Both the position numbers and the translations under genes were made by a program. The notes below the pieces were generated by a model. The model was given only the letters and a program-made list of their open reading frames with translations, did no database searches and was not told where the DNA came from. From Eubacteriales bacterium (GTDB lineage Bacteria; Bacillota; Clostridia; Lachnospirales; Lachnospiraceae): a DNA stretch of 64,000 nt. This document shows, one piece after another, positions 1-64,000 of this stretch (its first letter is position 1; each line of letters starts with the position of its first letter). The stretch is from the NCBI GenBank assembly GCA_030524545.1, contig JAUNGM010000005.1, forward strand, positions 1-64,000. Reading direction: 5' to 3'.

Positions 1-60
1 GTCATAATCACCATCATCATTGCCGCTGCCGTCATAATCTCCGTCATCATTGCCGCCATC
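1..60. repeat. 30-bp tandem repeat in the tail of the TPR gene
   Basis: Bases 1-30 and 31-60 are two near-identical 30-bp units, each beginning gtcataatc. On the minus strand they encode a 10-residue Gly/Asn/Asp/Tyr unit (GNDDGDYDG-like). The array continues past the left edge, so the copy number is unknown. It is coding, low-complexity sequence. Confidence 0.7.
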
Positions 61-1254
61 CGTATTACCGTCCGAATCCCCCTCACCGGAATCTTCTGAC
101 TCCTCACTGGTGATTCCTCTTACACCGGTCGTGTTGCAGACGCTGTCATAAATCGACCGCATACTGTCTGTAAGTACGTCCTCATGGACATTCTGGATCG
201 CCAGCGCCGCACTGTCATACTCTTCCTGAAGAAGATAGGCATATGCGGTAAGCAAAGCCTCATAGCTTGTACTCTTATTCTTCTCCGTCTCAATCTGTTT
301 GGCAGCCGCCTCTGCCGTACTGTCGGACTCCTCTGCTTTTCCTTTTGCTCTGGTAAGCTCTGCCCCCTGGCTTGCAAGGGATTCGCTGTACCGTACAATC
401 TGCTGGTTAGCCTCCCTATAGATATTCTGCCTGATTGCCGGCACTGCCAGAAGCCAGAACGCCGCAGCTCCCGCAGCCAGCCCTACTACCAGTGTAAAAA
501 ACAACGGCAGCCTGGATTTTTCTTTATAAACCTGTGAATTTACTACATACTCCGTACCTGTCACGTCCTCTTCCTTTTCAGCGGAACCAGAACGGAAAAA
601 GCCTTTTTTCTGCTTCTCAAGGCGGGTGGTCACACCTGTTCTCTCATCTACTTCCCTCAGAAAACGCAAAGTGGTAGTATTCGTCTTATCAATACGGATT
701 GCCTTCTTCAGCGTCCTGCGTGCTTTATTCCATTCCTCATCTTTAATCTGGATCAATGCAAGAAGATGATATCCCTTGATCAGTTTGGAATTCTGGGAAA
801 GAATCTTACGCAGCTGAATGGCAGCCATGTCTTCATGTCCTTCCCTGCACAAAAACAGGGCATGGTTATATTTTCGGATCGTTTCATTGATTGCTTCCAG
901 TTTATTGGGGTTGGCCTGAAGCTTGCCTATATATTCGGAAGCCAGATTTCTGGTCGGCTGCAGGTTCTTGCTGATGACCCACTCACTCAAAGCGGCCACC
1001 ACTTCCCCTGTCTCAAAATAAACAAGCCCAAGCAGATTTCGGGCCGGAATATTCAGTTTATTGTATGCCAGACTCTGCTTCAGGCAGGTAATAGCACCTG
1101 ACAGATCACGTATGCTGGCTTTTTCCAGTCCCTGATTGTAATAGTATTTGGAAATATAATCCACCTTTTTCTGAATCAGCACATTGCATCCGCAGTGAGG
1201 GCAGTAATCCAGATCCATATCTGTCAGGAATGCGCCGCAATTCATACAATTCAT
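1..1254 (-). CDS. Zinc-ribbon TPR membrane protein, C-terminus cut by window edge
   Basis: Open reading frame of 418 codons running off the left edge, so the C-terminus is missing. The start ATG at 1254 follows AAGGAGAT with good spacing. The first 24 residues form a zinc ribbon (Cys3, Cys6, Cys18, Cys21, the last pair as CPHC). TPR-like helical repeats follow over roughly residues 30-190, then a basic stretch and one transmembrane segment (LPLFFTLVVGLAAG), then a Glu/Ala/Lys-rich probable coiled coil, and finally a Gly/Asp/Asn-rich tail. Zinc ribbon plus TPR plus one membrane span is a common layout in clostridial proteins of unknown function; a scaffolding role is only a guess. It is the last visible gene of the valS-folC run, 12 bases after the 50-residue protein. 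Confidence 0.75.
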   Translation of the reverse strand, partial: MNCMNCGAFLTDMDLDYCPHCGCNVLIQKKVDYISKYYYNQGLEKASIRDLSGAITCLKQSLAYNKLNIPARNLLGLVYFETGEVVAALSEWVISKNLQPTRNLASEYIGKLQANPNKLEAINETIRKYNHALFLCREGHEDMAAIQLRKILSQNSKLIKGYHLLALIQIKDEEWNKARRTLKKAIRIDKTNTTTLRFLREVDERTGVTTRLEKQKKGFFRSGSAEKEEDVTGTEYVVNSQVYKEKSRLPLFFTLVVGLAAGAAAFWLLAVPAIRQNIYREANQQIVRYSESLASQGAELTRAKGKAEESDSTAEAAAKQIETEKNKSTSYEALLTAYAYLLQEEYDSAALAIQNVHEDVLTDSMRSIYDSVCNTTGVRGITSEESEDSGEGDSDGNTDGGNDDGDYDGSGNDDGDYD

Positions 1255-1266
1255 TCGTGTATCTCC

Positions 1267-1419
1267 TTATCTCGCACGTTTGCCGCTCTTAGCTTCCCTA
1301 AGCACTTCCTGAAGCACATCCAGAATATCCGTAAATTCCCGGTCATAGATTGCACCCTCAGCATCTGTCACATCCAGACACGGCTCAAACTTCCTAAGTT
1401 CCTCTTCATAATCAATCAT
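1267..1419 (-). CDS. Small acidic protein of unknown function (50 aa)
   Basis: Translation begins MIDYEEELRKFEP and ends SGKRAR before TAA. The ATG at 1419 is preceded by AGGAGAGG seven bases upstream, a good ribosome site. The protein is soluble and charged: an acidic first part, one likely amphipathic helix (TDILDVLQEVLREA) and a basic tail. I do not recognise a family. It sits 12 bases before the TPR gene and about 65 bases after folC on the same strand, so it is probably co-transcribed with both. A hairpin ends just upstream of its ribosome site. Confidence 0.6.
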   Translation of the reverse strand: MIDYEEELRKFEPCLDVTDAEGAIYDREFTDILDVLQEVLREAKSGKRAR

Positions 1420-1433
1420 AATTACCTCTCCTA

Positions 1434-1452
1434 TGCCGCACTTGCTGCGGCA
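1434..1452 (-). other. Intergenic hairpin just upstream of a ribosome site (copy 1)
   Basis: On the minus strand TGCCGCA and TGCGGCA form a perfect 7-bp stem around a 5-base loop (GCAAG). The stem ends directly before AGGAGAGG of the 50-residue gene. There is no T-run, so it is not a terminator. A second copy with a compensatory base-pair change lies at 14755-14777, in the same position relative to pdp. Confidence 0.6.
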
Positions 1453-1483
1453 ATCATGGTATGGTCTTGACCATTTCCTCCGC

Positions 1484-2779
1484 TCAGTTTCTTTTTCGGA
1501 TCACACTCTTGATTTCCCCCACAAGATAGAGGGAACCCACACAGAACAGAAGCCCGTCCTCTCCGCGCAGTTCCAGCGCATGTGTAAAAGCATCCGAAAT
1601 CTCCGGGAAGGCTTTTACATCCTCATATCCTTCTTTTTTGAAAATATCAGCCAGCACCTCTGCAGGCACCATACGGTATCCGCCCACCTGAGTTACCACC
1701 ACATTCCGGAAGCGAATTTTCTCACAGACCGTATGGATCATGTCCGTATAATCCTTATCATCCACAGCAGAAAACAACAGTGTCAAAGGATATTCCTCCT
1801 GGAAATGGGCAGCCGTCTCCACAAATTTCGCTACGCCGTCCTCATTATGGGCCCCGTCCACAATAACCCCCGGCAGGATTGTCTCCATACGTCCCTGCCA
1901 GCGTGTTTCCAGCATTCCCTTCTGAATCGTCTCCATAGATGCCGGAATGGTTTCTTTCAGCACCTCCATGGTCTTAAGAGCCAGGGCACCGTTCATCACC
2001 TGATATCTGGCGACAAACGGAATTTGAAATACCGTATCCCCATAATACTCATTCTTCAGCGAAAAATCAATGCCCGCCCGGGTAATTTGATGAATTTCCG
2101 TATTTTCCCTTGTCACTCCGTAAGCCGGGCTGCCAAGCTCCTGCGCCCTTGCACAGATCACTGCCGCTGCCCTTTCATCATTGCCGTCATAGATCACAGG
2201 TACCCCCGGAACAATGATGCCAGCTTTTTCTCCGGCAATTTCCTCGATGGTATTTCCCAGATACTGCATATGGTCAAAGCTGATAGACGCAATGACACAC
2301 GCCACCGGATTCTCCACCGCCGTAGTCGCATCCAGCCTTCCTCCAAGCCCGGTCTCCAGGGTTACATAATCCACACCTGCATCAGCAAAGATCACCATTC
2401 CCATCAGAAACAGCATCTCAAAATACGTCGGATGGTAATTTCCCTCCGCCACCAGCTCATCTGAAAGCTTCTTCACTTTCTGAAAAGCTTTCAGGAACGT
2501 ATCATTATCGATATTTACCTCATTAATCTGAAATCTCTCGTTGATCTCCACCAGATGCGGAGAGGTAAAAAGTCCGCAGGAATATCCTGCTTCCCGCAAA
2601 ATAGAGGTTAAAAAGGCACAGGTACTTCCCTTGCCGTTCGTTCCTGCCACATGGATGACACGGAACTTTTCCTGGGGATTCCCCAGTCTCCTTAAACATT
2701 CTTTTGTATGCTCCAGTTTATTCTTGGTTGTAAACTTGGGAGTCTCCTCAATATAAGCAACTGCTTCTTCGTAATTCAT
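1484..2779 (-). CDS. folC: Bifunctional folylpolyglutamate synthase / dihydrofolate synthase
   Basis: Cytosolic Mur-ligase-family enzyme that adds glutamate to dihydropteroate and then extends the polyglutamate tail of folates. The 431-residue length is normal for FolC. The ATP-binding P-loop HVAGTNGKGST lies at residues 43-53. The family signature LETGLGGRLDAT follows near 145, the SFDHMQYLG histidine segment near 170, and VDGAHNEDG in the C-terminal domain, where the FolC hallmark DGAHN is intact. It lies between the LtaS-like gene and two small genes, all on the minus strand and probably fed by the valS promoter. Confidence 0.95.
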   Translation of the reverse strand: MNYEEAVAYIEETPKFTTKNKLEHTKECLRRLGNPQEKFRVIHVAGTNGKGSTCAFLTSILREAGYSCGLFTSPHLVEINERFQINEVNIDNDTFLKAFQKVKKLSDELVAEGNYHPTYFEMLFLMGMVIFADAGVDYVTLETGLGGRLDATTAVENPVACVIASISFDHMQYLGNTIEEIAGEKAGIIVPGVPVIYDGNDERAAAVICARAQELGSPAYGVTRENTEIHQITRAGIDFSLKNEYYGDTVFQIPFVARYQVMNGALALKTMEVLKETIPASMETIQKGMLETRWQGRMETILPGVIVDGAHNEDGVAKFVETAAHFQEEYPLTLLFSAVDDKDYTDMIHTVCEKIRFRNVVVTQVGGYRMVPAEVLADIFKKEGYEDVKAFPEISDAFTHALELRGEDGLLFCVGSLYLVGEIKSVIRKRN

Positions 2780-2817
2780 AAAAAAATCACCACTTTATCT
2801 AATGTATTCGCAAAGGC

Positions 2818-2846
2818 TTCAGGGAGCGGGCCATGCCGTCCCTGAA
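2818..2846. other. Intergenic hairpin between ltaS-like gene and folC
   Basis: TTCAGGGA at 2818-2825 is perfectly complementary to TCCCTGAA at 2839-2846, and CGG/CCG pair inside. No T-run follows on either strand, so it is more likely an mRNA processing or stability stem than a strong terminator. It may set the ratio of folC to upstream genes. Confidence 0.5.
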
Positions 2847-2931
2847 AAACCGTTACGATATCATTATATATGAGTGGTGAAAGATGTCCAGTACCAATCG
2901 TAAGTTTTTATTTGACAAAGTGTTTCAAAAC

Positions 2932-4947
2932 TTACTCATTCGCCGGCAATTTCCATTTATTTTCACTGAAAAGGGCATAGCAGGCGCGGTCATAGCTCTT
3001 GCTCAATGCCTTTCTTGTAGAGCTGTTGCTCCGCATCACTGCAGCAATCCTGTCAAAATCATTCAGCTCTTTTCCTGTGATCATCAGTGTGGTAGGACTG
3101 ATATAAACCGTATCGTACCACTCCTGGTTGATCTGAATCTCCGTAGAAGGTGTAAAATTCGTCCCCCTGATATAGTAAGTATAGTCTGCCGCAGAAACCA
3201 GTTCCATGGAATCCAGTGTAATATCATACAGACCCAGACGCATTTTCATACGCTTAAACGGACTTTCTCCGTCATAGGCATACCTCTCTCCATAAAGAAG
3301 GTCATACTGCAGCGTTTCCAGATCCACCTGATAATTCTTGGTGTTGCGTCTTGCCTGATGATAGCGGAAAATCGTTCCGTCATGGATTCCTACCCGATCC
3401 ATCACTTCTGCTGCAATCTGATACGATGCCAGATTCACATCCTTCTTTTTCAGTCCAAAATTGTCCCATATCACATATTGTGTCTGGAACAGATATTTGT
3501 TCTCCAGATCCTCCGCGGAAAGCCCCATCGTAGGAAGATGATCCCCATACATCACAAGAACCACATCCTCCGGATAGTCTGACAGGGTTTCTACAAGTTC
3601 CTTTACAAACTGGTCCATTTCATGAATCTGATTAACATAATATTCCCATTGATTATTGCTTTCTTCCGTCAGTGCACCGGAAACCGTAATCTCCGGATCC
3701 TCCAGAATCGGTTCGCTGGGATATGCCCCGTGCCCCTGCACAGAAATCGTATAAACATAATCCGGCTCTTCCGTAGACTCCAGGCATTTCATGATCTCAT
3801 CTGTCAAAATACTGTCCTTAACCCATCCCAGTTCATTCTTCTGATTCTCCTGGGGCATATACTCCTCTGAAGTAAAGGTATCAAATCCCAGGTTCGGAAA
3901 AATCGTTCTTCTGCCGTAGAAATTCGCTTCATGATTATGTATGGCATGAGTGGAATATCCTAAATTTTTCAGTACGTACGGTGCACTTTCGCAGGTAGTT
4001 TCCTTCAGAATACTTTTATACGGATATTCCCCGGGACCGAAATAATGCATGCTCATTCCCGTAATAGATTCAAACTCCGTATTCGCCGTACCCGCTCCTA
4101 CAGAAGGAACCTTGTAATATCCGGAAGAATATTCCTTCATCAGCTTTCGGAAGGTCGGAATCGGATCTTCCGAAATTTTCAGGTAATTTACCAGCGTCGG
4201 ATCAAAAAACGATTCCAGCTGCAGGAAAAGGATATTCGGATAATCTCCTTCCTTCGTTTCAGGAAGATTCTCTTCCGTACGCTCAATCCTCTTAATCTCT
4301 CTGTCCGAATAATCTCTCGGCTCACTGATACCGGTATTAAAAATCGTTGTGGCAAGGCAGTACGGGTATCCGTAATCCTCATAGGCAAACGCAATATTTC
4401 CGAAATAATTGGAAAGCACTCTCTTTTCCAATGCAAGCTGTGTCACACCTGCAAATGCCACAAAGCCGGCCAGTACAAGAGGAAGGTTCCAGCGGTATTT
4501 CAGTTTTCCCCGGTACTTCGGCCCTTTGATCAAAAGCCAGAGCAAAAGCAGCACCAGAATACCGAAAAGCACACAGACAGCCACCACGCCTGCCATCGGC
4601 AGATACCGGTTTGCCAGCTTGAGGGCATCCGTGATCAGATGCAGGTCCGGCCCGGTAAAAGGCGTTACCCTGGTGGTCAGAAGAACACCATTGATGATTC
4701 CCAGTGTCAGCCAGAAAATCGATATCAGAATTCGCCAGAAGCACCTTCTCCGAAACAGGTAGACAATCAGCGTAGTTGTAAAAATGAACGCCGTGTTATA
4801 GGCAAATACCAGCGGTCTTCCTGTCATATACTCCCACGCTTCCAGGAAAGAGTGGCGGGACATTGCCTCGATCAGGAAATATCCTGCCGCACTTCCAAGC
4901 GCATGAAGCAGAAGGGAAATTCTATTGAAAAATTTGTACCACTTCAT
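2932..4947 (-). CDS. LtaS-family membrane phosphoglycerol transferase (sulfatase fold)
   Basis: 671-residue polytopic protein with about five N-terminal membrane helices (residues 10-170) and an extracellular sulfatase-type domain (about 235-540). Family active-site residues are visible: Glu in FLQLESF (about 245), the candidate catalytic Thr in GAGTANTEFE (about 287), and YGDH (about 471-473). These proteins transfer glycerol phosphate from phosphatidylglycerol to make lipoteichoic acid or decorate glycolipids. The last 80 residues after the sulfatase fold form an extra, probably beta-rich domain that LtaS lacks. The start ATG follows AAGGAGCG. It lies 13 bases after valS. The exact acceptor cannot be told from sequence. 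Confidence 0.85.
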   Translation of the reverse strand: MKWYKFFNRISLLLHALGSAAGYFLIEAMSRHSFLEAWEYMTGRPLVFAYNTAFIFTTTLIVYLFRRRCFWRILISIFWLTLGIINGVLLTTRVTPFTGPDLHLITDALKLANRYLPMAGVVAVCVLFGILVLLLLWLLIKGPKYRGKLKYRWNLPLVLAGFVAFAGVTQLALEKRVLSNYFGNIAFAYEDYGYPYCLATTIFNTGISEPRDYSDREIKRIERTEENLPETKEGDYPNILFLQLESFFDPTLVNYLKISEDPIPTFRKLMKEYSSGYYKVPSVGAGTANTEFESITGMSMHYFGPGEYPYKSILKETTCESAPYVLKNLGYSTHAIHNHEANFYGRRTIFPNLGFDTFTSEEYMPQENQKNELGWVKDSILTDEIMKCLESTEEPDYVYTISVQGHGAYPSEPILEDPEITVSGALTEESNNQWEYYVNQIHEMDQFVKELVETLSDYPEDVVLVMYGDHLPTMGLSAEDLENKYLFQTQYVIWDNFGLKKKDVNLASYQIAAEVMDRVGIHDGTIFRYHQARRNTKNYQVDLETLQYDLLYGERYAYDGESPFKRMKMRLGLYDITLDSMELVSAADYTYYIRGTNFTPSTEIQINQEWYDTVYISPTTLMITGKELNDFDRIAAVMRSNSSTRKALSKSYDRACYALFSENKWKLPANE

Positions 4948-4960
4948 CCAAACGCTCCTT

Positions 4961-7615
4961 TTATTTCATCATCTGCTCAAGCTGCAGGGTTACCTTTTCC
5001 ATCATTTCTTTATATTTCTGAAGCTTCTCTTTCTCTGCGTTCACCTTCGCTTCCGGAGCTTTGTTCACGAAGTTCGGGTTGCCCAGCATTCCCTCGCAGC
5101 GGCTGATTTCTTTTGTCAGGCGCTCCTTCTCTTTGCCAAGGCGCTCCAGTTCTTTTTCTCTGTCAACCAGGTCCTCCAGCGGCAGATAAACAACTGCATT
5201 GGAAACAACGATGGATACCGCATCCTCTCCAATGCCCTCTTTTGTTTCCTGTACATGGATTTCTTTTGCATAGGCAAGATTTACAAAGGATTTGCTGCTT
5301 TTCTCGTACATTTTGCATACATCTGAATTTTTGCCGATGATGTAAACACTGGTTCTGCGGTTCTGCGGTACGTTCATTCCTGTTCTTGTATTTCGGATAC
5401 CTCTTACCACTTCTTTAAAGCTTTCCACTGCTGTTTCCGCGTCTTTGAAACACCATGCATCTTTATATTCCGGCCAATTGGAGACCATGATAGAATCCTC
5501 CTCCGGAAGCAGGGTACAGTAGATTTCTTCCGTAATGAACGGCATAAACGGATGAAGCAGCTTCAGGCCTTCTGTCAGTGCTGTGCGCAGTGTCCACAAT
5601 GCCTCGTTTGCAGCCTTCGGATCCTCCTCTGCCTTCCACAGGCGTACTTTTGCAAGCTCAATATACCAGTCGCAGAGCTCATCCCAAAGGAAATCGTATA
5701 CCTTCTGTACGGCAATACCAAGCTCATATTTTTCCATGTTTTCAGTTACTTCCCGAATCACGGTGTTCAGGTGGGAAAGGATCCATTTGTCCTCCGCACA
5801 CAGCGCATCCATATCTTCCGGTTCGGTCACAGTCTTGCCTTCCAGGTTCATCATAATGAAACGGGAAGCATTCCAGATCTTATTTGCAAAGTTACGGCTG
5901 GACTCTACACGCTCCCAGTAGAAACGCATGTCATTGCCAGGCGCATTTCCGGTGATCAAAGTCAGGCGAAGGGCATCTGCGCCGTATTTGTCGATTACTT
6001 CCAGAGGGTCAATGCCGTTTCCTAGGGACTTGCTCATCTTGCGTCCTAAAGAGTCACGTACCAGGCCATGAATCAGTACATGGTGGAACGGAGACTTTCC
6101 GGTCTGCTCCAAAGCAGAGAATACCATGCGGATTACCCAGAAGAAAATGATATCATAACCTGTTACCAGAACATCTGTCGGATAGAAATAGTTCATCTCT
6201 TCAGTGTTTTCCGGCCAGCCAAGTGTAGAGAACGGCCACAGGGCGGAACTGAACCAGGTATCCAGTGTATCCTCATCCTGATGAAGATGGGTACATCCGC
6301 ATTTCGGACATTTTTCCGGCATTTCACGGGCAACCACTACTTCACCGCACTCATCACAGTAATAAGCCGGGATACGGTGTCCCCACCATAACTGACGGGA
6401 AATACACCAGTCACGGATATTTTCCAGCCAGTGAAGATAAGTCTTTCCAAAGCTTGCCGGAACAAATTCCAGCTCTCCGGTATTTAATACTTCAATCGCA
6501 GCCTTTGCCATTTCATCCATCTTTACAAACCACTGCGGTTTGATCATCGGTTCTACGGTAGTGCCGCAGCGGTCATGGGTTCCTACGCTGTGATTATGCG
6601 GAACTACTTTTACCAGAAGCCCCAGTTCTTCCAGGTCGGCTACCATCGCTTTACGTGCTTCATAACGATCCATGCCCGCATATTTGCCGCCAAGGGAGTT
6701 GATGGTGGCATCATCATTCATGATGTTGATCTCCGGCAGGTTATGACGTCTGCCTACCTCAAAATCGTTAGGGTCGTGGGCCGGTGTGATCTTTACGCAG
6801 CCGGTTCCGAATTCCTTATCTACATACTCATCCGCGATTACCGGAATCTCTCTGTCTGTCAGAGGCAGCTTCAGCATTTTGCCGATCAGGTCTTTGTATC
6901 TTTCATCGTCCGGATTTACGGCTACCGCAGTATCGCCAAGCAGAGTTTCCGGACGGGTGGTGGCGATTTCCACAAAGCGTCCCTCTTCTCCTACGATCGG
7001 GTAATTGATATGCCAGAAAAATCCGTCCTGATCCTCATGCTCTACCTCTGCATCAGAAATAGATGTCTGGCATACAGGACACCAGTTGATGATTCTGGAG
7101 CCTTTGTAAATATAACCTTTTTCGTACAATTTGATAAATACTTCCTGAACTGCTTTAGAGCATCCTTCATCCATGGTGAAGCGTTCTCTTTCCCAGTCTG
7201 CGGAAGCGCCCAGCTTCTTTAACTGGTTGATGATCTTTCCGCCGTATTCCTCTTTCCATGCCCAGGCATGTTTTAAGAATTCCTCACGGCCGATCTCGTT
7301 TTTGTCAATACCTTCTTTTTTCAGTTTTTCGATAACCTTAACCTCGGTTGCAATAGCCGCATGGTCGGTTCCCGGCTGCCACAGAGCCTCATAGCCCTGC
7401 ATTCTCTTGAAACGGATCAAAATGTCCTGCATGGTCTCATCCAGGGCATGTCCCATGTGAAGCTGTCCTGTTACGTTTGGCGGGGGCATTACGATGGTAA
7501 ACGGCTTCTTATCCGGATTTACTTTGGCATGGAAGTATCCGTTGTCCATCCATTTCTGATAAAGACGTTCTTCAATGCCCTTGGGGTCATAGGTTTTTGC
7601 GAGTTCTTTGCTCAT
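4961..7615 (-). CDS. valS: Valyl-tRNA synthetase
   Basis: Class I aminoacyl-tRNA synthetase charging tRNA-Val; 884 residues, the usual length. The HIGH-type motif is HMGH (53-56) within PPPNVTGQL, and KMSKS is at 526-530. The editing (CP1) domain with TTRPETLLGDTAVAV (about 219-233) is intact, and the C-terminal 70 residues form the arm coiled coil typical of ValRS (VDREKELERLGKEKERL). Two CxxC pairs (CPVC near 179, CDEC/CPKC near 420-440) suggest bound zinc. Expression is controlled by the T-box riboswitch immediately upstream. Confidence 0.98.
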   Translation of the reverse strand: MSKELAKTYDPKGIEERLYQKWMDNGYFHAKVNPDKKPFTIVMPPPNVTGQLHMGHALDETMQDILIRFKRMQGYEALWQPGTDHAAIATEVKVIEKLKKEGIDKNEIGREEFLKHAWAWKEEYGGKIINQLKKLGASADWERERFTMDEGCSKAVQEVFIKLYEKGYIYKGSRIINWCPVCQTSISDAEVEHEDQDGFFWHINYPIVGEEGRFVEIATTRPETLLGDTAVAVNPDDERYKDLIGKMLKLPLTDREIPVIADEYVDKEFGTGCVKITPAHDPNDFEVGRRHNLPEINIMNDDATINSLGGKYAGMDRYEARKAMVADLEELGLLVKVVPHNHSVGTHDRCGTTVEPMIKPQWFVKMDEMAKAAIEVLNTGELEFVPASFGKTYLHWLENIRDWCISRQLWWGHRIPAYYCDECGEVVVAREMPEKCPKCGCTHLHQDEDTLDTWFSSALWPFSTLGWPENTEEMNYFYPTDVLVTGYDIIFFWVIRMVFSALEQTGKSPFHHVLIHGLVRDSLGRKMSKSLGNGIDPLEVIDKYGADALRLTLITGNAPGNDMRFYWERVESSRNFANKIWNASRFIMMNLEGKTVTEPEDMDALCAEDKWILSHLNTVIREVTENMEKYELGIAVQKVYDFLWDELCDWYIELAKVRLWKAEEDPKAANEALWTLRTALTEGLKLLHPFMPFITEEIYCTLLPEEDSIMVSNWPEYKDAWCFKDAETAVESFKEVVRGIRNTRTGMNVPQNRRTSVYIIGKNSDVCKMYEKSSKSFVNLAYAKEIHVQETKEGIGEDAVSIVVSNAVVYLPLEDLVDREKELERLGKEKERLTKEISRCEGMLGNPNFVNKAPEAKVNAEKEKLQKYKEMMEKVTLQLEQMMK

Positions 7616-7689
7616 ATTGTCCTCCTGTTACGAATATAAAATGTGATTGGGTTTGTGTAAGCAGCTTTTCTATTACAGTCTGTTCTATG

Positions 7690-7721
7690 AAAAAAGCCCC
7701 TCACACATGCGTGTGAAGGGC
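7690..7721 (-). terminator. T-box terminator of valS leader
   Basis: On the minus strand GCCCTTCACAC and GTGTGAGGGGC form an 11-bp stem (one G-T pair) around GCAT, followed by six Ts. It sits directly after the T-box sequence and can be replaced by an antiterminator when uncharged tRNA binds. Confidence 0.92.
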
Positions 7722-7973
7722 GATCTATACCGCGGTACCACCTTCATTATGCAGAAACCTGCACATCTCATTCACCTTTAACGCAGGAATACGTGAAAGC
7801 TTACTTGCCATTCATCGCTGCCCGGAATTCCCGGCAGTTAATGTCCGTCCTTTTCAGCTTCCCGGCTCCAAAGCTACCTTCGGCAATCTCTTCCTTAAAA
7901 CACCTTCCAGCCAGCGGGCGTCTCTCTCTGTCAGGGACAATTGCTTACTCCTCTTCTTCTCAGCCTTTGTATA
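7690..7973 (-). promoter_or_regulatory. T-box riboswitch controlling valS
   Basis: The conserved T-box motif AAGGTGGTACCGCGG is at 7730-7744 (minus strand), followed by the terminator at 7690-7721. The leader of about 280 nt between the promoter and valS has room for a full stem I. A GUA triplet at 7875-7877 in the 3' side of stem I could be the valine specifier; that assignment is tentative. T-box leaders pair their specifier with the tRNA anticodon and their UGGN bulge with the uncharged tRNA end, allowing readthrough when valine is scarce. Confidence 0.93.
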
Positions 7974-7979
7974 GGCTTT

Positions 7980-8008
7980 ACTATAATTGGATTTTTTGCA
8001 ATTGTCAA
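7980..8008 (-). promoter_or_regulatory. Sigma-A promoter of valS leader
   Basis: TTGACA (8003-8008) and TATAGT (7980-7985) on the minus strand with a 17-base spacer. It starts 24 bases after the stop codon of the upstream permease gene, and no terminator separates them. Confidence 0.88.
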
Positions 8009-8031
8009 GCACGATTCCCGGATTTTCACAG

Positions 8032-11000
8032 TTATTCCACACTTTTCAGCGATTCCACCATATCGATTTTTTTCAGTTTAAAGTGCATGGCTCCGTTGAC
8101 TACCGCGGAAAATACGCAGGTCAGTACGGCACAGTACAGGAAGCTGACCGGACGTATGTTGCGTCCGAACATGACCGAATCTACTTCCACGGTAACAATG
8201 ATAAACCGGTGAAGCACAATTCCGAACCCCGAACCGAAAATCACTCCCAAAATGGTCAGCAGGATATTTTCCCTTAACACATACTGGGAAACTTCTCCGT
8301 CAAAGAAGCCCAGAACCTTCAGTGTGGCAAGCTCCCGTTTACGCTCGGTGATGTTGATGTTGTTCAGGTTATAAAGAACAACAAACGCAAGCATTCCCGC
8401 AGAAACGATCAGAACGACGATGACCAGCCCCAGGGTTCCCAGCATACGGTTCACCTGTTCCGCAATGGTAGTGGTATAGGTGATACTCAAAGCTGCCGGA
8501 TACTTCAGGATTTCCTGTCCGATGGTTTCGGCTTCTTCCTTATACTCTTCTTTGAGGGTAAATTCAATGTCCGGATAATCCGGTTTTTCTCCAAAGGTTT
8601 CCTCATAAACCTTCGGTGTCATATAAACGTAATGTCCCAGATAATTCTCCGTGATCACTGCGATTTTTACCTGATACTGCTGATTATCGTGTTCCAGCGG
8701 CAGTATGTCTCCTACCTTGAGATTCATAAGACTGGCTGTCTTTTCGCAGATTACAGCTCCATCGTCTGTCAGCTCATACTGCTCTCCTGTCACACGGCCT
8801 TTTAGGGTTACATCCTTCCGGAAATTGTCCATATTTTCCGGTACATAAACATAGGTGCTGAGATTGGAGGTTCCCCTCGGAATGGTCATGGTACTAAACT
8901 CAACCTTGGTAAAACGGTCAATCTTTTCATTGTTTTCCAGATATTCCAGGAGTTCTTCCCTGTCCTCGTCATCGGCGTCCTCATCGTCAATAATTGTTCC
9001 GTCATAATGCTGCAGCTCCTGGTACTGCCGGACAGGAATATCACTGATAGAATCCCGGATACCAAACCCCACCAGCATCAGCCCCATGCTGCCGGAAATG
9101 CCGAATATCGTCATAAACAGGCGCTTCTTATAGCGGAACAGGTTTCTTAAGCAGGATTTCCAGGTAAAATTCAGGTGCTTCCACAAAAACGTCATCCGCT
9201 CGATCAGAACGCGCTTGCCCTCCTTCGGTGCAGGCGGACGCATCAGGGAGGCCGGAGTCTCCGCAAGTACCCGGTAGCAGGAAGACACGGTTGCCCCTAC
9301 GGTGCAGACTACGGCAGCCACGGAAGCGATCAGGGCATATTTCAGCTCATAAACGATCACAAGGTTGCTCGCCATATTGTGATACATGATTCCATAGGCC
9401 TTAATAATGATATACGGCAGAATCTTTTCTCCGATCAAAATACCGCAGATGCTTCCGCCAACCGTAGCAAAAAACGCATAGTTCAGATATTTGGAAGCAA
9501 TGGCGTACTTGCCGTATCCTAGGGCCTTCAGCGTACCGATCTGGGTTCTCTGTTCCTCGACCATTCTGGTCATGGTCGTCAGGCTGATCAAAGCAGCTAC
9601 CAAGAAGAATATTACAGGGAAAACTTCACCGATATTGCGGATTCGGTCCGCATTGTCACCGTAATCGGAATATTCCGGCAGGTCCGAACGATCCGTCACA
9701 TACCACTTTGGCATCTTCAGATCATCAATCTCCTTCCGGGCATCAGCAATTTTTTCCTCACCCTCAGCGATTTCCTCTTCAGCCTCTTTCTTTCCGTCTT
9801 CATATTCTTTCCAGCCATCCGCCAGTTCTTTCTCGGCATCTTTAATGTCTTTTTCGGCGTCTTTCAGCTTCTGTTCATTTTCTTTGATTTCTTTTTCACC
9901 GTCGGCAAGCTTCTGCTCATTTTCTGCAATTTCCCGCTCGCCATCCGCAAGCTTCTGCTCATTTTCTGCAATTTCCCGCTCACCGTCGGCAAGCTTCTGT
10001 TCATTGGCAGAAATCTCTGCCTGGGCGGATACAAGCTTCGCTTCACTTGCATTGACGGTATCCTGGGCAGCGGCAAGGGTCTGATAATTCTTCTGTAATT
10101 CTTCCCTGCCTGCAGCTATCTCCTGCTCTTTGGCAGCAATCGTCTTTTCTGCTTCTGCAAGGACAGCCTCCTGCTCTTCCAGCTGTGCCCGGCCCTGGTC
10201 AATTTCCTTCTGTCCTGCCGCAAGCGCTGCTTCATTTTCGGCAAGCTCCGTTTTTTTCTGCTCAATCTGGGCAAGACCGGATTCAATTGATGCAAGGCCG
10301 GATTCCAGTTCTGCTCTCTTGGCAGAAAGCTCTCCTGTAAGACTCTGAAGCTGTTCTGCCAGAGCAGCAGCGGATGCATTGGCTTCCGCCAGGCCTCCCT
10401 GGGCTTCCGTAAGAACAGCGGCTGCAGTATCCAGATCTTCCTGAGCAAGATTTCCTGCCTCCACTTCCTGGCTGATCCGGTCATATTCTGCCTGGGCAGC
10501 ATCTGCGGCCGCCTGCGCCTGGGCTGCTGCTGCCGATGCTGCATCTGCCGCACTCTGCAATTCCGGAATCTGCCCTTCTGCCGCCGCAACCTGTTCAAGT
10601 CCAGCCTGGCACTGCTGTTTCTGTTCATTCAGCTGAGCCTCTGTCTGTTCAAGCTCTGTCCTGCCGGATGCGATCTGCGTTTTCGCCGCATCCACTTCTG
10701 TCTGTTTCGCTTCCAGAGTAGACTTGCCGTCAGCGATGGCCTTTTTCCCATCCTCCACTTCCTGCTTTTTGGCGGCAAGCTGGGACGCTCCTTCTTCAAG
10801 CTCCGCTTCTCCGTCATGGTACTGCTGCCAGGCGGAAGCAAGCTTTGTCTTCTCCGGATTCAGCTGTGCCCATCCGTCGGAAACCTGTGCTTTTGCATCT
10901 GCTAACTGCGCCCTTCCGCTCTCAAGCTCGCTGCGGGCATCGGAAAGCTGACTCCTTCCGTCCTCGATCTCTTTGCGGGCATCTTCCAGTTCTTTTTTGC

Positions 11001-11946
11001 CGTCGGCAATCTCCTTTTTCGCATCCGCTAATTCTTTCTTACCGTCATTGTACTCTTTTTTGCCGTCTTCCAGCTCCTTCTCGCCGTCTTTCAGCTCTTT
11101 CTCGGCCTTCTGCAGTTCTTCTTCGGCTTCTTTTCTGCCGTCTTCCAGCTCTTTTTCGGCATCCTCCAGTTCCTCTTCTGCTTCTGCCACCACACTGTCA
11201 TAGCGTATCCGGCACTGCACTTCCTCAATGCCTTCCACCCTATTCCGGATTTTATCCACAAGATTGTCATAAGCATCTGTATAGCTGATCATCTCATCCG
11301 CATGATGCACCCGCAGATAAATCTGTGTATAAACCTCCTGGTCAAAATCTTCCGGAAGCACATAAACAAATCCATTGATCTCGCCGGAGCCAAGTGTCGT
11401 ATTTCCCCGATTAAAGGATATGTAAAGAGGACTGCTGCCGATTCCCACGACCGTAAATTCCTCTTTCTTTAAAAGCTCGCTGTCCCCATCCTGACGGAAT
11501 TTCAGGGTATCTCCCACCTGATAGCCGCGCTTGGATGCAAAAACACTGTCCAGAAGACATTCACCGCTTTTTTCCGGAAGACGCCCCTCTGTGGCCGTTA
11601 CCAGATTCACTCGGTCATCCATACATTCCACATGGACAACCTTATGCTCATTCTCCTCACCGCAGTAGACATCCGCAGAAAAAGAACCGATTGCCTCTTC
11701 CACGCCATCCACGGCCTCCAGCGCCTGAATATCCTCCTCCGTAAGCCCCAGTGTACCCACAACTTTCATATCCATCAGCTTCGCAGCATCATAATAAGCA
11801 TCCCCGGAAAACCGCATATCCGGAGAAGTGGCCTGTATTCCCGAGAAAAAAGCGACTCCCAGCGCCACAATAATAAAAATAGAAATAAATCTCGCCTTGT
11901 TCTTTCGGATCTCCATCCAAAAATCTTTATGCAATGCTTTTTTCAT
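8032..11946 (-). CDS. FtsX-type ABC transporter permease with giant coiled-coil insert
   Basis: About 1304 residues from the ATG at 11946, chosen because AGGTGG precedes it and it lies eight bases after the ATPase stop; a GTG at 11961 is possible. Layout: membrane helix near residue 20 (FISIFIIVALGVAFFSG), a MacB-like extracellular domain to about 240, then roughly 500 residues of Glu/Lys/Ala-rich heptad and 14-residue repeats, then three membrane helices (about 760-880), another extracellular domain and a final three-helix FtsX block. Partner of the preceding ATPase. The substrate is unknown; such long-stalk permeases may act on cell-envelope components rather than move a small solute. Confidence 0.85.
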   Translation of the reverse strand: MKKALHKDFWMEIRKNKARFISIFIIVALGVAFFSGIQATSPDMRFSGDAYYDAAKLMDMKVVGTLGLTEEDIQALEAVDGVEEAIGSFSADVYCGEENEHKVVHVECMDDRVNLVTATEGRLPEKSGECLLDSVFASKRGYQVGDTLKFRQDGDSELLKKEEFTVVGIGSSPLYISFNRGNTTLGSGEINGFVYVLPEDFDQEVYTQIYLRVHHADEMISYTDAYDNLVDKIRNRVEGIEEVQCRIRYDSVVAEAEEELEDAEKELEDGRKEAEEELQKAEKELKDGEKELEDGKKEYNDGKKELADAKKEIADGKKELEDARKEIEDGRSQLSDARSELESGRAQLADAKAQVSDGWAQLNPEKTKLASAWQQYHDGEAELEEGASQLAAKKQEVEDGKKAIADGKSTLEAKQTEVDAAKTQIASGRTELEQTEAQLNEQKQQCQAGLEQVAAAEGQIPELQSAADAASAAAAQAQAAADAAQAEYDRISQEVEAGNLAQEDLDTAAAVLTEAQGGLAEANASAAALAEQLQSLTGELSAKRAELESGLASIESGLAQIEQKKTELAENEAALAAGQKEIDQGRAQLEEQEAVLAEAEKTIAAKEQEIAAGREELQKNYQTLAAAQDTVNASEAKLVSAQAEISANEQKLADGEREIAENEQKLADGEREIAENEQKLADGEKEIKENEQKLKDAEKDIKDAEKELADGWKEYEDGKKEAEEEIAEGEEKIADARKEIDDLKMPKWYVTDRSDLPEYSDYGDNADRIRNIGEVFPVIFFLVAALISLTTMTRMVEEQRTQIGTLKALGYGKYAIASKYLNYAFFATVGGSICGILIGEKILPYIIIKAYGIMYHNMASNLVIVYELKYALIASVAAVVCTVGATVSSCYRVLAETPASLMRPPAPKEGKRVLIERMTFLWKHLNFTWKSCLRNLFRYKKRLFMTIFGISGSMGLMLVGFGIRDSISDIPVRQYQELQHYDGTIIDDEDADDEDREELLEYLENNEKIDRFTKVEFSTMTIPRGTSNLSTYVYVPENMDNFRKDVTLKGRVTGEQYELTDDGAVICEKTASLMNLKVGDILPLEHDNQQYQVKIAVITENYLGHYVYMTPKVYEETFGEKPDYPDIEFTLKEEYKEEAETIGQEILKYPAALSITYTTTIAEQVNRMLGTLGLVIVVLIVSAGMLAFVVLYNLNNINITERKRELATLKVLGFFDGEVSQYVLRENILLTILGVIFGSGFGIVLHRFIIVTVEVDSVMFGRNIRPVSFLYCAVLTCVFSAVVNGAMHFKLKKIDMVESLKSVE
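9865..10013. repeat. 42-bp tandem repeat in permease coiled coil
   Basis: Units at 9907-9948 and 9949-9990 differ at only a few bases. A diverged unit precedes them (9865-9906) and a partial one follows (9991-10013). Each encodes a 14-residue coiled-coil unit (ADGEREIAENEQKL). The near identity at DNA level suggests recent duplication and possible length variation between strains. Confidence 0.85.
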
Positions 11947-11954
11947 CTGACCAC

Positions 11955-12671
11955 CTACCACTCGATTTCTTCTACCGGAGTAGGATGTTCATTCTCCGCC
12001 ATGCCGGATACCCTGCCGTTTTTGATCCGAATAACCCGGTCCGCCATTGGAGTCAGGGCGGAATTATGGGTGATGACGATTACAGTCATCCCGCGTTCCC
12101 TGCACATATCCTGAAGAAGCTTCAGGATGGCCTTCCCCGTCTGATAATCCAAAGCACCTGTCGGCTCATCGCACAAAAGCAGCTTCGGATTCTTGGCAAG
12201 GGCACGGGCAATGGAAACTCTCTGCTGCTCGCCGCCGGATAACTGGGCCGGAAAATTGCCCAGGCGGTCCTTCAATCCCACCTCTTCCAGAACTGTCCTG
12301 GCATCCAGCGGATCTTTACAGATCTGAAGCGCCAGTTCCACATTCTCCAGCGCTGTCAGGTTCGGCACCAGATTATAAAACTGGAACACAAATCCGATAT
12401 CCTCCCTGCGGTAGCCGGTAAGCTGTCTGCTGCTGTATTTTGCAACATTATTTCCGTCCACCCAGACCTCCCCGGAGGTGGCCGTATCCATTCCTCCCAG
12501 GATATTCAGAACAGTAGTCTTGCCCGCACCGCTCGGGCCTACGATCACCACAAATTCACCCTTGGCGATCTGAAAGCTGATCTCATCTACAGCAATGATC
12601 TTTACCTCTTTGGAACCATAAATCTTGGAAACTTTTTCTAACTTTACATAATCTTTTCTGCGTTCGTTCAT
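11955..12671 (-). CDS. ABC transporter ATP-binding protein (MacB/LolD type)
   Basis: 238 residues. Walker A GPSGAGKT at 45-52, ABC signature LSGGEQQR at 144-151, Walker B LLLCDEP at 164-170 and the switch histidine in VITHN are all intact. The sequence matches the LolD/MacB/FtsE group, which partners FtsX-type permeases and works as mechanotransmission or efflux machinery. AGGAG precedes the ATG. The permease begins eight bases after its stop, so the two form a transporter. It follows deoC by 68 bases with no obvious terminator. Confidence 0.93.
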
Positions 12672-12739
12672 TCAGTCAACTCCTGTATTCATTTGTACCA
12701 CTGCTTTATCCCCCCCTGACAGTCATACCGGCTTTGGCC

Positions 12740-13381
12740 TCAGACAAGACTTGATGCAGAACTGCAGCCGATCCTGTCGCATCCGGCCTCCAGATATTCC
12801 TCCATTGCTTCTGCCGTACGGATGCCGCCCGCTGCCTTCATCTTTACATCCGGGCCGATATGTGCCCGAAACAGCCGGATATCCTCAAGGGTTGCCCCTG
12901 CTGTCCCAAATCCGGTGGATGTCTTGATATAATCAGCGCCTGCCTCCGTAATGATCCTGCACAGTTCAATCTTTTCTTCTTCCGTGAGATAGCAGGTTTC
13001 AATGATCACCTTCAGGATATGGGTGCCTGCTGCTTCCCGGATGCTTCTGATCTCACTTTCCACAGCATCAAAGTCATGATTTTTTACATCACAGATGTTC
13101 ACCACCATATCAATTTCATCTGCGCCGTCCTGCAGAGCTTTTTTTACTTCTGCCACTTTTGCCTCCGTCACACTGTAGCCCAGCGGAAAACCCACCACCG
13201 TGCAGATACGTACCTGATCCTGAAAAGTCTCCCGGATCTTGGAAATATAGCACGGCGGTACGCAGACGGAAGCTGTTTTCAGTTCGATCGCTTCCTGACA
13301 CAGCCGGATGATATCCTCCCAGGTCGCATACGCTTTTAGCTGAGTATGATCTACATGTGATAAAATTTCTGTTTTATTCAT
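12740..13381 (-). CDS. deoC: Deoxyribose-phosphate aldolase
   Basis: Class I aldolase splitting 2-deoxyribose-5-phosphate into glyceraldehyde-3-phosphate and acetaldehyde. Schiff-base lysine in YIKTSTGFGT (Lys153), the second active-site lysine in VKMKAAGGIRT (Lys182) and the catalytic Asp in DEIDMVVN (about 91) are present. Length 213 is typical. AAGGAG lies upstream of the ATG. Together with pdp and cdd it forms a pathway turning deoxycytidine and deoxyuridine into central metabolites. Confidence 0.97.
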   Translation of the reverse strand: MNKTEILSHVDHTQLKAYATWEDIIRLCQEAIELKTASVCVPPCYISKIRETFQDQVRICTVVGFPLGYSVTEAKVAEVKKALQDGADEIDMVVNICDVKNHDFDAVESEIRSIREAAGTHILKVIIETCYLTEEEKIELCRIITEAGADYIKTSTGFGTAGATLEDIRLFRAHIGPDVKMKAAGGIRTAEAMEEYLEAGCDRIGCSSASSLV

Positions 13382-13419
13382 AATCGCATCTCCTTCAAAC
13401 TAACATGGTATCTGTTCCT

Positions 13420-14742
13420 CTAAAATTTCTCTATTCCTTCTCTGCGGACTCTTGCATAGAGCAAAGGCTGTTTGCCGGGCCGCTCCGCAGATATACGGAC
13501 TGCTTCCAGAAATTTCTGCTCTGCTGCCTGAAACAGTTCTTCCCGGGATGCATGCAGCACTGCAAGAACATCACCTTTGCTGACATAGTCTCCGGGCTTT
13601 TTTTTCAGTACGATTCCGGCACTGTAATCGAGAACACTGTCCTTTGTCTCACGTCCTGCCCCAAGCAGCATGGAAGCAATTCCACAGGCTTCCGTATCCA
13701 TATGTGCAACATAGCCTTCTTCCCGTGCTCGTACCTCATAGGTCAAAGGTGCTGACGGAAGCTTATCCGTATCAAGAATACATGAAATATCCCCGCCCTG
13801 GGCCTCCACCATATTAAGGAAGCACCGGAATGCACTTCCGTCCTTCAGAGATCCGGCTGCCATTTCCGCGCACTCCTCCAAAGTACCCTTATCTGCCAGA
13901 TACAGCATATTTCCGGCAAGCTCCACGCAAACCTCCGTCAGATCTTCCGGGCCTGCATCCTTCAGGGTCGCCACCGCTTCTTTTACTTCCAGCGCATTGC
14001 CGATGTAATTTCCAAGAGGCACATCCATATTGGTAATCAGCGCCGCAGTTCGTTTGCCCGCATTTTCTCCAATGGCTACCATACAGCGGGCAAGCTGGAC
14101 GGAACCCTCCAGAGTCTTCATAAATGCACCGCTTCCGGTCTTGACATCCAGAAGAATGCTGTCATTCCCCGCTGCCAGCTTCTTGCCCATAATAGACGCG
14201 GCGATCAGAGGAATGCTGTCCACCGTGGCCGTTACGTCTCTGAGCGCATACATCTTCTTATCTGCCGGAGCCAGATTGCCGGACTGGCCGATCACGCTGA
14301 CGCCCACACGGTTTACCGTGTCAAAAAACTCTTCTCTGGTAAGTGTCGTACGAAATCCCGGAATGGATTCCAGCTTATCGATCGTCCCTCCCGTATGTCC
14401 CAGACCCCTGCCGGACATTTTGGCTACCTTTGCCCCGCACGCAGCAACTATGGGTGCCACGATCAGGGTCGTCTTATCTCCCACGCCTCCGGTGGAATGC
14501 TTATCCACCTTCACGCCTTCTATTCCGGACAGGTCTACAGTTTCTCCGGAATGTGCCACCAGATCCGTCATCACGGAAATTTCCCGATCCGTCATTCCCT
14601 GAAAATAAATCGCCATAAGAAAAGCCGACATCTGGTAATCCGGCATTTCTCCTTTTACATATGAAGAAATCATATAACGAATCTCTTCATCTGACAACTC
14701 TTCTCCGTCTCTTTTTTTTCTGATACAGTCATATGCACGCAT
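13420..14742 (-). CDS. pdp: Pyrimidine-nucleoside phosphorylase
   Basis: Phosphorolyses uridine, thymidine or deoxyuridine to base plus (deoxy)ribose-1-phosphate. The thymidine/pyrimidine phosphorylase signature KHSTGGVGDK is at residues 81-90, and SGRGLGHTGGT follows near 110. The C-terminal domain (about 345-440) is the usual PYNP beta domain. 440 residues is normal for the family. The start follows AAGGAGGAAATT. The hairpin at 14755-14777 ends directly before this ribosome site. Pdp (both substrates) is more likely than strict DeoA in Firmicutes; sequence alone does not settle it. Confidence 0.94.
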   Translation of the reverse strand: MRAYDCIRKKRDGEELSDEEIRYMISSYVKGEMPDYQMSAFLMAIYFQGMTDREISVMTDLVAHSGETVDLSGIEGVKVDKHSTGGVGDKTTLIVAPIVAACGAKVAKMSGRGLGHTGGTIDKLESIPGFRTTLTREEFFDTVNRVGVSVIGQSGNLAPADKKMYALRDVTATVDSIPLIAASIMGKKLAAGNDSILLDVKTGSGAFMKTLEGSVQLARCMVAIGENAGKRTAALITNMDVPLGNYIGNALEVKEAVATLKDAGPEDLTEVCVELAGNMLYLADKGTLEECAEMAAGSLKDGSAFRCFLNMVEAQGGDISCILDTDKLPSAPLTYEVRAREEGYVAHMDTEACGIASMLLGAGRETKDSVLDYSAGIVLKKKPGDYVSKGDVLAVLHASREELFQAAEQKFLEAVRISAERPGKQPLLYARVRREGIEKF

Positions 14743-14754
14743 AATTTCCTCCTT

Positions 14755-14777
14755 ATTGCTGCATTTACTGCAGCAAT
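14755..14777 (-). other. Intergenic hairpin just upstream of a ribosome site (copy 2)
   Basis: ATTGCTGCA and TGCAGCAAT form a perfect 9-bp stem with a 5-base loop between cdd and pdp. No T-run follows; the pdp ribosome site starts one base later. Nearly the same element is found at 1434-1452, with a T-A pair here where that copy has C-G. Confidence 0.65.
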
Positions 14778-14792
14778 GTTCCTCTGATACGC

Positions 14793-15218
14793 TTATGTGT
14801 TCAAAGCACTTCCGGTAAATCCCAGAGGCAGAAGTTCTTCTAAACGATAGATCTGATATTCCTCTTCTGACTTTGCCAGAATAATCTTAAAAGTCTCCGG
14901 AGTGCAAAACTCTGCCATCACCTGTCTGCAGATGCCGCAGGGAGCACAGTAATCAAATTTTTCTGCATTATTGGGCTTGCCTACAATGGCAATTGCCCGG
15001 AAATCCCGTTCTCCTTCGTACACTGCACGGAAAAAAGCGGTTCTCTCCGCACAGTTGGAAGCACCGTAGGAAGCATTTTCAATATTGCAGCCCTCATAGA
15101 TCCTGCCATCCGCCGTAAGAAGCGCCGCTCCCACCAGAAAGCCGGAATATGGTGCATACGCCTTTTTCTGTGCTGAAAATGCACTTACGATCAGTTCTCT
15201 TCTTTTTTCTTCTGTCAT
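14793..15218 (-). CDS. cdd: Cytidine deaminase
   Basis: Zinc enzyme deaminating cytidine and deoxycytidine to uridine forms. The HxE/CxE-type site is CAE (Cys56, Glu58), with the second zinc motif PCGIC (Cys94, Cys97); the substrate loop YSGFLVGAAL (24-33) is intact. 141 residues fits the homotetrameric class. It heads the cdd-pdp-deoC salvage genes, each separated by a short gap on the same strand. Confidence 0.96.
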   Translation of the reverse strand: MTEEKRRELIVSAFSAQKKAYAPYSGFLVGAALLTADGRIYEGCNIENASYGASNCAERTAFFRAVYEGERDFRAIAIVGKPNNAEKFDYCAPCGICRQVMAEFCTPETFKIILAKSEEEYQIYRLEELLPLGFTGSALNT

Positions 15219-15270
15219 CCACTGTCACTTCCCTTTTCTGTACTTTTACAAACCTCTGATTCATTGTACT

Positions 15271-15279
15271 AGTATAGCA
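15271..15279 (-). promoter_or_regulatory. Candidate extended -10 promoter for cdd operon
   Basis: On the minus strand TG, one base, then TATACT, about 50 bases before the cdd start. The matching -35 (TTTCCA, 18 bases upstream) is poor, so it depends on the extended -10 or an activator. It lies directly downstream of the terminator of the spore-protein gene, as expected for a new transcription unit. Confidence 0.45.
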
Positions 15280-15281
15280 CA

Positions 15282-15319
15282 AAAAGGCACTGCCTGGAAA
15301 TCCCCTGGCAATGCCTTTT
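15282..15319 (-). terminator. Terminator after small spore protein gene
   Basis: AAAAGGCA pairs with TGCCTTTT, and TGCC with GGCA inside after a single mismatch. On the minus strand it ends in five Ts, right after the spore-protein stop codon. Confidence 0.85.
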
Positions 15320-15322
15320 CAC

Positions 15323-15523
15323 TTATTTTTCATAAGTTTCGCTTTTTCTTTTGCGGGTCATAAGACCGCCGATCCGCCCGGTTTCTTTTGCAGACAGGCT
15401 TTTCCAGCCGCCCTCCAGAACCTTGTCAAGAAGTCCAAGTTCCCGGGCAATCTCATATTTCATTTCTTCTTCCCTTGGAAGCTCTCCCTTTCGGAATGCT
15501 TCCACTTCCTTATCTTTATTCAA
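15323..15523 (-). CDS. Small acid-soluble spore protein, alpha/beta type
   Basis: 66 residues if started at TTG 15523, which lies ten bases after AAGGAG. An upstream GTG at 15532 is only one base from the same ribosome site and is unlikely. It shows the alpha/beta SASP core: KYEIARELGL (GPR protease site EIA), then LSAKETGRIGGLMTRK (the conserved GxIGG DNA-binding half). These proteins coat spore DNA, protect it against UV and are degraded by GPR at germination. The middle is slightly longer and the second half less typical than in SspA/B, so it belongs to a diverged subgroup. A SigG-like promoter lies upstream, and a terminator follows. Confidence 0.85.
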   Translation of the reverse strand: MNKDKEVEAFRKGELPREEEMKYEIARELGLLDKVLEGGWKSLSAKETGRIGGLMTRKRKSETYEK

Positions 15524-15554
15524 TGTCTTCACACTCCTTTTTTTCTTTCTTTTG

Positions 15555-15584
15555 GAGTATGGACATTTTAGGATAAGATTATAC
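15555..15584 (-). promoter_or_regulatory. Candidate SigG (forespore) promoter of the SASP gene
   Basis: On the minus strand GTATA (15580-15584), an 18-base spacer and CATACTC (15555-15561). The known SigG consensus is about GHATR, N18, CATWMTA, so one base of the -10 differs. Its position, 32 bases before the TTG start, fits. Confidence 0.6.
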
Positions 15585-15620
15585 CTTCCATATTCAGGAA
15601 TCCAGCAGACAAAAATATTT

Positions 15621-15803
15621 TTATTTCGGGATTACGATCGCAGCAATGATATAAGCCCAAATGCCTGCACCGCCGAAGCAGGTAAAGATAATCCATGCCA
15701 GACGTACCAGGGTCGGATCAATGTTGAAATATTCTGCGATTCCTCCGCAGACACCGCACAGCATGCAATTTACTGAAGATTTGTAAAGTCGTTTGTCACT
15801 CAT
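15621..15803 (-). CDS. PspC-domain small membrane protein
   Basis: 60 residues from the ATG at 15803, which has GAGAGG upstream; an ATG eight codons earlier lacks one. Begins MSDKRLYKS, then CGVCGGIAEYFNIDPTLVRL, the hallmark of PspC domains, and a C-terminal membrane helix (WIIFTCFGGAGIWAYIIAA). PspC proteins sit in the cytoplasmic membrane and are linked to envelope stress sensing; in Firmicutes single-domain forms often lie near DUF4097 and HAAS genes, as here (about 200 bases away). Confidence 0.9.
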   Translation of the reverse strand: MSDKRLYKSSVNCMLCGVCGGIAEYFNIDPTLVRLAWIIFTCFGGAGIWAYIIAAIVIPK

Positions 15804-16012
15804 ATTTTTTTCCTCTCTTTCTATCATCCTTATAAAATTTTATAAATTTATTTCTTCGTCCGCCTATCAATTCATGGCTTTCCGGACGGACTCTTACACT
15901 ATATTGTATGCCCTTCCTGAAATCCCATAATTCATGCTCCTTTGAAGCAGAGGATTCCGCGATAAGGGATATTTCCTTTCCTGCTTTATTTTATCCTCTT
16001 ACGGAATATATT

Positions 16013-16885
16013 TTATTCAAATTCAATCTCAATTTCACCAATACCGCATTCCAGATCAATCTCTCCGGAAGCGCCCGGATTGGTAATCTTCTTCTCTCTC
16101 GCAAAGCCGCTGTAGCTTTCATCTCCAATAGAGATATCGCCAATGCCGCATTCCAGTTTGTAATTGTAGTCAGTCTGCTCCCCTTTAATGGAAAGGAAAA
16201 GAGAACCAATGCCGCATTCTCCATCTATCTTTTTGGCACTTACACCTGTAATATCCGCTTCACCGGCACCGACCTCAACCTTCAGAGTTTCTGCGGTAAT
16301 AGAAGCATCATTGGCAAATTCTCCCGCGCCGATTTCCACATCCAGTTCATCTGCCAAAAGATCATCCTCTGCCGAAACATTTCCTGCACCTACATTGATA
16401 TCCATTTTGGAAAACTTTCGGCCAGCCGGATAGGAAACAGTAATACGGCGGTTGTTTTTCTTTTTTGTACTCTTGATCTTCAGCTTGTTGGATGAAGATT
16501 CTACTTTTACATTTCCGGAAGTGTCATTTTCCACACTTACCAAAATAGTGTCTTCTGCATGTGTCTTAAGAATCAGTTCGTCATAACGAAGATCTATTTC
16601 TATTTCATCCACAGCTTCTACCGGATACGTGCGCACATTTTCATCATTCTGTACCCAATTAGCTTCACTGTATCCTGCTTCATCATCGTCATCATTCCAG
16701 TCAAAATCCCAGTCATTATTCCCAAATACCATATTCTTCATCCTTCTGGCACCGTCTCTGAAATCTCCCGAAAAATCCATCTCTTCCATAGAGGCACCCA
16801 TGGCTGCTCCGGCAACGGAAAATCCAAGTCCTACTGCCAGAAACACACACGCCAGGATCAACATTCCTTTTGTAAATTTTTTCAT
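16013..16885 (-). CDS. DUF4097-type membrane-anchored beta-repeat protein
   Basis: 290 residues from the ATG at 16885, whose ATGA overlaps the stop of the HAAS gene, so translation is coupled; AGGATGG lies just upstream. One N-terminal membrane helix (MLILACVFLAVGLGFSVAGAA), an acidic linker, then a long run of beta strands rich in repeated VEVGAGE, ECGIG and NVGAG units, typical of DUF4097 beta-helix domains. The family is usually found with PadR and HAAS/DUF1700 genes and PspC and is thought to sense or respond to envelope state; the ligand is unknown. Confidence 0.85.
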   Translation of the reverse strand: MKKFTKGMLILACVFLAVGLGFSVAGAAMGASMEEMDFSGDFRDGARRMKNMVFGNNDWDFDWNDDDDEAGYSEANWVQNDENVRTYPVEAVDEIEIDLRYDELILKTHAEDTILVSVENDTSGNVKVESSSNKLKIKSTKKKNNRRITVSYPAGRKFSKMDINVGAGNVSAEDDLLADELDVEIGAGEFANDASITAETLKVEVGAGEADITGVSAKKIDGECGIGSLFLSIKGEQTDYNYKLECGIGDISIGDESYSGFAREKKITNPGASGEIDLECGIGEIEIEFE

Positions 16886-18021
16886 AAGCCGGCACCATCC
16901 TTTCTTCTGTTTAAGATTCTCTGGCAAAGATCCGTAAATTTACGAACCAGTCTTGGAATAATCCGGCCTGCAAGCCAAACAGTAAAGACACCGATTATAA
17001 TTCCAAGTGCCATCAGCAGGCAGCCGACTCCAATCGTAAGAATTCCTCCTGCAGGATTTGAAAAACAGATTCCAATGCCTCCTGCAACTGTTCCCACAGC
17101 CCCTGCGATCACGCCTACTGCCGCTGCCCCAAATGCAAAGATCAGCAGAAACGGAAGAAACAGGATCGTAATCACAACACCGAGAATCCCGCCTGCGGCA
17201 CCTGCAATGAATGGTGATGCAAATACCAGAAGGATCAGAAGGAGGATGACTCCCGTATGATTTTTCCGGTTATCTGCATGATAGCCTCGTTCTGCACGGC
17301 TGTTGGCACGTTCGTATCGGTTCCCTGCTCTTCTGTCGGCACGCTCCCGCCGCTCTTCTGCCCTGCTTCTGGCACGGTTAAACTGCTCCTCCGCACGGCC
17401 GCAGGCCTGGTCAAATTGTTCCCCTGCACGGCTAAAGGCTTCATTCATCTGTTCTCCGGCTTTGCTGAACTGCTCTCCTGCACGGCTGCGGGCCTGGTCG
17501 AACTGCTCCCCTGCCTGATTCAATGCCTGGTCAAACTGTTCACCTGCGCGGTTAAAAGCCTGATCCATCTGCTCTCCGGCCCTGCTGAATGCCTGTTCAA
17601 AACGTCCCCTTGCCCTGTCTCTGCCAAATTTGCGCTCCGTTCCACTGTTATTCCCAGCGCCTTCGTATGTCTGATCCCGGCCGGTGCTTTTATCAGATTC
17701 CTTCCTGCCGGATCCGGCACTCCTGCCCGTTCTGGCAAGTGCCGTATATTTGTCCGGCATCTGCCCCGGTTCTCTGGTGCGGGTGTCTTCATAGCCAAGC
17801 TCCGTATACTCTGCGTAACGGTCATTGCTCTCCTTCAGATCGGCTTTGATGATGGCTGCTACCTTCCCGGGACTTCCAAGCTCACGGATCACATCTGCTT
17901 CCTGTTCTTCTCCCGCATCATCAAAATAACTCTCATAATAGTCAAGCGCTTCCTGCCGTTCATCCTCGGAGATGTCAACAAGCAGCCTTTCCAACTGCTG
18001 CATAAACTGCGCTCTGTCCAT
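16882..18021 (-). CDS. HAAS/DUF1700 membrane protein with 11-residue repeats
   Basis: 379 residues. Residues 1-65 are the HAAS domain (FMQQLERLLVD, ERQEALDYYESYFDDA, VIRELGSPGKVAA). A polar linker follows, then residues 141-246 are about ten copies of an 11-residue unit (FDQAFNRAGEQ-like), one shortened, then several hydrophobic membrane helices (about 257-355) and a basic tail. HAAS domains in Firmicutes pair with PadR regulators and are believed to bind them or work downstream. The repeat insert is unusual for the family. The ATG follows GGGAGG and lies three bases after the PadR stop. Confidence 0.88.
   Translation of the reverse strand: MDRAQFMQQLERLLVDISEDERQEALDYYESYFDDAGEEQEADVIRELGSPGKVAAIIKADLKESNDRYAEYTELGYEDTRTREPGQMPDKYTALARTGRSAGSGRKESDKSTGRDQTYEGAGNNSGTERKFGRDRARGRFEQAFSRAGEQMDQAFNRAGEQFDQALNQAGEQFDQARSRAGEQFSKAGEQMNEAFSRAGEQFDQACGRAEEQFNRARSRAEERRERADRRAGNRYERANSRAERGYHADNRKNHTGVILLLILLVFASPFIAGAAGGILGVVITILFLPFLLIFAFGAAAVGVIAGAVGTVAGGIGICFSNPAGGILTIGVGCLLMALGIIIGVFTVWLAGRIIPRLVRKFTDLCQRILNRRKDGAGL
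17284..17601. repeat. 33-bp coding repeats (hendecads) in HAAS protein
   Basis: About ten 33-bp units coding for an 11-residue unit with Phe/Met/Tyr, Gln/Glu, Ala, Arg, Ala, Gly/Glu, Glu, Gln at fixed places. One unit has only seven residues (FSKAGEQ). The 11-residue spacing equals three helical turns, as in synuclein-like or LEA-like amphipathic helices. Confidence 0.85.
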
Positions 18022-18024
18022 ATT

Positions 18025-18342
18025 CTATATTCCTCCCTCGAACATCTTCGTAATCTTAGATGAATAGTTTTTCCATTCTATTTTATATAGGTTGAGCTGC
18101 GCGGCTCCTTTTTCTGTCAGCTTGTAGTAGCGGCGGTTTCTTCCGGCATGGGCCATGTCGTAGGTCTCCAGACAGTCATCTTTCTGCAGACGGCGCAGCA
18201 CCGGATACAGGGTGGATTCGGATACCTCCAGAACACTTCGTACATCCTGGGTAATCTTGTAACCGTAGGTACCTTCCTGCTCTTTGGAGACTACCGCTAG
18301 GACGATTGCGTCCAGAAGGGCGGCTCCTGTGTTGAATATCAT
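18025..18342 (-). CDS. PadR-family transcriptional regulator
   Basis: 105 residues, the short PadR class. Winged helix: GYKITQDVRSVLEVSESTLYPVLRRLQKD with the hallmark STLYPVLRRL, then a wing RNRRYYKLTEKG and a C-terminal dimer helix. It usually represses its own operon. Here it is the first gene before the HAAS and DUF4097 genes, and a large perfect palindrome covers its promoter. AAGGAAGTG precedes the start. Confidence 0.95.
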   Translation of the reverse strand: MIFNTGAALLDAIVLAVVSKEQEGTYGYKITQDVRSVLEVSESTLYPVLRRLQKDDCLETYDMAHAGRNRRYYKLTEKGAAQLNLYKIEWKNYSSKITKMFEGGI

Positions 18343-18404
18343 GGAATCACTTCCTTTTTTATTTTATTTATATTATTGTATGAGACAACAATATTGTTTT
18401 GTTG

Positions 18405-18439
18405 ATGATATTATATATTGTATAATATCATTTTGTCAA
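18405..18439 (-). promoter_or_regulatory. Promoter and probable PadR operator
   Basis: TTGACA (18434-18439) and TATAAT (18410-18415) with an 18-base spacer on the minus strand. A perfect palindrome, 11-bp arms (ATGATATTATA and its complement) around five bases, spans 18405-18431 and covers the spacer and -10. A second perfect 12-bp palindrome AACAATATTGTT lies downstream at 18387-18398. Binding of PadR here would block RNA polymerase. Confidence 0.82.
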
Positions 18440-18617
18440 TAGTATTTTTTGATATTATTTTATGAATTATAATGGATGGTGGAATGTGACGCAACCGGTA
18501 CATAAAATACTGGTGGCCGCAGGTGGGGAGAATGCATGCGAAAAGTTATCGGTTAAGATGGTGTTGGGATATTGCGATCATATATAGATAAAATAATAAA
18601 GAGATGGAGATGAAAAA

Positions 18618-20018
18618 ATGGATAGGGAATTAAAGCTGCCGGCGGCGTTTCTGGAAAGGATGAAGGGGATGCTTGGGGCGGAGTTTGAGGAATTTATTGA
18701 AAGTTATGAGAGGAAACGGACGTTTGGGCTTCGGGTGAATACGGCGAAGATTTCCTGTGAAGAGTTTGAACGGATTGTGCCATTTGAGGTACAGAAGATT
18801 CCGTGGGTGGAGAACGGGTATTTTTATGGGGAAGAAAGCAGGCCTGCACGGTGTCCTCTTTATCAGGCCGGGCTTTATTATCTGCAGGAGCCAAGTGCCA
18901 TGACTCCTGCTTCCAGAATTCCTGTGGAGCCGGGAGAATTTGTATTGGATTTGTGTGCTGCCCCGGGAGGGAAGGCTACTGCATTGGGGGCTGCTCTTTT
19001 GGGGAAAGGACTTTTGGTGGCAAATGATATCAGCACCTCCAGGTCAAGGGCGCTTCTGCGTAATCTGGAATTGTTTGGAGTTTCGAATAGTTTTGTAGCA
19101 AACGAGACACCCGGAAAGCTTGTAAAGGCTTTTCCGGAATTTTTTCATAAGATCGTTCTGGATGCGCCCTGCTCCGGGGAAGGGATGTTTCGTAAGGAGG
19201 AGGCTCTGGCAAGGGACTGGACACCGGAAAAGTCCGCAGAGTTGGCAAGGGTTCAGAGAGAACTGATCATGCAGGCTGTGGATATGCTGCGGCCCGGCGG
19301 ACTTTTGCTGTACTCTACCTGTACGTTCGCGCCTGAAGAGGATGAAGGGACGATTTCTTACCTTTTGGGACAGCATCCGGATATGGAACTTGTGGATATG
19401 CCAGGATATAAAGGCTTTTCTCAAGGGGTTCCTTCATGGGGAAACGGGGATGAACGGCTGAAAAAATGTATCCGCCTCTTTCCTCATAAAATGAACGGGG
19501 AAGGGCATTTTCTTGCGCTTCTGAAAAAGCCCGGCGATGCCCTTGACCCGTCCCCTGCTGTACAGGTACGGCCGGATAAAAACACAAGAAAGTGGGTTGA
19601 AGAATTCTTTCAGGAAATCGGCCTGAAATCTTTTCAGGGTGAAACTTTTGACTGGAACCGGATGGAGACGCGCGGGGATAAGGTTTATTATCTCCCTCCT
19701 GCGGGCGGGAATTTCCGGGGACTGACCTTTCTGAGAAACGGCCTGTATCTGGGGGATCTGAAAAAGAATCGCTTTGAGCCAAGCCAGCCTTTTGCCCTGG
19801 CTCTCCATAAAGGAGACGCAGAGGCAGTCATTTCCCTGCAGGTCACTGATGAGAGACTGACCCGTTATCTGAAAGGAGAAACACTTCTGATAGAGCCGGA
19901 AGAAGCTTCTCACAAAAAAGGATGGCATCTTCTCTGTGCAGAAGGCTATCCCATCGGCTTCGGCAAGCTGGTGAATCAGACGCTGAAAAATAAATATCCG
20001 GCAGGCTGGAGAGTTTAA
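18618..20018 (+). CDS. rsmF: RsmF-like rRNA m5C methyltransferase (NOL1/NOP2/Sun family)
   Basis: 466 residues. SAM-binding motif DLCAAPGGKA (111-120), the DAPCSGEGMF motif with Cys185 and YSTCTF with catalytic Cys235 identify an RNA cytosine-5 methyltransferase; the C-terminal 150 residues match the RsmF/YebU-type extension. The target is probably 16S rRNA, but the exact position is not inferable. The upstream 275 bases are shared with the divergent padR gene; I see no strong plus-strand promoter, only AT-rich stretches near 18570-18600. The ATG follows GGAGATGA. It converges on addA with a shared terminator between them. Confidence 0.9.
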   Translation: MDRELKLPAAFLERMKGMLGAEFEEFIESYERKRTFGLRVNTAKISCEEFERIVPFEVQKIPWVENGYFYGEESRPARCPLYQAGLYYLQEPSAMTPASRIPVEPGEFVLDLCAAPGGKATALGAALLGKGLLVANDISTSRSRALLRNLELFGVSNSFVANETPGKLVKAFPEFFHKIVLDAPCSGEGMFRKEEALARDWTPEKSAELARVQRELIMQAVDMLRPGGLLLYSTCTFAPEEDEGTISYLLGQHPDMELVDMPGYKGFSQGVPSWGNGDERLKKCIRLFPHKMNGEGHFLALLKKPGDALDPSPAVQVRPDKNTRKWVEEFFQEIGLKSFQGETFDWNRMETRGDKVYYLPPAGGNFRGLTFLRNGLYLGDLKKNRFEPSQPFALALHKGDAEAVISLQVTDERLTRYLKGETLLIEPEEASHKKGWHLLCAEGYPIGFGKLVNQTLKNKYPAGWRV

Positions 20019-20031
20019 CTCTTAATCATAT

Positions 20032-20087
20032 AAAAAGCACCTGTACTGTATTCTGTTCGTTCAGAGACACGGCACAGGTGTTTTTTT
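20032..20087. terminator. Bidirectional terminator between rsmF and addA
   Basis: CACCTGT (20038-20044) pairs with ACAGGTG (20074-20080); seven Ts follow on the plus strand and CTTTTTA on the minus strand. It serves the converging rsmF and addA genes. Confidence 0.8.
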
Positions 20088-20147
20088 CATCAGAAAATTA
20101 CTTCTTATGGTTCTGCACAGGAATGTATTCCTATGAATCTTAATCGT

Positions 20148-23100
20148 CTACAGCAGAATTTCCTTGTGCAAAGTGAAGGAATAAATGTAAATCTCCTTTA
20201 CTTTCTTATTCAGCATACGTTCCAGTGCTTTGGCGTAATCTTCCAACTGGATGTGGTACAGGTCGATCAGTTTCTGTTCCTCGCCGGGCCGGACTTTGTC
20301 TGTTTTATAATCCACCAGGACGATTTCCTCTCCTTCCAGGAAATAGGCATCTATGATTCCCTGCACCAGTACCGCTTCTTTTTCCGGCCAGGCAGGATTC
20401 AGTTCGGATGCACCTATGGAAATGACAAAAGGCTGCTCCCTGTAAAGGCGGCCGCAAAGCGTTGCCTGCTGCATCCGCTTTCCAAGGGAGGAAACAGCAA
20501 AATCCAGGATATCCTTTTCGGCAATGCATTCCGCTTCCGCAGCTTCCATCTTCTGCCGGCCCAGAAGGAAATCAATCTGGATGCGGATTGCTTCTTCCGA
20601 ATCCACATGGGCATAATCCAGGCATTCCATCAGACGGTGGTATGCCGTTCCTCTGGCAGCACCTACGTACTCCTCTTCCCTGTCCTCTGCAAATCTCGGA
20701 ATCAGCGGGATGATATCCGGCTCAAAGAATATGCTCTCTTCTTTATCATAGTCTCCCGCATAACTTCTTTTCTTCAGCTCCGAGACACTGACTTTTACCG
20801 GAAGTTCCTTCAGATAGCCATAGGGATACTGATAACTGAAGCGTTCCTCAAGAATCTTCCTGGTCTGTTCATCATAGGTCTGCTCCGGGTTCCAATCCTT
20901 CAGAAACTCCTCCTGCATCTGGCTGCCGGCCTGATACAGGACTTCCTCCCTGGTCAGATCCAAAGCGGTAATCTTTCTGAAGCAGAATTCCGCCTCTTCT
21001 TTGCTGTTCATCCTGTGGCTGCCGGGAATCAAACCGTATTCCTTGTAAAATTCGTCCATACAGGCATGTCCTGCAAGGGCAGGCAATACATAGTCCCAGT
21101 AGCTTCTTGCCTTCATGCGCATTCCAATAGGAAGAAGCCATTCTTCTCTGTCCTTATATCTGGACAGTGACAGTATCAGCTTATCCAGCTTGCCGGCAGT
21201 TCCGGTGAGGATCAGTTTCTCTTTTGCCCTGGTGAGAGCTACATATAATACACGCAATTCCTCTCCAAGGCTTTCTTTTTGAAGTTCCCTGCGGATGATC
21301 TGTTTATGGAGGGTCGGAACGACCACTCGCTTCTCCGGGAAAATTGCATCCGCACCAAATCCCATTTCCGGATGAATCAGAAGTCTGGCGTTCATGTCCC
21401 GGAAATTGAACTGTTTTCCCATACCTGCCGCAAATACAATCGGAAATTCCAGCCCCTTGCTCTTATGGATGGTCATGATCTGAACGGAAGATGCCCCTCC
21501 TCCGGACAGGTTCACTTCGCCAAAATCCACCTCATACTTCTGCAGGCTCTCAATATAACGGATAAAATTAAACAGGCCGCGGTAGCTGGTTTTTTCATAG
21601 TCCGTGGCTTTTTCCACCAGCATCTGAAGATTTGCGCTTCTCTGTTCTCCGCCCGGAAGCGCTCTCGCATAATCTCCGTAGCCCGTAGCCTTCAGGACAG
21701 ACAGAATCAACTGATGGATGGGCGTATAGGAAGCCATATCCCGGATTTTTTCCAAAAGAGCCAGAAAATCCCTCAGTTTTTCTTTGAGGGCTTCTTTCTC
21801 CTTGTCCGGGAACAGCAGCATCTGGCCATCTTCCACATAGCGGCAGACACTCTCATAAAGCATTCCTCCCGGACAGTCGCAGCGGAGCATGGCAAGCTCC
21901 TGAGAGGTGCAGTGTACGATCGGGGAGCGGAGCACACCTGCCAGAGGGATATCCTGCAGGGGATTGTCCGCAATGCGCAGGAAATTCAGGACAGTCACCA
22001 CTTCCAGCGCGGAAAAATAACCTGTCTTCGATGCCGTATAAGCCGGGATTCCCTGGGAGGCAAGCACTTCTGTAAATGTCTCCGCCCATCCTGATGCTGT
22101 CCGAAGCAAAATAGCAATATCGCCGTACTCCGCAGGCCGGTATTCCCCGGTTTCCCGGTCAAGAACCTTTTCCTTTCCCAAAATTTTCCGAATCGACTGG
22201 GCGATGGCAAGCGCTTCCAGCTCCTGGGCGCTCTGCCCGGAATTTTCCTCCGCAAGCTCCTCCCCGTCCTTTTCCACCAGCAGAACCTCTGTCTTTACAA
22301 AGGCTTCCTCGTGTCCTTCCGGGAAAGAAGCCCCGGGATACAGGGCAGCCGCATCGTCATAGGCGATTCCCCCAAGGTCCTCCCCCATGATCCGGCGGAA
22401 AAGATAATTGACACTATGAAGCACCTCTGCACGGCTCCGGAAATTTTTATGGAGGTCGATTCTCTGTTCCGGCCCGTCGGTCAGGGTATAACGTTTGTAT
22501 TTATCCATAAACAGCTCCGGCCTTGCCAGACGGAAGCGGTAAATACTCTGCTTAACATCTCCTACCATGAAGATATTTTTCCTGTTCTTCGCCCAGCCGG
22601 AGACGCAGTTGGTCAAAAGCTCCTGTACCAGGTTGCTGTCCTGATATTCGTCCACCAGAACTTCTTCGTATTTTTCCGAAAGCTCCCTGGCCGCCTGGGT
22701 CATTGTCACCCCGTTTTCCGTCTTTTGTATCAGGATTTCCAGCGCGAAATGCTCCATATCCGTAAAATCCAGCACATTCTTTTCCCGTTTCTTTTCCCCA
22801 AAGCGTTCTTTGAATGCAAGTGCCAGCTCCACAAGAGTCTCCATCGGCTCCCTGCAGCTTTTCAGCAAAAGGGCCAGGTTCTCTTCTTTCCATGCAAAAT
22901 AACGGGCACCCAGTTCTTTCAGGATTTCTTTTTCCTCTTCGCGAAGGGACTTTACCTGTTCTTTCAGATGGTCATCCACTCCCTCGGCCTTTTTGGCGGA
23001 AAGCCGGGCAAAAGACGGCTTACGCAGGCAATCGGCAATGGCATCGTAATCTTCCTCTGCTGCAAAACCTTTCAGCTTTTTGATCAGGAGAAGGTCACTG

Positions 23101-23855
23101 TCCAGCGCCTCCTCATATAAATACGGGCCGCCTTCTTCAAGACAGAGGGCTTTCGCCTCCCCGGCGATGCTTTCCGCCTCATTCAGTTCCTCTATGCAGG
23201 CCTCCCACAGCAGTTTCATCCATTTTGCATCTTTCAGCTCTTCCTCATTTTCCATCCGGTAAATATCCAGGCACTCCTGCAGCCATTCCTCCGGATAAGG
23301 ATGGCTCATGGCTGCTTCATAAACATCCAGGATCAGATCCTTGATGCCCTCATCTGTTTTTCCGGATGCATAGCATTCCACAAAGTCCTCAAACTTCTTA
23401 TCTTCGGAAGCATACCGGTCTTCTATGAGATTCTTCAGCACATCTTCCCGCAGAAGCTTCAGCTCCCCCTCATCTGCAGTCCGGTATCCCGGATCCAGGC
23501 CGATGAGATGGAAATAATTTCGGATCACATAGGCGCAGAAACCGTCAATGGTAGTGATCTGCGCCGTATGGATCAGCGTCATCTGCCTCTGCAGATGTTC
23601 ATTATCCGGGTCTTCATACAGGGCCTGTTCCAGTGCACGGGAGATTCGTTCCCGCATTTCTCCGGCTGCTGCTCTTGTAAAAGTCATGATCAGCATACGG
23701 TCAATGTCTATCGGATTCGTACGGTCCATGATTCTTCCCAAAATACGCTGAACCAATACTGCCGTTTTTCCGGAACCTGCGGCAGCACTTACCAGGATAT
23801 TCCTGTCACGCAGGGAAATGACTTTCTGCTGCTCCTCTGTCCACTTCACACCCAC
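20148..23855 (-). CDS. addA: ATP-dependent helicase/nuclease subunit A
   Basis: About 1235 residues from the GTG at 23855, chosen because AGGAGG sits nine bases upstream and the family begins near WTEEQ; an ATG 14 codons upstream lies inside addB. UvrD-like helicase with Walker A SAAAGSGKTAVL near residue 25, DEYQDSN (motif II), QSIYRFRLARP and LYVALTRAKEKL (motif VI), and a C-terminal RecB-type nuclease with LVDYKTDK. With AddB it resects double-strand breaks until a Chi site and loads RecA. It starts one base after the addB stop, so the two are tightly coupled. Confidence 0.96.
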   Translation of the reverse strand: MGVKWTEEQQKVISLRDRNILVSAAAGSGKTAVLVQRILGRIMDRTNPIDIDRMLIMTFTRAAAGEMRERISRALEQALYEDPDNEHLQRQMTLIHTAQITTIDGFCAYVIRNYFHLIGLDPGYRTADEGELKLLREDVLKNLIEDRYASEDKKFEDFVECYASGKTDEGIKDLILDVYEAAMSHPYPEEWLQECLDIYRMENEEELKDAKWMKLLWEACIEELNEAESIAGEAKALCLEEGGPYLYEEALDSDLLLIKKLKGFAAEEDYDAIADCLRKPSFARLSAKKAEGVDDHLKEQVKSLREEEKEILKELGARYFAWKEENLALLLKSCREPMETLVELALAFKERFGEKKREKNVLDFTDMEHFALEILIQKTENGVTMTQAARELSEKYEEVLVDEYQDSNLVQELLTNCVSGWAKNRKNIFMVGDVKQSIYRFRLARPELFMDKYKRYTLTDGPEQRIDLHKNFRSRAEVLHSVNYLFRRIMGEDLGGIAYDDAAALYPGASFPEGHEEAFVKTEVLLVEKDGEELAEENSGQSAQELEALAIAQSIRKILGKEKVLDRETGEYRPAEYGDIAILLRTASGWAETFTEVLASQGIPAYTASKTGYFSALEVVTVLNFLRIADNPLQDIPLAGVLRSPIVHCTSQELAMLRCDCPGGMLYESVCRYVEDGQMLLFPDKEKEALKEKLRDFLALLEKIRDMASYTPIHQLILSVLKATGYGDYARALPGGEQRSANLQMLVEKATDYEKTSYRGLFNFIRYIESLQKYEVDFGEVNLSGGGASSVQIMTIHKSKGLEFPIVFAAGMGKQFNFRDMNARLLIHPEMGFGADAIFPEKRVVVPTLHKQIIRRELQKESLGEELRVLYVALTRAKEKLILTGTAGKLDKLILSLSRYKDREEWLLPIGMRMKARSYWDYVLPALAGHACMDEFYKEYGLIPGSHRMNSKEEAEFCFRKITALDLTREEVLYQAGSQMQEEFLKDWNPEQTYDEQTRKILEERFSYQYPYGYLKELPVKVSVSELKKRSYAGDYDKEESIFFEPDIIPLIPRFAEDREEEYVGAARGTAYHRLMECLDYAHVDSEEAIRIQIDFLLGRQKMEAAEAECIAEKDILDFAVSSLGKRMQQATLCGRLYREQPFVISIGASELNPAWPEKEAVLVQGIIDAYFLEGEEIVLVDYKTDKVRPGEEQKLIDLYHIQLEDYAKALERMLNKKVKEIYIYSFTLHKEILL

Positions 23856-23856
23856 T

Positions 23857-26800
23857 TCACTGCACCTCCTCTGCAAATGCCTTCCACAGCTCCTCATCGG
23901 AAAAGTTCTTCAGCCTTCTGTATTCATAACCGGGCATCTTTTTGTCAAAGCCGCATACGTTCTGGTAAGGACAATACGTACAGGCATTTCTTCTGCCGAG
24001 CTCGTAAGGGGACACCTCCGCTTCTCCTGCCAGGATTGCTTCCTGGATTCCTGCGATTTTTTTCTTTACATAGCGGTTCAGAATGGCAAACTGCTCTCTG
24101 CTGGCCACAGATGCTGTCTTTCGGAAGCTGCCGTCCTTATTAAATGCCACCGGTATGGAAGAAAGACTTCTGTCCATCCGGACAGCCACCTCCCGGTCTG
24201 CCTGCACAAGCCCGTTCATCTTCAGCTCTTTCAGGATCTTACCAGTTACCTGTTCCACGTCTGCTTCGATCGTTTCCTGAATCATGGGATCTTTTACATT
24301 GTAATAAAAAATTCCGGCAGGCTCCACCTCTTTTCCCGGGTATTTCTTCTTTTCCACCTGGACTGCAGCATCCAGATAGATCATCAATTGGAGCTGCAGT
24401 CCATGGTAAAGGGCTACCAGGTCAAAGGAGGTGTTTCCTGTTTTATAATCAATCACCTTTACAAGGATCTTATCGTCCTCCTCCAAAACATCCACACGGT
24501 CAATCCGGCCGCCTCCGAAAGAAACCTCAAATCCCTCCGGCTGGAAATCCCCCTGCTTTAGCTGCTCCTGAAGCGCCCAGACAGTTCTGTGCAGGATCCT
24601 TCTGGTACGTTCGATCATGTAGGTATTGCGGGCGCTGCTCTGCAGGATGGTATTTCCGTAATCCGGAGCAATCCGGTTCAGGCATTCATCAGCCAGACGG
24701 TTCCGATCCTCCTCTCCGATCGTCCTCCAATCCAGTCCGTTTTTGCGGACTTCCACAGCAAAATCTTCCAGGGAACGATGGATGATATTCCCCATGTCCA
24801 TAGCACGGAATTCATATTCCGCACGCTCTGTGACCTGCAGGCCATAGCGCAGGAAATGGGCAAAGGCACAGGCGGCAAACCGTTCCAGCCTTGTGGCGCT
24901 GTGCGGAGAAACCTCCCCATAAAGAACCTTTGCCACACTCTTGCTGATGCAGTCCGCAGGTTTTCTGTAAAAAGCCGCATCTGTCAGGCTGCGAACCACA
25001 GGTCTATATTCCGGACTCCGAAGATACCAGCTATACAACTCCCGAAAGACAGGATCCTCTCTGCTTCCCTCAGTCAGCCCTTCCAGAAAATAATCCAGGC
25101 TTGTTCCCGGAGTCTCCAGATAATCCAGAGGATTGTCCTGGTCTTCCGCCTGAACGACAGACAAAGACGGGTACAGATTTCGAACAGACCCAATCAGATA
25201 GGCCGGGCCTGCGGCTTCCCCCTTGCCGTTGGAACGGCTGTAGGACAGACAGAGATACTCACTTGGTTTGGTAAGATTTAGATACAGATAAAAACGCTGG
25301 ATGTTCATCTGTTCTCGGGGACTTGGAGCCAGCTCTACCCCCTGCTCCGTAAAAAAATCCCGGTCCATCTCCGTCAAAATTCCTCCTGCATCTGTGTTTT
25401 TGGGGATGCTTCCTTCGTTTACCCCAATAAAGAATAAGGCTTTGATGTCTTTTAACCGGGTCCGCTCCATATCTCCGATCACAACCTGATCCATGCTCGG
25501 CGGAATCAGGGCGACCTTGGCTTCCGAAAGCCCTGTCTCCAAAAGCTGCTGGAATTCCTGGCGGGTAACGGTTTCTTCTCCAAGGATTTCCACCATCTTG
25601 TCCAGAAGGTTCATAATGATGCCGTAGATCTGCGCATACTCTTTTTCCATGGCCTTATCTCCTGCCCCGGCAAAGAGCCGCTCCTGTCTTTTCAGTTTTT
25701 CCTGGATGCCGCATTTTACAATAAATTCATAAAGGCACCGGCAATATTCCCGGATGGTCTTCTTTTCTCCCCCAAAGCCCTCCGCAAGCTCCTGCACCTC
25801 TTCCGTAAAACGCCCGCGGATCTCGTTGATTTCCTGAATCGCTTCCGGTGCCATTCCCTGATAAATCCGCACCCACTTTTCCGACCAGCGGCGGTATCCG
25901 CGGATTCCCAGAGCAATGACGTAGTTTTCCAGGCGGTCTGCTTCATCCCGCCTGATATCGGACATTCCGCAGCGAAGATACCGGAATACACTTTCATAAG
26001 GGAACCCCTTCACCACCATTTCCAGTGCTGCACGGAGGTATTCTACAAAGGGGTTCATAAGTACCGTATGCTTTTCATCCAGAAAATAAGGAATCCCTGC
26101 TTCTTCAAACACCTGACCTGCAAGGCTTGCATATTCCTCCAGATTACCGGTGATCACTGCAACCTCTCCGTAACGGTACCCGCGCTCCCGCACCAGCCTG
26201 ACAATTCGTCTGGCTGTTTCCTCCATTTCCTTTAACGGATTTTTAGCAGAAAAGAGACAAATTTCATCCTGTTCTTTCTCATAGGAGGCTTTTCGGTAGC
26301 GGAACAGATGCTGTTCCATAAAGCCAAGGGCAGGGGAATGGGCAAACCGTGAATTCTCTCCTCTTGAGATCAGGATCGGTTCCTCTACATCACGGGTCAG
26401 TTCTGCAAGTGTATGGATCATTTTGCGGCTCATATAAAAAAGCTGGTGAGGTTTGCCGACGGCAAAGGGATTTTCACGCTCATCCAGGGTGACGGTTACG
26501 TATACTTTTTTGCAGATGGCCAGCAATTCCCGGATTACCTTGTTCTGGATGGGAGTAAATCCGGTGAAACCATCCAGAAGCAGAACGCTGTCTTTGATTT
26601 TTGAGGACAGGGGCAGGACATTCAGGAGAACATCCAGGACCTCCTCTCCTGTCATATAATGGCCCTCCAGATAGTCCCGGAATGCCTGATAGAGGGTTCC
26701 TACGTCTCTCAATTTCATCCGGAGCAGTTTTCTGTCCTCTGTTTGGGACAGCATTTTGTCAAGCTCTTCCTCCCGGACATCATACTGCATAAATTCGGAG

Positions 26801-27177
26801 ATCAGGGATTTCACCTCATCCAGGTATCCGGGCTTTTTCATCTGGTTTCCCAGATAGGGAAGTTCTTTCTGATGAAGCTGGACCATTTTCTGAAGTACCA
26901 TGCTCTTGCCTGTTTCTTCCAGGAGCCTCCGGTTATCCCCTCCCACTTCCTCGAATACACGGTAAGCCAGGCGCTCGAAGCTCAAAATATCAATATTCAG
27001 GATTCCTCCGGAAGGATGCATTTCCACCAGGGTCTTCTGGGTCTGCATAGTAAACTGCTCCGGAACAATGACATAATAATTCGCCTCCGGATGGCATACT
27101 GACTCGTCAATGATCTTTTTATATGCGTAATAAGACTTCCCGGCTCCCGAGCTGCCGATGATAAATTGTAATGACAT
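23857..27177 (-). CDS. addB: ATP-dependent helicase/deoxyribonuclease subunit B
   Basis: About 1106 residues from the ATG at 27177 (GGGAGG five bases upstream). An ATG ten codons earlier has no ribosome site. Walker A GSSGAGKSYYAYKKI near residue 8, degenerate helicase domains in the middle (Chi scanning in AddB), and a C-terminal nuclease with DYKTGNTSFD and an iron-sulfur cluster: Cys in FAACAFAHFL plus CTYCPYQNVC at the end. All four cluster cysteines appear present. First gene of the addBA unit, with a near-consensus promoter. Confidence 0.95.
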   Translation of the reverse strand: MSLQFIIGSSGAGKSYYAYKKIIDESVCHPEANYYVIVPEQFTMQTQKTLVEMHPSGGILNIDILSFERLAYRVFEEVGGDNRRLLEETGKSMVLQKMVQLHQKELPYLGNQMKKPGYLDEVKSLISEFMQYDVREEELDKMLSQTEDRKLLRMKLRDVGTLYQAFRDYLEGHYMTGEEVLDVLLNVLPLSSKIKDSVLLLDGFTGFTPIQNKVIRELLAICKKVYVTVTLDERENPFAVGKPHQLFYMSRKMIHTLAELTRDVEEPILISRGENSRFAHSPALGFMEQHLFRYRKASYEKEQDEICLFSAKNPLKEMEETARRIVRLVRERGYRYGEVAVITGNLEEYASLAGQVFEEAGIPYFLDEKHTVLMNPFVEYLRAALEMVVKGFPYESVFRYLRCGMSDIRRDEADRLENYVIALGIRGYRRWSEKWVRIYQGMAPEAIQEINEIRGRFTEEVQELAEGFGGEKKTIREYCRCLYEFIVKCGIQEKLKRQERLFAGAGDKAMEKEYAQIYGIIMNLLDKMVEILGEETVTRQEFQQLLETGLSEAKVALIPPSMDQVVIGDMERTRLKDIKALFFIGVNEGSIPKNTDAGGILTEMDRDFFTEQGVELAPSPREQMNIQRFYLYLNLTKPSEYLCLSYSRSNGKGEAAGPAYLIGSVRNLYPSLSVVQAEDQDNPLDYLETPGTSLDYFLEGLTEGSREDPVFRELYSWYLRSPEYRPVVRSLTDAAFYRKPADCISKSVAKVLYGEVSPHSATRLERFAACAFAHFLRYGLQVTERAEYEFRAMDMGNIIHRSLEDFAVEVRKNGLDWRTIGEEDRNRLADECLNRIAPDYGNTILQSSARNTYMIERTRRILHRTVWALQEQLKQGDFQPEGFEVSFGGGRIDRVDVLEEDDKILVKVIDYKTGNTSFDLVALYHGLQLQLMIYLDAAVQVEKKKYPGKEVEPAGIFYYNVKDPMIQETIEADVEQVTGKILKELKMNGLVQADREVAVRMDRSLSSIPVAFNKDGSFRKTASVASREQFAILNRYVKKKIAGIQEAILAGEAEVSPYELGRRNACTYCPYQNVCGFDKKMPGYEYRRLKNFSDEELWKAFAEEVQ

Positions 27178-27218
27178 AGGTACCTCCCAAAATAGAAACA
27201 CAAACACTAAGTGTCCTT

Positions 27219-27247
27219 ATTATATCAAATCATCGGAGGAATGTCTA
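27219..27247 (-). promoter_or_regulatory. Sigma-A promoter of addBA
   Basis: TAGACA (27242-27247) and TATAAT (27219-27224), 17 bases apart on the minus strand, about 40 bases before addB. Confidence 0.8.
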
Positions 27248-27340
27248 ACTTCATCATCGTATGTCTCGGGATTATAAAATCAAGAATAAATTTCCATTTC
27301 CCGTAATAGGATATAGAAAGTAAGACAGGAGGCGCGTGCC

Positions 27341-27778
27341 ATGAGTTCCAAAACAAAAATTGTTGTACTACATATGAAGGAAGTAGTCTATACGGCTATC
27401 TTTCTGCTTCTCGCCATTGCCCTTGGCATGCTTGTTTTTTTTATGTTCGGCCCTGGGAAAAGCATGACAGCTTCTTCGGACGCGGCAGGCCGGTATACTC
27501 CCGGTGTTTACCGCTCCTCCATTGAGCTGAACAGCAATACGTTTGATGTGGAAGTGACTGTCGATGCCGACAGGATCAAGTCCATCCAGCTCGTCAATCT
27601 GAGCGAAAGCACTTCCGCCATGTTTCCGCTAATGAAACCCGCTCTGGCGTCTCTTGCCAGCCAGATTTATTCCTCACAGTCCCTGGAAGGAATCCAGTAT
27701 TCCTCAGACCAGAAGTATACCTCCATGATGCTGCTGGATGCCATTGAGGATGCAGTCAGAAAAGCGGCACCAAAATAA
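27341..27778 (+). CDS. Membrane-anchored FMN_bind-like small protein
   Basis: 145 residues. A single N-terminal membrane helix (AIFLLLAIALGMLVFFMFG, about 19-37), then an extracellular domain starting YTPGVYRSSIEL and ending TSMMLLDAIEDAVRKA. This outline, including a VEVTVDADRIKSIQLV strand pair, resembles FMN_bind domains, but the SGAT-like flavinylation motif is missing, so covalent flavin is unlikely. AGGAGG precedes the ATG. A weak promoter (TTCATC, 17, TATAAA) lies near 27250-27280. Monocistronic; shares a terminator with nadE. Function unknown. Confidence 0.75.
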   Translation: MSSKTKIVVLHMKEVVYTAIFLLLAIALGMLVFFMFGPGKSMTASSDAAGRYTPGVYRSSIELNSNTFDVEVTVDADRIKSIQLVNLSESTSAMFPLMKPALASLASQIYSSQSLEGIQYSSDQKYTSMMLLDAIEDAVRKAAPK

Positions 27779-27816
27779 CGGAAGATATTCCTGTGCCTTT
27801 TTTGTATCATAGAAAA

Positions 27817-27847
27817 GACCCGGTGTATATTGCTTTTACACCGGGTC
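27817..27847. terminator. Bidirectional terminator
   Basis: GACCCGGTGTA (27817-27827) pairs with TACACCGGGTC (27837-27847), an 11-bp perfect stem, with ATTTTC after it on the plus strand and TTTTCT on the minus. It lies between two converging genes. Confidence 0.85.
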
Positions 27848-27859
27848 ATTTTCTGAAGT

Positions 27860-29950
27860 TTATTCCAGGCCTTCCACCTGATTTAGCCAGTGCTTCGCAC
27901 AGGCATCGCTTGGCATACGCAGGTCTCCTCTCGGAGACACTGCCACGCTTCCCACCTTAGGGCCGTCCGGCAAACAGGAGCGTTTGAACTGCTGCTGGAA
28001 AAATCTTCTGTAAAAAATCTTTATCCATTTCAGAATTGTCTCATTGTCGTATTCCCCAGCGAAAGCGATCTGTGCCATGCGGTAGATTTTCTTCGGAGGG
28101 AAGGTCCAGCGAAGCATATAGTACAGGAAGAAGTCATGCAGCTCATAAGGGCCTACCAGATCTTCCGTCTTCTGGGAGATCACCCCATCCTTCGGCGGCA
28201 GAAGCTCCGGGCTGACCGGGGTATCCAGAATGTCCAGAAGCACCTCCGATAATTTCCCGTCACCGCAGGTATCTGCAAAATACTGTACCAGATGGCGCAC
28301 CAGCGTTTTTGGTACGGAGCAGTTGACCGCATACATGGACATGTGATCCCCGTTATAGGTTGCCCAGCCAAGCGCCAGTTCTGACAGGTCTCCTGTACCG
28401 ATCACAATACCGCCGGACTGATTGGCAATATCCATCAAAATCTGCGTCCGTTCCCGTGCCTGGCCGTTCTCATAAGTCACATCATGCTTCTCCGGGTCAT
28501 GCCCGATATCGCGGAAATGGATGTTCACCGCTTCTTTGATATTCACTTCCTTCAGCGTAGTTCCAAGACGTTCGCTCAGGATACATGCATTATTGTATGT
28601 CCTGTCCGTAGTCCCAAAGCAGGGCATAGTCACGGCTGTAATCTTCTTCCGGTCCATCCCCAGCATGTCAAAAGCACGCACCGTTACCAGCAGTGCCAGA
28701 GTAGAATCCAGGCCGCCGGAAAGACCGATTACCGCATTCTGGCAGCGAATATGGGCAAGGCGTTTTTTCAGGCCCATTGCCTGGATATTCAGAATCTCGT
28801 CGCAGCGTCTGTCTCGCTCTTCCTTCACACCAGGGACAAAGGGACGGGAATCGAATTCTCTGGATAGCTTTGTTTCCTCCACTTCCAGATCAAAAAACAT
28901 TTCCTCATAAAATGGCTCCTCATCTCCCTCTTCTTTATCGGAGGAGAACTGATAAGTCGTCATACGTCTTCTTTCATTGACCAGTCTCTGAATATCCAGA
29001 TCCCCGTAAGTAATACCATTGACAAAACGTCTGCTTTCCGCAAGAATTGTTCCGTTCTCTGCGATCAGGTTCTGTCCTCCGTAAACCACATCCTGGGTAG
29101 ACTCCCCTTCTCCTGCAGTAGCATAGATATATCCGCAGATCAAACGTGCAGACTGGCTGCTTACCAGGCTTCTTCTGTAGGAATCCTTCCCTACTACTTC
29201 GTCACTTGCAGAAAGATTGACGATCAGGTTTGCCCCATGATAGGCATGTCCAACGCTCGGCGGGTTCGGTGCCCACAGATCCTCGCAGATTTCCACAGCG
29301 ATCTTCAGTTTCGGCATCCTGGAACAGGTAAACATCATGTAGGGAGAAATGGAAACCTCGCAGTTCAAAAATTCATCCTCGTCTTCCGGTTCCTCCTCTT
29401 CTTCCTCCCCGTCCTCGAATATCTCTTCCTCTTCCAGTTCCTCGTCAAAATCTCCGAAGCCAAACTCCACGATCGGCCCGTCAGCAGTAACCAAATCAGG
29501 TTCTTCCACTTCCGGCTGCTGCTTCAGCGTAACCGTACCATCCACACCTGCTCCGGAAGTAAAGTATCTTGCCTCGTAAAATTCATTATAATTCGGAAGA
29601 TAAATCTTCGGCACAATGCCAAGAATCTCCCCGTGGCTGATTCCTGCTGCCACGTTATATAATTTCCCCTTATATTCCAGCGGAAGCCCCACAAAAAGAA
29701 TGGCATCCACATCTGCAGTTTCCTTTGCAATGCGAAGAAGCTGCGCCTTCGCCTCGTCCAGCAAAAGCTCCTGCCAGAACAGATCCCCGCAGGTATAAGA
29801 AGTAATACAAAGCTCCGGCATAACAATGACCCTGGCTCCCTGAGCCCCGGCCTCATGTGCCATGCGGATGATCTCATCCGCGTTATACTCACAATCCGCC
29901 ACTCTCACATTGGGGGTGCAGGCGGCTACCTTGATAAATCCGTCTTTCAT
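27860..29950 (-). CDS. nadE: Glutamine-dependent NAD+ synthetase with acidic insert
   Basis: 696 residues from the ATG at 29950 (GAGAGGAAAGG upstream). The N-terminal nitrilase-fold glutaminase has Glu46 (MPELC), Lys115 (PKIYLPNY) and Cys222 (VEICEDLW); the C-terminal synthetase has the PP-loop SGGLDS at 411-416. It amidates deamido-NAD+ with glutamine-derived ammonia. Between Lys115 and Cys222 there is an acidic stretch (167-194) in which about 21 of 28 residues are Asp or Glu, an insertion not usual in NadE. It follows hslO by about 90 bases. Confidence 0.95.
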   Translation of the reverse strand: MKDGFIKVAACTPNVRVADCEYNADEIIRMAHEAGAQGARVIVMPELCITSYTCGDLFWQELLLDEAKAQLLRIAKETADVDAILFVGLPLEYKGKLYNVAAGISHGEILGIVPKIYLPNYNEFYEARYFTSGAGVDGTVTLKQQPEVEEPDLVTADGPIVEFGFGDFDEELEEEEIFEDGEEEEEEPEDEDEFLNCEVSISPYMMFTCSRMPKLKIAVEICEDLWAPNPPSVGHAYHGANLIVNLSASDEVVGKDSYRRSLVSSQSARLICGYIYATAGEGESTQDVVYGGQNLIAENGTILAESRRFVNGITYGDLDIQRLVNERRRMTTYQFSSDKEEGDEEPFYEEMFFDLEVEETKLSREFDSRPFVPGVKEERDRRCDEILNIQAMGLKKRLAHIRCQNAVIGLSGGLDSTLALLVTVRAFDMLGMDRKKITAVTMPCFGTTDRTYNNACILSERLGTTLKEVNIKEAVNIHFRDIGHDPEKHDVTYENGQARERTQILMDIANQSGGIVIGTGDLSELALGWATYNGDHMSMYAVNCSVPKTLVRHLVQYFADTCGDGKLSEVLLDILDTPVSPELLPPKDGVISQKTEDLVGPYELHDFFLYYMLRWTFPPKKIYRMAQIAFAGEYDNETILKWIKIFYRRFFQQQFKRSCLPDGPKVGSVAVSPRGDLRMPSDACAKHWLNQVEGLE

Positions 29951-30043
29951 AACCCTTTCCTCTCTTTCCTGCAGCCATTCATACTTTCCCTGTTTCCGGC
30001 CGCAGAAGTCTGGTTTTCGTTCCATTCATAAAACGTATTTCTG

Positions 30044-30925
30044 TTATTTTTTGCTTTTTCGGAGAATTTCTTTCAATTCTTCCACACTGAATACATAATT
30101 GCTGTTGCAGAAATGACAGTTCAGCTCTACGTCCTTTCCTTCCTGGATCAGCTCGTTTAAATCCTTACGGCCAATGCTGATCAATGCCTTTTCCACACGG
30201 CTTTTGCTGCAGTTGCAGTAAAATTCCGCAGGCATGCGGTCACTGATCTCCAGGTCAAAGCCCTCCAGGACTTTTTCCAGAAGGCTCTCCGGCGTATGGC
30301 CTTCCTCCAGAAGGCTGGTCACGGAACTGATATTCTGAACATTTCGTTCCAGCCTGTCAATCGCTGCATCCTCTGCAAAGGGCATTACCTGTACGATAAA
30401 TCCTCCTGCCTGACGCACCGTATTATCTTTATTCATCAGAACCCCAAGGCCTACTGCGGAAGGAACCTGTTCGCTGGTAGCAAAATAGTAAGTCAGATCT
30501 TCTGCGATCTCACTGGTCTGCAGAGCCACCTGGCCAAGGTACGGCTCTTTCATTCCCAGATCCTTGATGACATTCATAAAACCAACACCGACGGCTCCGG
30601 CCACATCAAGCTTGCCTTTGGCATTTGCAGGAATGCAGACATTGGGGTTGCCTACATAGCCCTTCACCCTTCCTTTGGAATCCGCAGTGACCGTAATTCC
30701 TTCCAAAGGGCCTCCGGCCTTGATCTGCAGGGTGAGAATATCCTTCTCTCCCTTCATCATGACGCCCATCATGGCGCCCCCCGTCAGGAGCCGGCCAAGG
30801 GCAGCCGTTGCCACAGGGCTTGTATTGTGGGCCTTTCTCGCAGTCTCCACAACATCTCTTGTCACGGCAGCAAATGCCCGGATCTGCTGATTCGCCGCCA
30901 TTGCTCTGACAATATAATCACTCAT
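30044..30925 (-). CDS. hslO: Hsp33 redox-regulated chaperone
   Basis: 293 residues. The C-terminal zinc/redox switch has the CxC and CxxC pairs (YCNCSKSRVE and CHFCNSN). The N-terminal fold begins MSDYIVRAMAANQQIRAFA, typical of Firmicute HslO. Oxidation releases zinc and forms disulfides, turning on holdase activity in the cytosol; useful to an anaerobe exposed to oxygen. The leader upstream is an unusual purine-rich tract. Between the methyltransferase and nadE on the same strand. Confidence 0.95.
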   Translation of the reverse strand: MSDYIVRAMAANQQIRAFAAVTRDVVETARKAHNTSPVATAALGRLLTGGAMMGVMMKGEKDILTLQIKAGGPLEGITVTADSKGRVKGYVGNPNVCIPANAKGKLDVAGAVGVGFMNVIKDLGMKEPYLGQVALQTSEIAEDLTYYFATSEQVPSAVGLGVLMNKDNTVRQAGGFIVQVMPFAEDAAIDRLERNVQNISSVTSLLEEGHTPESLLEKVLEGFDLEISDRMPAEFYCNCSKSRVEKALISIGRKDLNELIQEGKDVELNCHFCNSNYVFSVEELKEILRKSKK

Positions 30926-30997
30926 ATTCTCTGTACCTCTTCTATTCTCTTATCTATCTCTTTTCTATCTTTTTTCTATCTCTTTCTCTGCATTTCT

Positions 30998-31768
30998 CTA
31001 TATCTGCAAATGGGATGCTTTTCCCTGCTCCCTGGCTATGAAGGTCAAACGCTCGCTGTCAGCCCTCGGCGGCTCCAGCGTATAGGCATCATAAACATGC
31101 AGAAGCTCCATGCCGGCCTGTGCGATCAGCTCTTTCAGCCGTTCCGCAGGATATGCCCTCTGGTAATGGACTTCCTCGTCTTTTTCGTAAAGTCCGTCCT
31201 CCCGCGGCAGGAATAAAGCCAGCTCATAAACGTTGATCCCGGTTTCCGGATCATAGCTGTTTTCCCAGATAAAGCTGCCGTCCTCCCGGTTCTCCGCAAT
31301 GGTGCGCTCTCCCATGATCTCCTGATATTTGTACACCGTATTGACATCAAAGATCAGGATTCCGCCCGGATCAAGATAGTTATTGGCAAGCCGGAATACC
31401 TCAAGCAGGTCTTCCTCCTCTGTCAGATAATTCAGACTGTCGCACACACTTATGATTGCCCGCACCGTTCCGTATAATTCAAACTCCTGCATATCCTGCA
31501 GAAGATACAGGATGTCATGGCCGGATTCCACACGCTTCTCCATAGCCTCTGCCAGCATTTCCTCTGAATTATCCACACCGATCATATCGTATCCGGCCTC
31601 TGCCAGCATTTCCGTCATAGTCCCGGTACCGCAGCCCAGCTCCAGCACCAGCCCGTCACAAATCCCGTACTCTTTCAGCCTGCTGACCAGGTAGTCACAC
31701 CATTCTCTATAGTCTAAATTATCCATGAACATATCATAGACTTTCGCAAAATCTCCATATGCTTCCAT
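30998..31768 (-). CDS. Class I SAM-dependent methyltransferase
   Basis: 256 residues from the ATG at 31768 (GGGAGG six bases upstream); an ATG 13 codons earlier lacks a site. Begins AYGDFAKVYDMFMD. Motif I LVLELGCGTGTMTEML and the acidic loop IGVDNSEEML are clear, with a C-terminal beta-rich cap (ETGINVYELALFL) that matches small-molecule methyltransferases of the UbiE/ Methyltransf_25 kind. The substrate cannot be told. Likely first gene of a methyltransferase-hslO-nadE run. Confidence 0.85.
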   Translation of the reverse strand: MEAYGDFAKVYDMFMDNLDYREWCDYLVSRLKEYGICDGLVLELGCGTGTMTEMLAEAGYDMIGVDNSEEMLAEAMEKRVESGHDILYLLQDMQEFELYGTVRAIISVCDSLNYLTEEEDLLEVFRLANNYLDPGGILIFDVNTVYKYQEIMGERTIAENREDGSFIWENSYDPETGINVYELALFLPREDGLYEKDEEVHYQRAYPAERLKELIAQAGMELLHVYDAYTLEPPRADSERLTFIAREQGKASHLQI

Positions 31769-31845
31769 TCGTATCCTCCCGGTACCTCCCGCATGCGGTC
31801 TGATCATCTCATTGTATCACAGGACAGAAGAACTTGCAAACAGCA

Positions 31846-31890
31846 GAAAAGCATCAGCAAAGGCTGAATCACTGCTTCCCTGCTGATGCT
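31846..31890 (-). terminator. Terminator of the lipoprotein gene
   Basis: AGCATCAGCA (31850-31859) pairs with TGCTGATGCT (31881-31890), a 10-bp perfect stem; on the minus strand it is followed by TTTTC. It lies 21 bases after the lipoprotein stop. Confidence 0.8.
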
Positions 31891-31910
31891 TATTCCTTCC
31901 TATCATGTTC

Positions 31911-33035
31911 TTATTCCACAGGCATATAGTATACGTCCGCACCTTCGCCGTGGTAGTAATAATCTACGCCGTCCTGGTCGTAAACATCTTCATCATTTAC
32001 AAACTCATAGACATTTCCGTCAAAATCACTCCAGGAACCGTCTCCGTTCGGGGTAATTACGAGAGGATGTCCGTCAGAATTGCGGTAAATGGTTCTTGTC
32101 TGGTTCGTATCAGTAAGCTGCTCCTGTGTAAATCCTGCAGAATTCGGAATCGTATAGCTGTCACCGCCGTCGGAATATCCGTCATCGGAATAGCCACTGT
32201 CGGAATATCCGTCGTCCGTATAGCCGCCGTCGGAATATCCTCCATCTGTGTAACCGCTGTCTGTATTCTCACCGCCGGTCCCCTGCGTGCCGCCCTGACT
32301 CTGACCGTCAGTGCCCTGCGTACCTGCTGCATTCTGTCCGTCTGCACCAGACTCGCCTTCATTACCGGAACTTCCCTGCGGAGCAGCACTCTTCAAAGTA
32401 GAATCACCAAGGATCGCAAAGGATTCCACAGCTTCCTTAATTCCGGCAAGCGCATCTTCTGTCTTGACAGAACCGGCAATATTATAATATTCCTCATCAT
32501 TGGCAAATACTTTATTCACTACATATGCATATCCGCCGCTCTTCTCCGTATTCAGCATCTTGGTCACATAGCTGTAAACATTCGCTCCTTCTACCTGTGT
32601 TGCCGAATAATCCTGGATTTCAAAATCAGTTCCCTGTTCCAGATCTGCAGCCTGCTCCAGTGATACTGCCATATCCTGGGTGCTCGGAAGCACGGCAACT
32701 GACATATCCGCCTCCCCTGCTCCATGAGTGATCAGAATCCTTCCCTGCTCCGGGGATTCAAAGCTTAACATATCTGTTTCATCTGTCTTGTTGTCCCAAG
32801 TAGCATCCGGGAGCTTAATGGATACATTCTTATCCTTGGATGTATAAATATTGGTCTGTGCGTTCGGTGCGATAGTCGGAGTAGGATCCGGCGCTTCTGT
32901 CGGTTCCGGTGTAGGAGTGACCTCTGCTACCACCTGTTCTTCGTCCTCGCCTCCGCCAAATAAGCCGCATGCGCTGAACACACAGGACATGGAAATCGTC
33001 ATTGCAAGTATTGCCAGTACTTTTCTATTCTTCAT
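31911..33035 (-). CDS. Lipoprotein with Pro/Thr linker and GY(S/T)D repeats
   Basis: 374 residues. Signal peptide with a lipobox-like end FSAC (Cys23), then an acidic and Pro/Thr-rich linker (TPTPEPTEAPDPTPT), a globular domain (about 65-225) that I do not recognise, a Gly/Ser/Gln-rich linker, about six GYSDGGYTD-like repeats, and a C-terminal domain (GFTQEQL to the end) rich in aromatic and acidic residues. Probably anchored in the membrane and spanning part of the wall. Own near-consensus promoter and terminator, so monocistronic. Function unknown. Confidence 0.8.
   Translation of the reverse strand: MKNRKVLAILAMTISMSCVFSACGLFGGGEDEEQVVAEVTPTPEPTEAPDPTPTIAPNAQTNIYTSKDKNVSIKLPDATWDNKTDETDMLSFESPEQGRILITHGAGEADMSVAVLPSTQDMAVSLEQAADLEQGTDFEIQDYSATQVEGANVYSYVTKMLNTEKSGGYAYVVNKVFANDEEYYNIAGSVKTEDALAGIKEAVESFAILGDSTLKSAAPQGSSGNEGESGADGQNAAGTQGTDGQSQGGTQGTGGENTDSGYTDGGYSDGGYTDDGYSDSGYSDDGYSDGGDSYTIPNSAGFTQEQLTDTNQTRTIYRNSDGHPLVITPNGDGSWSDFDGNVYEFVNDEDVYDQDGVDYYYHGEGADVYYMPVE
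32171..32260. repeat. 30-bp tandem repeat in lipoprotein gene
   Basis: Three 30-bp units beginning cggaatatcc (32171, 32201, 32231), with a partial one before. Each codes for two five-residue units of the form Gly-Tyr-Ser/Thr-Asp-X. The DNA is well conserved at the unit start. Confidence 0.8.
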
Positions 33036-33076
33036 AGTGGCCTCCTTAAATTATCATCTACAGTACCTTGGTGTAT

Positions 33077-33105
33077 ATTTTACAATTTTATTACAAATAT
33101 GTCAA
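33077..33105 (-). promoter_or_regulatory. Sigma-A promoter of the lipoprotein gene
   Basis: TTGACA (33100-33105) and TAAAAT (33077-33082) with a 17-base spacer on the minus strand. The remaining gap to 33316 contains nothing else I can support; no clear terminator for the GH95 gene is visible there. Confidence 0.85.
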
Positions 33106-33316
33106 CAAATTTCCAGAGAGCATTGTGAAAATCCTATGAACTGTTATTACTGTCCACAGGCAATATCCCGCTGGGAGCTGTTCACGCCTTTGGCATAAAC
33201 AGCAGCGAACTCTTTTCTGTTAGTCTTCCCTGATTTTTGGATAAATACACCTGACCTGCCATATTTTCTTCAGGCATTATATCTTATTTGATAAGGCATT
33301 CTGTAATTTCATTTTC

Positions 33317-35575
33317 TCATGATCCCACTTTTCTGCGATATTCCTTTCCGGTTTTCAGAGCAATGCATTCCGTAATCTCTTCGTATAGCACCGTACAATC
33401 CTTATTCTTTTCTGAAAAAAGGCCAAATTCTGTTATCCTTCCTTTTTCCCAACACATTTCCACCTGAATGCCGCCTCTTGCCCGGAGTCCTTTCACATAT
33501 CCGTTCTCCCATTCCTTTGGCAATGCCGGAAGAAGCCGGATGGTTCCACCATGACTTTGGAGAAGCATCTCTGCAATGCCGGAAGTGAGCCCTGTATTGC
33601 CGTCCAGTTCATACACATGGCCAAAATCATCCTCAAAAACGGTTCCCCGTGTAGGCGGATGATAAATCATTCCGTTTGGTTCCGAGAGCTCATTCATCAT
33701 ACTTTTTACATGAAACCAGGCCTGTTCTCCGTCGTGAAGCCTGGCAGCATATAATACCAGAAGGGATCTTGCCCATCCCGTATCCTCCCATTGCTCATAA
33801 GGTGTAAGTTTTGCCCGGATAGAGGCACTTGCCGCCCGGGCAAGCTTCGGCGTTTCCTCCGGTGTGATCTGTGAAAACGGAAAAAGTCCCAGAAGATGAC
33901 TGGTATGGCGGTGCTGCGGATCCCGGGCCGGAAAATCATGCTCCCACTCCGCCAGTGTACCATCCTCCCTGATGCGGAACGGAGGAAGCTTTGGAAGCAG
34001 TTCCCGTACCTTCTTTACCAGTCCCTCATCCGGACGGACTTTGCATGAAAACTCCAGATACCGCTGAAACAGTTCCCGGATCATCATAATCTCGTAAGTA
34101 CATCCGTTGCTGATCTGATAAGACTTGCCGTTTACTATAAAACTGTTTTCCGCAGAAATTGACGGACCGCAGCTAAGTATCCCCTCTTCCGTTTCAAAAA
34201 CATAATCCGCAAAGAATCGCACTGCCTCCTGTGTCAGAGGATAAACCGTCTCTTTCAGAAACCCCTCATCTTCCGTATAATCCACATGATCCCAAAGACC
34301 GGAAAGCAGCCAGACTCCTCCTGTCGGATAAGGAGAAATAGCAGTTGTCCAATACGGCGCACTGTAGCACCATGCATTGGAGACCAGCTCGGCAATCCAC
34401 CCCGGCAGCCCGTAAGATTCCTTTGCGCTCCTGCGTCCGCTCTCTGCCAGGTTTTCCAGCCAATGCGCCAATGGCGGCAATACTTCGGAAAGTCCGGTCA
34501 CGTCCGCAGGCCAGTAATTCATCTGTGTATTGATATCCAGATGCATATCACAGGTCCAGCCGATCCTGCAGGCCACATCATCATTCCAGATTCCCTGGAG
34601 ATGCGCCGGAAGCCGGGAATCCTCCCTGGAGCTGGAAAGAAGCAGATAACGGCCGTACTGGAACATTTCCGCAGCCTTTTGTGCATCTCCGTCCAGCTTC
34701 AGCTCTACGCGCGACATCAGATTTTTTACATCTGCCATGTGGCGTTTCTTTATTGTCTGATAGGTTTGCTGTAAAAGAGCGGCACTCTTTTGCTTTAAAG
34801 CAGCCCGGATGTTCTTTTCAGCTTCCAGATCCTCCTCCGGATGTTCTTTCATCAGATTCAGATAGTCTGTTCCGCAATGAAGATATAAGGTGATTTCCTT
34901 TGCACCGGAAATGTACATTTCTCCGTCAGACCAGATGCGCCTGCCGTCCGTAAGAGCTTCGCAGCTTCCGTACAGGCTGACACCGCAGGGCTCGTCACAA
35001 TGTACGTCTTCTATTGCCTTTGCGGAATAAAAAAATCCCGTTTCTGTTCCTGTCCTCCCGCCGTTCCCGTGGTAAGGCATCCACTGTACGGATACATCCA
35101 GAGTATCCTCGCTCTCCATATGCCACACCAGCACATGATCCGGGTGAGAAGCAAATAACTCCGTACGGATCCGGCTGTCTGCTGCCTGAAATTCCGTCTG
35201 CACAAGCCCGCATCCATAGTCCAGGCACCGCTGATACTCCCTGATCGTCCCGTTATCCTTCCGAAAGGTGATTCTCACATCCCCGGCAGGCAGGTTCGTT
35301 CCGTAATTATGGCGTACTCCCTGAAATCCTTTGGCAGCCCTGTGTGCCGCCTCATATTCTCCCCGTCTCAGAAGCTCCCGCATTTCCCGGAATGCACGGT
35401 CTGCTCCCGGCTGATTATTTTCCCTGCTCCTGCTTCCGCTGAAAAAGGTATTCTCCGTAATGGTAATCTTTTCTACAGGAAAGGAGCCGTAAACAACGGC
35501 TCCCATCTGTCCATTTCCCACAGGATAAGCCTCCCCGAATCTTCCGGCAGGGCTGTTCGCTGTAAATTTCATCAT
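33317..35575 (-). CDS. GH95 alpha-L-fucosidase
   Basis: 752 residues from the ATG at 35575, which overlaps the permease stop as ATGA and has AGGAG upstream; an in-frame ATG 79 codons earlier lies inside the permease gene. No signal peptide, so cytosolic. Family GH95 marks: GEAYPVGNGQMGAVVYG near the start, LPAHLQGIWND and HLDINTQMNYWPAD near 330-355, and GNTGLTSGIAEMLLQS near the C-terminus. GH95 enzymes remove alpha-1,2-linked L-fucose (some members act on L-galactose) by inversion. Last gene of the importer operon, so it probably trims the imported fucosylated oligosaccharide. Confidence 0.92.
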   Translation of the reverse strand: MMKFTANSPAGRFGEAYPVGNGQMGAVVYGSFPVEKITITENTFFSGSRSRENNQPGADRAFREMRELLRRGEYEAAHRAAKGFQGVRHNYGTNLPAGDVRITFRKDNGTIREYQRCLDYGCGLVQTEFQAADSRIRTELFASHPDHVLVWHMESEDTLDVSVQWMPYHGNGGRTGTETGFFYSAKAIEDVHCDEPCGVSLYGSCEALTDGRRIWSDGEMYISGAKEITLYLHCGTDYLNLMKEHPEEDLEAEKNIRAALKQKSAALLQQTYQTIKKRHMADVKNLMSRVELKLDGDAQKAAEMFQYGRYLLLSSSREDSRLPAHLQGIWNDDVACRIGWTCDMHLDINTQMNYWPADVTGLSEVLPPLAHWLENLAESGRRSAKESYGLPGWIAELVSNAWCYSAPYWTTAISPYPTGGVWLLSGLWDHVDYTEDEGFLKETVYPLTQEAVRFFADYVFETEEGILSCGPSISAENSFIVNGKSYQISNGCTYEIMMIRELFQRYLEFSCKVRPDEGLVKKVRELLPKLPPFRIREDGTLAEWEHDFPARDPQHRHTSHLLGLFPFSQITPEETPKLARAASASIRAKLTPYEQWEDTGWARSLLVLYAARLHDGEQAWFHVKSMMNELSEPNGMIYHPPTRGTVFEDDFGHVYELDGNTGLTSGIAEMLLQSHGGTIRLLPALPKEWENGYVKGLRARGGIQVEMCWEKGRITEFGLFSEKNKDCTVLYEEITECIALKTGKEYRRKVGS

Positions 35576-36390
35576 TCTTTTACTGCTCCTGAAGTCATTC
35601 CGCCGACAATGTATTTCTGGCCGATCATATATACAATGATAACCGGAATACAGGTCAGCACAATGTCTGCAAAAATATAGTTCCAGTTGTTCTTGTTCTT
35701 TCCGAAGAACTGATATACCGCCATGGTCATCGGGAAGAGCTTGCTCTTGCTGGATAAATACAGCGGAGTCAGGAAGTCGCTCCATACACCCATAAACTGC
35801 AGGATAAAGCATGTTACCAGTGTCGGTTTGAGAAGCGGCATGATGATCTTAAAAAACAGGCTGATCGGGCCGGCACCGTCAATGACCGCAGCCTCATCCA
35901 GCTCAACGGGAACCGATGTCACAAAGTTTCGGATCGTAAAGACACAGAACGGAATCATGGCACTGGTAAATACCAGAATAATACCTGTACGTGTATCTGT
36001 CAGATGTGCCGCAGAAAGTACCCGCACCAGAGTTACGTAGTTTACCGGGAAAAACAATCCGCAAAGCACGAAATAGTATAAAAATACGTTTAACTTCGTA
36101 CGCTTCCGGCACATAACAAACGCTGCCATGGAACACAGCACAACGCCGAGGAAGGTTGCCACAAGCGCATAGGTAAGGCTGTTGATAAATCCCTGTACCA
36201 GTTTGCCCTGTTCAATAACTTCCAGATAGTTGCTGAAAAGCCACTCTGACGGAAGAGACAGGTTCATTCTTGCAGCCTCTGCCTTTGGTTTAAAGGAGTT
36301 GATCAAAACCATGTAGAATGGTGCCAGCACCAGGATACACAGGATGATACAGACAACATGCTTTAATATGGTCTGGACATTTTTCTTCAT
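35572..36390 (-). CDS. Carbohydrate ABC transporter permease (MalG type)
   Basis: 272 residues, six predicted membrane helices. The EAA loop is EAAVIDGAGPISLFFKIIMPLLKP (written in two parts: EAAVIDGAGP then LFFKIIMPLLKP). It pairs with the MalF-type permease; its ATG overlaps that gene's stop as TAATG. Carries sugar through the membrane with a binding protein and an ATPase that is not encoded here. Confidence 0.95.
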   Translation of the reverse strand: MKKNVQTILKHVVCIILCILVLAPFYMVLINSFKPKAEAARMNLSLPSEWLFSNYLEVIEQGKLVQGFINSLTYALVATFLGVVLCSMAAFVMCRKRTKLNVFLYYFVLCGLFFPVNYVTLVRVLSAAHLTDTRTGIILVFTSAMIPFCVFTIRNFVTSVPVELDEAAVIDGAGPISLFFKIIMPLLKPTLVTCFILQFMGVWSDFLTPLYLSSKSKLFPMTMAVYQFFGKNKNNWNYIFADIVLTCIPVIIVYMIGQKYIVGGMTSGAVKE

Positions 36391-37271
36391 TACTGCTGCA
36401 CCTCCTGTTTTCCTAACGTCTTAACAATAAATACGCCGACGATCGCCGTGATGATCAAAAGCACGGTATTCAATGCGGAAGACATGCCGTACTGACCTCT
36501 GGAATACAACTGGAATGCGTAGGTGGTCAGAACCTCTGTTGCATGTCCCGGGCCGCCGTTGGTAAGTACGTAAACGATATCGAAGACTTTCAGTCCGTAT
36601 GTAATACCGAATACCAGGTTGATCATGATGGAGCCTGTAAGCATCGGAAGGGTTACATAGCGGAGTCTCTGCCAGAAGTTGGCGCCGTCGATCTGTGCCG
36701 CTTCATAGTAGGACTTCGGAATCGTGTTCAGTCCTGCCAGGAAGATCGTCATAACATAGCCGATACCTCTCCAGGCGTCCACACCAATGATGGATTTCCA
36801 GACCACATTCAGGTCTGACAGCCATTTCAGCTTAAAGATATCCAGGTGAACCGCTTCAAAAAACATATTCAGAAGACCATTGTTGTAATTCAGAATGGAC
36901 TTGAAAATAAGACCGATGATCACGAACGGAAGAATGGACGGCAGATAAAGCACCGTGCGGTAAAAGCCCTGTCCGCGGAGTCCCTCCTGAAGCATAATGG
37001 CGATCAGAAGAGCCGGGATCAGCTTCACGATATTGGAAACGATGGTAAACATCAGGGTATGTCCGATACCGGAAAGATAATTTTTATCGGACAGAAAGAT
37101 TTCCTTGTAATTATCAAGTCCTACAAAGTTCACACCTGTCAGGACGCTTCTGGAATTCCAGTCTGTTACGGAATATCCCACACCCATGATACTGGGAAGC
37201 AGGAAAAAGATAATATACAGTGCCAGCGGCAGTATCAAAAACCACTGGGGATAGATACGTTTTTTGTTCAT
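36390..37271 (-). CDS. Carbohydrate ABC transporter permease (MalF type)
   Basis: 293 residues, six membrane helices. EAA loop seen as YYEAAQIDGANFWQR followed by LRYVTLPMLTGS. Starts MNKKRIYPQWFLIL with a strong ribosome site (GGAGGTG). Follows the binding protein after a hairpin and precedes the MalG-type partner. Member of the CUT1 importer family for oligosaccharides. Confidence 0.95.
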   Translation of the reverse strand: MNKKRIYPQWFLILPLALYIIFFLLPSIMGVGYSVTDWNSRSVLTGVNFVGLDNYKEIFLSDKNYLSGIGHTLMFTIVSNIVKLIPALLIAIMLQEGLRGQGFYRTVLYLPSILPFVIIGLIFKSILNYNNGLLNMFFEAVHLDIFKLKWLSDLNVVWKSIIGVDAWRGIGYVMTIFLAGLNTIPKSYYEAAQIDGANFWQRLRYVTLPMLTGSIMINLVFGITYGLKVFDIVYVLTNGGPGHATEVLTTYAFQLYSRGQYGMSSALNTVLLIITAIVGVFIVKTLGKQEVQQ

Positions 37272-37299
37272 AAAAAAAGCACCTCCGTGTTTAGAAGAA

Positions 37300-37327
37300 A
37301 TGGTGCGGAGGAGATTCTCCGCACCAT
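37300..37327 (-). other. Hairpin between binding-protein and permease genes
   Basis: ATGGTGCGGAG and CTCCGCACCAT form an 11-bp perfect stem around six bases. There is no T-run. In importer operons such stems protect the 3' end of the binding-protein mRNA, so that more of it is made than of the permeases. Confidence 0.75.
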
Positions 37328-37368
37328 CACTATGTCACATTATATCTCACTCATTCATCTGCTGAGGA

Positions 37369-38685
37369 TTATTCCCAGGCAGGGTCGCCTGCAACTTTTG
37401 CAGCTTCCGCACGGTTGGTATCCATGTTTGCAAGAACGTCGTTTGCTTCCATTTCGCCCAGGCAGAAGGAAACCATATCCTGTCCGAAGTTCATCCAGTA
37501 ATCATTGGTGTATTTGGTACCATTCTGAAGAACGGATACAGCCATTTTTTCTTCCGGAATCGTTGCCATGAACTCTTCCTCTTCCGGCAGCCAGTGCTGT
37601 TCTACAGCGTCATCATTTGCATGAATGTTGGTGTAGGCCGGGGAGTTGTCCAGGATTTCCTGTAAGCTTTCGGTCTGTGCTACAAAGTTGAAGAATTCTT
37701 TTACCAGTTCCGGATGTTCGCTTCCGTTGTAGCCGAACATGGTCGGGCCGGCCGGGCTGGACGGGAACCAGGTATTGTCGCCAAGAGGCTCAAGGAACAG
37801 GCCGAATTCATCTTCTGTGCCTGTATCTTCTTTGATCTGTTTGATGTAACTGGAGTTTGCCAGTGCCATTGCACAGTTTCTGTCTGCAAATTCATTTGCC
37901 ATATTGGTGCTGTCTGTACCGATCCAGTCTTCTCCGAAGTATCCTGCATCAGAGAATTCTTTGTACTGGTTCAGAACTTCCAGCATTTTTTCGTTATCAG
38001 CAAAAGTAGCTGTATTGTTGTTCAGTGCTTCATATAATCCTGGCTGTGCTTCCTCATAAACACCGCCGATCTGGAAGAATGCAAGCTGATGCTGCCATCC
38101 GTCTGCACCAGGCATAAACCACGGAGTGATTCCTGCTTCCAGGATCTCTGCACAGAGAGCTTTCAGTTCTTCATAATTTGTCGGAACTTCCCAGCCGTTT
38201 TCCTCAAATAAGGTCTTGTTATAAACCATTACATACTCCGGAGAGTTGTGCCACAACTGCATACCATATAACTTATCGTTATATTTACATGCATCCAGTC
38301 TTACTTCCGGAATCTTGGATTCCCACTCAGCGCCTGTAAAGTCGATACAATATTTCTCCGGGTCTACGATCACGGATTCAATTGCAAACGGATTGGACTG
38401 AATCCAGAAAATATCCGTACAGGAATCTGTTGCAAGTTTGGAAAGCAGCAGATCGGAATACTGGTCTGCAGGAATGGTCTGCAGGTCAACTGTCACGTCA
38501 TAGGTCTCTTCAAAACGTGCGATGGTTGCATCATAACGATTGTCCATCCAGCCTGCGGATACGAGAATGCTCAGCTCTTCCCCTGCAAATTCATCTGTTG
38601 CAGCAGATACATTCACTGCCATCCCTGCTGTCATGGAAGCCACCATAGCAGCCGTCAATACTGCTGATAAAGCCTTTTTCTTCAT
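37369..38685 (-). CDS. Extracellular solute-binding protein of sugar importer
   Basis: 438 residues, family 1 solute-binding protein. Hydrophobic signal MKKKALSAVLTAAMVASMTA followed by VNVSAATDEF, with a likely type I cleavage after Ala28 or Ala29. No lipobox cysteine is present, unlike most Gram-positive binding proteins. The mature part has SILVSAGWMDNRYDATIARF, typical of ABC sugar-binding proteins. First gene of the importer operon; AAGGAGG lies upstream. Substrate probably a fucosylated oligosaccharide, from the linked GH95. Confidence 0.92.
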   Translation of the reverse strand: MKKKALSAVLTAAMVASMTAGMAVNVSAATDEFAGEELSILVSAGWMDNRYDATIARFEETYDVTVDLQTIPADQYSDLLLSKLATDSCTDIFWIQSNPFAIESVIVDPEKYCIDFTGAEWESKIPEVRLDACKYNDKLYGMQLWHNSPEYVMVYNKTLFEENGWEVPTNYEELKALCAEILEAGITPWFMPGADGWQHQLAFFQIGGVYEEAQPGLYEALNNNTATFADNEKMLEVLNQYKEFSDAGYFGEDWIGTDSTNMANEFADRNCAMALANSSYIKQIKEDTGTEDEFGLFLEPLGDNTWFPSSPAGPTMFGYNGSEHPELVKEFFNFVAQTESLQEILDNSPAYTNIHANDDAVEQHWLPEEEEFMATIPEEKMAVSVLQNGTKYTNDYWMNFGQDMVSFCLGEMEANDVLANMDTNRAEAAKVAGDPAWE

Positions 38686-38754
38686 TTCATTTCCTCCTTT
38701 TAAGGTTTTGTTTCCGATTCATTTGATGGTATTAGTTTATCAGACATATTTTTC

Positions 38755-38881
38755 GAAATCCATGGACTTTTCGGTTTAGTTTTTGTACTTTTTTCACAAC
38801 TTTCTCTACTATTTTACTAGGTTTTTATTGCTAAACGGATATCTTTCCACAAAAAACGGGTCTGATTTTTATGGACTTTTC
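38755..38881. promoter_or_regulatory. Divergent regulatory region with two copies of an 18-bp motif
   Basis: The motif GAAATCCATGGACTTTTC (38755-38772) recurs as GATTTTTATGGACTTTTC (38864-38881), sharing ATGGACTTTTC exactly, in the same orientation, 109 bp apart. The first lies near a candidate minus-strand -10 (TAAACT, near 38735) without a good -35, the second just before a plus-strand TATACT near 38890. They are good candidates for sites of the AraC-type response regulator encoded next door. Rest of the 296-base gap shows nothing else. Confidence 0.6.
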
Positions 38882-38981
38882 ACAAAGATATGATATACTA
38901 TACTAATAGATCATAAAGGCGTCCTGCATCATTTTCATCAGATATGATACAGCATACCCTGCCGTAAAGGAGGAATCAAGC

Positions 38982-40790
38982 TTGAAAAAAGCAAAACTGC
39001 AGTCCAAATTATTCCGTGCTTACCTGTTTCTGGCATGTCTGGTGCTTTTTTCATTTGCCATTTTCTTTTTGGTCTTTGTTTCCAGACAGCAGACCAACAG
39101 CCAGATTCAGGCTATGAACACGCTCAATGACAGTTTTCAGAATCAGGTAGACGCCGCCCTGAAAAGCCTGGATATGGTTTCCGCCAATATCAATTACAGC
39201 AATATGTCCAAAGACACACTGGATAGTTCCTTTAACCTGAATATTTCCTATGATATGCTGGAAGAAATGGCCGACCTCTTTATCTCCATCAGCGGAACGG
39301 AACTGAAGGCGGATCAGGTAAATCTCTATGACTTTTCCGGAAATGTCCTTCAGGCCGGTATGTCCACCATGGTAAAAAAAGCCGCGGACGACCAGATTGC
39401 ATGGGCAGAACAGGCGCAGGCCCTTGCCGGAACCAAGCTCATTACCCCGCCCTACCGGACAGACGCTTACTCCAAGTCCACCAAGTCCAGGCAGTGGTTC
39501 ATCTCCCTGTACCGTACCTTTTATAATCAATACGGACGTTCCGTAGGCACCATCGAAACAGTCAAGCAGTGCAAATCTATCTTTAAAAGCATCATTTCTT
39601 ATGAGAAGAAAAACAGGGATCATGCGGCCAGCATCTATATTTTTGATAAAAATGAAAATCTGGTCTATCCTTATGATGTAACGGCAGAGGAAGCCGCGGA
39701 AATGCAGAAATATTTTGGTGCTGCCATGGATTCCGGTGAACCATTTTTAAGTCCTGTCACTCTGAATCGGGAGTATGCAGCCCGGACCATATCCACTTAT
39801 TCCGGTTATACCTATTTAACCGTGCAGCCGGAATCCGTTATTTTAAGCCCTGTTTATGACCTTTTAAAGGTTCTGCTGGCTGTAGTGACTCTTTTCCTTT
39901 GTATTTCAGCGCTGATCTCCTACCGTCTTTCCCGCTCCCTGGTAAAGCCGATCAAGCATCTGAAACATATCATCCAGCGCATGGAGCTGGATACCCTCGG
40001 ACAGGAAAAAGCCACCTCTTACCCTGTTTCCGTCAATGAGCTGGATGAGCTCTACCAGGCCTTCCAGAATATGAGCGATAACCTGAAGGATTCCATGAAT
40101 CTGCTGATCGAAGCCCAGGAACAGGAGCTGAAATCCAGGACACTGGCCCTGCAGAGCCAGATCAACCCGCATTTTTATTACAACTCCCTCTCCAGCATCA
40201 TTGTCCTTGCAGAAAACGGAGATTCGGATGTTGTTATTAAAATGTGCCGGAATCTTTCCAATATTATGCGGTATATCACGGACACCTCCACGACAACCGT
40301 CACGCTGCGCCAGGAAATTGATTATGTCAAAAAGTATCTCTATTGTATGAAGGTCCGCTATCAATCCAGTTTGAATTATGATATCCTCATCGACGAGTCC
40401 CTGATGGACGAAAAAGTTCCAAAGCTGCTCATCCAGCCAATCGTCGAGAATGCAATCAAATATGGTTCCGACTGCCAGCCTCCATGGTATATCACGATTC
40501 AGAGCAGCATAACAGAGGACCGCTGGCAGATCGATGTCATTGATTCCGGCAACGGCTTTTCTCCGGAAGCCATAGATAAAATCACCCGAAACATTCAGGA
40601 TGCTTTAAAAAATCCCGGAATGCCTGCGTTAAAAATCAATGGCCTTGGCACACTGAATGTATATCTGCGCTGGAAACTTTTCTGTAAAGATGATATAATT
40701 TTTACATATGGAAATACACCGGAAGGACACGGTATCGTTTCAATCGGACGTTATTTCCCAAAAGACGCGGAGAATGGGGAAAAGCTATGA
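38982..40790 (+). CDS. YesM-type sensor histidine kinase
   Basis: 602 residues, starting at TTG 38982 with AAAGGAGG seven bases upstream. Two membrane helices (about 12-32 and 285-310) flank an extracellular sensor domain (Cache-like), then HAMP (SRSLVKPIKHLKHII) and a His_kinase domain with QINPHFYYNSL (His397) and a G-box in GNGFSPEAI and GLGTLNVYL. YesM kinases sense sugars or their binding proteins and phosphorylate YesN regulators. Divergent from the sugar importer it probably controls; its stop overlaps the regulator start as ATGA. Confidence 0.93.
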   Translation: MKKAKLQSKLFRAYLFLACLVLFSFAIFFLVFVSRQQTNSQIQAMNTLNDSFQNQVDAALKSLDMVSANINYSNMSKDTLDSSFNLNISYDMLEEMADLFISISGTELKADQVNLYDFSGNVLQAGMSTMVKKAADDQIAWAEQAQALAGTKLITPPYRTDAYSKSTKSRQWFISLYRTFYNQYGRSVGTIETVKQCKSIFKSIISYEKKNRDHAASIYIFDKNENLVYPYDVTAEEAAEMQKYFGAAMDSGEPFLSPVTLNREYAARTISTYSGYTYLTVQPESVILSPVYDLLKVLLAVVTLFLCISALISYRLSRSLVKPIKHLKHIIQRMELDTLGQEKATSYPVSVNELDELYQAFQNMSDNLKDSMNLLIEAQEQELKSRTLALQSQINPHFYYNSLSSIIVLAENGDSDVVIKMCRNLSNIMRYITDTSTTTVTLRQEIDYVKKYLYCMKVRYQSSLNYDILIDESLMDEKVPKLLIQPIVENAIKYGSDCQPPWYITIQSSITEDRWQIDVIDSGNGFSPEAIDKITRNIQDALKNPGMPALKINGLGTLNVYLRWKLFCKDDIIFTYGNTPEGHGIVSIGRYFPKDAENGEKL

Positions 40791-41542
40791 AATATACAGT
40801 CGTTATTGCAGAAGACGAAGAATTATTACTGAACAACCTTGCTGCCAAAGTCCGGAAAGCGGATCCGGATTTTGAAGTAGTGGGTAAAGCCCAGACCGGC
40901 AGCCAGGCTTATGAGCTTGTTGAGCAATTAAGCCCGGATGTCCTGATCACGGATATCCGTATGCCTGTCATGGACGGGATGGTTCTTCTCACAAAAGTAC
41001 GGGAGCAGTTCCCTTTGGTAAAGTTTGTCATCACAAGCGGATTCTCCGATTTTGAGTATGCCAAAAAAGCCATCAGCCTGAAAGTATCCGACTATCTGCT
41101 CAAGCCGATCGACCCGGATGAGCTTCAGGCAGTCCTTCAGAAAATAAAAAAAGAATTTATGCTTACCAAGAACACTTACGAAGAAATCTTCAATCCCGGC
41201 ACCACCAGGATGCCGCCCGCACAGATTGCAGAGCTTCTGAAGGATTTCCTCGTAGAGAATTACAGCCAGGATATCAACCTGAACCTGATTGCCAACAATA
41301 TGAACTACAGTTCCAGTTATCTCACCAGGATTTTCTGCCAGGTCTACGACTGTACCCCGTCCAGATACATCACCAACCTGCGGATGAGCCATGCACAGAA
41401 AATGCTCCTTCACAACCCGGAATTCTCTATCAAACAGATCGGGGAAGCCGTAGGCTACCATGACCAGGGCTATTTCAGCCGAATTTTTAAGAAGCAGACA
41501 GGCAAAAGCCCTATTGAATTCCGGGAAGAGAGTGAAGGATAA
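40787..41542 (+). CDS. YesN-type response regulator (AraC output)
   Basis: 251 residues. Receiver domain 1-120 with phosphoacceptor Asp56 (VLITDIRMP) and Lys in YLLKPIDPDEL; C-terminal AraC/XylS double helix-turn-helix (NYSSSYLTRIFCQVYDC and IGEAVGYHDQGYFSRIFKK). Pairs with the upstream kinase. Likely activator of the divergent importer-GH95 operon through the repeated motif between them. Followed by a strong terminator. Confidence 0.95.
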   Translation: MKYTVVIAEDEELLLNNLAAKVRKADPDFEVVGKAQTGSQAYELVEQLSPDVLITDIRMPVMDGMVLLTKVREQFPLVKFVITSGFSDFEYAKKAISLKVSDYLLKPIDPDELQAVLQKIKKEFMLTKNTYEEIFNPGTTRMPPAQIAELLKDFLVENYSQDINLNLIANNMNYSSSYLTRIFCQVYDCTPSRYITNLRMSHAQKMLLHNPEFSIKQIGEAVGYHDQGYFSRIFKKQTGKSPIEFREESEG

Positions 41543-41548
41543 AAATTC

Positions 41549-41583
41549 AAAAAAGCAGATGAATGATGTCATCTGCTTTTTTT
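41549..41583. terminator. Bidirectional terminator shared with the helD stop codon
   Basis: GCAGATGA (41555-41562) pairs with TCATCTGC (41569-41576) around six bases, with A-run upstream and T-run downstream. It terminates the response-regulator mRNA; the minus-strand helD stop codon (41569-41571) lies inside the stem. Confidence 0.92.
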
Positions 41584-43656
41584 GTGTTCTTTATGGTATT
41601 CATACATATGAAGCTCATGGAGCGCCCTGGTAGCTGCAATGTACCGGGCCTGCTCTGCCAGAGGGGTCGTGTCCTCTTTTGGGAAGAGGGAAAATACCTG
41701 GTCAAACTCCAGACCTTTTGCCAGATAAAAGGTAGTCACGGTCAGCCCCTTACGGAAATTGGAGCTGTTGCGGTCCAGATAGGTAAGCTGCTGTTCCGTA
41801 TCAAATCCATTTCTCTGCATTTCTTCCTGTAAAAACGTGTATGCAGCCAGTGCTTCTGCTTCCGTGCGCAGGATGACTGCCGCAGTTTCAAAGGCATCCT
41901 CACCGATCTCCAGATACTTCACCGCATCTTCCAGGGCTTTACCCATGGACGGATACTCCTGTTCCGAAACCGGCTTTCCGTGGCGCTCAAACAGCTCCAT
42001 GCCGGTGATTCCTGCAAGACGGTTGGCATATTCGGCAATCTCCACAGTATTGCGGTAGCTTTTATTCATTACGACTCTGCAGATGTCCCTTCCAAAAATC
42101 CCCGGAAGAAAGGTACATACATCATGGGCCTTCTCATCCATCGTCTGGGCCTTATCGCCCAGGATGGTCATCCTGCATGGAAACATCTTCTTCAGGATCA
42201 GATACTGCAGTCTGGAATAGTCCTGCATCTCGTCTACCACCAGATGCTTGATATGGCTGTCCTCTTTTTGTTTCAGGAGGCTGTATTTCATATAAAGCAC
42301 CGGATAGACATCCTCATAGCGAAGCTTCCTCTTCTCAAAGGAGACTCTCGGAAGTGCAGGATAGCCTTCACGCTTCAGAAAATGGCTGTAGAGTACATAG
42401 AGATCTCTCGTTTCATACATTTTCATGAATTTCTCCATGACCACATCCCGTTCTTCCTCCGGCAGGTCGCCGCCACGGAGGGTCTCCACTTCATCAATAA
42501 AATATTCTGCCACAGCTTCCATTCTGGAAAGCAGCGGAATATCCGTAAATTTAAAATAAAACAGCTCGATGATTTCTTTCTCAGTCTTGCAGAATCCCCT
42601 GTATTCCACATCCTGAAAACGCATCAGCTCATCTTCCATTTCCAGGAAGAATCGTTCCATGCTGTTTAAAAACTCCGCAGACTGCTTCTCCTGATAAAGA
42701 TTGCGTCTGCCCGGATGGGCAAGCGTCCTCTCAATCTGGTCATAGCGGTCTTCACAGTCAGGCACCACATCCTTCAATTCCCTATATGCATACAGGTCAA
42801 AGCTCATTTCCCGGATATTTTCTTCCCCCAGTTCCGGAAGGATATGGGAAATATAGTCCGCAAAGACACTGTTCGGGGACAGGATCAGAATATTGGAGGA
42901 CTTCAGATTCTTCCTGTCATGATAGAGGAGATAGGCGATCCTGTGCAGGGCTATGGAAGTCTTGCCGCTTCCTGCCGCACCCTGAATGACCAGAATCCTG
43001 TCTTTGGTGTTCCGGATGATGGCATTCTGTTCCTTCTGGATGGTACGGATGATGCTTTTCAGCTGTACCTCTCCATTGCTGCCTAACTCACTTTTCAGAA
43101 TTTCATCGTCAATCTTAATGTCGCTCTCAAATTCATAGAGCATTTTTCCGCCGCGGATCTTATACTGCCATTTGGAAGTAATCTCTCCTGTGATTTCTCC
43201 TGCAGGAGCCGTATAGGATGCCGGACCCTTATCGTAGTCATAAAAAAGTCCGCTGATGGGTGCACGCCAGTCATAGACTAAGGGAATGCCGCCTGTTTTT
43301 TCTGCAAAGTTGCCGATGCCGATATAAAAGGATTCCGGTTCCTCCTCATCTTCAAAGCAGAAATCCACTCTTCCGAAAAACGGGGAATCCAGCATCTTTC
43401 GGAAGCGGTGGCGGCGCTGCATTTCTTCCTGGTTGGCATTTACCTGATGGAGGAGCGCCTGCTGGTTATCAAAGTTTTCGTATCCATACTGATCCATTTC
43501 GGTATAGTTTTCCCAGTAGTATTCATGCATACTCTCGATTTCTTTCTGTCCCTCTGCAATGGACTCCTCGATTTCTGCGATTCTTCTGTGAAGGCTCGCA
43601 AGGACCCGTTCCAGATACTTCCTGCTCTCTGTCATTGGGGTTAATCCCTCACTCAT
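41569..43656 (-). CDS. helD: HelD-like RNA polymerase-associated helicase
   Basis: 695 residues. N-terminal coiled coil (1-85), then the HelD-specific domain ([19 protein letters not shown]), helicase Walker A GAAGSGKT (226-233) in [20 protein letters not shown], and the C-terminal helicase half with GDKAQTMD and [12 protein letters not shown]. HelD recycles stalled RNA polymerase off DNA, using ATP. The ATG at 43656 overlaps the YbjQ stop as ATGA; a second ATG seven codons in is possible. Confidence 0.9.
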
Positions 43657-43973
43657 GCCACAACAACTGCCGTTCCGCTGGCGGTCACCATCAGCATTCC
43701 ATTGTCTGCACCAAGCACCTCGTAATCAATATCTACACCGATCACCGCATTAGCTCCGCGCTCTGCTGCTCTCTGCTCCAGCTCCCGAAGTGCAGCGTCC
43801 CTTGCGGACATCAGCTCCTGCTCATAAGTGGCAGACCTTCCGCCGAAGAAGTTGCGCATGCCTGCTGCAATATCTTTCAGTGCATTTACGCCGGAGATAA
43901 CTTCTCCGAATACGATGCCTTTATATTCCTGTACGGTTTTTCCTTCAATATTGTTGGTTGTTGTAATGATCAT
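43653..43973 (-). CDS. YbjQ-family (DUF74) protein
   Basis: 106 residues from the ATG at 43973 (AAGGAGG eight bases upstream); an ATG six codons earlier lacks a site. Begins [26 protein letters not shown], the family start, and ends [12 protein letters not shown] with [13 protein letters not shown]. Annotated in databases as putative heavy-metal-binding on structural grounds; the role is not known. It starts the unit with helD. Confidence 0.9.
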
Positions 43974-44102
43974 AGGGACTGCCTCCTTCAAAAAATTCTT
44001 CCTTTATACACATTCCGTTACGCATCCGGCGCAGCAAATAACTTCTCTCCGCCAGGGTATTTTTTATTATACCCCATCTCGGCCGAAAAGTATAGAAAGA
44101 AT

Positions 44103-44153
44103 GTAACTATTCAGCAGGATGGCTCGTAACTGTGAAGGTACTGAACAGTTACG
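44103..44153. repeat. Inverted and direct GTAACT repeats
   Basis: CGTAACTGT (44125-44133) and its complement ACAGTTACG (44145-44153) form a 9-bp stem; a third partial copy GTAACTATTCAG lies at 44103-44114. No T-run. The stretch lies between the GH31 stop and the YbjQ promoter region (TATAAT near 44070, minus strand, with no good -35). Confidence 0.6.
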
Positions 44154-44171
44154 AAAGAATATGCAAAGAAC

Positions 44172-46565
44172 CTACCACCGGATGATCTCCACCGTATATT
44201 CCAGTTCTTCCATGCCCGGATAGCTGCCTTTTCTTTCGCCGCCTGTCAGTTTCTGTTCCCGGTCATTCCAGGTGAATTCCGTTACTGCAAAGGCACCCTG
44301 TTCAAATGCGTAGTTATTTCCTTCATCCTCATACAGTTTAAAATAAGCATCCGCACCCGGATATACCAGAAGCTTCAGCGGTTTTTCCGGTTTCTGGGAT
44401 GCGTACTGAAGTCCCTCTGCCACAGGCAGGATCGTTCCTGCTTTTACGAAAACGGGCATCCGGTCAATTGGAGCATCCACAGTCACATACCGTCCGCCCT
44501 CATAGCAGGTGTTTGTCCAGTAATCATACCATTTGCAGCCTGCAGGAAGATAGCAGTTCCAGGTTTTTTCTCTGTCAAGTACCCGGCTGTCTGCTTCATA
44601 ATACATAGGCTCTGTCACAGGGCAGATCAGAAGGGATGGGCCGAACATGAACTCATCTCCGATGCCCTGCGCTGTTTTGTCCTCCGGAAAATCAAAGAGA
44701 AGGCTGCGCATGATGGTGCTGTCCTCAAAATGTACGGCTGCTGCCAGGGAATAGATGTACGGCATCAGATGATAACGCAGCTTGATAAATTTCTCAATGG
44801 CATCATAGAACATGGTTCCTTTTTCTCCGAAATTCCAGATTTCCCTGGGCGTATCGGTTCCATGGGAACGGAACATGGGAAGAAATGCCCCCATCTCCAG
44901 CCAGCGTGTATAAAGCTCGCAGTATCCTTTGTCACGGATGCCTTCTTCATAGCCGCCCTGCCAGAACCACTTCGGTGTCGGATCCGTATTGCAGCCGCAG
45001 CCGCGGTTCTGCCATTTTTCCCGGACAGTAAAGAACGCACCAATGTCCAGGGTCCAGTAGGGATAACCGCTCATGCACATATTCAGGCCCTCTGCGATCT
45101 GGATCCTGAAATTCTCCCAGGTGGCACAGGTATCGCCTGACCACAGCATCGCACTGTATTTCTGCCCGGACGCATAGCCGGAACGGGTCAGGTTCAGGAC
45201 ACGCATGTCTTCCCGGTCTCTGCGCTGGTTCTCATAAATACCTTTGGCATGCATCAGGGCAAAGGCATTTGCTTCGGCAGCATCCAGATATTTTTTATGC
45301 TCGTTCCCAACGAGAACATATCGTTCCCAGGGTTCCCGTTTTACCTCTCCTCCCCAGTCCGGGCCGGAGAAGGGTTCCGTGGAGTCGCACCACCAGGAAT
45401 CAAAACCGCCGTCAAACAGCTCTGCTTTCGCCTGCTTCCAGTAAATCTCCCTTGCCTTTTCATCAAAGGCATTATAGGTGGAATAATCATTCAGCATATA
45501 TCCTGCGCCAAACAATTCCGTGTGGTTTTCACATCCGGTATTCATATTCGGCCATACGGAAACCATGGTATGGGCATTCATGGCATGGATTTCGTCCATG
45601 CAGGCTTTCAGATTGCCGTAGCGGGTTTTATCCACGATCTTGTTGCCCCATTTTCCCGGTTCCCAGGTGTTCCAGTCCTGTACCACACAATCCAGAGGTA
45701 CCTGAATTTCCCGGTAATGCTTTACAATGTCTACCAGCTCCTGATCGGTATAATACTGCTCCTTGGACTGTACATAGCCATAAGCCCATTTGGGAAGCAT
45801 CTGGGCTTTGCCTGTAAGGTAACGGTAATCCCTGACGATTCCGTCCATAGTGTTTCCGCCAAGAAAATAATAATCAATCTGGTCCACCGTATCCAGAAAC
45901 AGATAGGAACGGCTTCCTTCGTCATTAAAGGTCATCAGGGAACAGCAGTCTGCCAGGATGCCGTAGCCTTCGGAGGATACAAACATAGGCATAGGAATGC
46001 GCATGTTATGCTGGTAGAGATACTGGTTATGTCCTCTGTAGTTGTAAATCCCCTCTTCCGCCTGGCCAAGGCCGTAGATTCCTTCTCCTTCCTTCCACTG
46101 ATAAAACAGTCTCGCACGATAGGCCTTTCTGTCTGCCACTTCCTTGAGATTCTGAATAAAGTTACGCTCGCCGTCTACGGTCTTCACACGTTTGATAATG
46201 GGTTCTTCATCACCTGTGGAATAATGGATGACGTCGATTTCTGTCAGGTCACGGCCTTTTTCCACAAGCCACTCGCTTCCGTCCGGACGCAGCCAGGTGA
46301 ATTCCCCGTTTTGTAGGTTGATGCGCACCTGGACTTTTGCTGTTTTTAACAGGATGGCGCCCTCCTGCTCCTCAGCCTGAAATTCTACAGGCGCATGTTC
46401 CTTTTTTTCGATGATCAGAGAATCCGGCTGTTCACAGATTTCTTTCTTTGAGATGATGCAGCGGACGATTTCTTCTGTGATCGGAATCAGGCGGTAATGC
46501 AATTGCCCGAGCTGCAGTTCGATTCCTTTGTGATCCATTTTCATGTTCCCCATAGCTTCTGCCAT
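44172..46565 (-). CDS. GH31-family alpha-glycosidase
   Basis: 797 residues from the ATG at 46565 (GGGAGG ten bases upstream); an ATG 24 codons earlier lacks one. No signal peptide, so cytosolic. N-terminal beta-sandwich (to about 240), the TIM barrel with WAYGYVQSKEQY, DCVVQDWNTW and the nucleophile Asp394 in WWCDSTEP, then MFRSHGTD with the acid/base region, and C-terminal beta domains. GH31 includes alpha-glucosidases, alpha-xylosidases and others; the substrate is not clear, though the WCDSTEP loop suggests a branch outside the usual sucrase-isomaltase type. Next to an AraC regulator. Confidence 0.88.
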   Translation of the reverse strand: MAEAMGNMKMDHKGIELQLGQLHYRLIPITEEIVRCIISKKEICEQPDSLIIEKKEHAPVEFQAEEQEGAILLKTAKVQVRINLQNGEFTWLRPDGSEWLVEKGRDLTEIDVIHYSTGDEEPIIKRVKTVDGERNFIQNLKEVADRKAYRARLFYQWKEGEGIYGLGQAEEGIYNYRGHNQYLYQHNMRIPMPMFVSSEGYGILADCCSLMTFNDEGSRSYLFLDTVDQIDYYFLGGNTMDGIVRDYRYLTGKAQMLPKWAYGYVQSKEQYYTDQELVDIVKHYREIQVPLDCVVQDWNTWEPGKWGNKIVDKTRYGNLKACMDEIHAMNAHTMVSVWPNMNTGCENHTELFGAGYMLNDYSTYNAFDEKAREIYWKQAKAELFDGGFDSWWCDSTEPFSGPDWGGEVKREPWERYVLVGNEHKKYLDAAEANAFALMHAKGIYENQRRDREDMRVLNLTRSGYASGQKYSAMLWSGDTCATWENFRIQIAEGLNMCMSGYPYWTLDIGAFFTVREKWQNRGCGCNTDPTPKWFWQGGYEEGIRDKGYCELYTRWLEMGAFLPMFRSHGTDTPREIWNFGEKGTMFYDAIEKFIKLRYHLMPYIYSLAAAVHFEDSTIMRSLLFDFPEDKTAQGIGDEFMFGPSLLICPVTEPMYYEADSRVLDREKTWNCYLPAGCKWYDYWTNTCYEGGRYVTVDAPIDRMPVFVKAGTILPVAEGLQYASQKPEKPLKLLVYPGADAYFKLYEDEGNNYAFEQGAFAVTEFTWNDREQKLTGGERKGSYPGMEELEYTVEIIRW

Positions 46566-46635
46566 TTTCTTTTTACCTCCCAATATACTGCTTCCTGATT
46601 TAATTAAAACGCACAGGAAGAATCCCCCTATGCGC

Positions 46636-46683
46636 AAAAAACCCTGCTGTCAGGTTATCTACATCCTAACATCAGGGTTTTTT
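46636..46683. terminator. Terminator between AraC regulator and GH31 gene
   Basis: AAAAAACCCTG (46636-46646) is fully complementary to CAGGGTTTTTT (46673-46683), with further pairing inside. T-rich ends occur on both strands. It ends the AraC message, so GH31 must have its own promoter in the 70 bases that follow; I do not see a good one. Confidence 0.85.
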
Positions 46684-46703
46684 ACTGTCTATGACAAATC
46701 TTC

Positions 46704-47603
46704 TCAGGAATTTATACTTTTTTCACTTTTTGTGTCCATGGCGCCGGTGTCTTTTTCCCGTGGCGGCCTGCCTACGTGTTTTTTATATAATCGGTAAAAG
46801 TTGGAAATGTTATGGAATCCGCATTCCATCGCAATATCCGTCACGCTGCGGTCCGTATCCCGCAGAAGCTCCCTGGCATGAAAGATCCGGAGCCTTGTCA
46901 CATAATCGCTGAAGCTCACATTCATTACCTTTCGGAAATAAGAAGAAAAATAGTTGGAGCTCATATAGGCTGCCGCAGCCGCATCATCCAGTGCTATCTT
47001 CTCGCAGTAGTGTGCATCAATGTACGCCAGAGCCTGCTCCAGACGCTTCATGGCAGTTTTCTTTTCTTTCAGCATAGCATCGGATTTGCTGTCATCCTGA
47101 TATGCACGGATCAGCATGGTCAGGATCCGCAGAACATTGGCTTTGATCATCAGGGGGTAGCCTTCTCTGCGTTCTTCCCACTCCGATTTGATCTCACGGA
47201 TGCCCTTGCGAATCTCGTGGCTCACAGGCTCCTCGCTGCCGATGCGGTTTTTAAAATTACTTCCCCGCTCCACAAAGGGCTTCAGATATTCATAATCAAA
47301 GAAATTCATCTTCTCTGCAATAAACTCCGGTGCAAACACCATTACGATCAGGTGCATATCCTGTTCCAGGAGGCTCCAGCCATGGGGTTCTACATTATTA
47401 AAAATAATGATATCCCCTTCGGACATGGTATATTCCTGCCCGTTTACAAAGTACCTGCCCCGGCCCTTCCGCACATACGTAATTTCAAAATAGCTGTGCC
47501 AATGGAAGGTATCCGGATGGCTGTTCTCATTATTTAAGATGATTTCTGATATCTGAAAAGGAAAATCCCTGTCAAGAGGGATGGTATCCCGCACTAATTT
47601 CAT
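46704..47603 (-). CDS. AraC-family transcriptional regulator with cupin sensor
   Basis: 299 residues. N-terminal cupin (about 10-120: FHWHSYFEITYVRKGRGRYFVNG), linker, C-terminal AraC double helix-turn-helix (LDDAAAAAYMSSNYFSSYFRK and VTDIAMECGFHNISNFYRLYKK). AraC regulators with a cupin usually bind a sugar and activate nearby genes. Co-oriented with GH31 just downstream. The ribosome site is weak (AAAGGATG, about 12 bases away). Confidence 0.92.
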   Translation of the reverse strand: MKLVRDTIPLDRDFPFQISEIILNNENSHPDTFHWHSYFEITYVRKGRGRYFVNGQEYTMSEGDIIIFNNVEPHGWSLLEQDMHLIVMVFAPEFIAEKMNFFDYEYLKPFVERGSNFKNRIGSEEPVSHEIRKGIREIKSEWEERREGYPLMIKANVLRILTMLIRAYQDDSKSDAMLKEKKTAMKRLEQALAYIDAHYCEKIALDDAAAAAYMSSNYFSSYFRKVMNVSFSDYVTRLRIFHARELLRDTDRSVTDIAMECGFHNISNFYRLYKKHVGRPPREKDTGAMDTKSEKSINS

Positions 47604-47687
47604 GGATCTGCAAACATCCTTTCGGTAGTTTTATCCGCAGCCTGTATCCCTGTATGCCAGGCTTCTTTACGGCCTCTTTTATGCTTT

Positions 47688-49526
47688 TTATGCCCCTGCC
47701 TTATCAAACTGGCTGTTGTAAAGATCCGCATAAAAGCCTTTCCTTGCAAGCAGCTCCTCGTGATTTCCCTGCTCAATGATGTCTCCGTCCTTCATGACAA
47801 GGATCAGATCCGCATCTTTAATGGTAGAAAGCCGATGGGCAATGACAAAGCTGGTTCTGCCCTTCATGAGGTTATCCATGGCCTTCTGGATGCGCACCTC
47901 GGTTCTTGTATCTACGGAGGATGTAGCTTCGTCCAGGATCAGGATCTTGTTATTGGCAAGGATGGCTCTGGCAATGGTCAGAAGCTGCTTCTGTCCCTGG
48001 GAAACATTGCTCGTTTCCTCATCCAGCACCATATCATAACCTCCCGGCTGCTGCATGATAAAGTTGTGGATATGGGCTGCCTTCGCCGCCGCAATCACCT
48101 CTTCATCCGTAGCATCCAGACGTCCGTAACGGATATTTTCCATGATTGTTCCGGAAAACAGCCAGGTATCCTGAAGTACCATGCCGAACATTTCACGAAG
48201 CCGGCTTCTGTTAAAGTCCTTTACATTATGTCCGTCCACCTTAATGGCGCCGCCGTTTACGTCGTAGAAGCGCATCAGCAATTTTACCATCGTGGTCTTT
48301 CCGGCACCGGTCGGACCTACAATGGCAATCTTCTGCCCGTCCTTCACATCAGCGGAAAAATCATGGATAATGATCTTATCCGGGTTATATCCGAACTGTA
48401 CATGTTCAAACTCCACATTGCCGTTTAAATTGGTGATATCCACAGGGTCTGCTGCCTCCTGCTCCTCCTCCGGTTCTTCCAGGAACTCAAATACACGCTC
48501 GGAAGCGGCTGCCGAAGACTGCAGCAGGTTTGTTACCTGGGCAATCTGCTGGATCGGCTGGGTAAAATTCCGGATATACTGGAAAAAGGACTGGATTTCA
48601 CCAACCTCAATGGTTCCTTTGATGGCAAAAATACCGCCAAGGAGCGCTACCATCACATATCCCAGGTTTCCCACAAACTGCATGACAGGCATCATTATAC
48701 CAGAAAAGAACTGAGATTTCCATGCAGATTCATAAAGCTTTTGGTTATCTTTTTCAAATTCTTCTACTACGTCATTTTCTTTATTGAATACTCTGACTAC
48801 ATTGTGGCCGCCGAAATTCTCCTCAATCTGACCGTTGACCTCGCCCAGATATTTCTGCTGGTCCCGGAAATATTTCTGGGAATGCTTCATAACGATATTG
48901 ATGATCGTCATGGACAGGGGCAGGATCAAAAGTGCTACCAGAGTCATCCATACATTGATCGAAAGCATCATCACAAGGACACCGATCAGGGTCGTCACAG
49001 AGGTGATGAGCTGCGTCATACTCTGGTTCAGGCTCATCTGCAGGGTATCTACGTCATTTGTCACACGGGAAAGAATTTCTCCGTTTGTCCTGCTCTCAAA
49101 GTAGTTCAGCGGAAGCCTGTTGATCTTTTGGGAAATATCTTTTCTCAGACTGTAGGTAACGTCATTGGAAATTCCTGTCATGATGATTCCCTGGATAAAG
49201 GAAAAACAGGCACTGCACACATACAGGGACATGGTCCAGAGCAGGATCTGCCCGATACGCCCGAAATCAATCCCGCCTGTGCCGTTTACCTTTGCGATCA
49301 GTCCGTTAAACAGCTCTGTCGTAGCTTTTCCCAGGATCTTAGGTCCCACAATATTGAAGATGGTACCTGCTACTGCAAAAAGGAACATCAGCACAAAACG
49401 GAATTTATATCGTCCCATATACCGGAACAGTTTTTTCATTGCGCCTTTGAAGTCCTTGGCTTTTTCGCCGGGCCGCATGCCGCGGCCGTGTCCGCCCATA
49501 GGGCCTCTTCTTCTCTGCTCACTCAT
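47688..49526 (-). CDS. ABC exporter subunit (consensus ATP site half)
   Basis: 612 residues. Six membrane helices (about 35-330), then the ATPase domain: Walker A VGPTGAGKTT, Walker B ILILDEATSSVD with catalytic Glu, but a degenerate signature VSQGQKQL. N-terminus is Gly/Arg/basic. Heterodimeric multidrug exporters (BmrCD, TM287/288 type) have such asymmetric pairs. The start overlaps the stop of the partner as ATGA. Confidence 0.93.
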   Translation of the reverse strand: MSEQRRRGPMGGHGRGMRPGEKAKDFKGAMKKLFRYMGRYKFRFVLMFLFAVAGTIFNIVGPKILGKATTELFNGLIAKVNGTGGIDFGRIGQILLWTMSLYVCSACFSFIQGIIMTGISNDVTYSLRKDISQKINRLPLNYFESRTNGEILSRVTNDVDTLQMSLNQSMTQLITSVTTLIGVLVMMLSINVWMTLVALLILPLSMTIINIVMKHSQKYFRDQQKYLGEVNGQIEENFGGHNVVRVFNKENDVVEEFEKDNQKLYESAWKSQFFSGIMMPVMQFVGNLGYVMVALLGGIFAIKGTIEVGEIQSFFQYIRNFTQPIQQIAQVTNLLQSSAAASERVFEFLEEPEEEQEAADPVDITNLNGNVEFEHVQFGYNPDKIIIHDFSADVKDGQKIAIVGPTGAGKTTMVKLLMRFYDVNGGAIKVDGHNVKDFNRSRLREMFGMVLQDTWLFSGTIMENIRYGRLDATDEEVIAAAKAAHIHNFIMQQPGGYDMVLDEETSNVSQGQKQLLTIARAILANNKILILDEATSSVDTRTEVRIQKAMDNLMKGRTSFVIAHRLSTIKDADLILVMKDGDIIEQGNHEELLARKGFYADLYNSQFDKAGA

Positions 49527-51679
49527 GCCAATTCCTCCTCTGATAACTGTGACATTGCAATCTGACGGTAGACCTCGCAGTTTTGCATCAGTTCCTTATG
49601 GGTTCCGATGCCTGCCATATGTCCGTCATCCAGAACAATGATCTGGTCTGCATTTAAAATGGTACTGATTCTCTGGGCAACGATAATGGTCGTCGCCTCT
49701 TTGGTATGCTCTTTCAGGGCTTTGCGGAGCCGGCTGTCCGTCTTGAAATCCAGTGCGGAAAAGCTGTCATCGAAAATAAAGATCTCCGGATCTTTCGCAA
49801 TGGCTCTGGCAATGGAGAGACGCTGCTTCTGTCCGCCTGAGACGTTCGTTCCGCCCTGAGCGATTGGAGAATGGTAAGCCGCTTGTTTTCCTTCAATAAA
49901 CTCTGCCGCCTGGGCAACGGCTGCTGCCTCCTTTACCCGAGCCTCGCTGATATCTGTCTTTCCGTACCGGATATTGGAATCAATGGTACCGGAGAAGAGA
50001 ACGCCTTTCTGGGGTACATAGCCCAGCAGGTCACGCAGTTCCTTCTGCGTCATATCCCTGACATCCACGCCGTCCACACGGACAGATCCTTTTGTCACAT
50101 CATAAAATCTGGGGATCAGATTTACCAGGGTACTCTTGCCGCTTCCGGTACTTCCGATGACCGCCACCGTTTCCCCTTTCTTTGCTTTAAAGGAAATATC
50201 CGTCAGGACATTTTCTCCTGCATCCGGATAGGCAAAGGATACATGATCAAATTCTACACAGCCCTTCTGTTCCTTCACCGGATGAACCGGATCTTCCGGA
50301 TCCTCAATACTTACCTCGGTCTCCAGAATTTCAATAATACGCAATGCCGCCACATTGGCTCTCGGAAGCATAATGGACATGGCTGTGATCATCAGGAAGG
50401 ACATGATGATCTGCATGGCATACTGAATGAATGCCATAACATTTCCCACCTGCATGGTTCCGCTGTCTACCGCATGGGCACCGGAATAGATGATCAGTAC
50501 GGAGATTCCGTTCATAATCAGCATCATGACCGGCATCATAAATGTCATGCAGCGATTGACAAACAGGTTTGTTTTCGTTAAATCCAGATTGGCCTTTTCA
50601 AACCGCTCTTCCTCATGTTTCTCACGGCTGAATGCACGGATGACCGGAATTCCCGTAAGAATTTCCCTGGTTACCAGGTTCAGGCGGTCGATCAGGGTCT
50701 GCAGCTTTGTAAATTTCGGCATTGCTACCTTAAATAGTACAAATATCACCATGAGGATCAGCACAACTGCCACTGCAAGAATCCAGGTCATGGAGGAATC
50801 CGTCTGAAGCACCCTTATGACACCGCCGATTCCAAGGATCGGGGCATAAAGAACGATCCGGAACATCATAGCCATAACCTGCTGCACCTGCTGCACATCA
50901 TTGGTGCTTCTGGTAATCAGGGAAGCAGTGGAAAATTTATGATACTCCCTGCTGGAAAAGCCCATGACCTTACGGTAGATGCTGCTTCGCAGATCATGTC
51001 CGAGACCTGCCGCCACTCTTGCGGAAAGAAAGGTCACACTCACTGCCGCAGCCATAATCACGAACGCCATAAGGATCATGCGGATTCCGGCGGTTCTGAT
51101 ATAATTCATCTGAATAGCATCCACATCCTCTCCCATGGCTTCGTACTCTGCCCGCACAAAGGATACCGCAGCCTGGGTCAGAATGGATTCCGGCATGTCG
51201 GACAGCTTCTCCTCCATAGCTTCCAGCATTCCAATGCGTGCTTCCTTTGGCATCTGCGCCATGACCTCCATGGGATCTGCCCCTTCCGGGATTCCCATCT
51301 GTGCAAGGATTTCCTGCCCGTCACCGCTGGTAAGCCCGTATACCATCATCATCGGTTTACAGAATGCATTGTTCAGTTCTTCTCTTGCCGTGCCGGAAAT
51401 CTCTTCCTTCAGAACATAGATGTCTCCGTCCAGCATGTAGGAATCTGCCACGTTCTCTGCTATCTCCGTATCCATAAACAATTGCAGGCTTTCCATTGTG
51501 GACCGCCTGATTTTTTGGGGTACACCGTCCTCGATTCCCCGCTGCTGGATTCCCACATTGATGATTTTTGATGTGTAATCCGGAAGGGATAAGTCACAGT
51601 AGGCCTGAAGAAACAGCAGGCCTACGATAAGGACAATGTATCCTGCTGACTTTTTCAGGTATTTCATCAGTTTGATCAT
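49523..51679 (-). CDS. ABC exporter subunit (degenerate ATP site half)
   Basis: 718 residues from the ATG at 51679 (GAAGGACG upstream); a start 12 codons earlier has no ribosome site. Six membrane helices with a long extracellular insert between helices 1 and 2 (about 60-175, charged, contains GIPEGADPMEVMAQMP), then ATPase: Walker A VIGSTGSGKST, normal signature SGGQKQRLSIARA, but Walker B is FIFDDSFSALD with Ser in place of the catalytic Glu. Together with its partner this leaves one working ATP site. Controlled by the MarR gene just upstream. Confidence 0.93.
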   Translation of the reverse strand: MIKLMKYLKKSAGYIVLIVGLLFLQAYCDLSLPDYTSKIINVGIQQRGIEDGVPQKIRRSTMESLQLFMDTEIAENVADSYMLDGDIYVLKEEISGTAREELNNAFCKPMMMVYGLTSGDGQEILAQMGIPEGADPMEVMAQMPKEARIGMLEAMEEKLSDMPESILTQAAVSFVRAEYEAMGEDVDAIQMNYIRTAGIRMILMAFVIMAAAVSVTFLSARVAAGLGHDLRSSIYRKVMGFSSREYHKFSTASLITRSTNDVQQVQQVMAMMFRIVLYAPILGIGGVIRVLQTDSSMTWILAVAVVLILMVIFVLFKVAMPKFTKLQTLIDRLNLVTREILTGIPVIRAFSREKHEEERFEKANLDLTKTNLFVNRCMTFMMPVMMLIMNGISVLIIYSGAHAVDSGTMQVGNVMAFIQYAMQIIMSFLMITAMSIMLPRANVAALRIIEILETEVSIEDPEDPVHPVKEQKGCVEFDHVSFAYPDAGENVLTDISFKAKKGETVAVIGSTGSGKSTLVNLIPRFYDVTKGSVRVDGVDVRDMTQKELRDLLGYVPQKGVLFSGTIDSNIRYGKTDISEARVKEAAAVAQAAEFIEGKQAAYHSPIAQGGTNVSGGQKQRLSIARAIAKDPEIFIFDDSFSALDFKTDSRLRKALKEHTKEATTIIVAQRISTILNADQIIVLDDGHMAGIGTHKELMQNCEVYRQIAMSQLSEEELA

Positions 51680-51721
51680 TGTTTTCGTCCTTCTTTCTGT
51701 CTGATTCACTGTCATGAATGT

Positions 51722-52198
51722 TTATAAACCGCAAGGTCCTGCCGGTGATCCGGGAATATGTTCCATATTCTCCAGAATCTGCAGGAAAAACCGCCGCAGC
51801 AGACACAGCTCCGTCTCACTGAAATTTTCAAACATTTTCTCTTCCATTTCATGGAAACGTGCACTCAGAACAGCTACGGTCTCTTTTCCTTTTTCCGTAA
51901 GGCAGACACGCATGATACGCTGGTCCTTCTCATCACGCCTGCGGTATACAATGCCGGCTTTCTCCAGGCGCTGTATGCTTACATTCACTGTAGACGGCTT
52001 ATTTCTGAGAAACTCCGCCATGCTGCGCTGGCTGCAGCCGTCAGACCGGGACAGGATCATGATAATCGGAATCTGGCCCGGCTGAAGCCCCAGTTCCCGA
52101 AGCTGCCCGAAACACTTTTCCGCATAATGCCGGTTGATATCCATATACAGCGACTGCATGGATTTCTCCTCTGGTTTATCCGAATAAAGCTCCAACAT
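51722..52198 (-). CDS. MarR-family transcriptional regulator
   Basis: 158 residues. Winged helix-turn-helix at about 55-115 (QRSMAEFLRNKPSTVNVSIQRLEKAGIVYRRRD broken as MAEFLRNKPSTVNVSIQRL then VYRRRDEKDQRIMRVCLTEKG). MarR proteins dimerise through N- and C-terminal helices and lose DNA binding on ligand. First gene of the exporter operon; ribosome site AAGGAGG. A palindrome sits over its promoter, so it likely represses itself and the pump. Confidence 0.94.
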   Translation of the reverse strand: MLELYSDKPEEKSMQSLYMDINRHYAEKCFGQLRELGLQPGQIPIIMILSRSDGCSQRSMAEFLRNKPSTVNVSIQRLEKAGIVYRRRDEKDQRIMRVCLTEKGKETVAVLSARFHEMEEKMFENFSETELCLLRRFFLQILENMEHIPGSPAGPCGL

Positions 52199-52215
52199 TA
52201 TATCGCCTCCTTTTT

Positions 52216-52234
52216 ATTAGCCTGGCTAATTATA
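52216..52234 (-). promoter_or_regulatory. MarR operator overlapping the exporter promoter
   Basis: ATTAGCC, one base, GGCTAAT is a perfect palindrome (52216-52230) abutting TATAAT (52229-52234, minus strand). The -35 is weak. Operator placement just after the -10 fits repression. Confidence 0.78.
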
Positions 52235-52371
52235 TATGATATGCATTTGCACAAAAAAATCAAGTGCTTTTTATGCACTTTATATTTTTTTAAGATTTAA
52301 TTGCCGAAATTTCCAAGGTGTATTATCCATTATTTTATTTGTCAGACTAATTTTTTTGTTTTGTTGTTTTA

Positions 52372-52551
52372 TCAGAACAAAAATGTGCTTCGCACATCCT
52401 CGCGGTTTCCATTTCTTCCAAAGAAGCTCATTTTTGCCGCGCCGAGCACGATTGCGAAGCAATATTTTCCTCTCGTGCGAGTGTGCATCATTGCACGAAG
52501 TGCTTTTTTATGATATAGGAAAGTGAAAACTTTCCTATATCATGAAAAAAG
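52372..52551. repeat. Hairpin-rich intergenic element
   Basis: A chain of stems: ATGTGC/GCACAT, ATTGC/GCAAT within GCACGA/TCGTGC, GTGCA/TGCAC, and a large stem with perfect 15-bp arms (52510-52524 and 52529-52543) around GAAA, prolonged by T- and A-runs. A 39-codon reading frame lies on the minus strand (52372-52491, starts MMHTRTRGKYCFAIVLGAAK) but lacks a ribosome site; I believe it is a chance frame within a repeated DNA element common in related genomes, from memory and untested. With the MarR promoter it fills most of the 446-base gap; nothing else is seen. Confidence 0.5.
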
Positions 52552-52584
52552 TCTTCCGAAATATTTCTATTCCGAAAGACTTTT
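52545..52584 (-). terminator. Terminator after DUF4250 gene
   Basis: AAAAGTCTT pairs with AAGACTTTT around an imperfect inner stem; on the minus strand six Ts follow. It ends the clpB-DUF4250 unit. Confidence 0.8.
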
Positions 52585-52645
52585 CCGTATACTGCCGTAT
52601 GCTGCATAACCGCCATTGCGGGACTTTGTTCCAAAGCAACAGAAA

Positions 52646-52819
52646 TTATACAAACTGATTGGTATGCTCATCATAGTGGTAATCTATGGAGTCCATCTTC
52701 TCAACCAGTTCCTTTTTCTTTAATCCTCTGCAGGTACAGAGTGCTTCCAGGGAATCATAGTAATCCCGAAGCTGGGTATTTACATAGCTTAGCAGTATCA
52801 TAGGATCTTTGGGTATCAT
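52646..52819 (-). CDS. DUF4250 small protein
   Basis: 57 residues ([19 protein letters not shown] ... [11 protein letters not shown]). The MxPKDPxxLLSxVN start and the YxYDxxxNQFV end are the DUF4250 hallmark. Cytosolic, charged, mostly helical; function unknown. Its ATG (52819) overlaps the clpB stop as ATGA and has AAGGATGG upstream, so it is translated together with the chaperone. Confidence 0.9.
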
Positions 52820-55410
52820 GCGTTTCCATCCTTTATTCTTGTAATGAATTCCCCTTTCTCCACATCCAGCACAATAGTGTCTCCGGCGTGAACGTCTCCG
52901 GACAGAATCTGCCGTGCTGCAAGGGTCTCCACATATTTCTGCAGATAACGCTTCAGCGGACGGGCTCCGTAAACCGGATCGTATCCTTCTTCAATCGCCT
53001 GATTCTTGGCTGCATCGGTCAGTTCCAGGGAAAGTTCCTGGCTGGAAAGACGTCTGTTCAAATCCTTCACCAGTAAGTCTACTATCTTACCAATATTGTC
53101 TTTTGTCAAGGGTTTAAATAAAATTGTTTCATCAAGACGGTTCAAAAATTCAGGACGGAAGTGGTTTCTCAGGTCATTCATAACCTGCGCTTCCGCCTCC
53201 GGCTTGATCTCCCCATTCTCATCAATGCCCTCAAGCAGGTAAGGCGAACCAATATTGGAGGTCATGATTAAAATGGTATTTTTAAAATCTACGGTTCTTC
53301 CCTGGGAATCGGTGATTCGTCCGTCATCCAGTACCTGCAGGAGAACATTGAACACATCCGGGTGGGCCTTTTCAATCTCATCGAACAGAACAACGCTGTA
53401 CGGTTTTCTCCGGACTGCTTCTGTAAGCTGGCCGCCCTCTTCATATCCTACGTATCCGGGAGGAGCTCCGATCAATCTGGATACGGAGTATTTCTCCATG
53501 TATTCACTCATATCAATACGAACCATGTTCTGTTCATCGTCAAACAGATTTTCCGCAAGGGTCTTGGCAAGTTCCGTCTTACCTACACCGGTAGGTCCGA
53601 GGAACAGGAAGGAGCCGATCGGTTTGGTCGGGTCTTTGATTCCTGCTTTGGAACGGAGGATAGCATCTGTCACACGGCGGACACCTTCATCCTGGCCGAT
53701 GACACGTTTATGAAGCTGGTCTTCCAGGCCAAGGAGCTTGGTCCGCTCGCCTTCTGTCAGCCTTGTCACCGGAATACCGGTCCAGCGGGAAATGATCCTG
53801 GCAATTTCATCATCCGTCACTGCTTCGTGAACCAGTCTGCGGTCGCTCTCTTTTACATTTCTCTCTTCAATCTCAAGCTGCTGCTGCAGTCGCGGCAGTT
53901 CGCCATACTGAAGCTCTGCTGCTTTTTCCAGGTCGTAATTCTGCTGGGCTTTCTGGATCTGTTTGTTGACATCTTCAATCTGCTCGCGGAGCTTCTGAAG
54001 CTTTTCTACGGAATGCTTCTCGTTATCCCACTGGGCCTTCTGAGTATTGAAGGCATCACGCATTTCCGCCAGTTCTTTCTGAATGTCTTCCAGGCGGTCT
54101 TTGCTTAAGCTGTCCGTCTCTTTTTTCAGGGCGGACTCTTCAATCTCAAGCTGCATGATCTTTCGGCGCTGTTCGTCCAGCTCGGTAGGCATCGAATCCA
54201 ATTCGGTCTTGATCAGGGCACATGCTTCATCTACAAGGTCAATGGCCTTATCCGGAAGGAAACGATCGGAAATATAACGGTGGGACAGGGTTGCCGCTGC
54301 CACCAGGGCGCTGTCGGTGATCTTTACACCGTGGTAAACCTCATAGCGCTCTTTCAGACCACGGAGGATGGAAATGGTATCCTCCACCGTCGGCTCGTCC
54401 ACCATAACCGGCTGGAAACGCCGCTCCAGAGCAGCATCCTTCTCAATATACTGGCGGTACTCGTCCAGAGTGGTAGCTCCGATACAGTGCAGCTCTCCTC
54501 TTGCAAGCATGGGCTTGAGCATGTTGCCTGCATCCATGGCACCGTCGGTCTTGCCGGCACCTACGATCAGGTGAAGCTCATCAATGAAAAGGATGATATT
54601 TCCTTCACTCTTCTTGACTTCTTCCAGAACGGCTTTCAGACGTTCCTCGAATTCGCCTCTGTATTTGGCACCTGCTACGAGAGCACCCATATCCAGGGCA
54701 AAAATCTTCTTATTCTTCAGGCCTTCCGGTACATCGCCGCCTGCAATACGCTGGGCAAGTCCCTCGATAGCCGCCGTCTTACCGACGCCGGGTTCACCGA
54801 TCAGAACAGGATTGTTCTTGGTCTTTCTGGAAAGGATCCGGATAATGTTGCGGATCTCCGCATCACGGCCGATGACCGGGTCAAGCTTCTGGTTTCTGGC
54901 TTTCTCCACCAGCTCCTCGCCGTATTTGTTCAAGGTATCGTAAGTAGCTTCCGGGTTGTCGCTGACAACTCTCTGGTTGCCTCTGACAGTCGATAATGCC
55001 TGCAGGAAACGCTCCGTGGTGATGCCGAATTCATTGAAAATCTTCTTTACGCCCGGGCTCGGCTGCTTCAGGACGGACAGAAACAGGTGTTCCACGGAAA
55101 CGTATTCGTCTCCCATAGCCTTTGCCTCGTCCTCTGCGTTTACAAGCGCTTTATTCAAATACTGACCGAAACGGAGTTCTCCGCCGGATACCTTTACCCT
55201 GGCATCCAATGCCTTCTTAACCACATTCAGGAAATATTCCTTATTAATTTCCATCTTCTCAATAAGCTTGAGGATCAGGCTGTCTTCCTGGGTCAGCAGG
55301 GAATACAGCAGATGCTCCTGTTCGATTTCCTGGTTGCCGTATTCATAAGCGACTTTTTCCAGGTTCTGGACAGCCTCGATGGATTTCTGTGTGAATTTAC
55401 TGATATTCAT
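52816..55410 (-). CDS. clpB: ClpB disaggregase chaperone
   Basis: 864 residues from the ATG at 55410 (AGGAGG seven bases upstream); longer in-frame starts lie in the leader. Order: N-domain repeats (1-145), first AAA+ module with GEPGVGKT (about 205), the middle coiled coil that marks ClpB (about 400-520), second AAA+ with GPTGVGKTE (about 605), and no ClpP-binding loop visible. Rescues aggregated proteins with DnaK. Controlled by HrcA through CIRCE. Followed by a coupled DUF4250 gene. Confidence 0.97.
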
Positions 55411-55538
55411 AGGCTTTCCTCCTTTTTTATAAGAAACGTATTTTACTATAAAAGTCCCGGACATACTTTTATTTATAATGATGTCTGCGCAAGCAGACAT
55501 GTCCTTCAAAATACTGTTGTTTTCCTTGTTCTAGTGGG

Positions 55539-55567
55539 AATATAACACTTTTTATTCCTGTTGTCAA
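55539..55567 (-). promoter_or_regulatory. Sigma-A promoter of clpB
   Basis: TTGACA (55562-55567) and TATATT (55539-55544), 17-base spacer on the minus strand. CIRCE sits just upstream of the -35. Confidence 0.9.
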
Positions 55568-55575
55568 GGGTTTTG

Positions 55576-55602
55576 TTAGCACTTTCTTTTGGTGAGTGCT
55601 AA
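55576..55602. promoter_or_regulatory. CIRCE element (HrcA operator)
   Basis: TTAGCACTT, nine bases, GAGTGCTAA: the canonical inverted repeat with one mismatch in the first arm. HrcA represses heat-shock genes through it; its position upstream of the clpB promoter fits class I control. Confidence 0.95.
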
Positions 55603-55799
55603 TTCATTTGTGAAGAAAGTGTGAAATAGGAAAGTACATACAACCGACAAAGAAGAGGTTTTAATCTTAGAAAGCTTGATAAATTAGCGATATAACCTCG
55701 AAATAGGCAGTTTTGGGCTTTATTGGCTAAGTTCTATGGCTTATATCATAAAACGGCTATACGGAGCAAATAGAGCGTTACGTGGGCGCATAATTATTG
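55603..55799. other. Gap with no recognisable gene
   Basis: Between CIRCE and the toxin promoter I see no convincing reading frame, RNA motif or repeat. AT-rich, no strong hairpin. Confidence 0.5.
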
Positions 55800-55828
55800 T
55801 TGCTTGATCAAAAATCATATGCTATACT
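55800..55828 (+). promoter_or_regulatory. Promoter of the toxin-like mRNA
   Basis: TTGCTT (55800-55805), 17 bases, then TATACT (55823-55828) preceded by TG one base before, an extended -10. Predicted start near 55835, so the mRNA begins with the 5' arm that pairs with its own 3' end. Confidence 0.7.
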
Positions 55829-55836
55829 TTGGAAAT

Positions 55837-56100
55837 GGGAAACCATAGAGCCGGGCGGCTTACCCTCTTTGATCGGAGGGGCTAACCCTCCAGACTACAA
55901 AGGAAGGAGGGCGTTGCCAATGGTTACATATTCTGATCTGATTCAGTTTTGTATCTTCATTGTTGCCCTTGTTGGTCTGTGCTATCAGATATTCAAGGGG
56001 AAACGAAAATAGCCGCCACTACTGCCAATAGTGACGACTAAACATTATAAAATGCTTTAACTTGTTGTTTTGGAGGGTAGGCCGCTTCTATGGCTTTCCC
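55837..56100 (+). other. Long-range complementary mRNA ends and SD-sequestering stem
   Basis: The 5' arm (55837-55867, GGGAAACCATAGA then GCGGCTTACCCTC) is complementary to the 3' arm (56073-56100) apart from an extra base and a short bulge. Inside, GGAGGG (55875-55880) pairs with CCCTCC (55886-55891), and that same CCCTCC can instead pair with the Shine-Dalgarno GGAGGG at 55906-55911. This matches the folded, inactive mRNA of type I toxins. Inference from sequence only. Confidence 0.65.
55920..56012 (+). CDS. Putative holin-like toxin peptide (Hol_Tox type)
   Basis: 30 residues: MVTYSDLIQF, a membrane helix (CIFIVALVGLCYQIF), then a basic end KGKRK. This is the layout of the Hol_Tox family of small membrane peptides, often the toxin of type I toxin-antitoxin pairs. 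AAGGAGG lies nine bases upstream of the ATG. No partner protein is encoded. A likely antitoxin would be an antisense RNA; a TATAAT on the minus strand (56044-56049) could start it, but no good -35 is seen. Identification rests on motif resemblance. Confidence 0.75.
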   Translation: MVTYSDLIQFCIFIVALVGLCYQIFKGKRK

Positions 56101-56106
56101 TTTTTT
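56076..56106 (+). terminator. Terminator of the toxin-like mRNA
   Basis: GGG, T, AGGCC pairs with GGCTT, T, CCC around eight bases, then six Ts. The same bases form the 3' arm of the long-range pairing. Confidence 0.75.
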
Positions 56107-56213
56107 GTATCTTAAATATAGCATATCTGGCGAAAGGATTCAAGAGATTTATTGCGTCCGGCTATTTAGAATTCACATGTCATTAACTTTTATCGAGTGT
56201 TAATTTATAAAAT

Positions 56214-56257
56214 AAAGAAGCAGAGCTCCACCCTTTTCGGATAGACTCTGCTTCTTT
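56214..56257 (-). terminator. Terminator of citrate transporter gene
   Basis: AAAGAAGCAGAG (56214-56225) and CTCTGCTTCTTT (56246-56257) are perfect 12-bp arms; the minus strand continues ATTTTATAA. It lies 27 bases after the transporter stop. Confidence 0.82.
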
Positions 56258-56283
56258 GTTTTTATTGGCTAAAAATATATGGC

Positions 56284-57627
56284 CTAGAAATGCAATACTC
56301 CAAGAACCACACCTGCGATCAGGCAGATAATGCTGACGCCCCAGATCCACGGGAAGCTTGTTTTGATGTGATCCTTGATTTCTACTCCGGCAAGGCCTAC
56401 GCCAAGGAACGTGGCAGGTACGACCGGGCTGATAAAGGTGGCACAGTTACGGCAGACAACCATGGCAATGGCTGTATGTGCGGGATTTACGCCAAAGGCA
56501 TCTCCGATTCCGATAAGAACCGGCAGAAGTCCGAAGAAATAAGAATCTGTACAGAACATCAGGGTCAGCGGCACGGACAGGATTCCGATGATAAGCGGAA
56601 GGAAACGGCCCATAGACTGCGGAATAAAGGATGCCAGTACGTTTGCCATATGTACCATGATCTCACTCTCTTCCAGAACACCCAGGAATACGCCTGCGGC
56701 AAGGATGGTAGATGCCATCATAAGTGCCGGACCGGAATGAGATTTGATGATTTTATTCTGAAGCTTTGCTCCCGGATAGTTAACAAAAAGGGCAACTGCA
56801 CAGCCGATCATGAATACATAGTAAGACGGCACATCCAGGAAAATCAGACATACGATCACGATCAGAGTAAGAACGATATTAAATCCAAACAGGTTCGGTC
56901 TTGCCAGATCGCTAAGTTCAGAACTGCCTGTTTCACCTGCGGTTTCTTCCGCAGCTTCAGCCATGGCATCTGACTCCGCTGAGGATCCTGCACCTCTCTT
57001 TTTCTCGATATTTCCCCAGATAAAAGCTGTGGCAAGTGCAATGACAATACCAACGATCTGCATTGGCAGAAGATCCATCCACAGTTCATTCGGGTCAATG
57101 CCAAGGACGGTTGCGGAACGCATGGTCGGGCCGCCCCAGGGAAGCAGATTCATAACGCCCATTGCAGTCACACAGATCAAAAGCAGAGTTGTGGGGCGCA
57201 TCTTCAGGCGTTTGTAGACCGGAAGCATAGCCGGTATCGTGATCAGGAAGGTGGATGCTCCGCCGCCGTCAAGATGTCCGATCATGGCGATGATGCATGT
57301 CATCAATGCAACTCCTACTACGTTGTTTCCCACTCTCTTCATCAGTGCATTGATGATTTTATCAAACATTCCGGCATCTGTCATGATTCCGAAAAACAAT
57401 ACGGAAAAGATGAATAATGCGGCAGTGGAATGCACTCCCGATACACCTGCACTGATAAAGTCTCCCATCTCTGCCACGGTAAATGTTCCGGTTGCCACTA
57501 AGACAGCGGCTGTCACTGTAGATACCCCGATGAATGCCAGGGCCGGAACTGTCACGTTCTTCAGCAGCAGGACGATGATCATGATGATGGTTGCGAACCC
57601 CAGAAGGGCAAGCATGGTTTCGTTCAT
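56284..57627 (-). CDS. CitMHS-family citrate transporter
   Basis: 447 residues, about 11 membrane helices. The family hallmark GHLDGGGASTFLITIPAMLP is near residue 120, and LPWGGPTMR follows. CitMHS proteins move metal-citrate complexes (Mg2+ for CitM, Ca2+ for CitH) with protons. Its neighbours, a two-component system and citrate lyase genes, fit citrate import for fermentation. The ribosome site is AAGGAGGAACC. Promoter with two spaced repeats lies upstream. Confidence 0.92.
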   Translation of the reverse strand: MNETMLALLGFATIIMIIVLLLKNVTVPALAFIGVSTVTAAVLVATGTFTVAEMGDFISAGVSGVHSTAALFIFSVLFFGIMTDAGMFDKIINALMKRVGNNVVGVALMTCIIAMIGHLDGGGASTFLITIPAMLPVYKRLKMRPTTLLLICVTAMGVMNLLPWGGPTMRSATVLGIDPNELWMDLLPMQIVGIVIALATAFIWGNIEKKRGAGSSAESDAMAEAAEETAGETGSSELSDLARPNLFGFNIVLTLIVIVCLIFLDVPSYYVFMIGCAVALFVNYPGAKLQNKIIKSHSGPALMMASTILAAGVFLGVLEESEIMVHMANVLASFIPQSMGRFLPLIIGILSVPLTLMFCTDSYFFGLLPVLIGIGDAFGVNPAHTAIAMVVCRNCATFISPVVPATFLGVGLAGVEIKDHIKTSFPWIWGVSIICLIAGVVLGVLHF

Positions 57628-57729
57628 TTTCTGGTTCCTCCTTCATTTTGCTGCTGTCCGTGCCGGTCTCTTCTGCTCTTAAATGCTTCAGCTTCGAATA
57701 GCAGCTTCGTTTTGTTAAGTGATGAGTAC

Positions 57730-57804
57730 AGTATAAAAGCCCAACCTTACATGCCTAAGTTTTCTTCCTTAAAGTTCATTAAGAAAGACCTTTAAACATG
57801 TTAA
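57730..57804 (-). promoter_or_regulatory. Citrate transporter promoter with two tandem 16-bp sites
   Basis: TATACT (57730-57735) with a weak -35 TTAGGC (57753-57758), 17 bases apart. Upstream are TTAATGAACTTTAAGG (57767-57782) and TTAACATGTTTAAAGG (57789-57804), minus strand, starting 22 bp apart, two helical turns. A weak -35 with tandem sites suggests activation by an OmpR-type regulator, likely the one at 60246. Confidence 0.62.
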
Positions 57805-57866
57805 GGCTGAGCCTTTTTCTCATCCGTGCTGCTTACAGCCCGGCAGCCGTAAACAGCACTCTCTTA

Positions 57867-60041
57867 TCAAATCGTCCTGCTCTGCCGGCAGCTTCGGATT
57901 GCTTCCAGAATTGTTGTATCGGATACCGGTTTTTCCACGTAACCGTCAATCACCTTCTTCTGCTTGGCTTCTGCAATTTCCCTGGTAATGTAATCTGCCA
58001 TGATGATCTTCAGCATATCCGGATATTTTCCCTGCATTGCCATGCAGAAATCCACACCGCTCCCATCTTCCAGGCTCTCATCGATCACCAGGACATCTAC
58101 CTTCTGATCTGCCAGAATTGACTGTAATTCCGTCTTTGTTCTGCATACGGTAACAGGAAGATCTATCTTTGCAAAATTCCTTTCCAGAAGCTTCAGAATC
58201 TTTGCATTATCATCTGCAATCAGAAGCTGCAGATCCCCGCTGCCTTCTTTCCATACCGGTTCCTGTCCTGTTTCCTCCTCCAAAACAGGTAACAATATGG
58301 TAAATACTGTCCCCTTTCCCACTTCACTTTCCGCATAGAGATATCCCTTATGAGAGTGAATGATTTGCTCCGCAAGTGAAAGCCCCAGTCCGGTTCCCTC
58401 TCCGCCTTTCTTTGTTGTAAAAAAGGGGTCAAAAATCCGCTTCAGGGTATCCTGTTCCATTCCGCATCCATTGTCCTTTATTTCTATTTTCAGGTATCTG
58501 CTCCATGCATCCGGAATCTCCACTGCCTCGAGTACGGGGACCCGTTCCAGCGTCTCCTTTGCTGCACAGGATGCGCGGATCAGGATTTCTCCCTCTTTTT
58601 TGCCGATTGCATGAACTGCATTTACACAGATATTCAGGATGACCTGGTTAATCTGTGTCGTATTTCCCAGAATGGATTCTCCCTGAAGATTTAGCTCTTT
58701 TTTCATATGGATATTTGCAGGACAGACGGATTCCGCCATCTTCAATGCCCTTTGAAGCATCTTTTCCGCCGGTATGGTCTTATATACGGTTTCCACATTC
58801 CGTCTGCTCAGGGAAGAAATCTGGCGGATGACATCCTTGGCCTTTTCCGATGCTTCGTAGATTTCTTTTGCACTGTCGTATTCCTCGGATTCTTCATCCA
58901 GCTCCATCATCAGAAGCTCCGCATATCCCATAATGGGTGTCAGGAAATTATTAAATTCGTGGGCGATTCCTCCTGTCATGGTGCCCATGATCTGCAGCCT
59001 CTGCTGATGGGCAATGCTTTCTTCTCCCCGCCGTACTTCTTCCAAAAGAGTATTTAATTCTCTCAGGTAGACAATCTCTTTTGTGGCCTTTCGCTGGTCG
59101 TTCAGCAGCTTCATGATACAAAAGATCATTCCCAGCAGGATGACAAGGCCGCATGCAAAAATTACTCCGAGCTTCTTCAGCCCCTCTACTATGGGCGTAT
59201 AAAAATCCTCATAGTCGATCACTGCACTGACCACCCAGAAGTCATCTCCGATCACAGCCGGGGCATATGCACTGATTTTTTTTACGCGGGGAATCTCCGG
59301 ATCTGTCCACCAGTAGGAATAGTATTCCGAAAGTCCCGCGTTTCCGCTGCACTGCTCCTTTACCATGGCCTCCAGGCTGGAATAATCCAGGTTCGGATAC
59401 ATTTCCCTGCGCCCTTCGATTACCATGATCCCCCACTGCTCCGGTTCCGGATGCATCAGAATACGGCCGCCGGAATTTTTGATCATCACATATCCGTTCG
59501 TTCCGATATGAATGTCCGAAATTAGTTTTTGATAGTATTTTTCTTCATCCACTACGAGGCAGAGAGAGTTTCCGTCATCCTGTTTTTTCTTAAAAACAAG
59601 GTATTTTTTCTCCTGCTCATCCTCATACTGCCAGATACTTTTGTTTTCTCCGGTCTCGGAGATCAGCAGAGGATTCTGCAGTTTCCGGTCATAGATCCAC
59701 TCTTGAGGGATTCCATTCTCATCTTCCGAAAAAATATTGGCTTCAAAACTCTCCTGTATATCCAAAAACTGCCGGTAAGTCTCCCGTTTCTCTTTTTCAC
59801 TGCCGGAAAGACCGCTTAAAAAGTCCAGGTCATTCTCATATTCCAACAGCGTTACTCCCATATTTTCTCCCAGAATCTTTGCCGTAAGCAGCATCTGCTC
59901 CTTCTGGTTCTGCACCAGCGTCTCGCGGTAGTCTGTCCATACTCTGAAAGCCGTACTGATCAGGTAGATCAGCAATATACCAAGCTGCAAAATGACAAGC
60001 AGGCGCACCCTGCTTTTCTCTGATCCGTTCTCTGTTTTCAT
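57867..60041 (-). CDS. Hybrid sensor histidine kinase (dCache-like sensor plus receiver)
   Basis: 724 residues. Membrane helices at about 13-32 and 290-310 flank a large extracellular sensor (dCache-like, GTNGYVMIKNSGGRILMHPE). Then HisKA with IAHEFNN (His361), ATPase with DNGCGMEQ, FDPFFTTK and GTGLGLSLAEQ, and a C-terminal receiver with acidic pair LLIADDNA and Asp in VLVIDESLEDG, Lys in GYVEKPVS. Probably phosphorelays to the divergent OmpR-type regulator. Next to the citrate transporter; signal possibly citrate, not shown. Confidence 0.92.
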   Translation of the reverse strand: MKTENGSEKSRVRLLVILQLGILLIYLISTAFRVWTDYRETLVQNQKEQMLLTAKILGENMGVTLLEYENDLDFLSGLSGSEKEKRETYRQFLDIQESFEANIFSEDENGIPQEWIYDRKLQNPLLISETGENKSIWQYEDEQEKKYLVFKKKQDDGNSLCLVVDEEKYYQKLISDIHIGTNGYVMIKNSGGRILMHPEPEQWGIMVIEGRREMYPNLDYSSLEAMVKEQCSGNAGLSEYYSYWWTDPEIPRVKKISAYAPAVIGDDFWVVSAVIDYEDFYTPIVEGLKKLGVIFACGLVILLGMIFCIMKLLNDQRKATKEIVYLRELNTLLEEVRRGEESIAHQQRLQIMGTMTGGIAHEFNNFLTPIMGYAELLMMELDEESEEYDSAKEIYEASEKAKDVIRQISSLSRRNVETVYKTIPAEKMLQRALKMAESVCPANIHMKKELNLQGESILGNTTQINQVILNICVNAVHAIGKKEGEILIRASCAAKETLERVPVLEAVEIPDAWSRYLKIEIKDNGCGMEQDTLKRIFDPFFTTKKGGEGTGLGLSLAEQIIHSHKGYLYAESEVGKGTVFTILLPVLEEETGQEPVWKEGSGDLQLLIADDNAKILKLLERNFAKIDLPVTVCRTKTELQSILADQKVDVLVIDESLEDGSGVDFCMAMQGKYPDMLKIIMADYITREIAEAKQKKVIDGYVEKPVSDTTILEAIRSCRQSRTI

Positions 60042-60150
60042 TTCCCGCCTCCTTCCATTTATCCTCCTTCACAGCGAAATGGCTGGTCACTGTTCACTCT
60101 CAAGCCTTACACCGGCTGCAAACATCCCTTCAAATTCTTCCCTGAATTTC

Positions 60151-60179
60151 TTTACAGATTTGTCTGTTTTGATTATAAT
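60151..60179 (+). promoter_or_regulatory. Sigma-A promoter of the response regulator
   Basis: TTTACA (60151-60156), 17 bases, TATAAT (60174-60179), about 65 bases before the ATG. Confidence 0.85.
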
Positions 60180-60245
60180 ATTATTATGTTTTTTCCACAA
60201 TGTACAGTTCTTTTGTACGATTCTACATTTTTGGGGGACCGATCT

Positions 60246-60932
60246 ATGGCCGATAAAGTACTGATTGCAGATGATGATCCGGCAATCTGCAAGCTTCTGG
60301 AAAAAGTAATGCGTAGCAACGAGCTGGAAACCACTGTCGTAACATCCGGCGCAGAAGCGTTATCTATCATAAAAACACATACCTTTGATATTATACTGAT
60401 GGATATCATGCTCGGTGATATGGAAGGCTTTGAAGTAATCAAAAGAATCCGCGGACAGGGAATCTCCACCCCTATTATGGTGGTCAGCGGAAGGAATGAA
60501 GATTACGATTCCCTTTATGGATTATCACTGGGTGCTGACGATTATATCACCAAGCCTTTTCGTCCTCTTGTACTCGGCGCTAAGGTAAAGGCCTTGATCC
60601 GCCGGAATAAGAACCTGGTACTGGACAGCTCCAACACACTGGAATGCGGTCCGTTTTCCTACGATACTTCTACCATGCGGTTTTATAAAAACGGCGAAGA
60701 ACTGATCCTTTCTTCCAAAGAAAGCACGCTCCTTTTGCTGTTTATGAAGCATCCGCAGCAGGTATTTACCAAGGATATGATCTACGAGCATGTCTGGGGA
60801 AATACCATTGCCGTTGACGACAACGCCATCATGGTATACATTAACCGGCTCCGCGGCAAGATTGAAGAAAACCGGCAGAATCCTGCACATATCATTACCG
60901 TCCGGGGTCTTGGATATCGCTTTGTTCCATAA
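60246..60932 (+). CDS. OmpR/PhoB-family response regulator
   Basis: 228 residues from the ATG at 60246 (GGGGGA seven bases upstream); an ATG 20 codons earlier has no site. Receiver with DDD triad (9-11), phosphoacceptor Asp53 (LMDIMLGD) and Lys103 (YITKPF); C-terminal winged helix (LILSSKESTLLLLF, VDDNAIMVYINRLRGKIE, VRGLGYRFVP). Divergent from the hybrid kinase, its likely partner. Confidence 0.95.
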   Translation: MADKVLIADDDPAICKLLEKVMRSNELETTVVTSGAEALSIIKTHTFDIILMDIMLGDMEGFEVIKRIRGQGISTPIMVVSGRNEDYDSLYGLSLGADDYITKPFRPLVLGAKVKALIRRNKNLVLDSSNTLECGPFSYDTSTMRFYKNGEELILSSKESTLLLLFMKHPQQVFTKDMIYEHVWGNTIAVDDNAIMVYINRLRGKIEENRQNPAHIITVRGLGYRFVP

Positions 60933-60992
60933 TTGAAGCCGCAGCCTGTCACAAACAAAAAAAATACAAAATCACCATAAAGAACAGCCAAA

Positions 60993-61036
60993 GGGCAGCT
61001 ATCCGTTTACGTATGGATAACCTGCCCCTGTTTTTT
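60993..61036 (+). terminator. Terminator between response regulator and citC
   Basis: GGGCAG, one base, TATCC pairs with GGATA and CTGCCC, then a run of eight Ts on the plus strand. On the minus strand the T-run is short, so it may end the cit operon only weakly. Confidence 0.82.
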
Positions 61037-61047
61037 TTGCTTCATAT

Positions 61048-62067
61048 TTACGATTCCGTCCGGAATTCTTTTGCTTCCTGCATGAGATACTTATATACTG
61101 CATCCGGTACCAATTCTTTTACCCGGTCATTTTCTTTCCTTTCCAGACATCTTCTGACTTCCGATGCACTGACCGGAGTTCCTTCCTGCTCCATACGCTC
61201 CATTTCTTCTACTATGATTCCATAAGACGGAAGAATTCTTTTCATTTCCATGTTATATGTGCCTGTTACCTGACAAAACGGTTCTGTTCCTACAAAACGT
61301 TTTGTGATGTGAAGATGCGGTGCGATCCTGGCTGCAAAAAGCTCCAGATCCAGCCTGCAGTTAGCCTTTTTCCCCTTGGCCTGGTCTTTGAAAAAATAAG
61401 TAGGAAATGTGGAAGAAGATATCATATAATCAGAAGTTCTGTGCAGGATCACCCGATCCAGCCCATGAATCCCCCTCTTTACCATCTCATAGCGATCCTC
61501 AGCAGAAAACGTGCTTCTGTCATCCGAAAGTACAAACAGATGCAGGTAATCGCACTTTTTTAATGCCTCTTCAATCAGGAACCGGTGTCCGTTGGTAAAA
61601 GGGTTACAATTGGCTACGATTGCCCCTGCCAGCCCTTCCTTTTCCAGGGCTTTCCGGGGAGATTCGCTTTGAAGCTCCTTTAGGAATTTTGCAAAACCCT
61701 CTCTTCTGTTTTCCATAAAAAGAATCTCTTTTGTCTCTACAATCGTATAGAATCCCATGTCTGCAAACATCCGCAGATTTTTCGGCTTTGTATAGATAAA
61801 TATATGGGAGCGCCCCTTCTCAAACTCATACTGAACCAATTGCGAAATAATCGATGCGGACAAACCCTGTCCCTGATATTCCGGGTCAATTGCCACGCAT
61901 TTGATCACATTTCCGTCTACGGAGCCTGTGCCGATGATGTCGTACTCTTCATTTAAAATACAGGCGGAGTATTCGATTTCTTCATCATATTCCAGTTCCA
62001 TTCTCTTAAGAAACTGCTTCAGGCTTTCCAGTTCTTTTCCTTTCAGCGGTTTTCCTTCTAACAGCAT
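61048..62067 (-). CDS. citC: [Citrate (pro-3S)-lyase] ligase
   Basis: 339 residues from the ATG at 62067, chosen because TGAAGGAG lies just upstream and citG stops ten bases before; an ATG ten codons earlier overlaps citG and has no site. N-terminal GNAT-like domain (VDGNVIKCVAIDPEYQGQGLS) and C-terminal nucleotidyl-transferase domain with NCNPFTNGHRFLIEEA. CitC acetylates the lyase prosthetic group with ATP and acetate, activating the enzyme. Last gene of the cit operon here. Confidence 0.93.
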   Translation of the reverse strand: MLLEGKPLKGKELESLKQFLKRMELEYDEEIEYSACILNEEYDIIGTGSVDGNVIKCVAIDPEYQGQGLSASIISQLVQYEFEKGRSHIFIYTKPKNLRMFADMGFYTIVETKEILFMENRREGFAKFLKELQSESPRKALEKEGLAGAIVANCNPFTNGHRFLIEEALKKCDYLHLFVLSDDRSTFSAEDRYEMVKRGIHGLDRVILHRTSDYMISSSTFPTYFFKDQAKGKKANCRLDLELFAARIAPHLHITKRFVGTEPFCQVTGTYNMEMKRILPSYGIIVEEMERMEQEGTPVSASEVRRCLERKENDRVKELVPDAVYKYLMQEAKEFRTES

Positions 62068-62077
62068 TTTTTCTCCT

Positions 62078-62980
62078 TCACTTAAAAGCAGTTCCATTTA
62101 ATAACATTTCAATAAAGACAGCGGCAGCAAGCAAGTCCGCACAGCCTCCGGCGCTGATATTCCGACGGATGTATTCCCCATCCATGCGGCACAGTTTTTC
62201 AATCGCATTTTCCCCATATGCACCGCCTTTTTGCAGAAAGGATCCGGCCTCTCTCTGTACTTCTTCAAGCACAGCCGGGTTATTTCTCGCCAAAATATTA
62301 GAGTCCTCAATTCCTTCCATCAGTACAAAAAATGTCTGAAGCTTGACCCGGTTCCAGTCTCTGCGCTCCCGGATACCTGCCTGCAGTACGGGAAGCGCCA
62401 GATTCCAGATTCCAGGATAGCCTGCCAGGGCTTCGCCGCGGATACCTGCGGTTCCATATTTCTGAAGATTCCTCTCTCCATGGCTTCCGGCTTTTTTCCG
62501 GCCTATCGCTTTTATCTCTTTTTGAAGAATCCGGCCGGTCATCTGTATCTGCATATCAGCCAGATCCCGGGCCGTGATCTTTCCGTTTTCCCTCATACAG
62601 CGGCCTGCTGCCGCACTGAAAATCCCTATGGTAAAGATCAGGCCCTTATGCGTATTCACACCGTCTGTCGCACGGTACATCGCCTGCTCCGCCTCTATTC
62701 CTGTCTTTCGGATTTCCGAAAACAGAGCTTCCGGAGTACATCTGAGAAGATATCCCTGTTCTGCCATACGCACAAAATACGGATATAATGCTTCCGCACT
62801 TTTTTCAAATGTCCGGACATCCATATCGTCATGCGCCCCGCAGGAATACAGATCCACAAGCCCTGGTTTCGGTGTTGTATAAACCTCCTCCAAAAGTGCC
62901 CTCCTGGCCTTTGCTCCAATGGCTTTTGCAATACCGCCTGCTGCATATGTGATCGAGTACGCTGCCGCATTTCCTGTCAT
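62078..62980 (-). CDS. citG: Triphosphoribosyl-dephospho-CoA synthase
   Basis: 300 residues from the ATG at 62980 (GGGAGG upstream, one base after the citX stop). Family marks EVYTTPKPGLVDLYSCGAHDDMD (given as TTPKPGLVD and GAHDDMD near 30-50), and ARNNPAVLEEVQREA. It makes the precursor of the citrate lyase prosthetic group from dephospho-CoA and ATP. Between citX and citC. Confidence 0.92.
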   Translation of the reverse strand: MTGNAAAYSITYAAGGIAKAIGAKARRALLEEVYTTPKPGLVDLYSCGAHDDMDVRTFEKSAEALYPYFVRMAEQGYLLRCTPEALFSEIRKTGIEAEQAMYRATDGVNTHKGLIFTIGIFSAAAGRCMRENGKITARDLADMQIQMTGRILQKEIKAIGRKKAGSHGERNLQKYGTAGIRGEALAGYPGIWNLALPVLQAGIRERRDWNRVKLQTFFVLMEGIEDSNILARNNPAVLEEVQREAGSFLQKGGAYGENAIEKLCRMDGEYIRRNISAGGCADLLAAAVFIEMLLNGTAFK

Positions 62981-62981
62981 C

Positions 62982-63512
62982 TCATTCCTCCCGCTTCCAT
63001 GCCCCAATGATTTCCAGTACCTTATCCTGAAGTTCCTTCACACTATGTGTCCGGTTCCTTCCGCAGGCTTTTGCTTCCTTCCCGCAGATCAGGCAGGTTC
63101 TTTTTCCGGTGCCTGCCTGCACTCTCGACATGAGTCTTCCATCCTGCCCCTCGACATCAATATCGAAAAGCCTCCCAAGGGCATGTGATTCTTCCAGAAA
63201 CACCGCTTCCTTTTTCAGCATTCCTCCATCCGCGCCGGACAGGAAATATATGGCTGCATACCCGGCGTTTTCTTCCAATACAGCCATTTGCATGACCTTC
63301 CCCTGCTGTGTTTTAAGCATTCCTTCCAAACTGCGTTTTCCTTCTAAAAACGCTTCATAAAACAATGGACCGCTTTTTACAGGCCCGGGGATGTTCATGC
63401 CAAGGCTGACCACGATTCCGCCCGGGCACTGCGCACGCATCTCTGCCTGAATCCCTGCTTTTTTCTCTCTGAAATCCAGAACTTCATAAAGAGTTACTTC
63501 TCTGTTTTCCAC
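62982..63512 (-). CDS. citX: Holo-citrate lyase synthase (phosphoribosyl-dephospho-CoA transferase)
   Basis: 176 residues. The CitX signature is present: GRLFDIDVEGQDGRLMSR, then CLICGKEAKACGRNR near the C-terminus. CitX transfers the prosthetic-group precursor made by CitG to the acyl carrier protein CitD. Follows citF by about 30 bases. Confidence 0.93.
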   Translation of the reverse strand: MENREVTLYEVLDFREKKAGIQAEMRAQCPGGIVVSLGMNIPGPVKSGPLFYEAFLEGKRSLEGMLKTQQGKVMQMAVLEENAGYAAIYFLSGADGGMLKKEAVFLEESHALGRLFDIDVEGQDGRLMSRVQAGTGKRTCLICGKEAKACGRNRTHSVKELQDKVLEIIGAWKREE

Positions 63513-63543
63513 GGCCCATCCTCCTTATCTTTGTTTTTAATTT

Positions 63544-64000
63544 CTACTCTTCTTCCGCAAATTCAAACGGTTTGATCTGGCGTACGACATCCATGATCGT
63601 TCCGTCACGGCTTTCAATAATCCCTACCACTCTGTCCGCAAACGCTACTCTCTGGGGTTCTCCTGCAATGGAATATGCAATATCGCGAAGCTCCTCGATC
63701 GTTTTAAAAGGAAGATCCACATCCTTCATGGCCTCGATCAGATCCTGTCTTCTCGGGTTGATGGCAATGCCGTAATCCGTGATCACTACGTCAATACTCT
63801 CTCCGGGGGTGGTGACCGTTGTAACCTCCGTACAGATTGCAGGGATTCTACCCTGAAGGAGAGGTGCAATAACAATGGAACATTTTGCCCCTGCCGCCGT
63901 ATCCGGATGACCGCCCTGTGCTCCTGTGATCATTCCATCGGAGCCTACCACAACATTACAGTTAAAGTTGACGTCTACTTCCAGTGCTGCAAGGATTACG
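63544..64000 (-). CDS. citF: Citrate lyase alpha subunit, partial
   Basis: C-terminal 151 residues; the gene continues beyond the right edge. VVVGSDGMITGAQGGHPDTAAGA is the CitF C-terminal region (given here as SDGMITGAQGGHPDTAAGA), followed by VITDYGIAINPRRQDL. CitF is the citrate:acetyl-ACP transferase subunit of the lyase. Upstream genes citD and citE are presumably outside the window. Confidence 0.92.
   Translation of the reverse strand, partial: VILAALEVDVNFNCNVVVGSDGMITGAQGGHPDTAAGAKCSIVIAPLLQGRIPAICTEVTTVTTPGESIDVVITDYGIAINPRRQDLIEAMKDVDLPFKTIEELRDIAYSIAGEPQRVAFADRVVGIIESRDGTIMDVVRQIKPFEFAEEE

What the first reader, a model, noticed from the sequence alone, without database searches (positions are those of the whole stretch)
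55800..56106. Type I toxin-like locus whose mRNA ends are complementary
A self-contained unit: extended -10 promoter, a 270-nt mRNA, a 30-residue membrane peptide of Hol_Tox layout and a terminator. The 5' end (55837-55867) pairs with the 3' end (56073-56100), and CCCTCC (55886-55891) can mask the Shine-Dalgarno (55906-55911). Both are traits of hok-, AapA- and BsrG-type toxins, where the primary transcript is kept silent and an antisense RNA controls it. The combination of long-range pairing with this peptide family in a Lachnospiraceae chromosome seems little described. A minus-strand TATAAT at 56044-56049 could start an antisense RNA covering the toxin, but no -35 is seen.
Basis: partly seen in the sequence, partly recalled or inferred. 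Interest (0 to 1): 0.78.

Follow-up and report, generated by a model that had tools for sequence, protein, structure and literature searches.

The report
Gut-bacterium toxin gene with RNA antitoxin
A short stretch of this gut bacterium's chromosome looks like a tiny membrane-peptide toxin gene together with an opposing RNA that should silence it, and its RNA seems built so that the toxin can be made only once both ends of the message have paired, which is a testable idea about how such genes are kept safe.

Summary
A 30-aa Hol_Tox peptide sits on a predicted ~270-nt transcript whose two ends pair over 27 bp. The pairing covaries across 57 aligned loci, and arm complementarity recurs in 112 further loci. 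The promoter is kept in 60 of 65 loci of the first set and 104 of 112 of the second. This is most likely a type I toxin-antitoxin of the txpA/bsrG layout, from a Lachnospiraceae-centred family that no Rfam model matched.

The regulation is probably the reverse of hok/AapA. The 3' arm resembles the Shine-Dalgarno (SD) and cannot mask it. It competes with the SD for a CCCUC anti-SD in the 5' arm. Folding predicts the SD closed in nascent, 3'-less or antisense-bound RNA (opening cost ~8.5 kcal/mol) and less closed in full-length end-paired RNA (4.8; lower than 3'-less in 54 of 57). The antitoxin would act by taking the 3' arm away. Transcripts, toxicity and the switch are untested. Verdict: a new variant of a known kind.

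The parts
55800..55828 (+). sense promoter: -35 TTGCTT 55800-55805, 17-nt spacer, extended -10 TG-N-TATACT (TATACT 55823-55828)
   Evidence: sequence; score >=9.5 in 50 of 65 loci against 5.4% of shuffles
55836..56106 (+). predicted toxin mRNA, about 270 nt
   Evidence: promoter and U-tract positions; not observed experimentally
55837..55867 (+). 5' arm (55837-55849 and 55854-55867) of the long-range helix; also the partner of the SD in the leader fold
55863..55869 (+). anti-SD box C1 (CCCUCUU) in the 5' arm, which can pair either with the SD or with the 3' arm
   Evidence: position 55867 pairs the SD in 57 of 57 loci but the 3' arm in 37 of 57; neighbouring 55866 shows no such preference (47 and 49 of 57)
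55875..55891 (+). leader hairpin GGAGGG (55875-55880) : CCCTCC (55886-55891)
   Evidence: 98.0% of cells paired over 57 loci, no compensatory change
55906..55911 (+). Shine-Dalgarno GGAGGG
   Evidence: for accessibility
55920..56012 (+). toxin ORF, 30 aa MVTYSDLIQFCIFIVALVGLCYQIFKGKRK, Hol_Tox
   Evidence: PF16935 32.2 bits, cut-off 23.3
56001..56040 (-). antisense-RNA terminator: 14-pair hairpin 56040..56010 followed by TTTTCGTTT
   Evidence: hairpin of >=10 pairs with T-rich tail in 62 of 65 loci on this strand, 23 of 65 on the other strand, 2.5% of shuffles; position near the stop codon
56002..56108 (-). predicted antitoxin antisense RNA, about 105 nt, covering the toxin 3' UTR; its 5' part resembles the mRNA 5' arm
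   Evidence: promoter and terminator; not observed experimentally
56073..56100 (+). 3' arm: pairs with 55837-55867; SD-like GGAGGG at 56072-56077; also forms a local sense-terminator hairpin
   Evidence: local hairpin -14.2 kcal/mol
56101..56106 (+). U-tract of the sense terminator
56115..56143 (-). antisense promoter: -35 TTGAAT 56143..56138, 17-nt spacer, extended -10 TATATT 56120..56115
   Evidence: score >=9.5 in 60 of 65 loci against 3.4% of shuffles and 1 of 65 on the other strand; 104 of 112 in a second set

Best explanation
A type I toxin-antitoxin locus. The sense promoter makes a ~270-nt mRNA for a 30-aa single-helix membrane peptide (Hol_Tox). A convergent promoter just beyond the toxin terminator makes a ~105-nt antisense RNA that covers the whole toxin 3' UTR and ends at the toxin stop codon (promoters and terminators shown in sequence; transcripts inferred). 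Mechanism (inferred from folding and conservation): the 5' arm carries an anti-SD (CCCUC) with two rival partners, the SD and an SD-like box in the 3' arm. While the RNA is nascent, or lacks its 3' arm, the leader buries the SD. Once the 3' end is made, the 3' arm takes the anti-SD away, protects both ends and makes the SD easier to open, so the full-length end-paired form is the translatable one. The antitoxin, whose 5' part imitates the mRNA 5' arm, pairs with the 3' arm, hands the anti-SD back to the SD, and makes a duplex for RNase III.
For: Hol_Tox over cut-off. Antisense promoter in 60 of 65 loci (shuffles 3.4%) and 104 of 112 loci fetched by a leader 24-mer. Antisense terminator hairpin of >=10 pairs in 62 of 65 (other strand 23 of 65, shuffles 2.5%); in the second set a strict motif is met in 90 of 112. 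Arms: 13 of 27 pairs with two-sided changes against 6.3 shuffled, 0/500; 89.9% of cells paired against 38.2-58.2% slid; 8 pairs around the loop of the local terminator hairpin, 31 two-sided cells against 12.1, 0/500. Own arms pair better than the mean cross pairing in 58 of 65 and 100 of 112. SD opening cost 8.5 kcal/mol for leader+CDS, 8.5 with the 3' UTR blocked, 4.8 full-length; lower than 3'-arm-less in 54 of 57 and than leader+CDS in 52 of 57; 8.85 with shuffled 3' UTR; 9.6 to 5.0, lower in 104 of 112. Anti-SD position 55867 pairs the SD in 57 of 57 and the 3' arm in 37 of 57. Antitoxin-induced SD closure is known for bsrG/SR4 (PMC6562991 passages); a full-length-active, antitoxin-disrupted toxin mRNA is proposed for timP (PMC11228461).
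Against: No transcript, toxicity or probing data. The leader (SD-masking) helix shows no covariation above shuffles; 83.0% of its cells pair against 35.7-55.4% slid, but SD constraint alone keeps part of it. Position 55866 pairs the 3' arm slightly more often than the SD (49 and 47 of 57). The full-length form is still not open (4.8 kcal/mol; mean SD unpaired probability 0.13, with CCCTCC pairing the SD at 0.32), and in the reference the drop is modest (7.2 to 4.9). Own 3' UTR opens the SD better than other loci's UTRs in only 40 of 57. Removing the 5' arm opens the SD more (3.1, 42 loci), so 5' processing could be the real activator. 8 of 65 loci lack a normal 5' arm and were left out of the 57-row alignment. 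Energy models ignore kinetics, ribosomes and proteins.
Confidence: 0.55

Rival explanations
1. Type I toxin-antitoxin as above, but the antitoxin acts only by triggering RNase III decay (txpA/RatA style). The end pairing serves only to protect the mRNA ends, and SD accessibility is not switched.
For: Same layout and sizes as txpA/RatA, a ~270-nt mRNA with ~120-nt overlap at the 3' ends (PMC3531473 passages). RatA and SR5 cause no SD change (PMC6562991 passages). A bsrE-like phage locus run as a rough control shows little predicted change (11.6 and 11.6; 14.2 to 11.9 with a trimmed end).
Against: SD opening cost falls in 54 of 57 and 104 of 112 loci. At 55867 the anti-SD is kept in the 20 of 57 loci where the 3' arm no longer matches it.
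Confidence: 0.3
2. hok/AapA-like control: the end-paired primary transcript is inert and a nuclease trims an end to activate it.
For: Long-range 5'-3' pairing and successive leader structures, as in aapA3 (PMC6733600 passages). Removing the 5' arm lowers SD opening to 3.1 kcal/mol in 42 loci.
Against: In aapA3 the 3' element is an anti-SD; here it is SD-like and cannot mask the SD. 3' trimming is predicted to close the SD (8.5), not open it.
Confidence: 0.15
3. The inverted ends are terminal inverted repeats of a small mobile element, and the complementarity has no RNA function.
For: Ends are inverted repeats; copies are dispersed (4 long matches in one congener) and in tandem; 7 congeners with about 1.5 kb of flank upstream of clpB show no copy there; some copies lie in predicted viral contigs.
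Against: Promoters, terminators, ORF, SD and anti-SD are conserved between the ends. Covariation is by single compensatory changes in an otherwise conserved frame. No transposase in the unit; target duplications were not tested.
Confidence: 0.07
4. A small non-toxic membrane peptide under antisense control (a regulator, not a toxin).
For: Toxicity cannot be computed; Hol_Tox is a family name, not a test.
Against: Layout, convergent antisense RNA gene and SD sequestration are those of type I toxins.
Confidence: 0.1

Closest known systems
txpA/RatA and bsrG/SR4 of Bacillus subtilis (type I, 3'-overlapping antisense RNA)
   Same: Small membrane peptide, ~270-nt mRNA (txpA), ~100-140-nt overlap at the 3' ends, SD buried in the leader; for bsrG, antitoxin at the 3' end tightens SD sequestration (PMC6562991 passages and section 2.4, PMC3531473 passages)
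   Different: Different sequences and hosts. Here the antitoxin is predicted to start beyond the toxin terminator and end at the stop codon, the ends covary as one long helix, and the 3' arm is predicted to be an SD decoy that releases the SD. No direct comparison with the bsrG sequence was made
timP/TimR (structural processing) of enterobacteria
   Same: Proposed logic: nascent RNA closed, full-length RNA refolds to the active form, antitoxin destroys that form (PMC11228461; abstract and discussion read)
   Different: timP uses a 5' UTR pseudoknot; here the activating partner would be the 3' end
aapA/IsoA of Helicobacter pylori and hok/Sok
   Same: 5'-3' long-distance interaction and leader hairpins that mask the SD during transcription (aapA3; PMC6733600 passages)
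   Different: There the end-paired full-length form is inert and 3' trimming activates it; here the 3' arm is SD-like and trimming is predicted to close the SD
par/Fst (RNA I/RNA II) of Enterococcus
   Same: Convergent promoters, SD-masking 5' stem-loop, a helix at the 5' end that stabilises the mRNA (PMC7472228 passages)
   Different: No shared bidirectional terminator; antitoxin does not reach the start site; the peptide matches Hol_Tox

Membership tests
Pfam PF16935 Hol_Tox | Profile score over the gathering cut-off | tested here: met
   32.2 bits against 23.3, residues 1-30
NCBIfam NF041589 PepG1 | Score over the curated cut-off | tested here: not met
   20.5 bits against 70
Type I toxin-antitoxin system | Small hydrophobic peptide with its own RBS and promoter | tested here: met
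   intact ORF in 65 of 79 aligned elements; sense promoter in 50 of 65
Type I toxin-antitoxin system | Antisense RNA gene with own promoter and terminator, complementary to the toxin mRNA | tested here: met
   By sequence only: promoter 60 of 65 and 104 of 112, terminator 62 of 65; RNA not observed
Type I toxin-antitoxin system | Peptide toxic, antitoxin RNA neutralises it | not testable with these tools
   needs expression experiments
[quoted passage not shown]
   predicted overlap 56002-56106; range quoted in PMC6562991
bsrG/SR4-type control | Antitoxin binding at the 3' end increases SD sequestration | tested here: inconclusive
   Folding only: 4.8 full-length against 8.5 kcal/mol with the 3' UTR blocked, 57 loci
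hok/AapA-type control | 3' element masks the SD region in the full-length mRNA so that 3' trimming activates | tested here: not met
   3' arm is SD-like; truncated form predicted more closed in 54 of 57; in vivo processing not testable
par/Fst | Bidirectional terminator shared by toxin and antitoxin RNAs | tested here: not met
   Separate sites: sense at 56079-56106, antisense at 56040-56010
Any Rfam family | Match to a curated covariance model | tested here: not met
   none at gathering score at this locus, none at E<=5 for 55750-56200

The most novel reading that the evidence does not exclude
[quoted passage not shown] The antitoxin is a copy of the mRNA's own 5' arm that steals the decoy back, silencing a ribosome site it need not touch. 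The same logic is predicted for other Hol_Tox loci of the family: of 31 candidates, 19 could be modelled and 18 show a lower SD opening cost in full-length RNA, one of them by less than 0.1 kcal/mol (by peptide, about 6 of the 19 belong to this DNA family, the rest to other subtypes). It would be a Gram-positive, 3'-end-driven form of 'structural processing'.
Probability: 0.4. Interest if true: 0.72.

Novelty: new variant of a known kind. Interest (0 to 1): 0.52.

Why it matters
Type I toxins need a way to avoid translation during transcription. Gram-negative systems mostly use nuclease processing. The timP authors name Gram-positive loci (par, txpA/RatA) as candidates for refolding without processing and leave the question open (PMC11228461 discussion). 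This family offers many natural variants with compensatory changes, a simple prediction (full-length active, 3'-less inactive, antitoxin re-closes) and a wide spread: 74 of 299 sampled genomes of the family, own genome included, have a DNA match at E<=0.001 (the weakest may be chance). My paper searches listed no title or abstract start describing such a Lachnospiraceae family, and a review of type I systems in Clostridia holds none of the words Lachnospir-, Blautia or Roseburia (PMC6563280, word search). The library holds only open-licence papers and listings were truncated, so this is weak evidence of absence.

Tried and rejected
Long-range helix as the transcription terminator itself: rejected, because a local hairpin (-14.2 kcal/mol; mean -12.0 over 57) adjoins the U-tract; covariation was then re-tested on 8 pairs around its loop (6 of the 8 partners are unpaired in the reference's local hairpin). 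Phage and plasmid records: no DNA or protein match for this locus. Rfam: none. Covariation of the SD-masking leader helix: none above shuffles. A positive control with bsrG itself was not obtained; a bsrE-like locus (resemblance recalled) of an SPbeta-family phage served as a rough negative control. Target-site duplications were not tested. One search counted a larger structure (45 pairs, 17 with two-sided changes against 7.4); two pairs of its antisense-terminator helix are out of register in the reference, so I quote the arms-only count instead.

Rows dropped: 91 extracted elements; 6 named wrong-strand or fragment rows and 5 pieces under 440 nt removed, leaving 80, 79 after one duplicate; 65 of 79 had an intact ORF by my rule; 57 of 65 went into alignment A1, 8 left out by eye because the 5' arm is missing, rearranged or interrupted (several of these pair poorly; all 8 are counted). 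Second set: 140 loci, 17 matches truncated, 12 duplicates, 113 elements, 112 with an ORF; 33 candidates, 12 gave no ORF by my rule, 21 modelled; 19 of 21 lower; of the two phage loci one is unchanged to one decimal and one is higher; 9 loci fetched besides the two own-genome copies and one contig-end fragment (G022); by eye 5 (L091, L093, L094, L097, L098) show the layout and 4 (L095, L096, L099, L100) do not.

Full report
OBSERVATION. The sense promoter is TTGCTT-17-TATACT with an extended -10 (55800-55828). The leader is about 84 nt from the likely start near 55836 to the ATG at 55920. The ORF 55920-56012 encodes MVTYSDLIQFCIFIVALVGLCYQIFKGKRK, which scores 32.2 bits against Pfam Hol_Tox (cut-off 23.3) and 20.5 against NCBIfam PepG1 (cut-off 70, not a member). 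The predicted transcript ends in a U-tract at 56101-56106. Its ends (55837-55867 and 56073-56100) pair; the whole RNA folds at -103.8 kcal/mol, z = -6.7, 0 of 200 shuffles as stable.

WHAT WAS MISSED. A promoter/terminator scan shows two further minus-strand features: TTGAAT-17-TATATT with TG at 56143..56115, just outside the toxin terminator, and a 14-pair hairpin followed by TTTTCGTTT at 56040..56001, starting at the toxin stop codon. Together they define a ~105-nt antisense RNA that covers the whole 3' UTR.

RELATIVES. A DNA search found a match at E<=0.001 in 74 of 299 genomes of the same family, own genome included; the weakest matches may be chance. Two DNA copies are in the window's own genome, which has four Hol_Tox matches in all, three over the cut-off. 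From the fetched loci I extracted 91 elements; 79 remained after cleaning and 65 have an intact small ORF. It also occurs in 19 stretches of the viral contig collection. In a class-wide sample, 11 of 341 genomes, own genome included, gave a covariance-model hit. Of 9 fetched loci besides the own-genome copies and one contig-end fragment, 5 show the layout by eye: L091 (strong, another family of the class), L093, L094 and L097 (other families of the class) and L098 (same family); 4 do not. No Rfam family matches. No phage or plasmid record matches this locus by DNA or protein.

ANTISENSE RNA. Scored against the sigma-70 consensus with a bonus for the extended -10, an antisense promoter of score >=9.5 is found 70-145 nt after the stop codon in 60 of 65 loci, against 3.4% of dinucleotide shuffles and 1 of 65 on the sense strand. 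With a permissive rule, a minus-strand terminator-like hairpin was found in 65 of 65, within a few bases of the stop codon in 62, three of them weak; with >=10 pairs it is present in 62 of 65, against 23 of 65 on the other strand and 2.5% of base shuffles. In a second set, 112 loci chosen only by the leader 24-mer with copies of the first set removed, 104 of 112 have the promoter (sense strand 0 of 112, base shuffles 4.3%), and 90 of 112 meet a strict sequence motif for the hairpin.

LONG-RANGE PAIRING. For each of 65 loci, the duplex of its own 5' leader with its own 3' region averages -49.6 kcal/mol, against -42.6 for pairings with other loci, and is better than the row mean in 58 of 65. In the second set the values are -48.9 and -42.5, better in 100 of 112. 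On alignment A1 (57 of the 65, the window's own among them; 8 with missing or rearranged 5' arms left out) the arms alone have 13 of 27 pairs with changes on both sides against 6.3 shuffled and 55 such cells against 21.1 (0 of 500 shuffles for each); 26 of the 55 cells come from one pair. Paired cells are 89.9%, against 38.2-58.2% when the partners are slid. These controls do not remove relatedness fully. The 3' arm also forms a local terminator hairpin (-14.2 kcal/mol here, mean -12.0), so I re-tested 8 pairs around the loop of that hairpin: 91.3% paired, 31 two-sided cells against 12.1, 0 of 500. The strongest pair shows G-C 20, U-A 19, C-G 5. The long-range helix is therefore very likely an evolved feature.

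WHAT THE PAIRING DOES. The leader folded without the 3' end puts the SD (55906-55911) against the CCCUC of the 5' arm (55863-55867), with pairing probability 0.95-0.96 in the reference (mean 0.67-0.70 over 57). CCCTCC 55886-55891 pairs with GGAGGG 55875-55880 instead (0.98-0.99 in all states in the reference; 0.66-0.77 over 57). The 3' arm carries the same purine box as the SD (GGAGGG 56072-56077). It cannot mask the SD; it can only compete for the anti-SD. The free energy to open the SD averages 8.5 kcal/mol for leader plus CDS, 8.5 with the 3' UTR blocked as if bound by antisense, 8.5 without the 3' arm, and 4.8 full-length; full-length is lower than 3'-arm-less in 54 of 57 and than leader plus CDS in 52 of 57. 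With shuffled leaders it is 5.3, so the leader masks the SD more than chance (53 of 57). Removing the 5' arm gives 3.1 (42 loci). Replacing the 3' UTR gives 6.4 with other loci's UTRs (own better in 40 of 57) and 8.85 with shuffled ones (own better in 52 of 57). In the second set the cost falls from 9.6 to 5.0, lower in 104 of 112. In the reference locus the change is smaller (7.2 to 4.9). At 55867 the base can pair the SD in 57 of 57 but the 3' arm in only 37 of 57 (20 SD only, 0 arm only); at 55863-55865 the balance is also towards the SD (1, 1 and 6 SD only, 0 arm only); at 55866 it is not (6 SD only, 8 arm only). G-U pairs and alignment shifts enter these counts. The leader helix has no covariation above shuffles, as expected of nearly invariant boxes, so this half of the model rests on conservation and energy only.

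OTHER HOL_TOX LOCI. Of 31 Hol_Tox loci from the family search and the own genome, 19 could be modelled by my automatic rules; 18 show a lower SD opening cost in full-length RNA, one of them by less than 0.1 kcal/mol. Of two phage loci from Bacillus and Paenibacillus, one is unchanged to one decimal and one is higher. The first, in an SPbeta-family phage, resembles bsrE (recalled), for which no SD change on antitoxin binding has been reported (PMC6562991 passages). By peptide, about 6 of the 19 belong to the same DNA family, so they are not all independent.

HOW IT MOST LIKELY WORKS. Shown in sequence: ORF, SD, promoters, terminators, covarying ends. Inferred: two RNAs, a membrane-active peptide, nascent RNA closed, full-length RNA more open and end-protected, antisense RNA (whose 5' part copies the mRNA 5' arm) capturing the 3' arm, so that the anti-SD returns to the SD and RNase III can cut the duplex. 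This is close in layout to txpA/RatA and bsrG/SR4 (PMC6562991 passages and section 2.4; PMC3531473 passages) and in logic to timP 'structural processing' (PMC11228461 abstract and discussion). It is opposite in polarity to aapA3 and hok, where the end-paired RNA is inert and 3' trimming activates it (PMC6733600 passages). par/Fst shares convergent promoters and leader masking but has a shared terminator (PMC7472228 passages).

CONTEXT. The locus lies between clpB (52816-55509, minus) and a transporter-like gene (56284-57627, minus); both names are my reading of the ORFs, without a family search. In nine fetched congeners with the clpB end, similarity stops by 55627. Seven of them hold about 1.5 kb beyond and show no copy there; the other two hold only about 0.3 and 0.5 kb. 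One congener has four long copies elsewhere. Tandem copies occur. The unit is thus dispersed and probably gained and lost often, which fits a selfish or addiction role but does not show it.

VERDICT. Observation confirmed and extended. Interpretation partly supported. A large, apparently uncatalogued Lachnospiraceae-centred family of type I toxin-antitoxin loci; a new variant of a known kind, with a specific, testable and unusual regulatory prediction.

Noticed in passing
window 55576-55602: CIRCE-like inverted repeat TTAGCACTT-N9-GAGTGCTAA (consensus recalled, one mismatch) next to the clpB promoter TTGACA-17-TATATT (55567..55539 minus): probable HrcA control of clpB.
   Followed up: no
window 55465-55505: Dispersed ~40-bp repeat containing GTCTGCGCAAGCAGAC; other copies in the same genome on contigs C2, C47 (two) and C12 and in congeners.
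   Followed up: no
window 7713-7970, minus: T-box leader, 109.3 bits.
   Followed up: no
L266 1-7369 (viral contig), element near 835-858 minus: Same leader box and, by eye, similar end arms and antisense-terminator layout, but a different 28-aa peptide (MTVLEFIAVVGYTVTVFSLGYMLGCNRK): the RNA chassis seems to have changed its toxin.
   Followed up: partly
L041 (G280:C11), L039 (G181:C7), L009/L037 (G172:C16): Tandem arrays of two to four matches to the unit, some partial or with a rearranged 5' arm.
   Followed up: partly
L264 about 12490-12895: Copy in a predicted provirus directly beside a site-specific recombinase-like ORF (by eye).
   Followed up: no
L004/L077 and L007/L078 (same genome, contigs C4 and C48): Two more Hol_Tox matches (49.1 and 22.2 bits, the second under the cut-off) not found by the DNA search. 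By eye both have a convergent antisense promoter and SD-like 3' arms; L004 modelled 7.3 to 2.7 kcal/mol, L007 gave no ORF by my rule.
   Followed up: partly
L091 (G539, another family of the class): Closely similar copy of the unit outside the family (E 4.5e-25): recent transfer or contig mis-binning.
   Followed up: no
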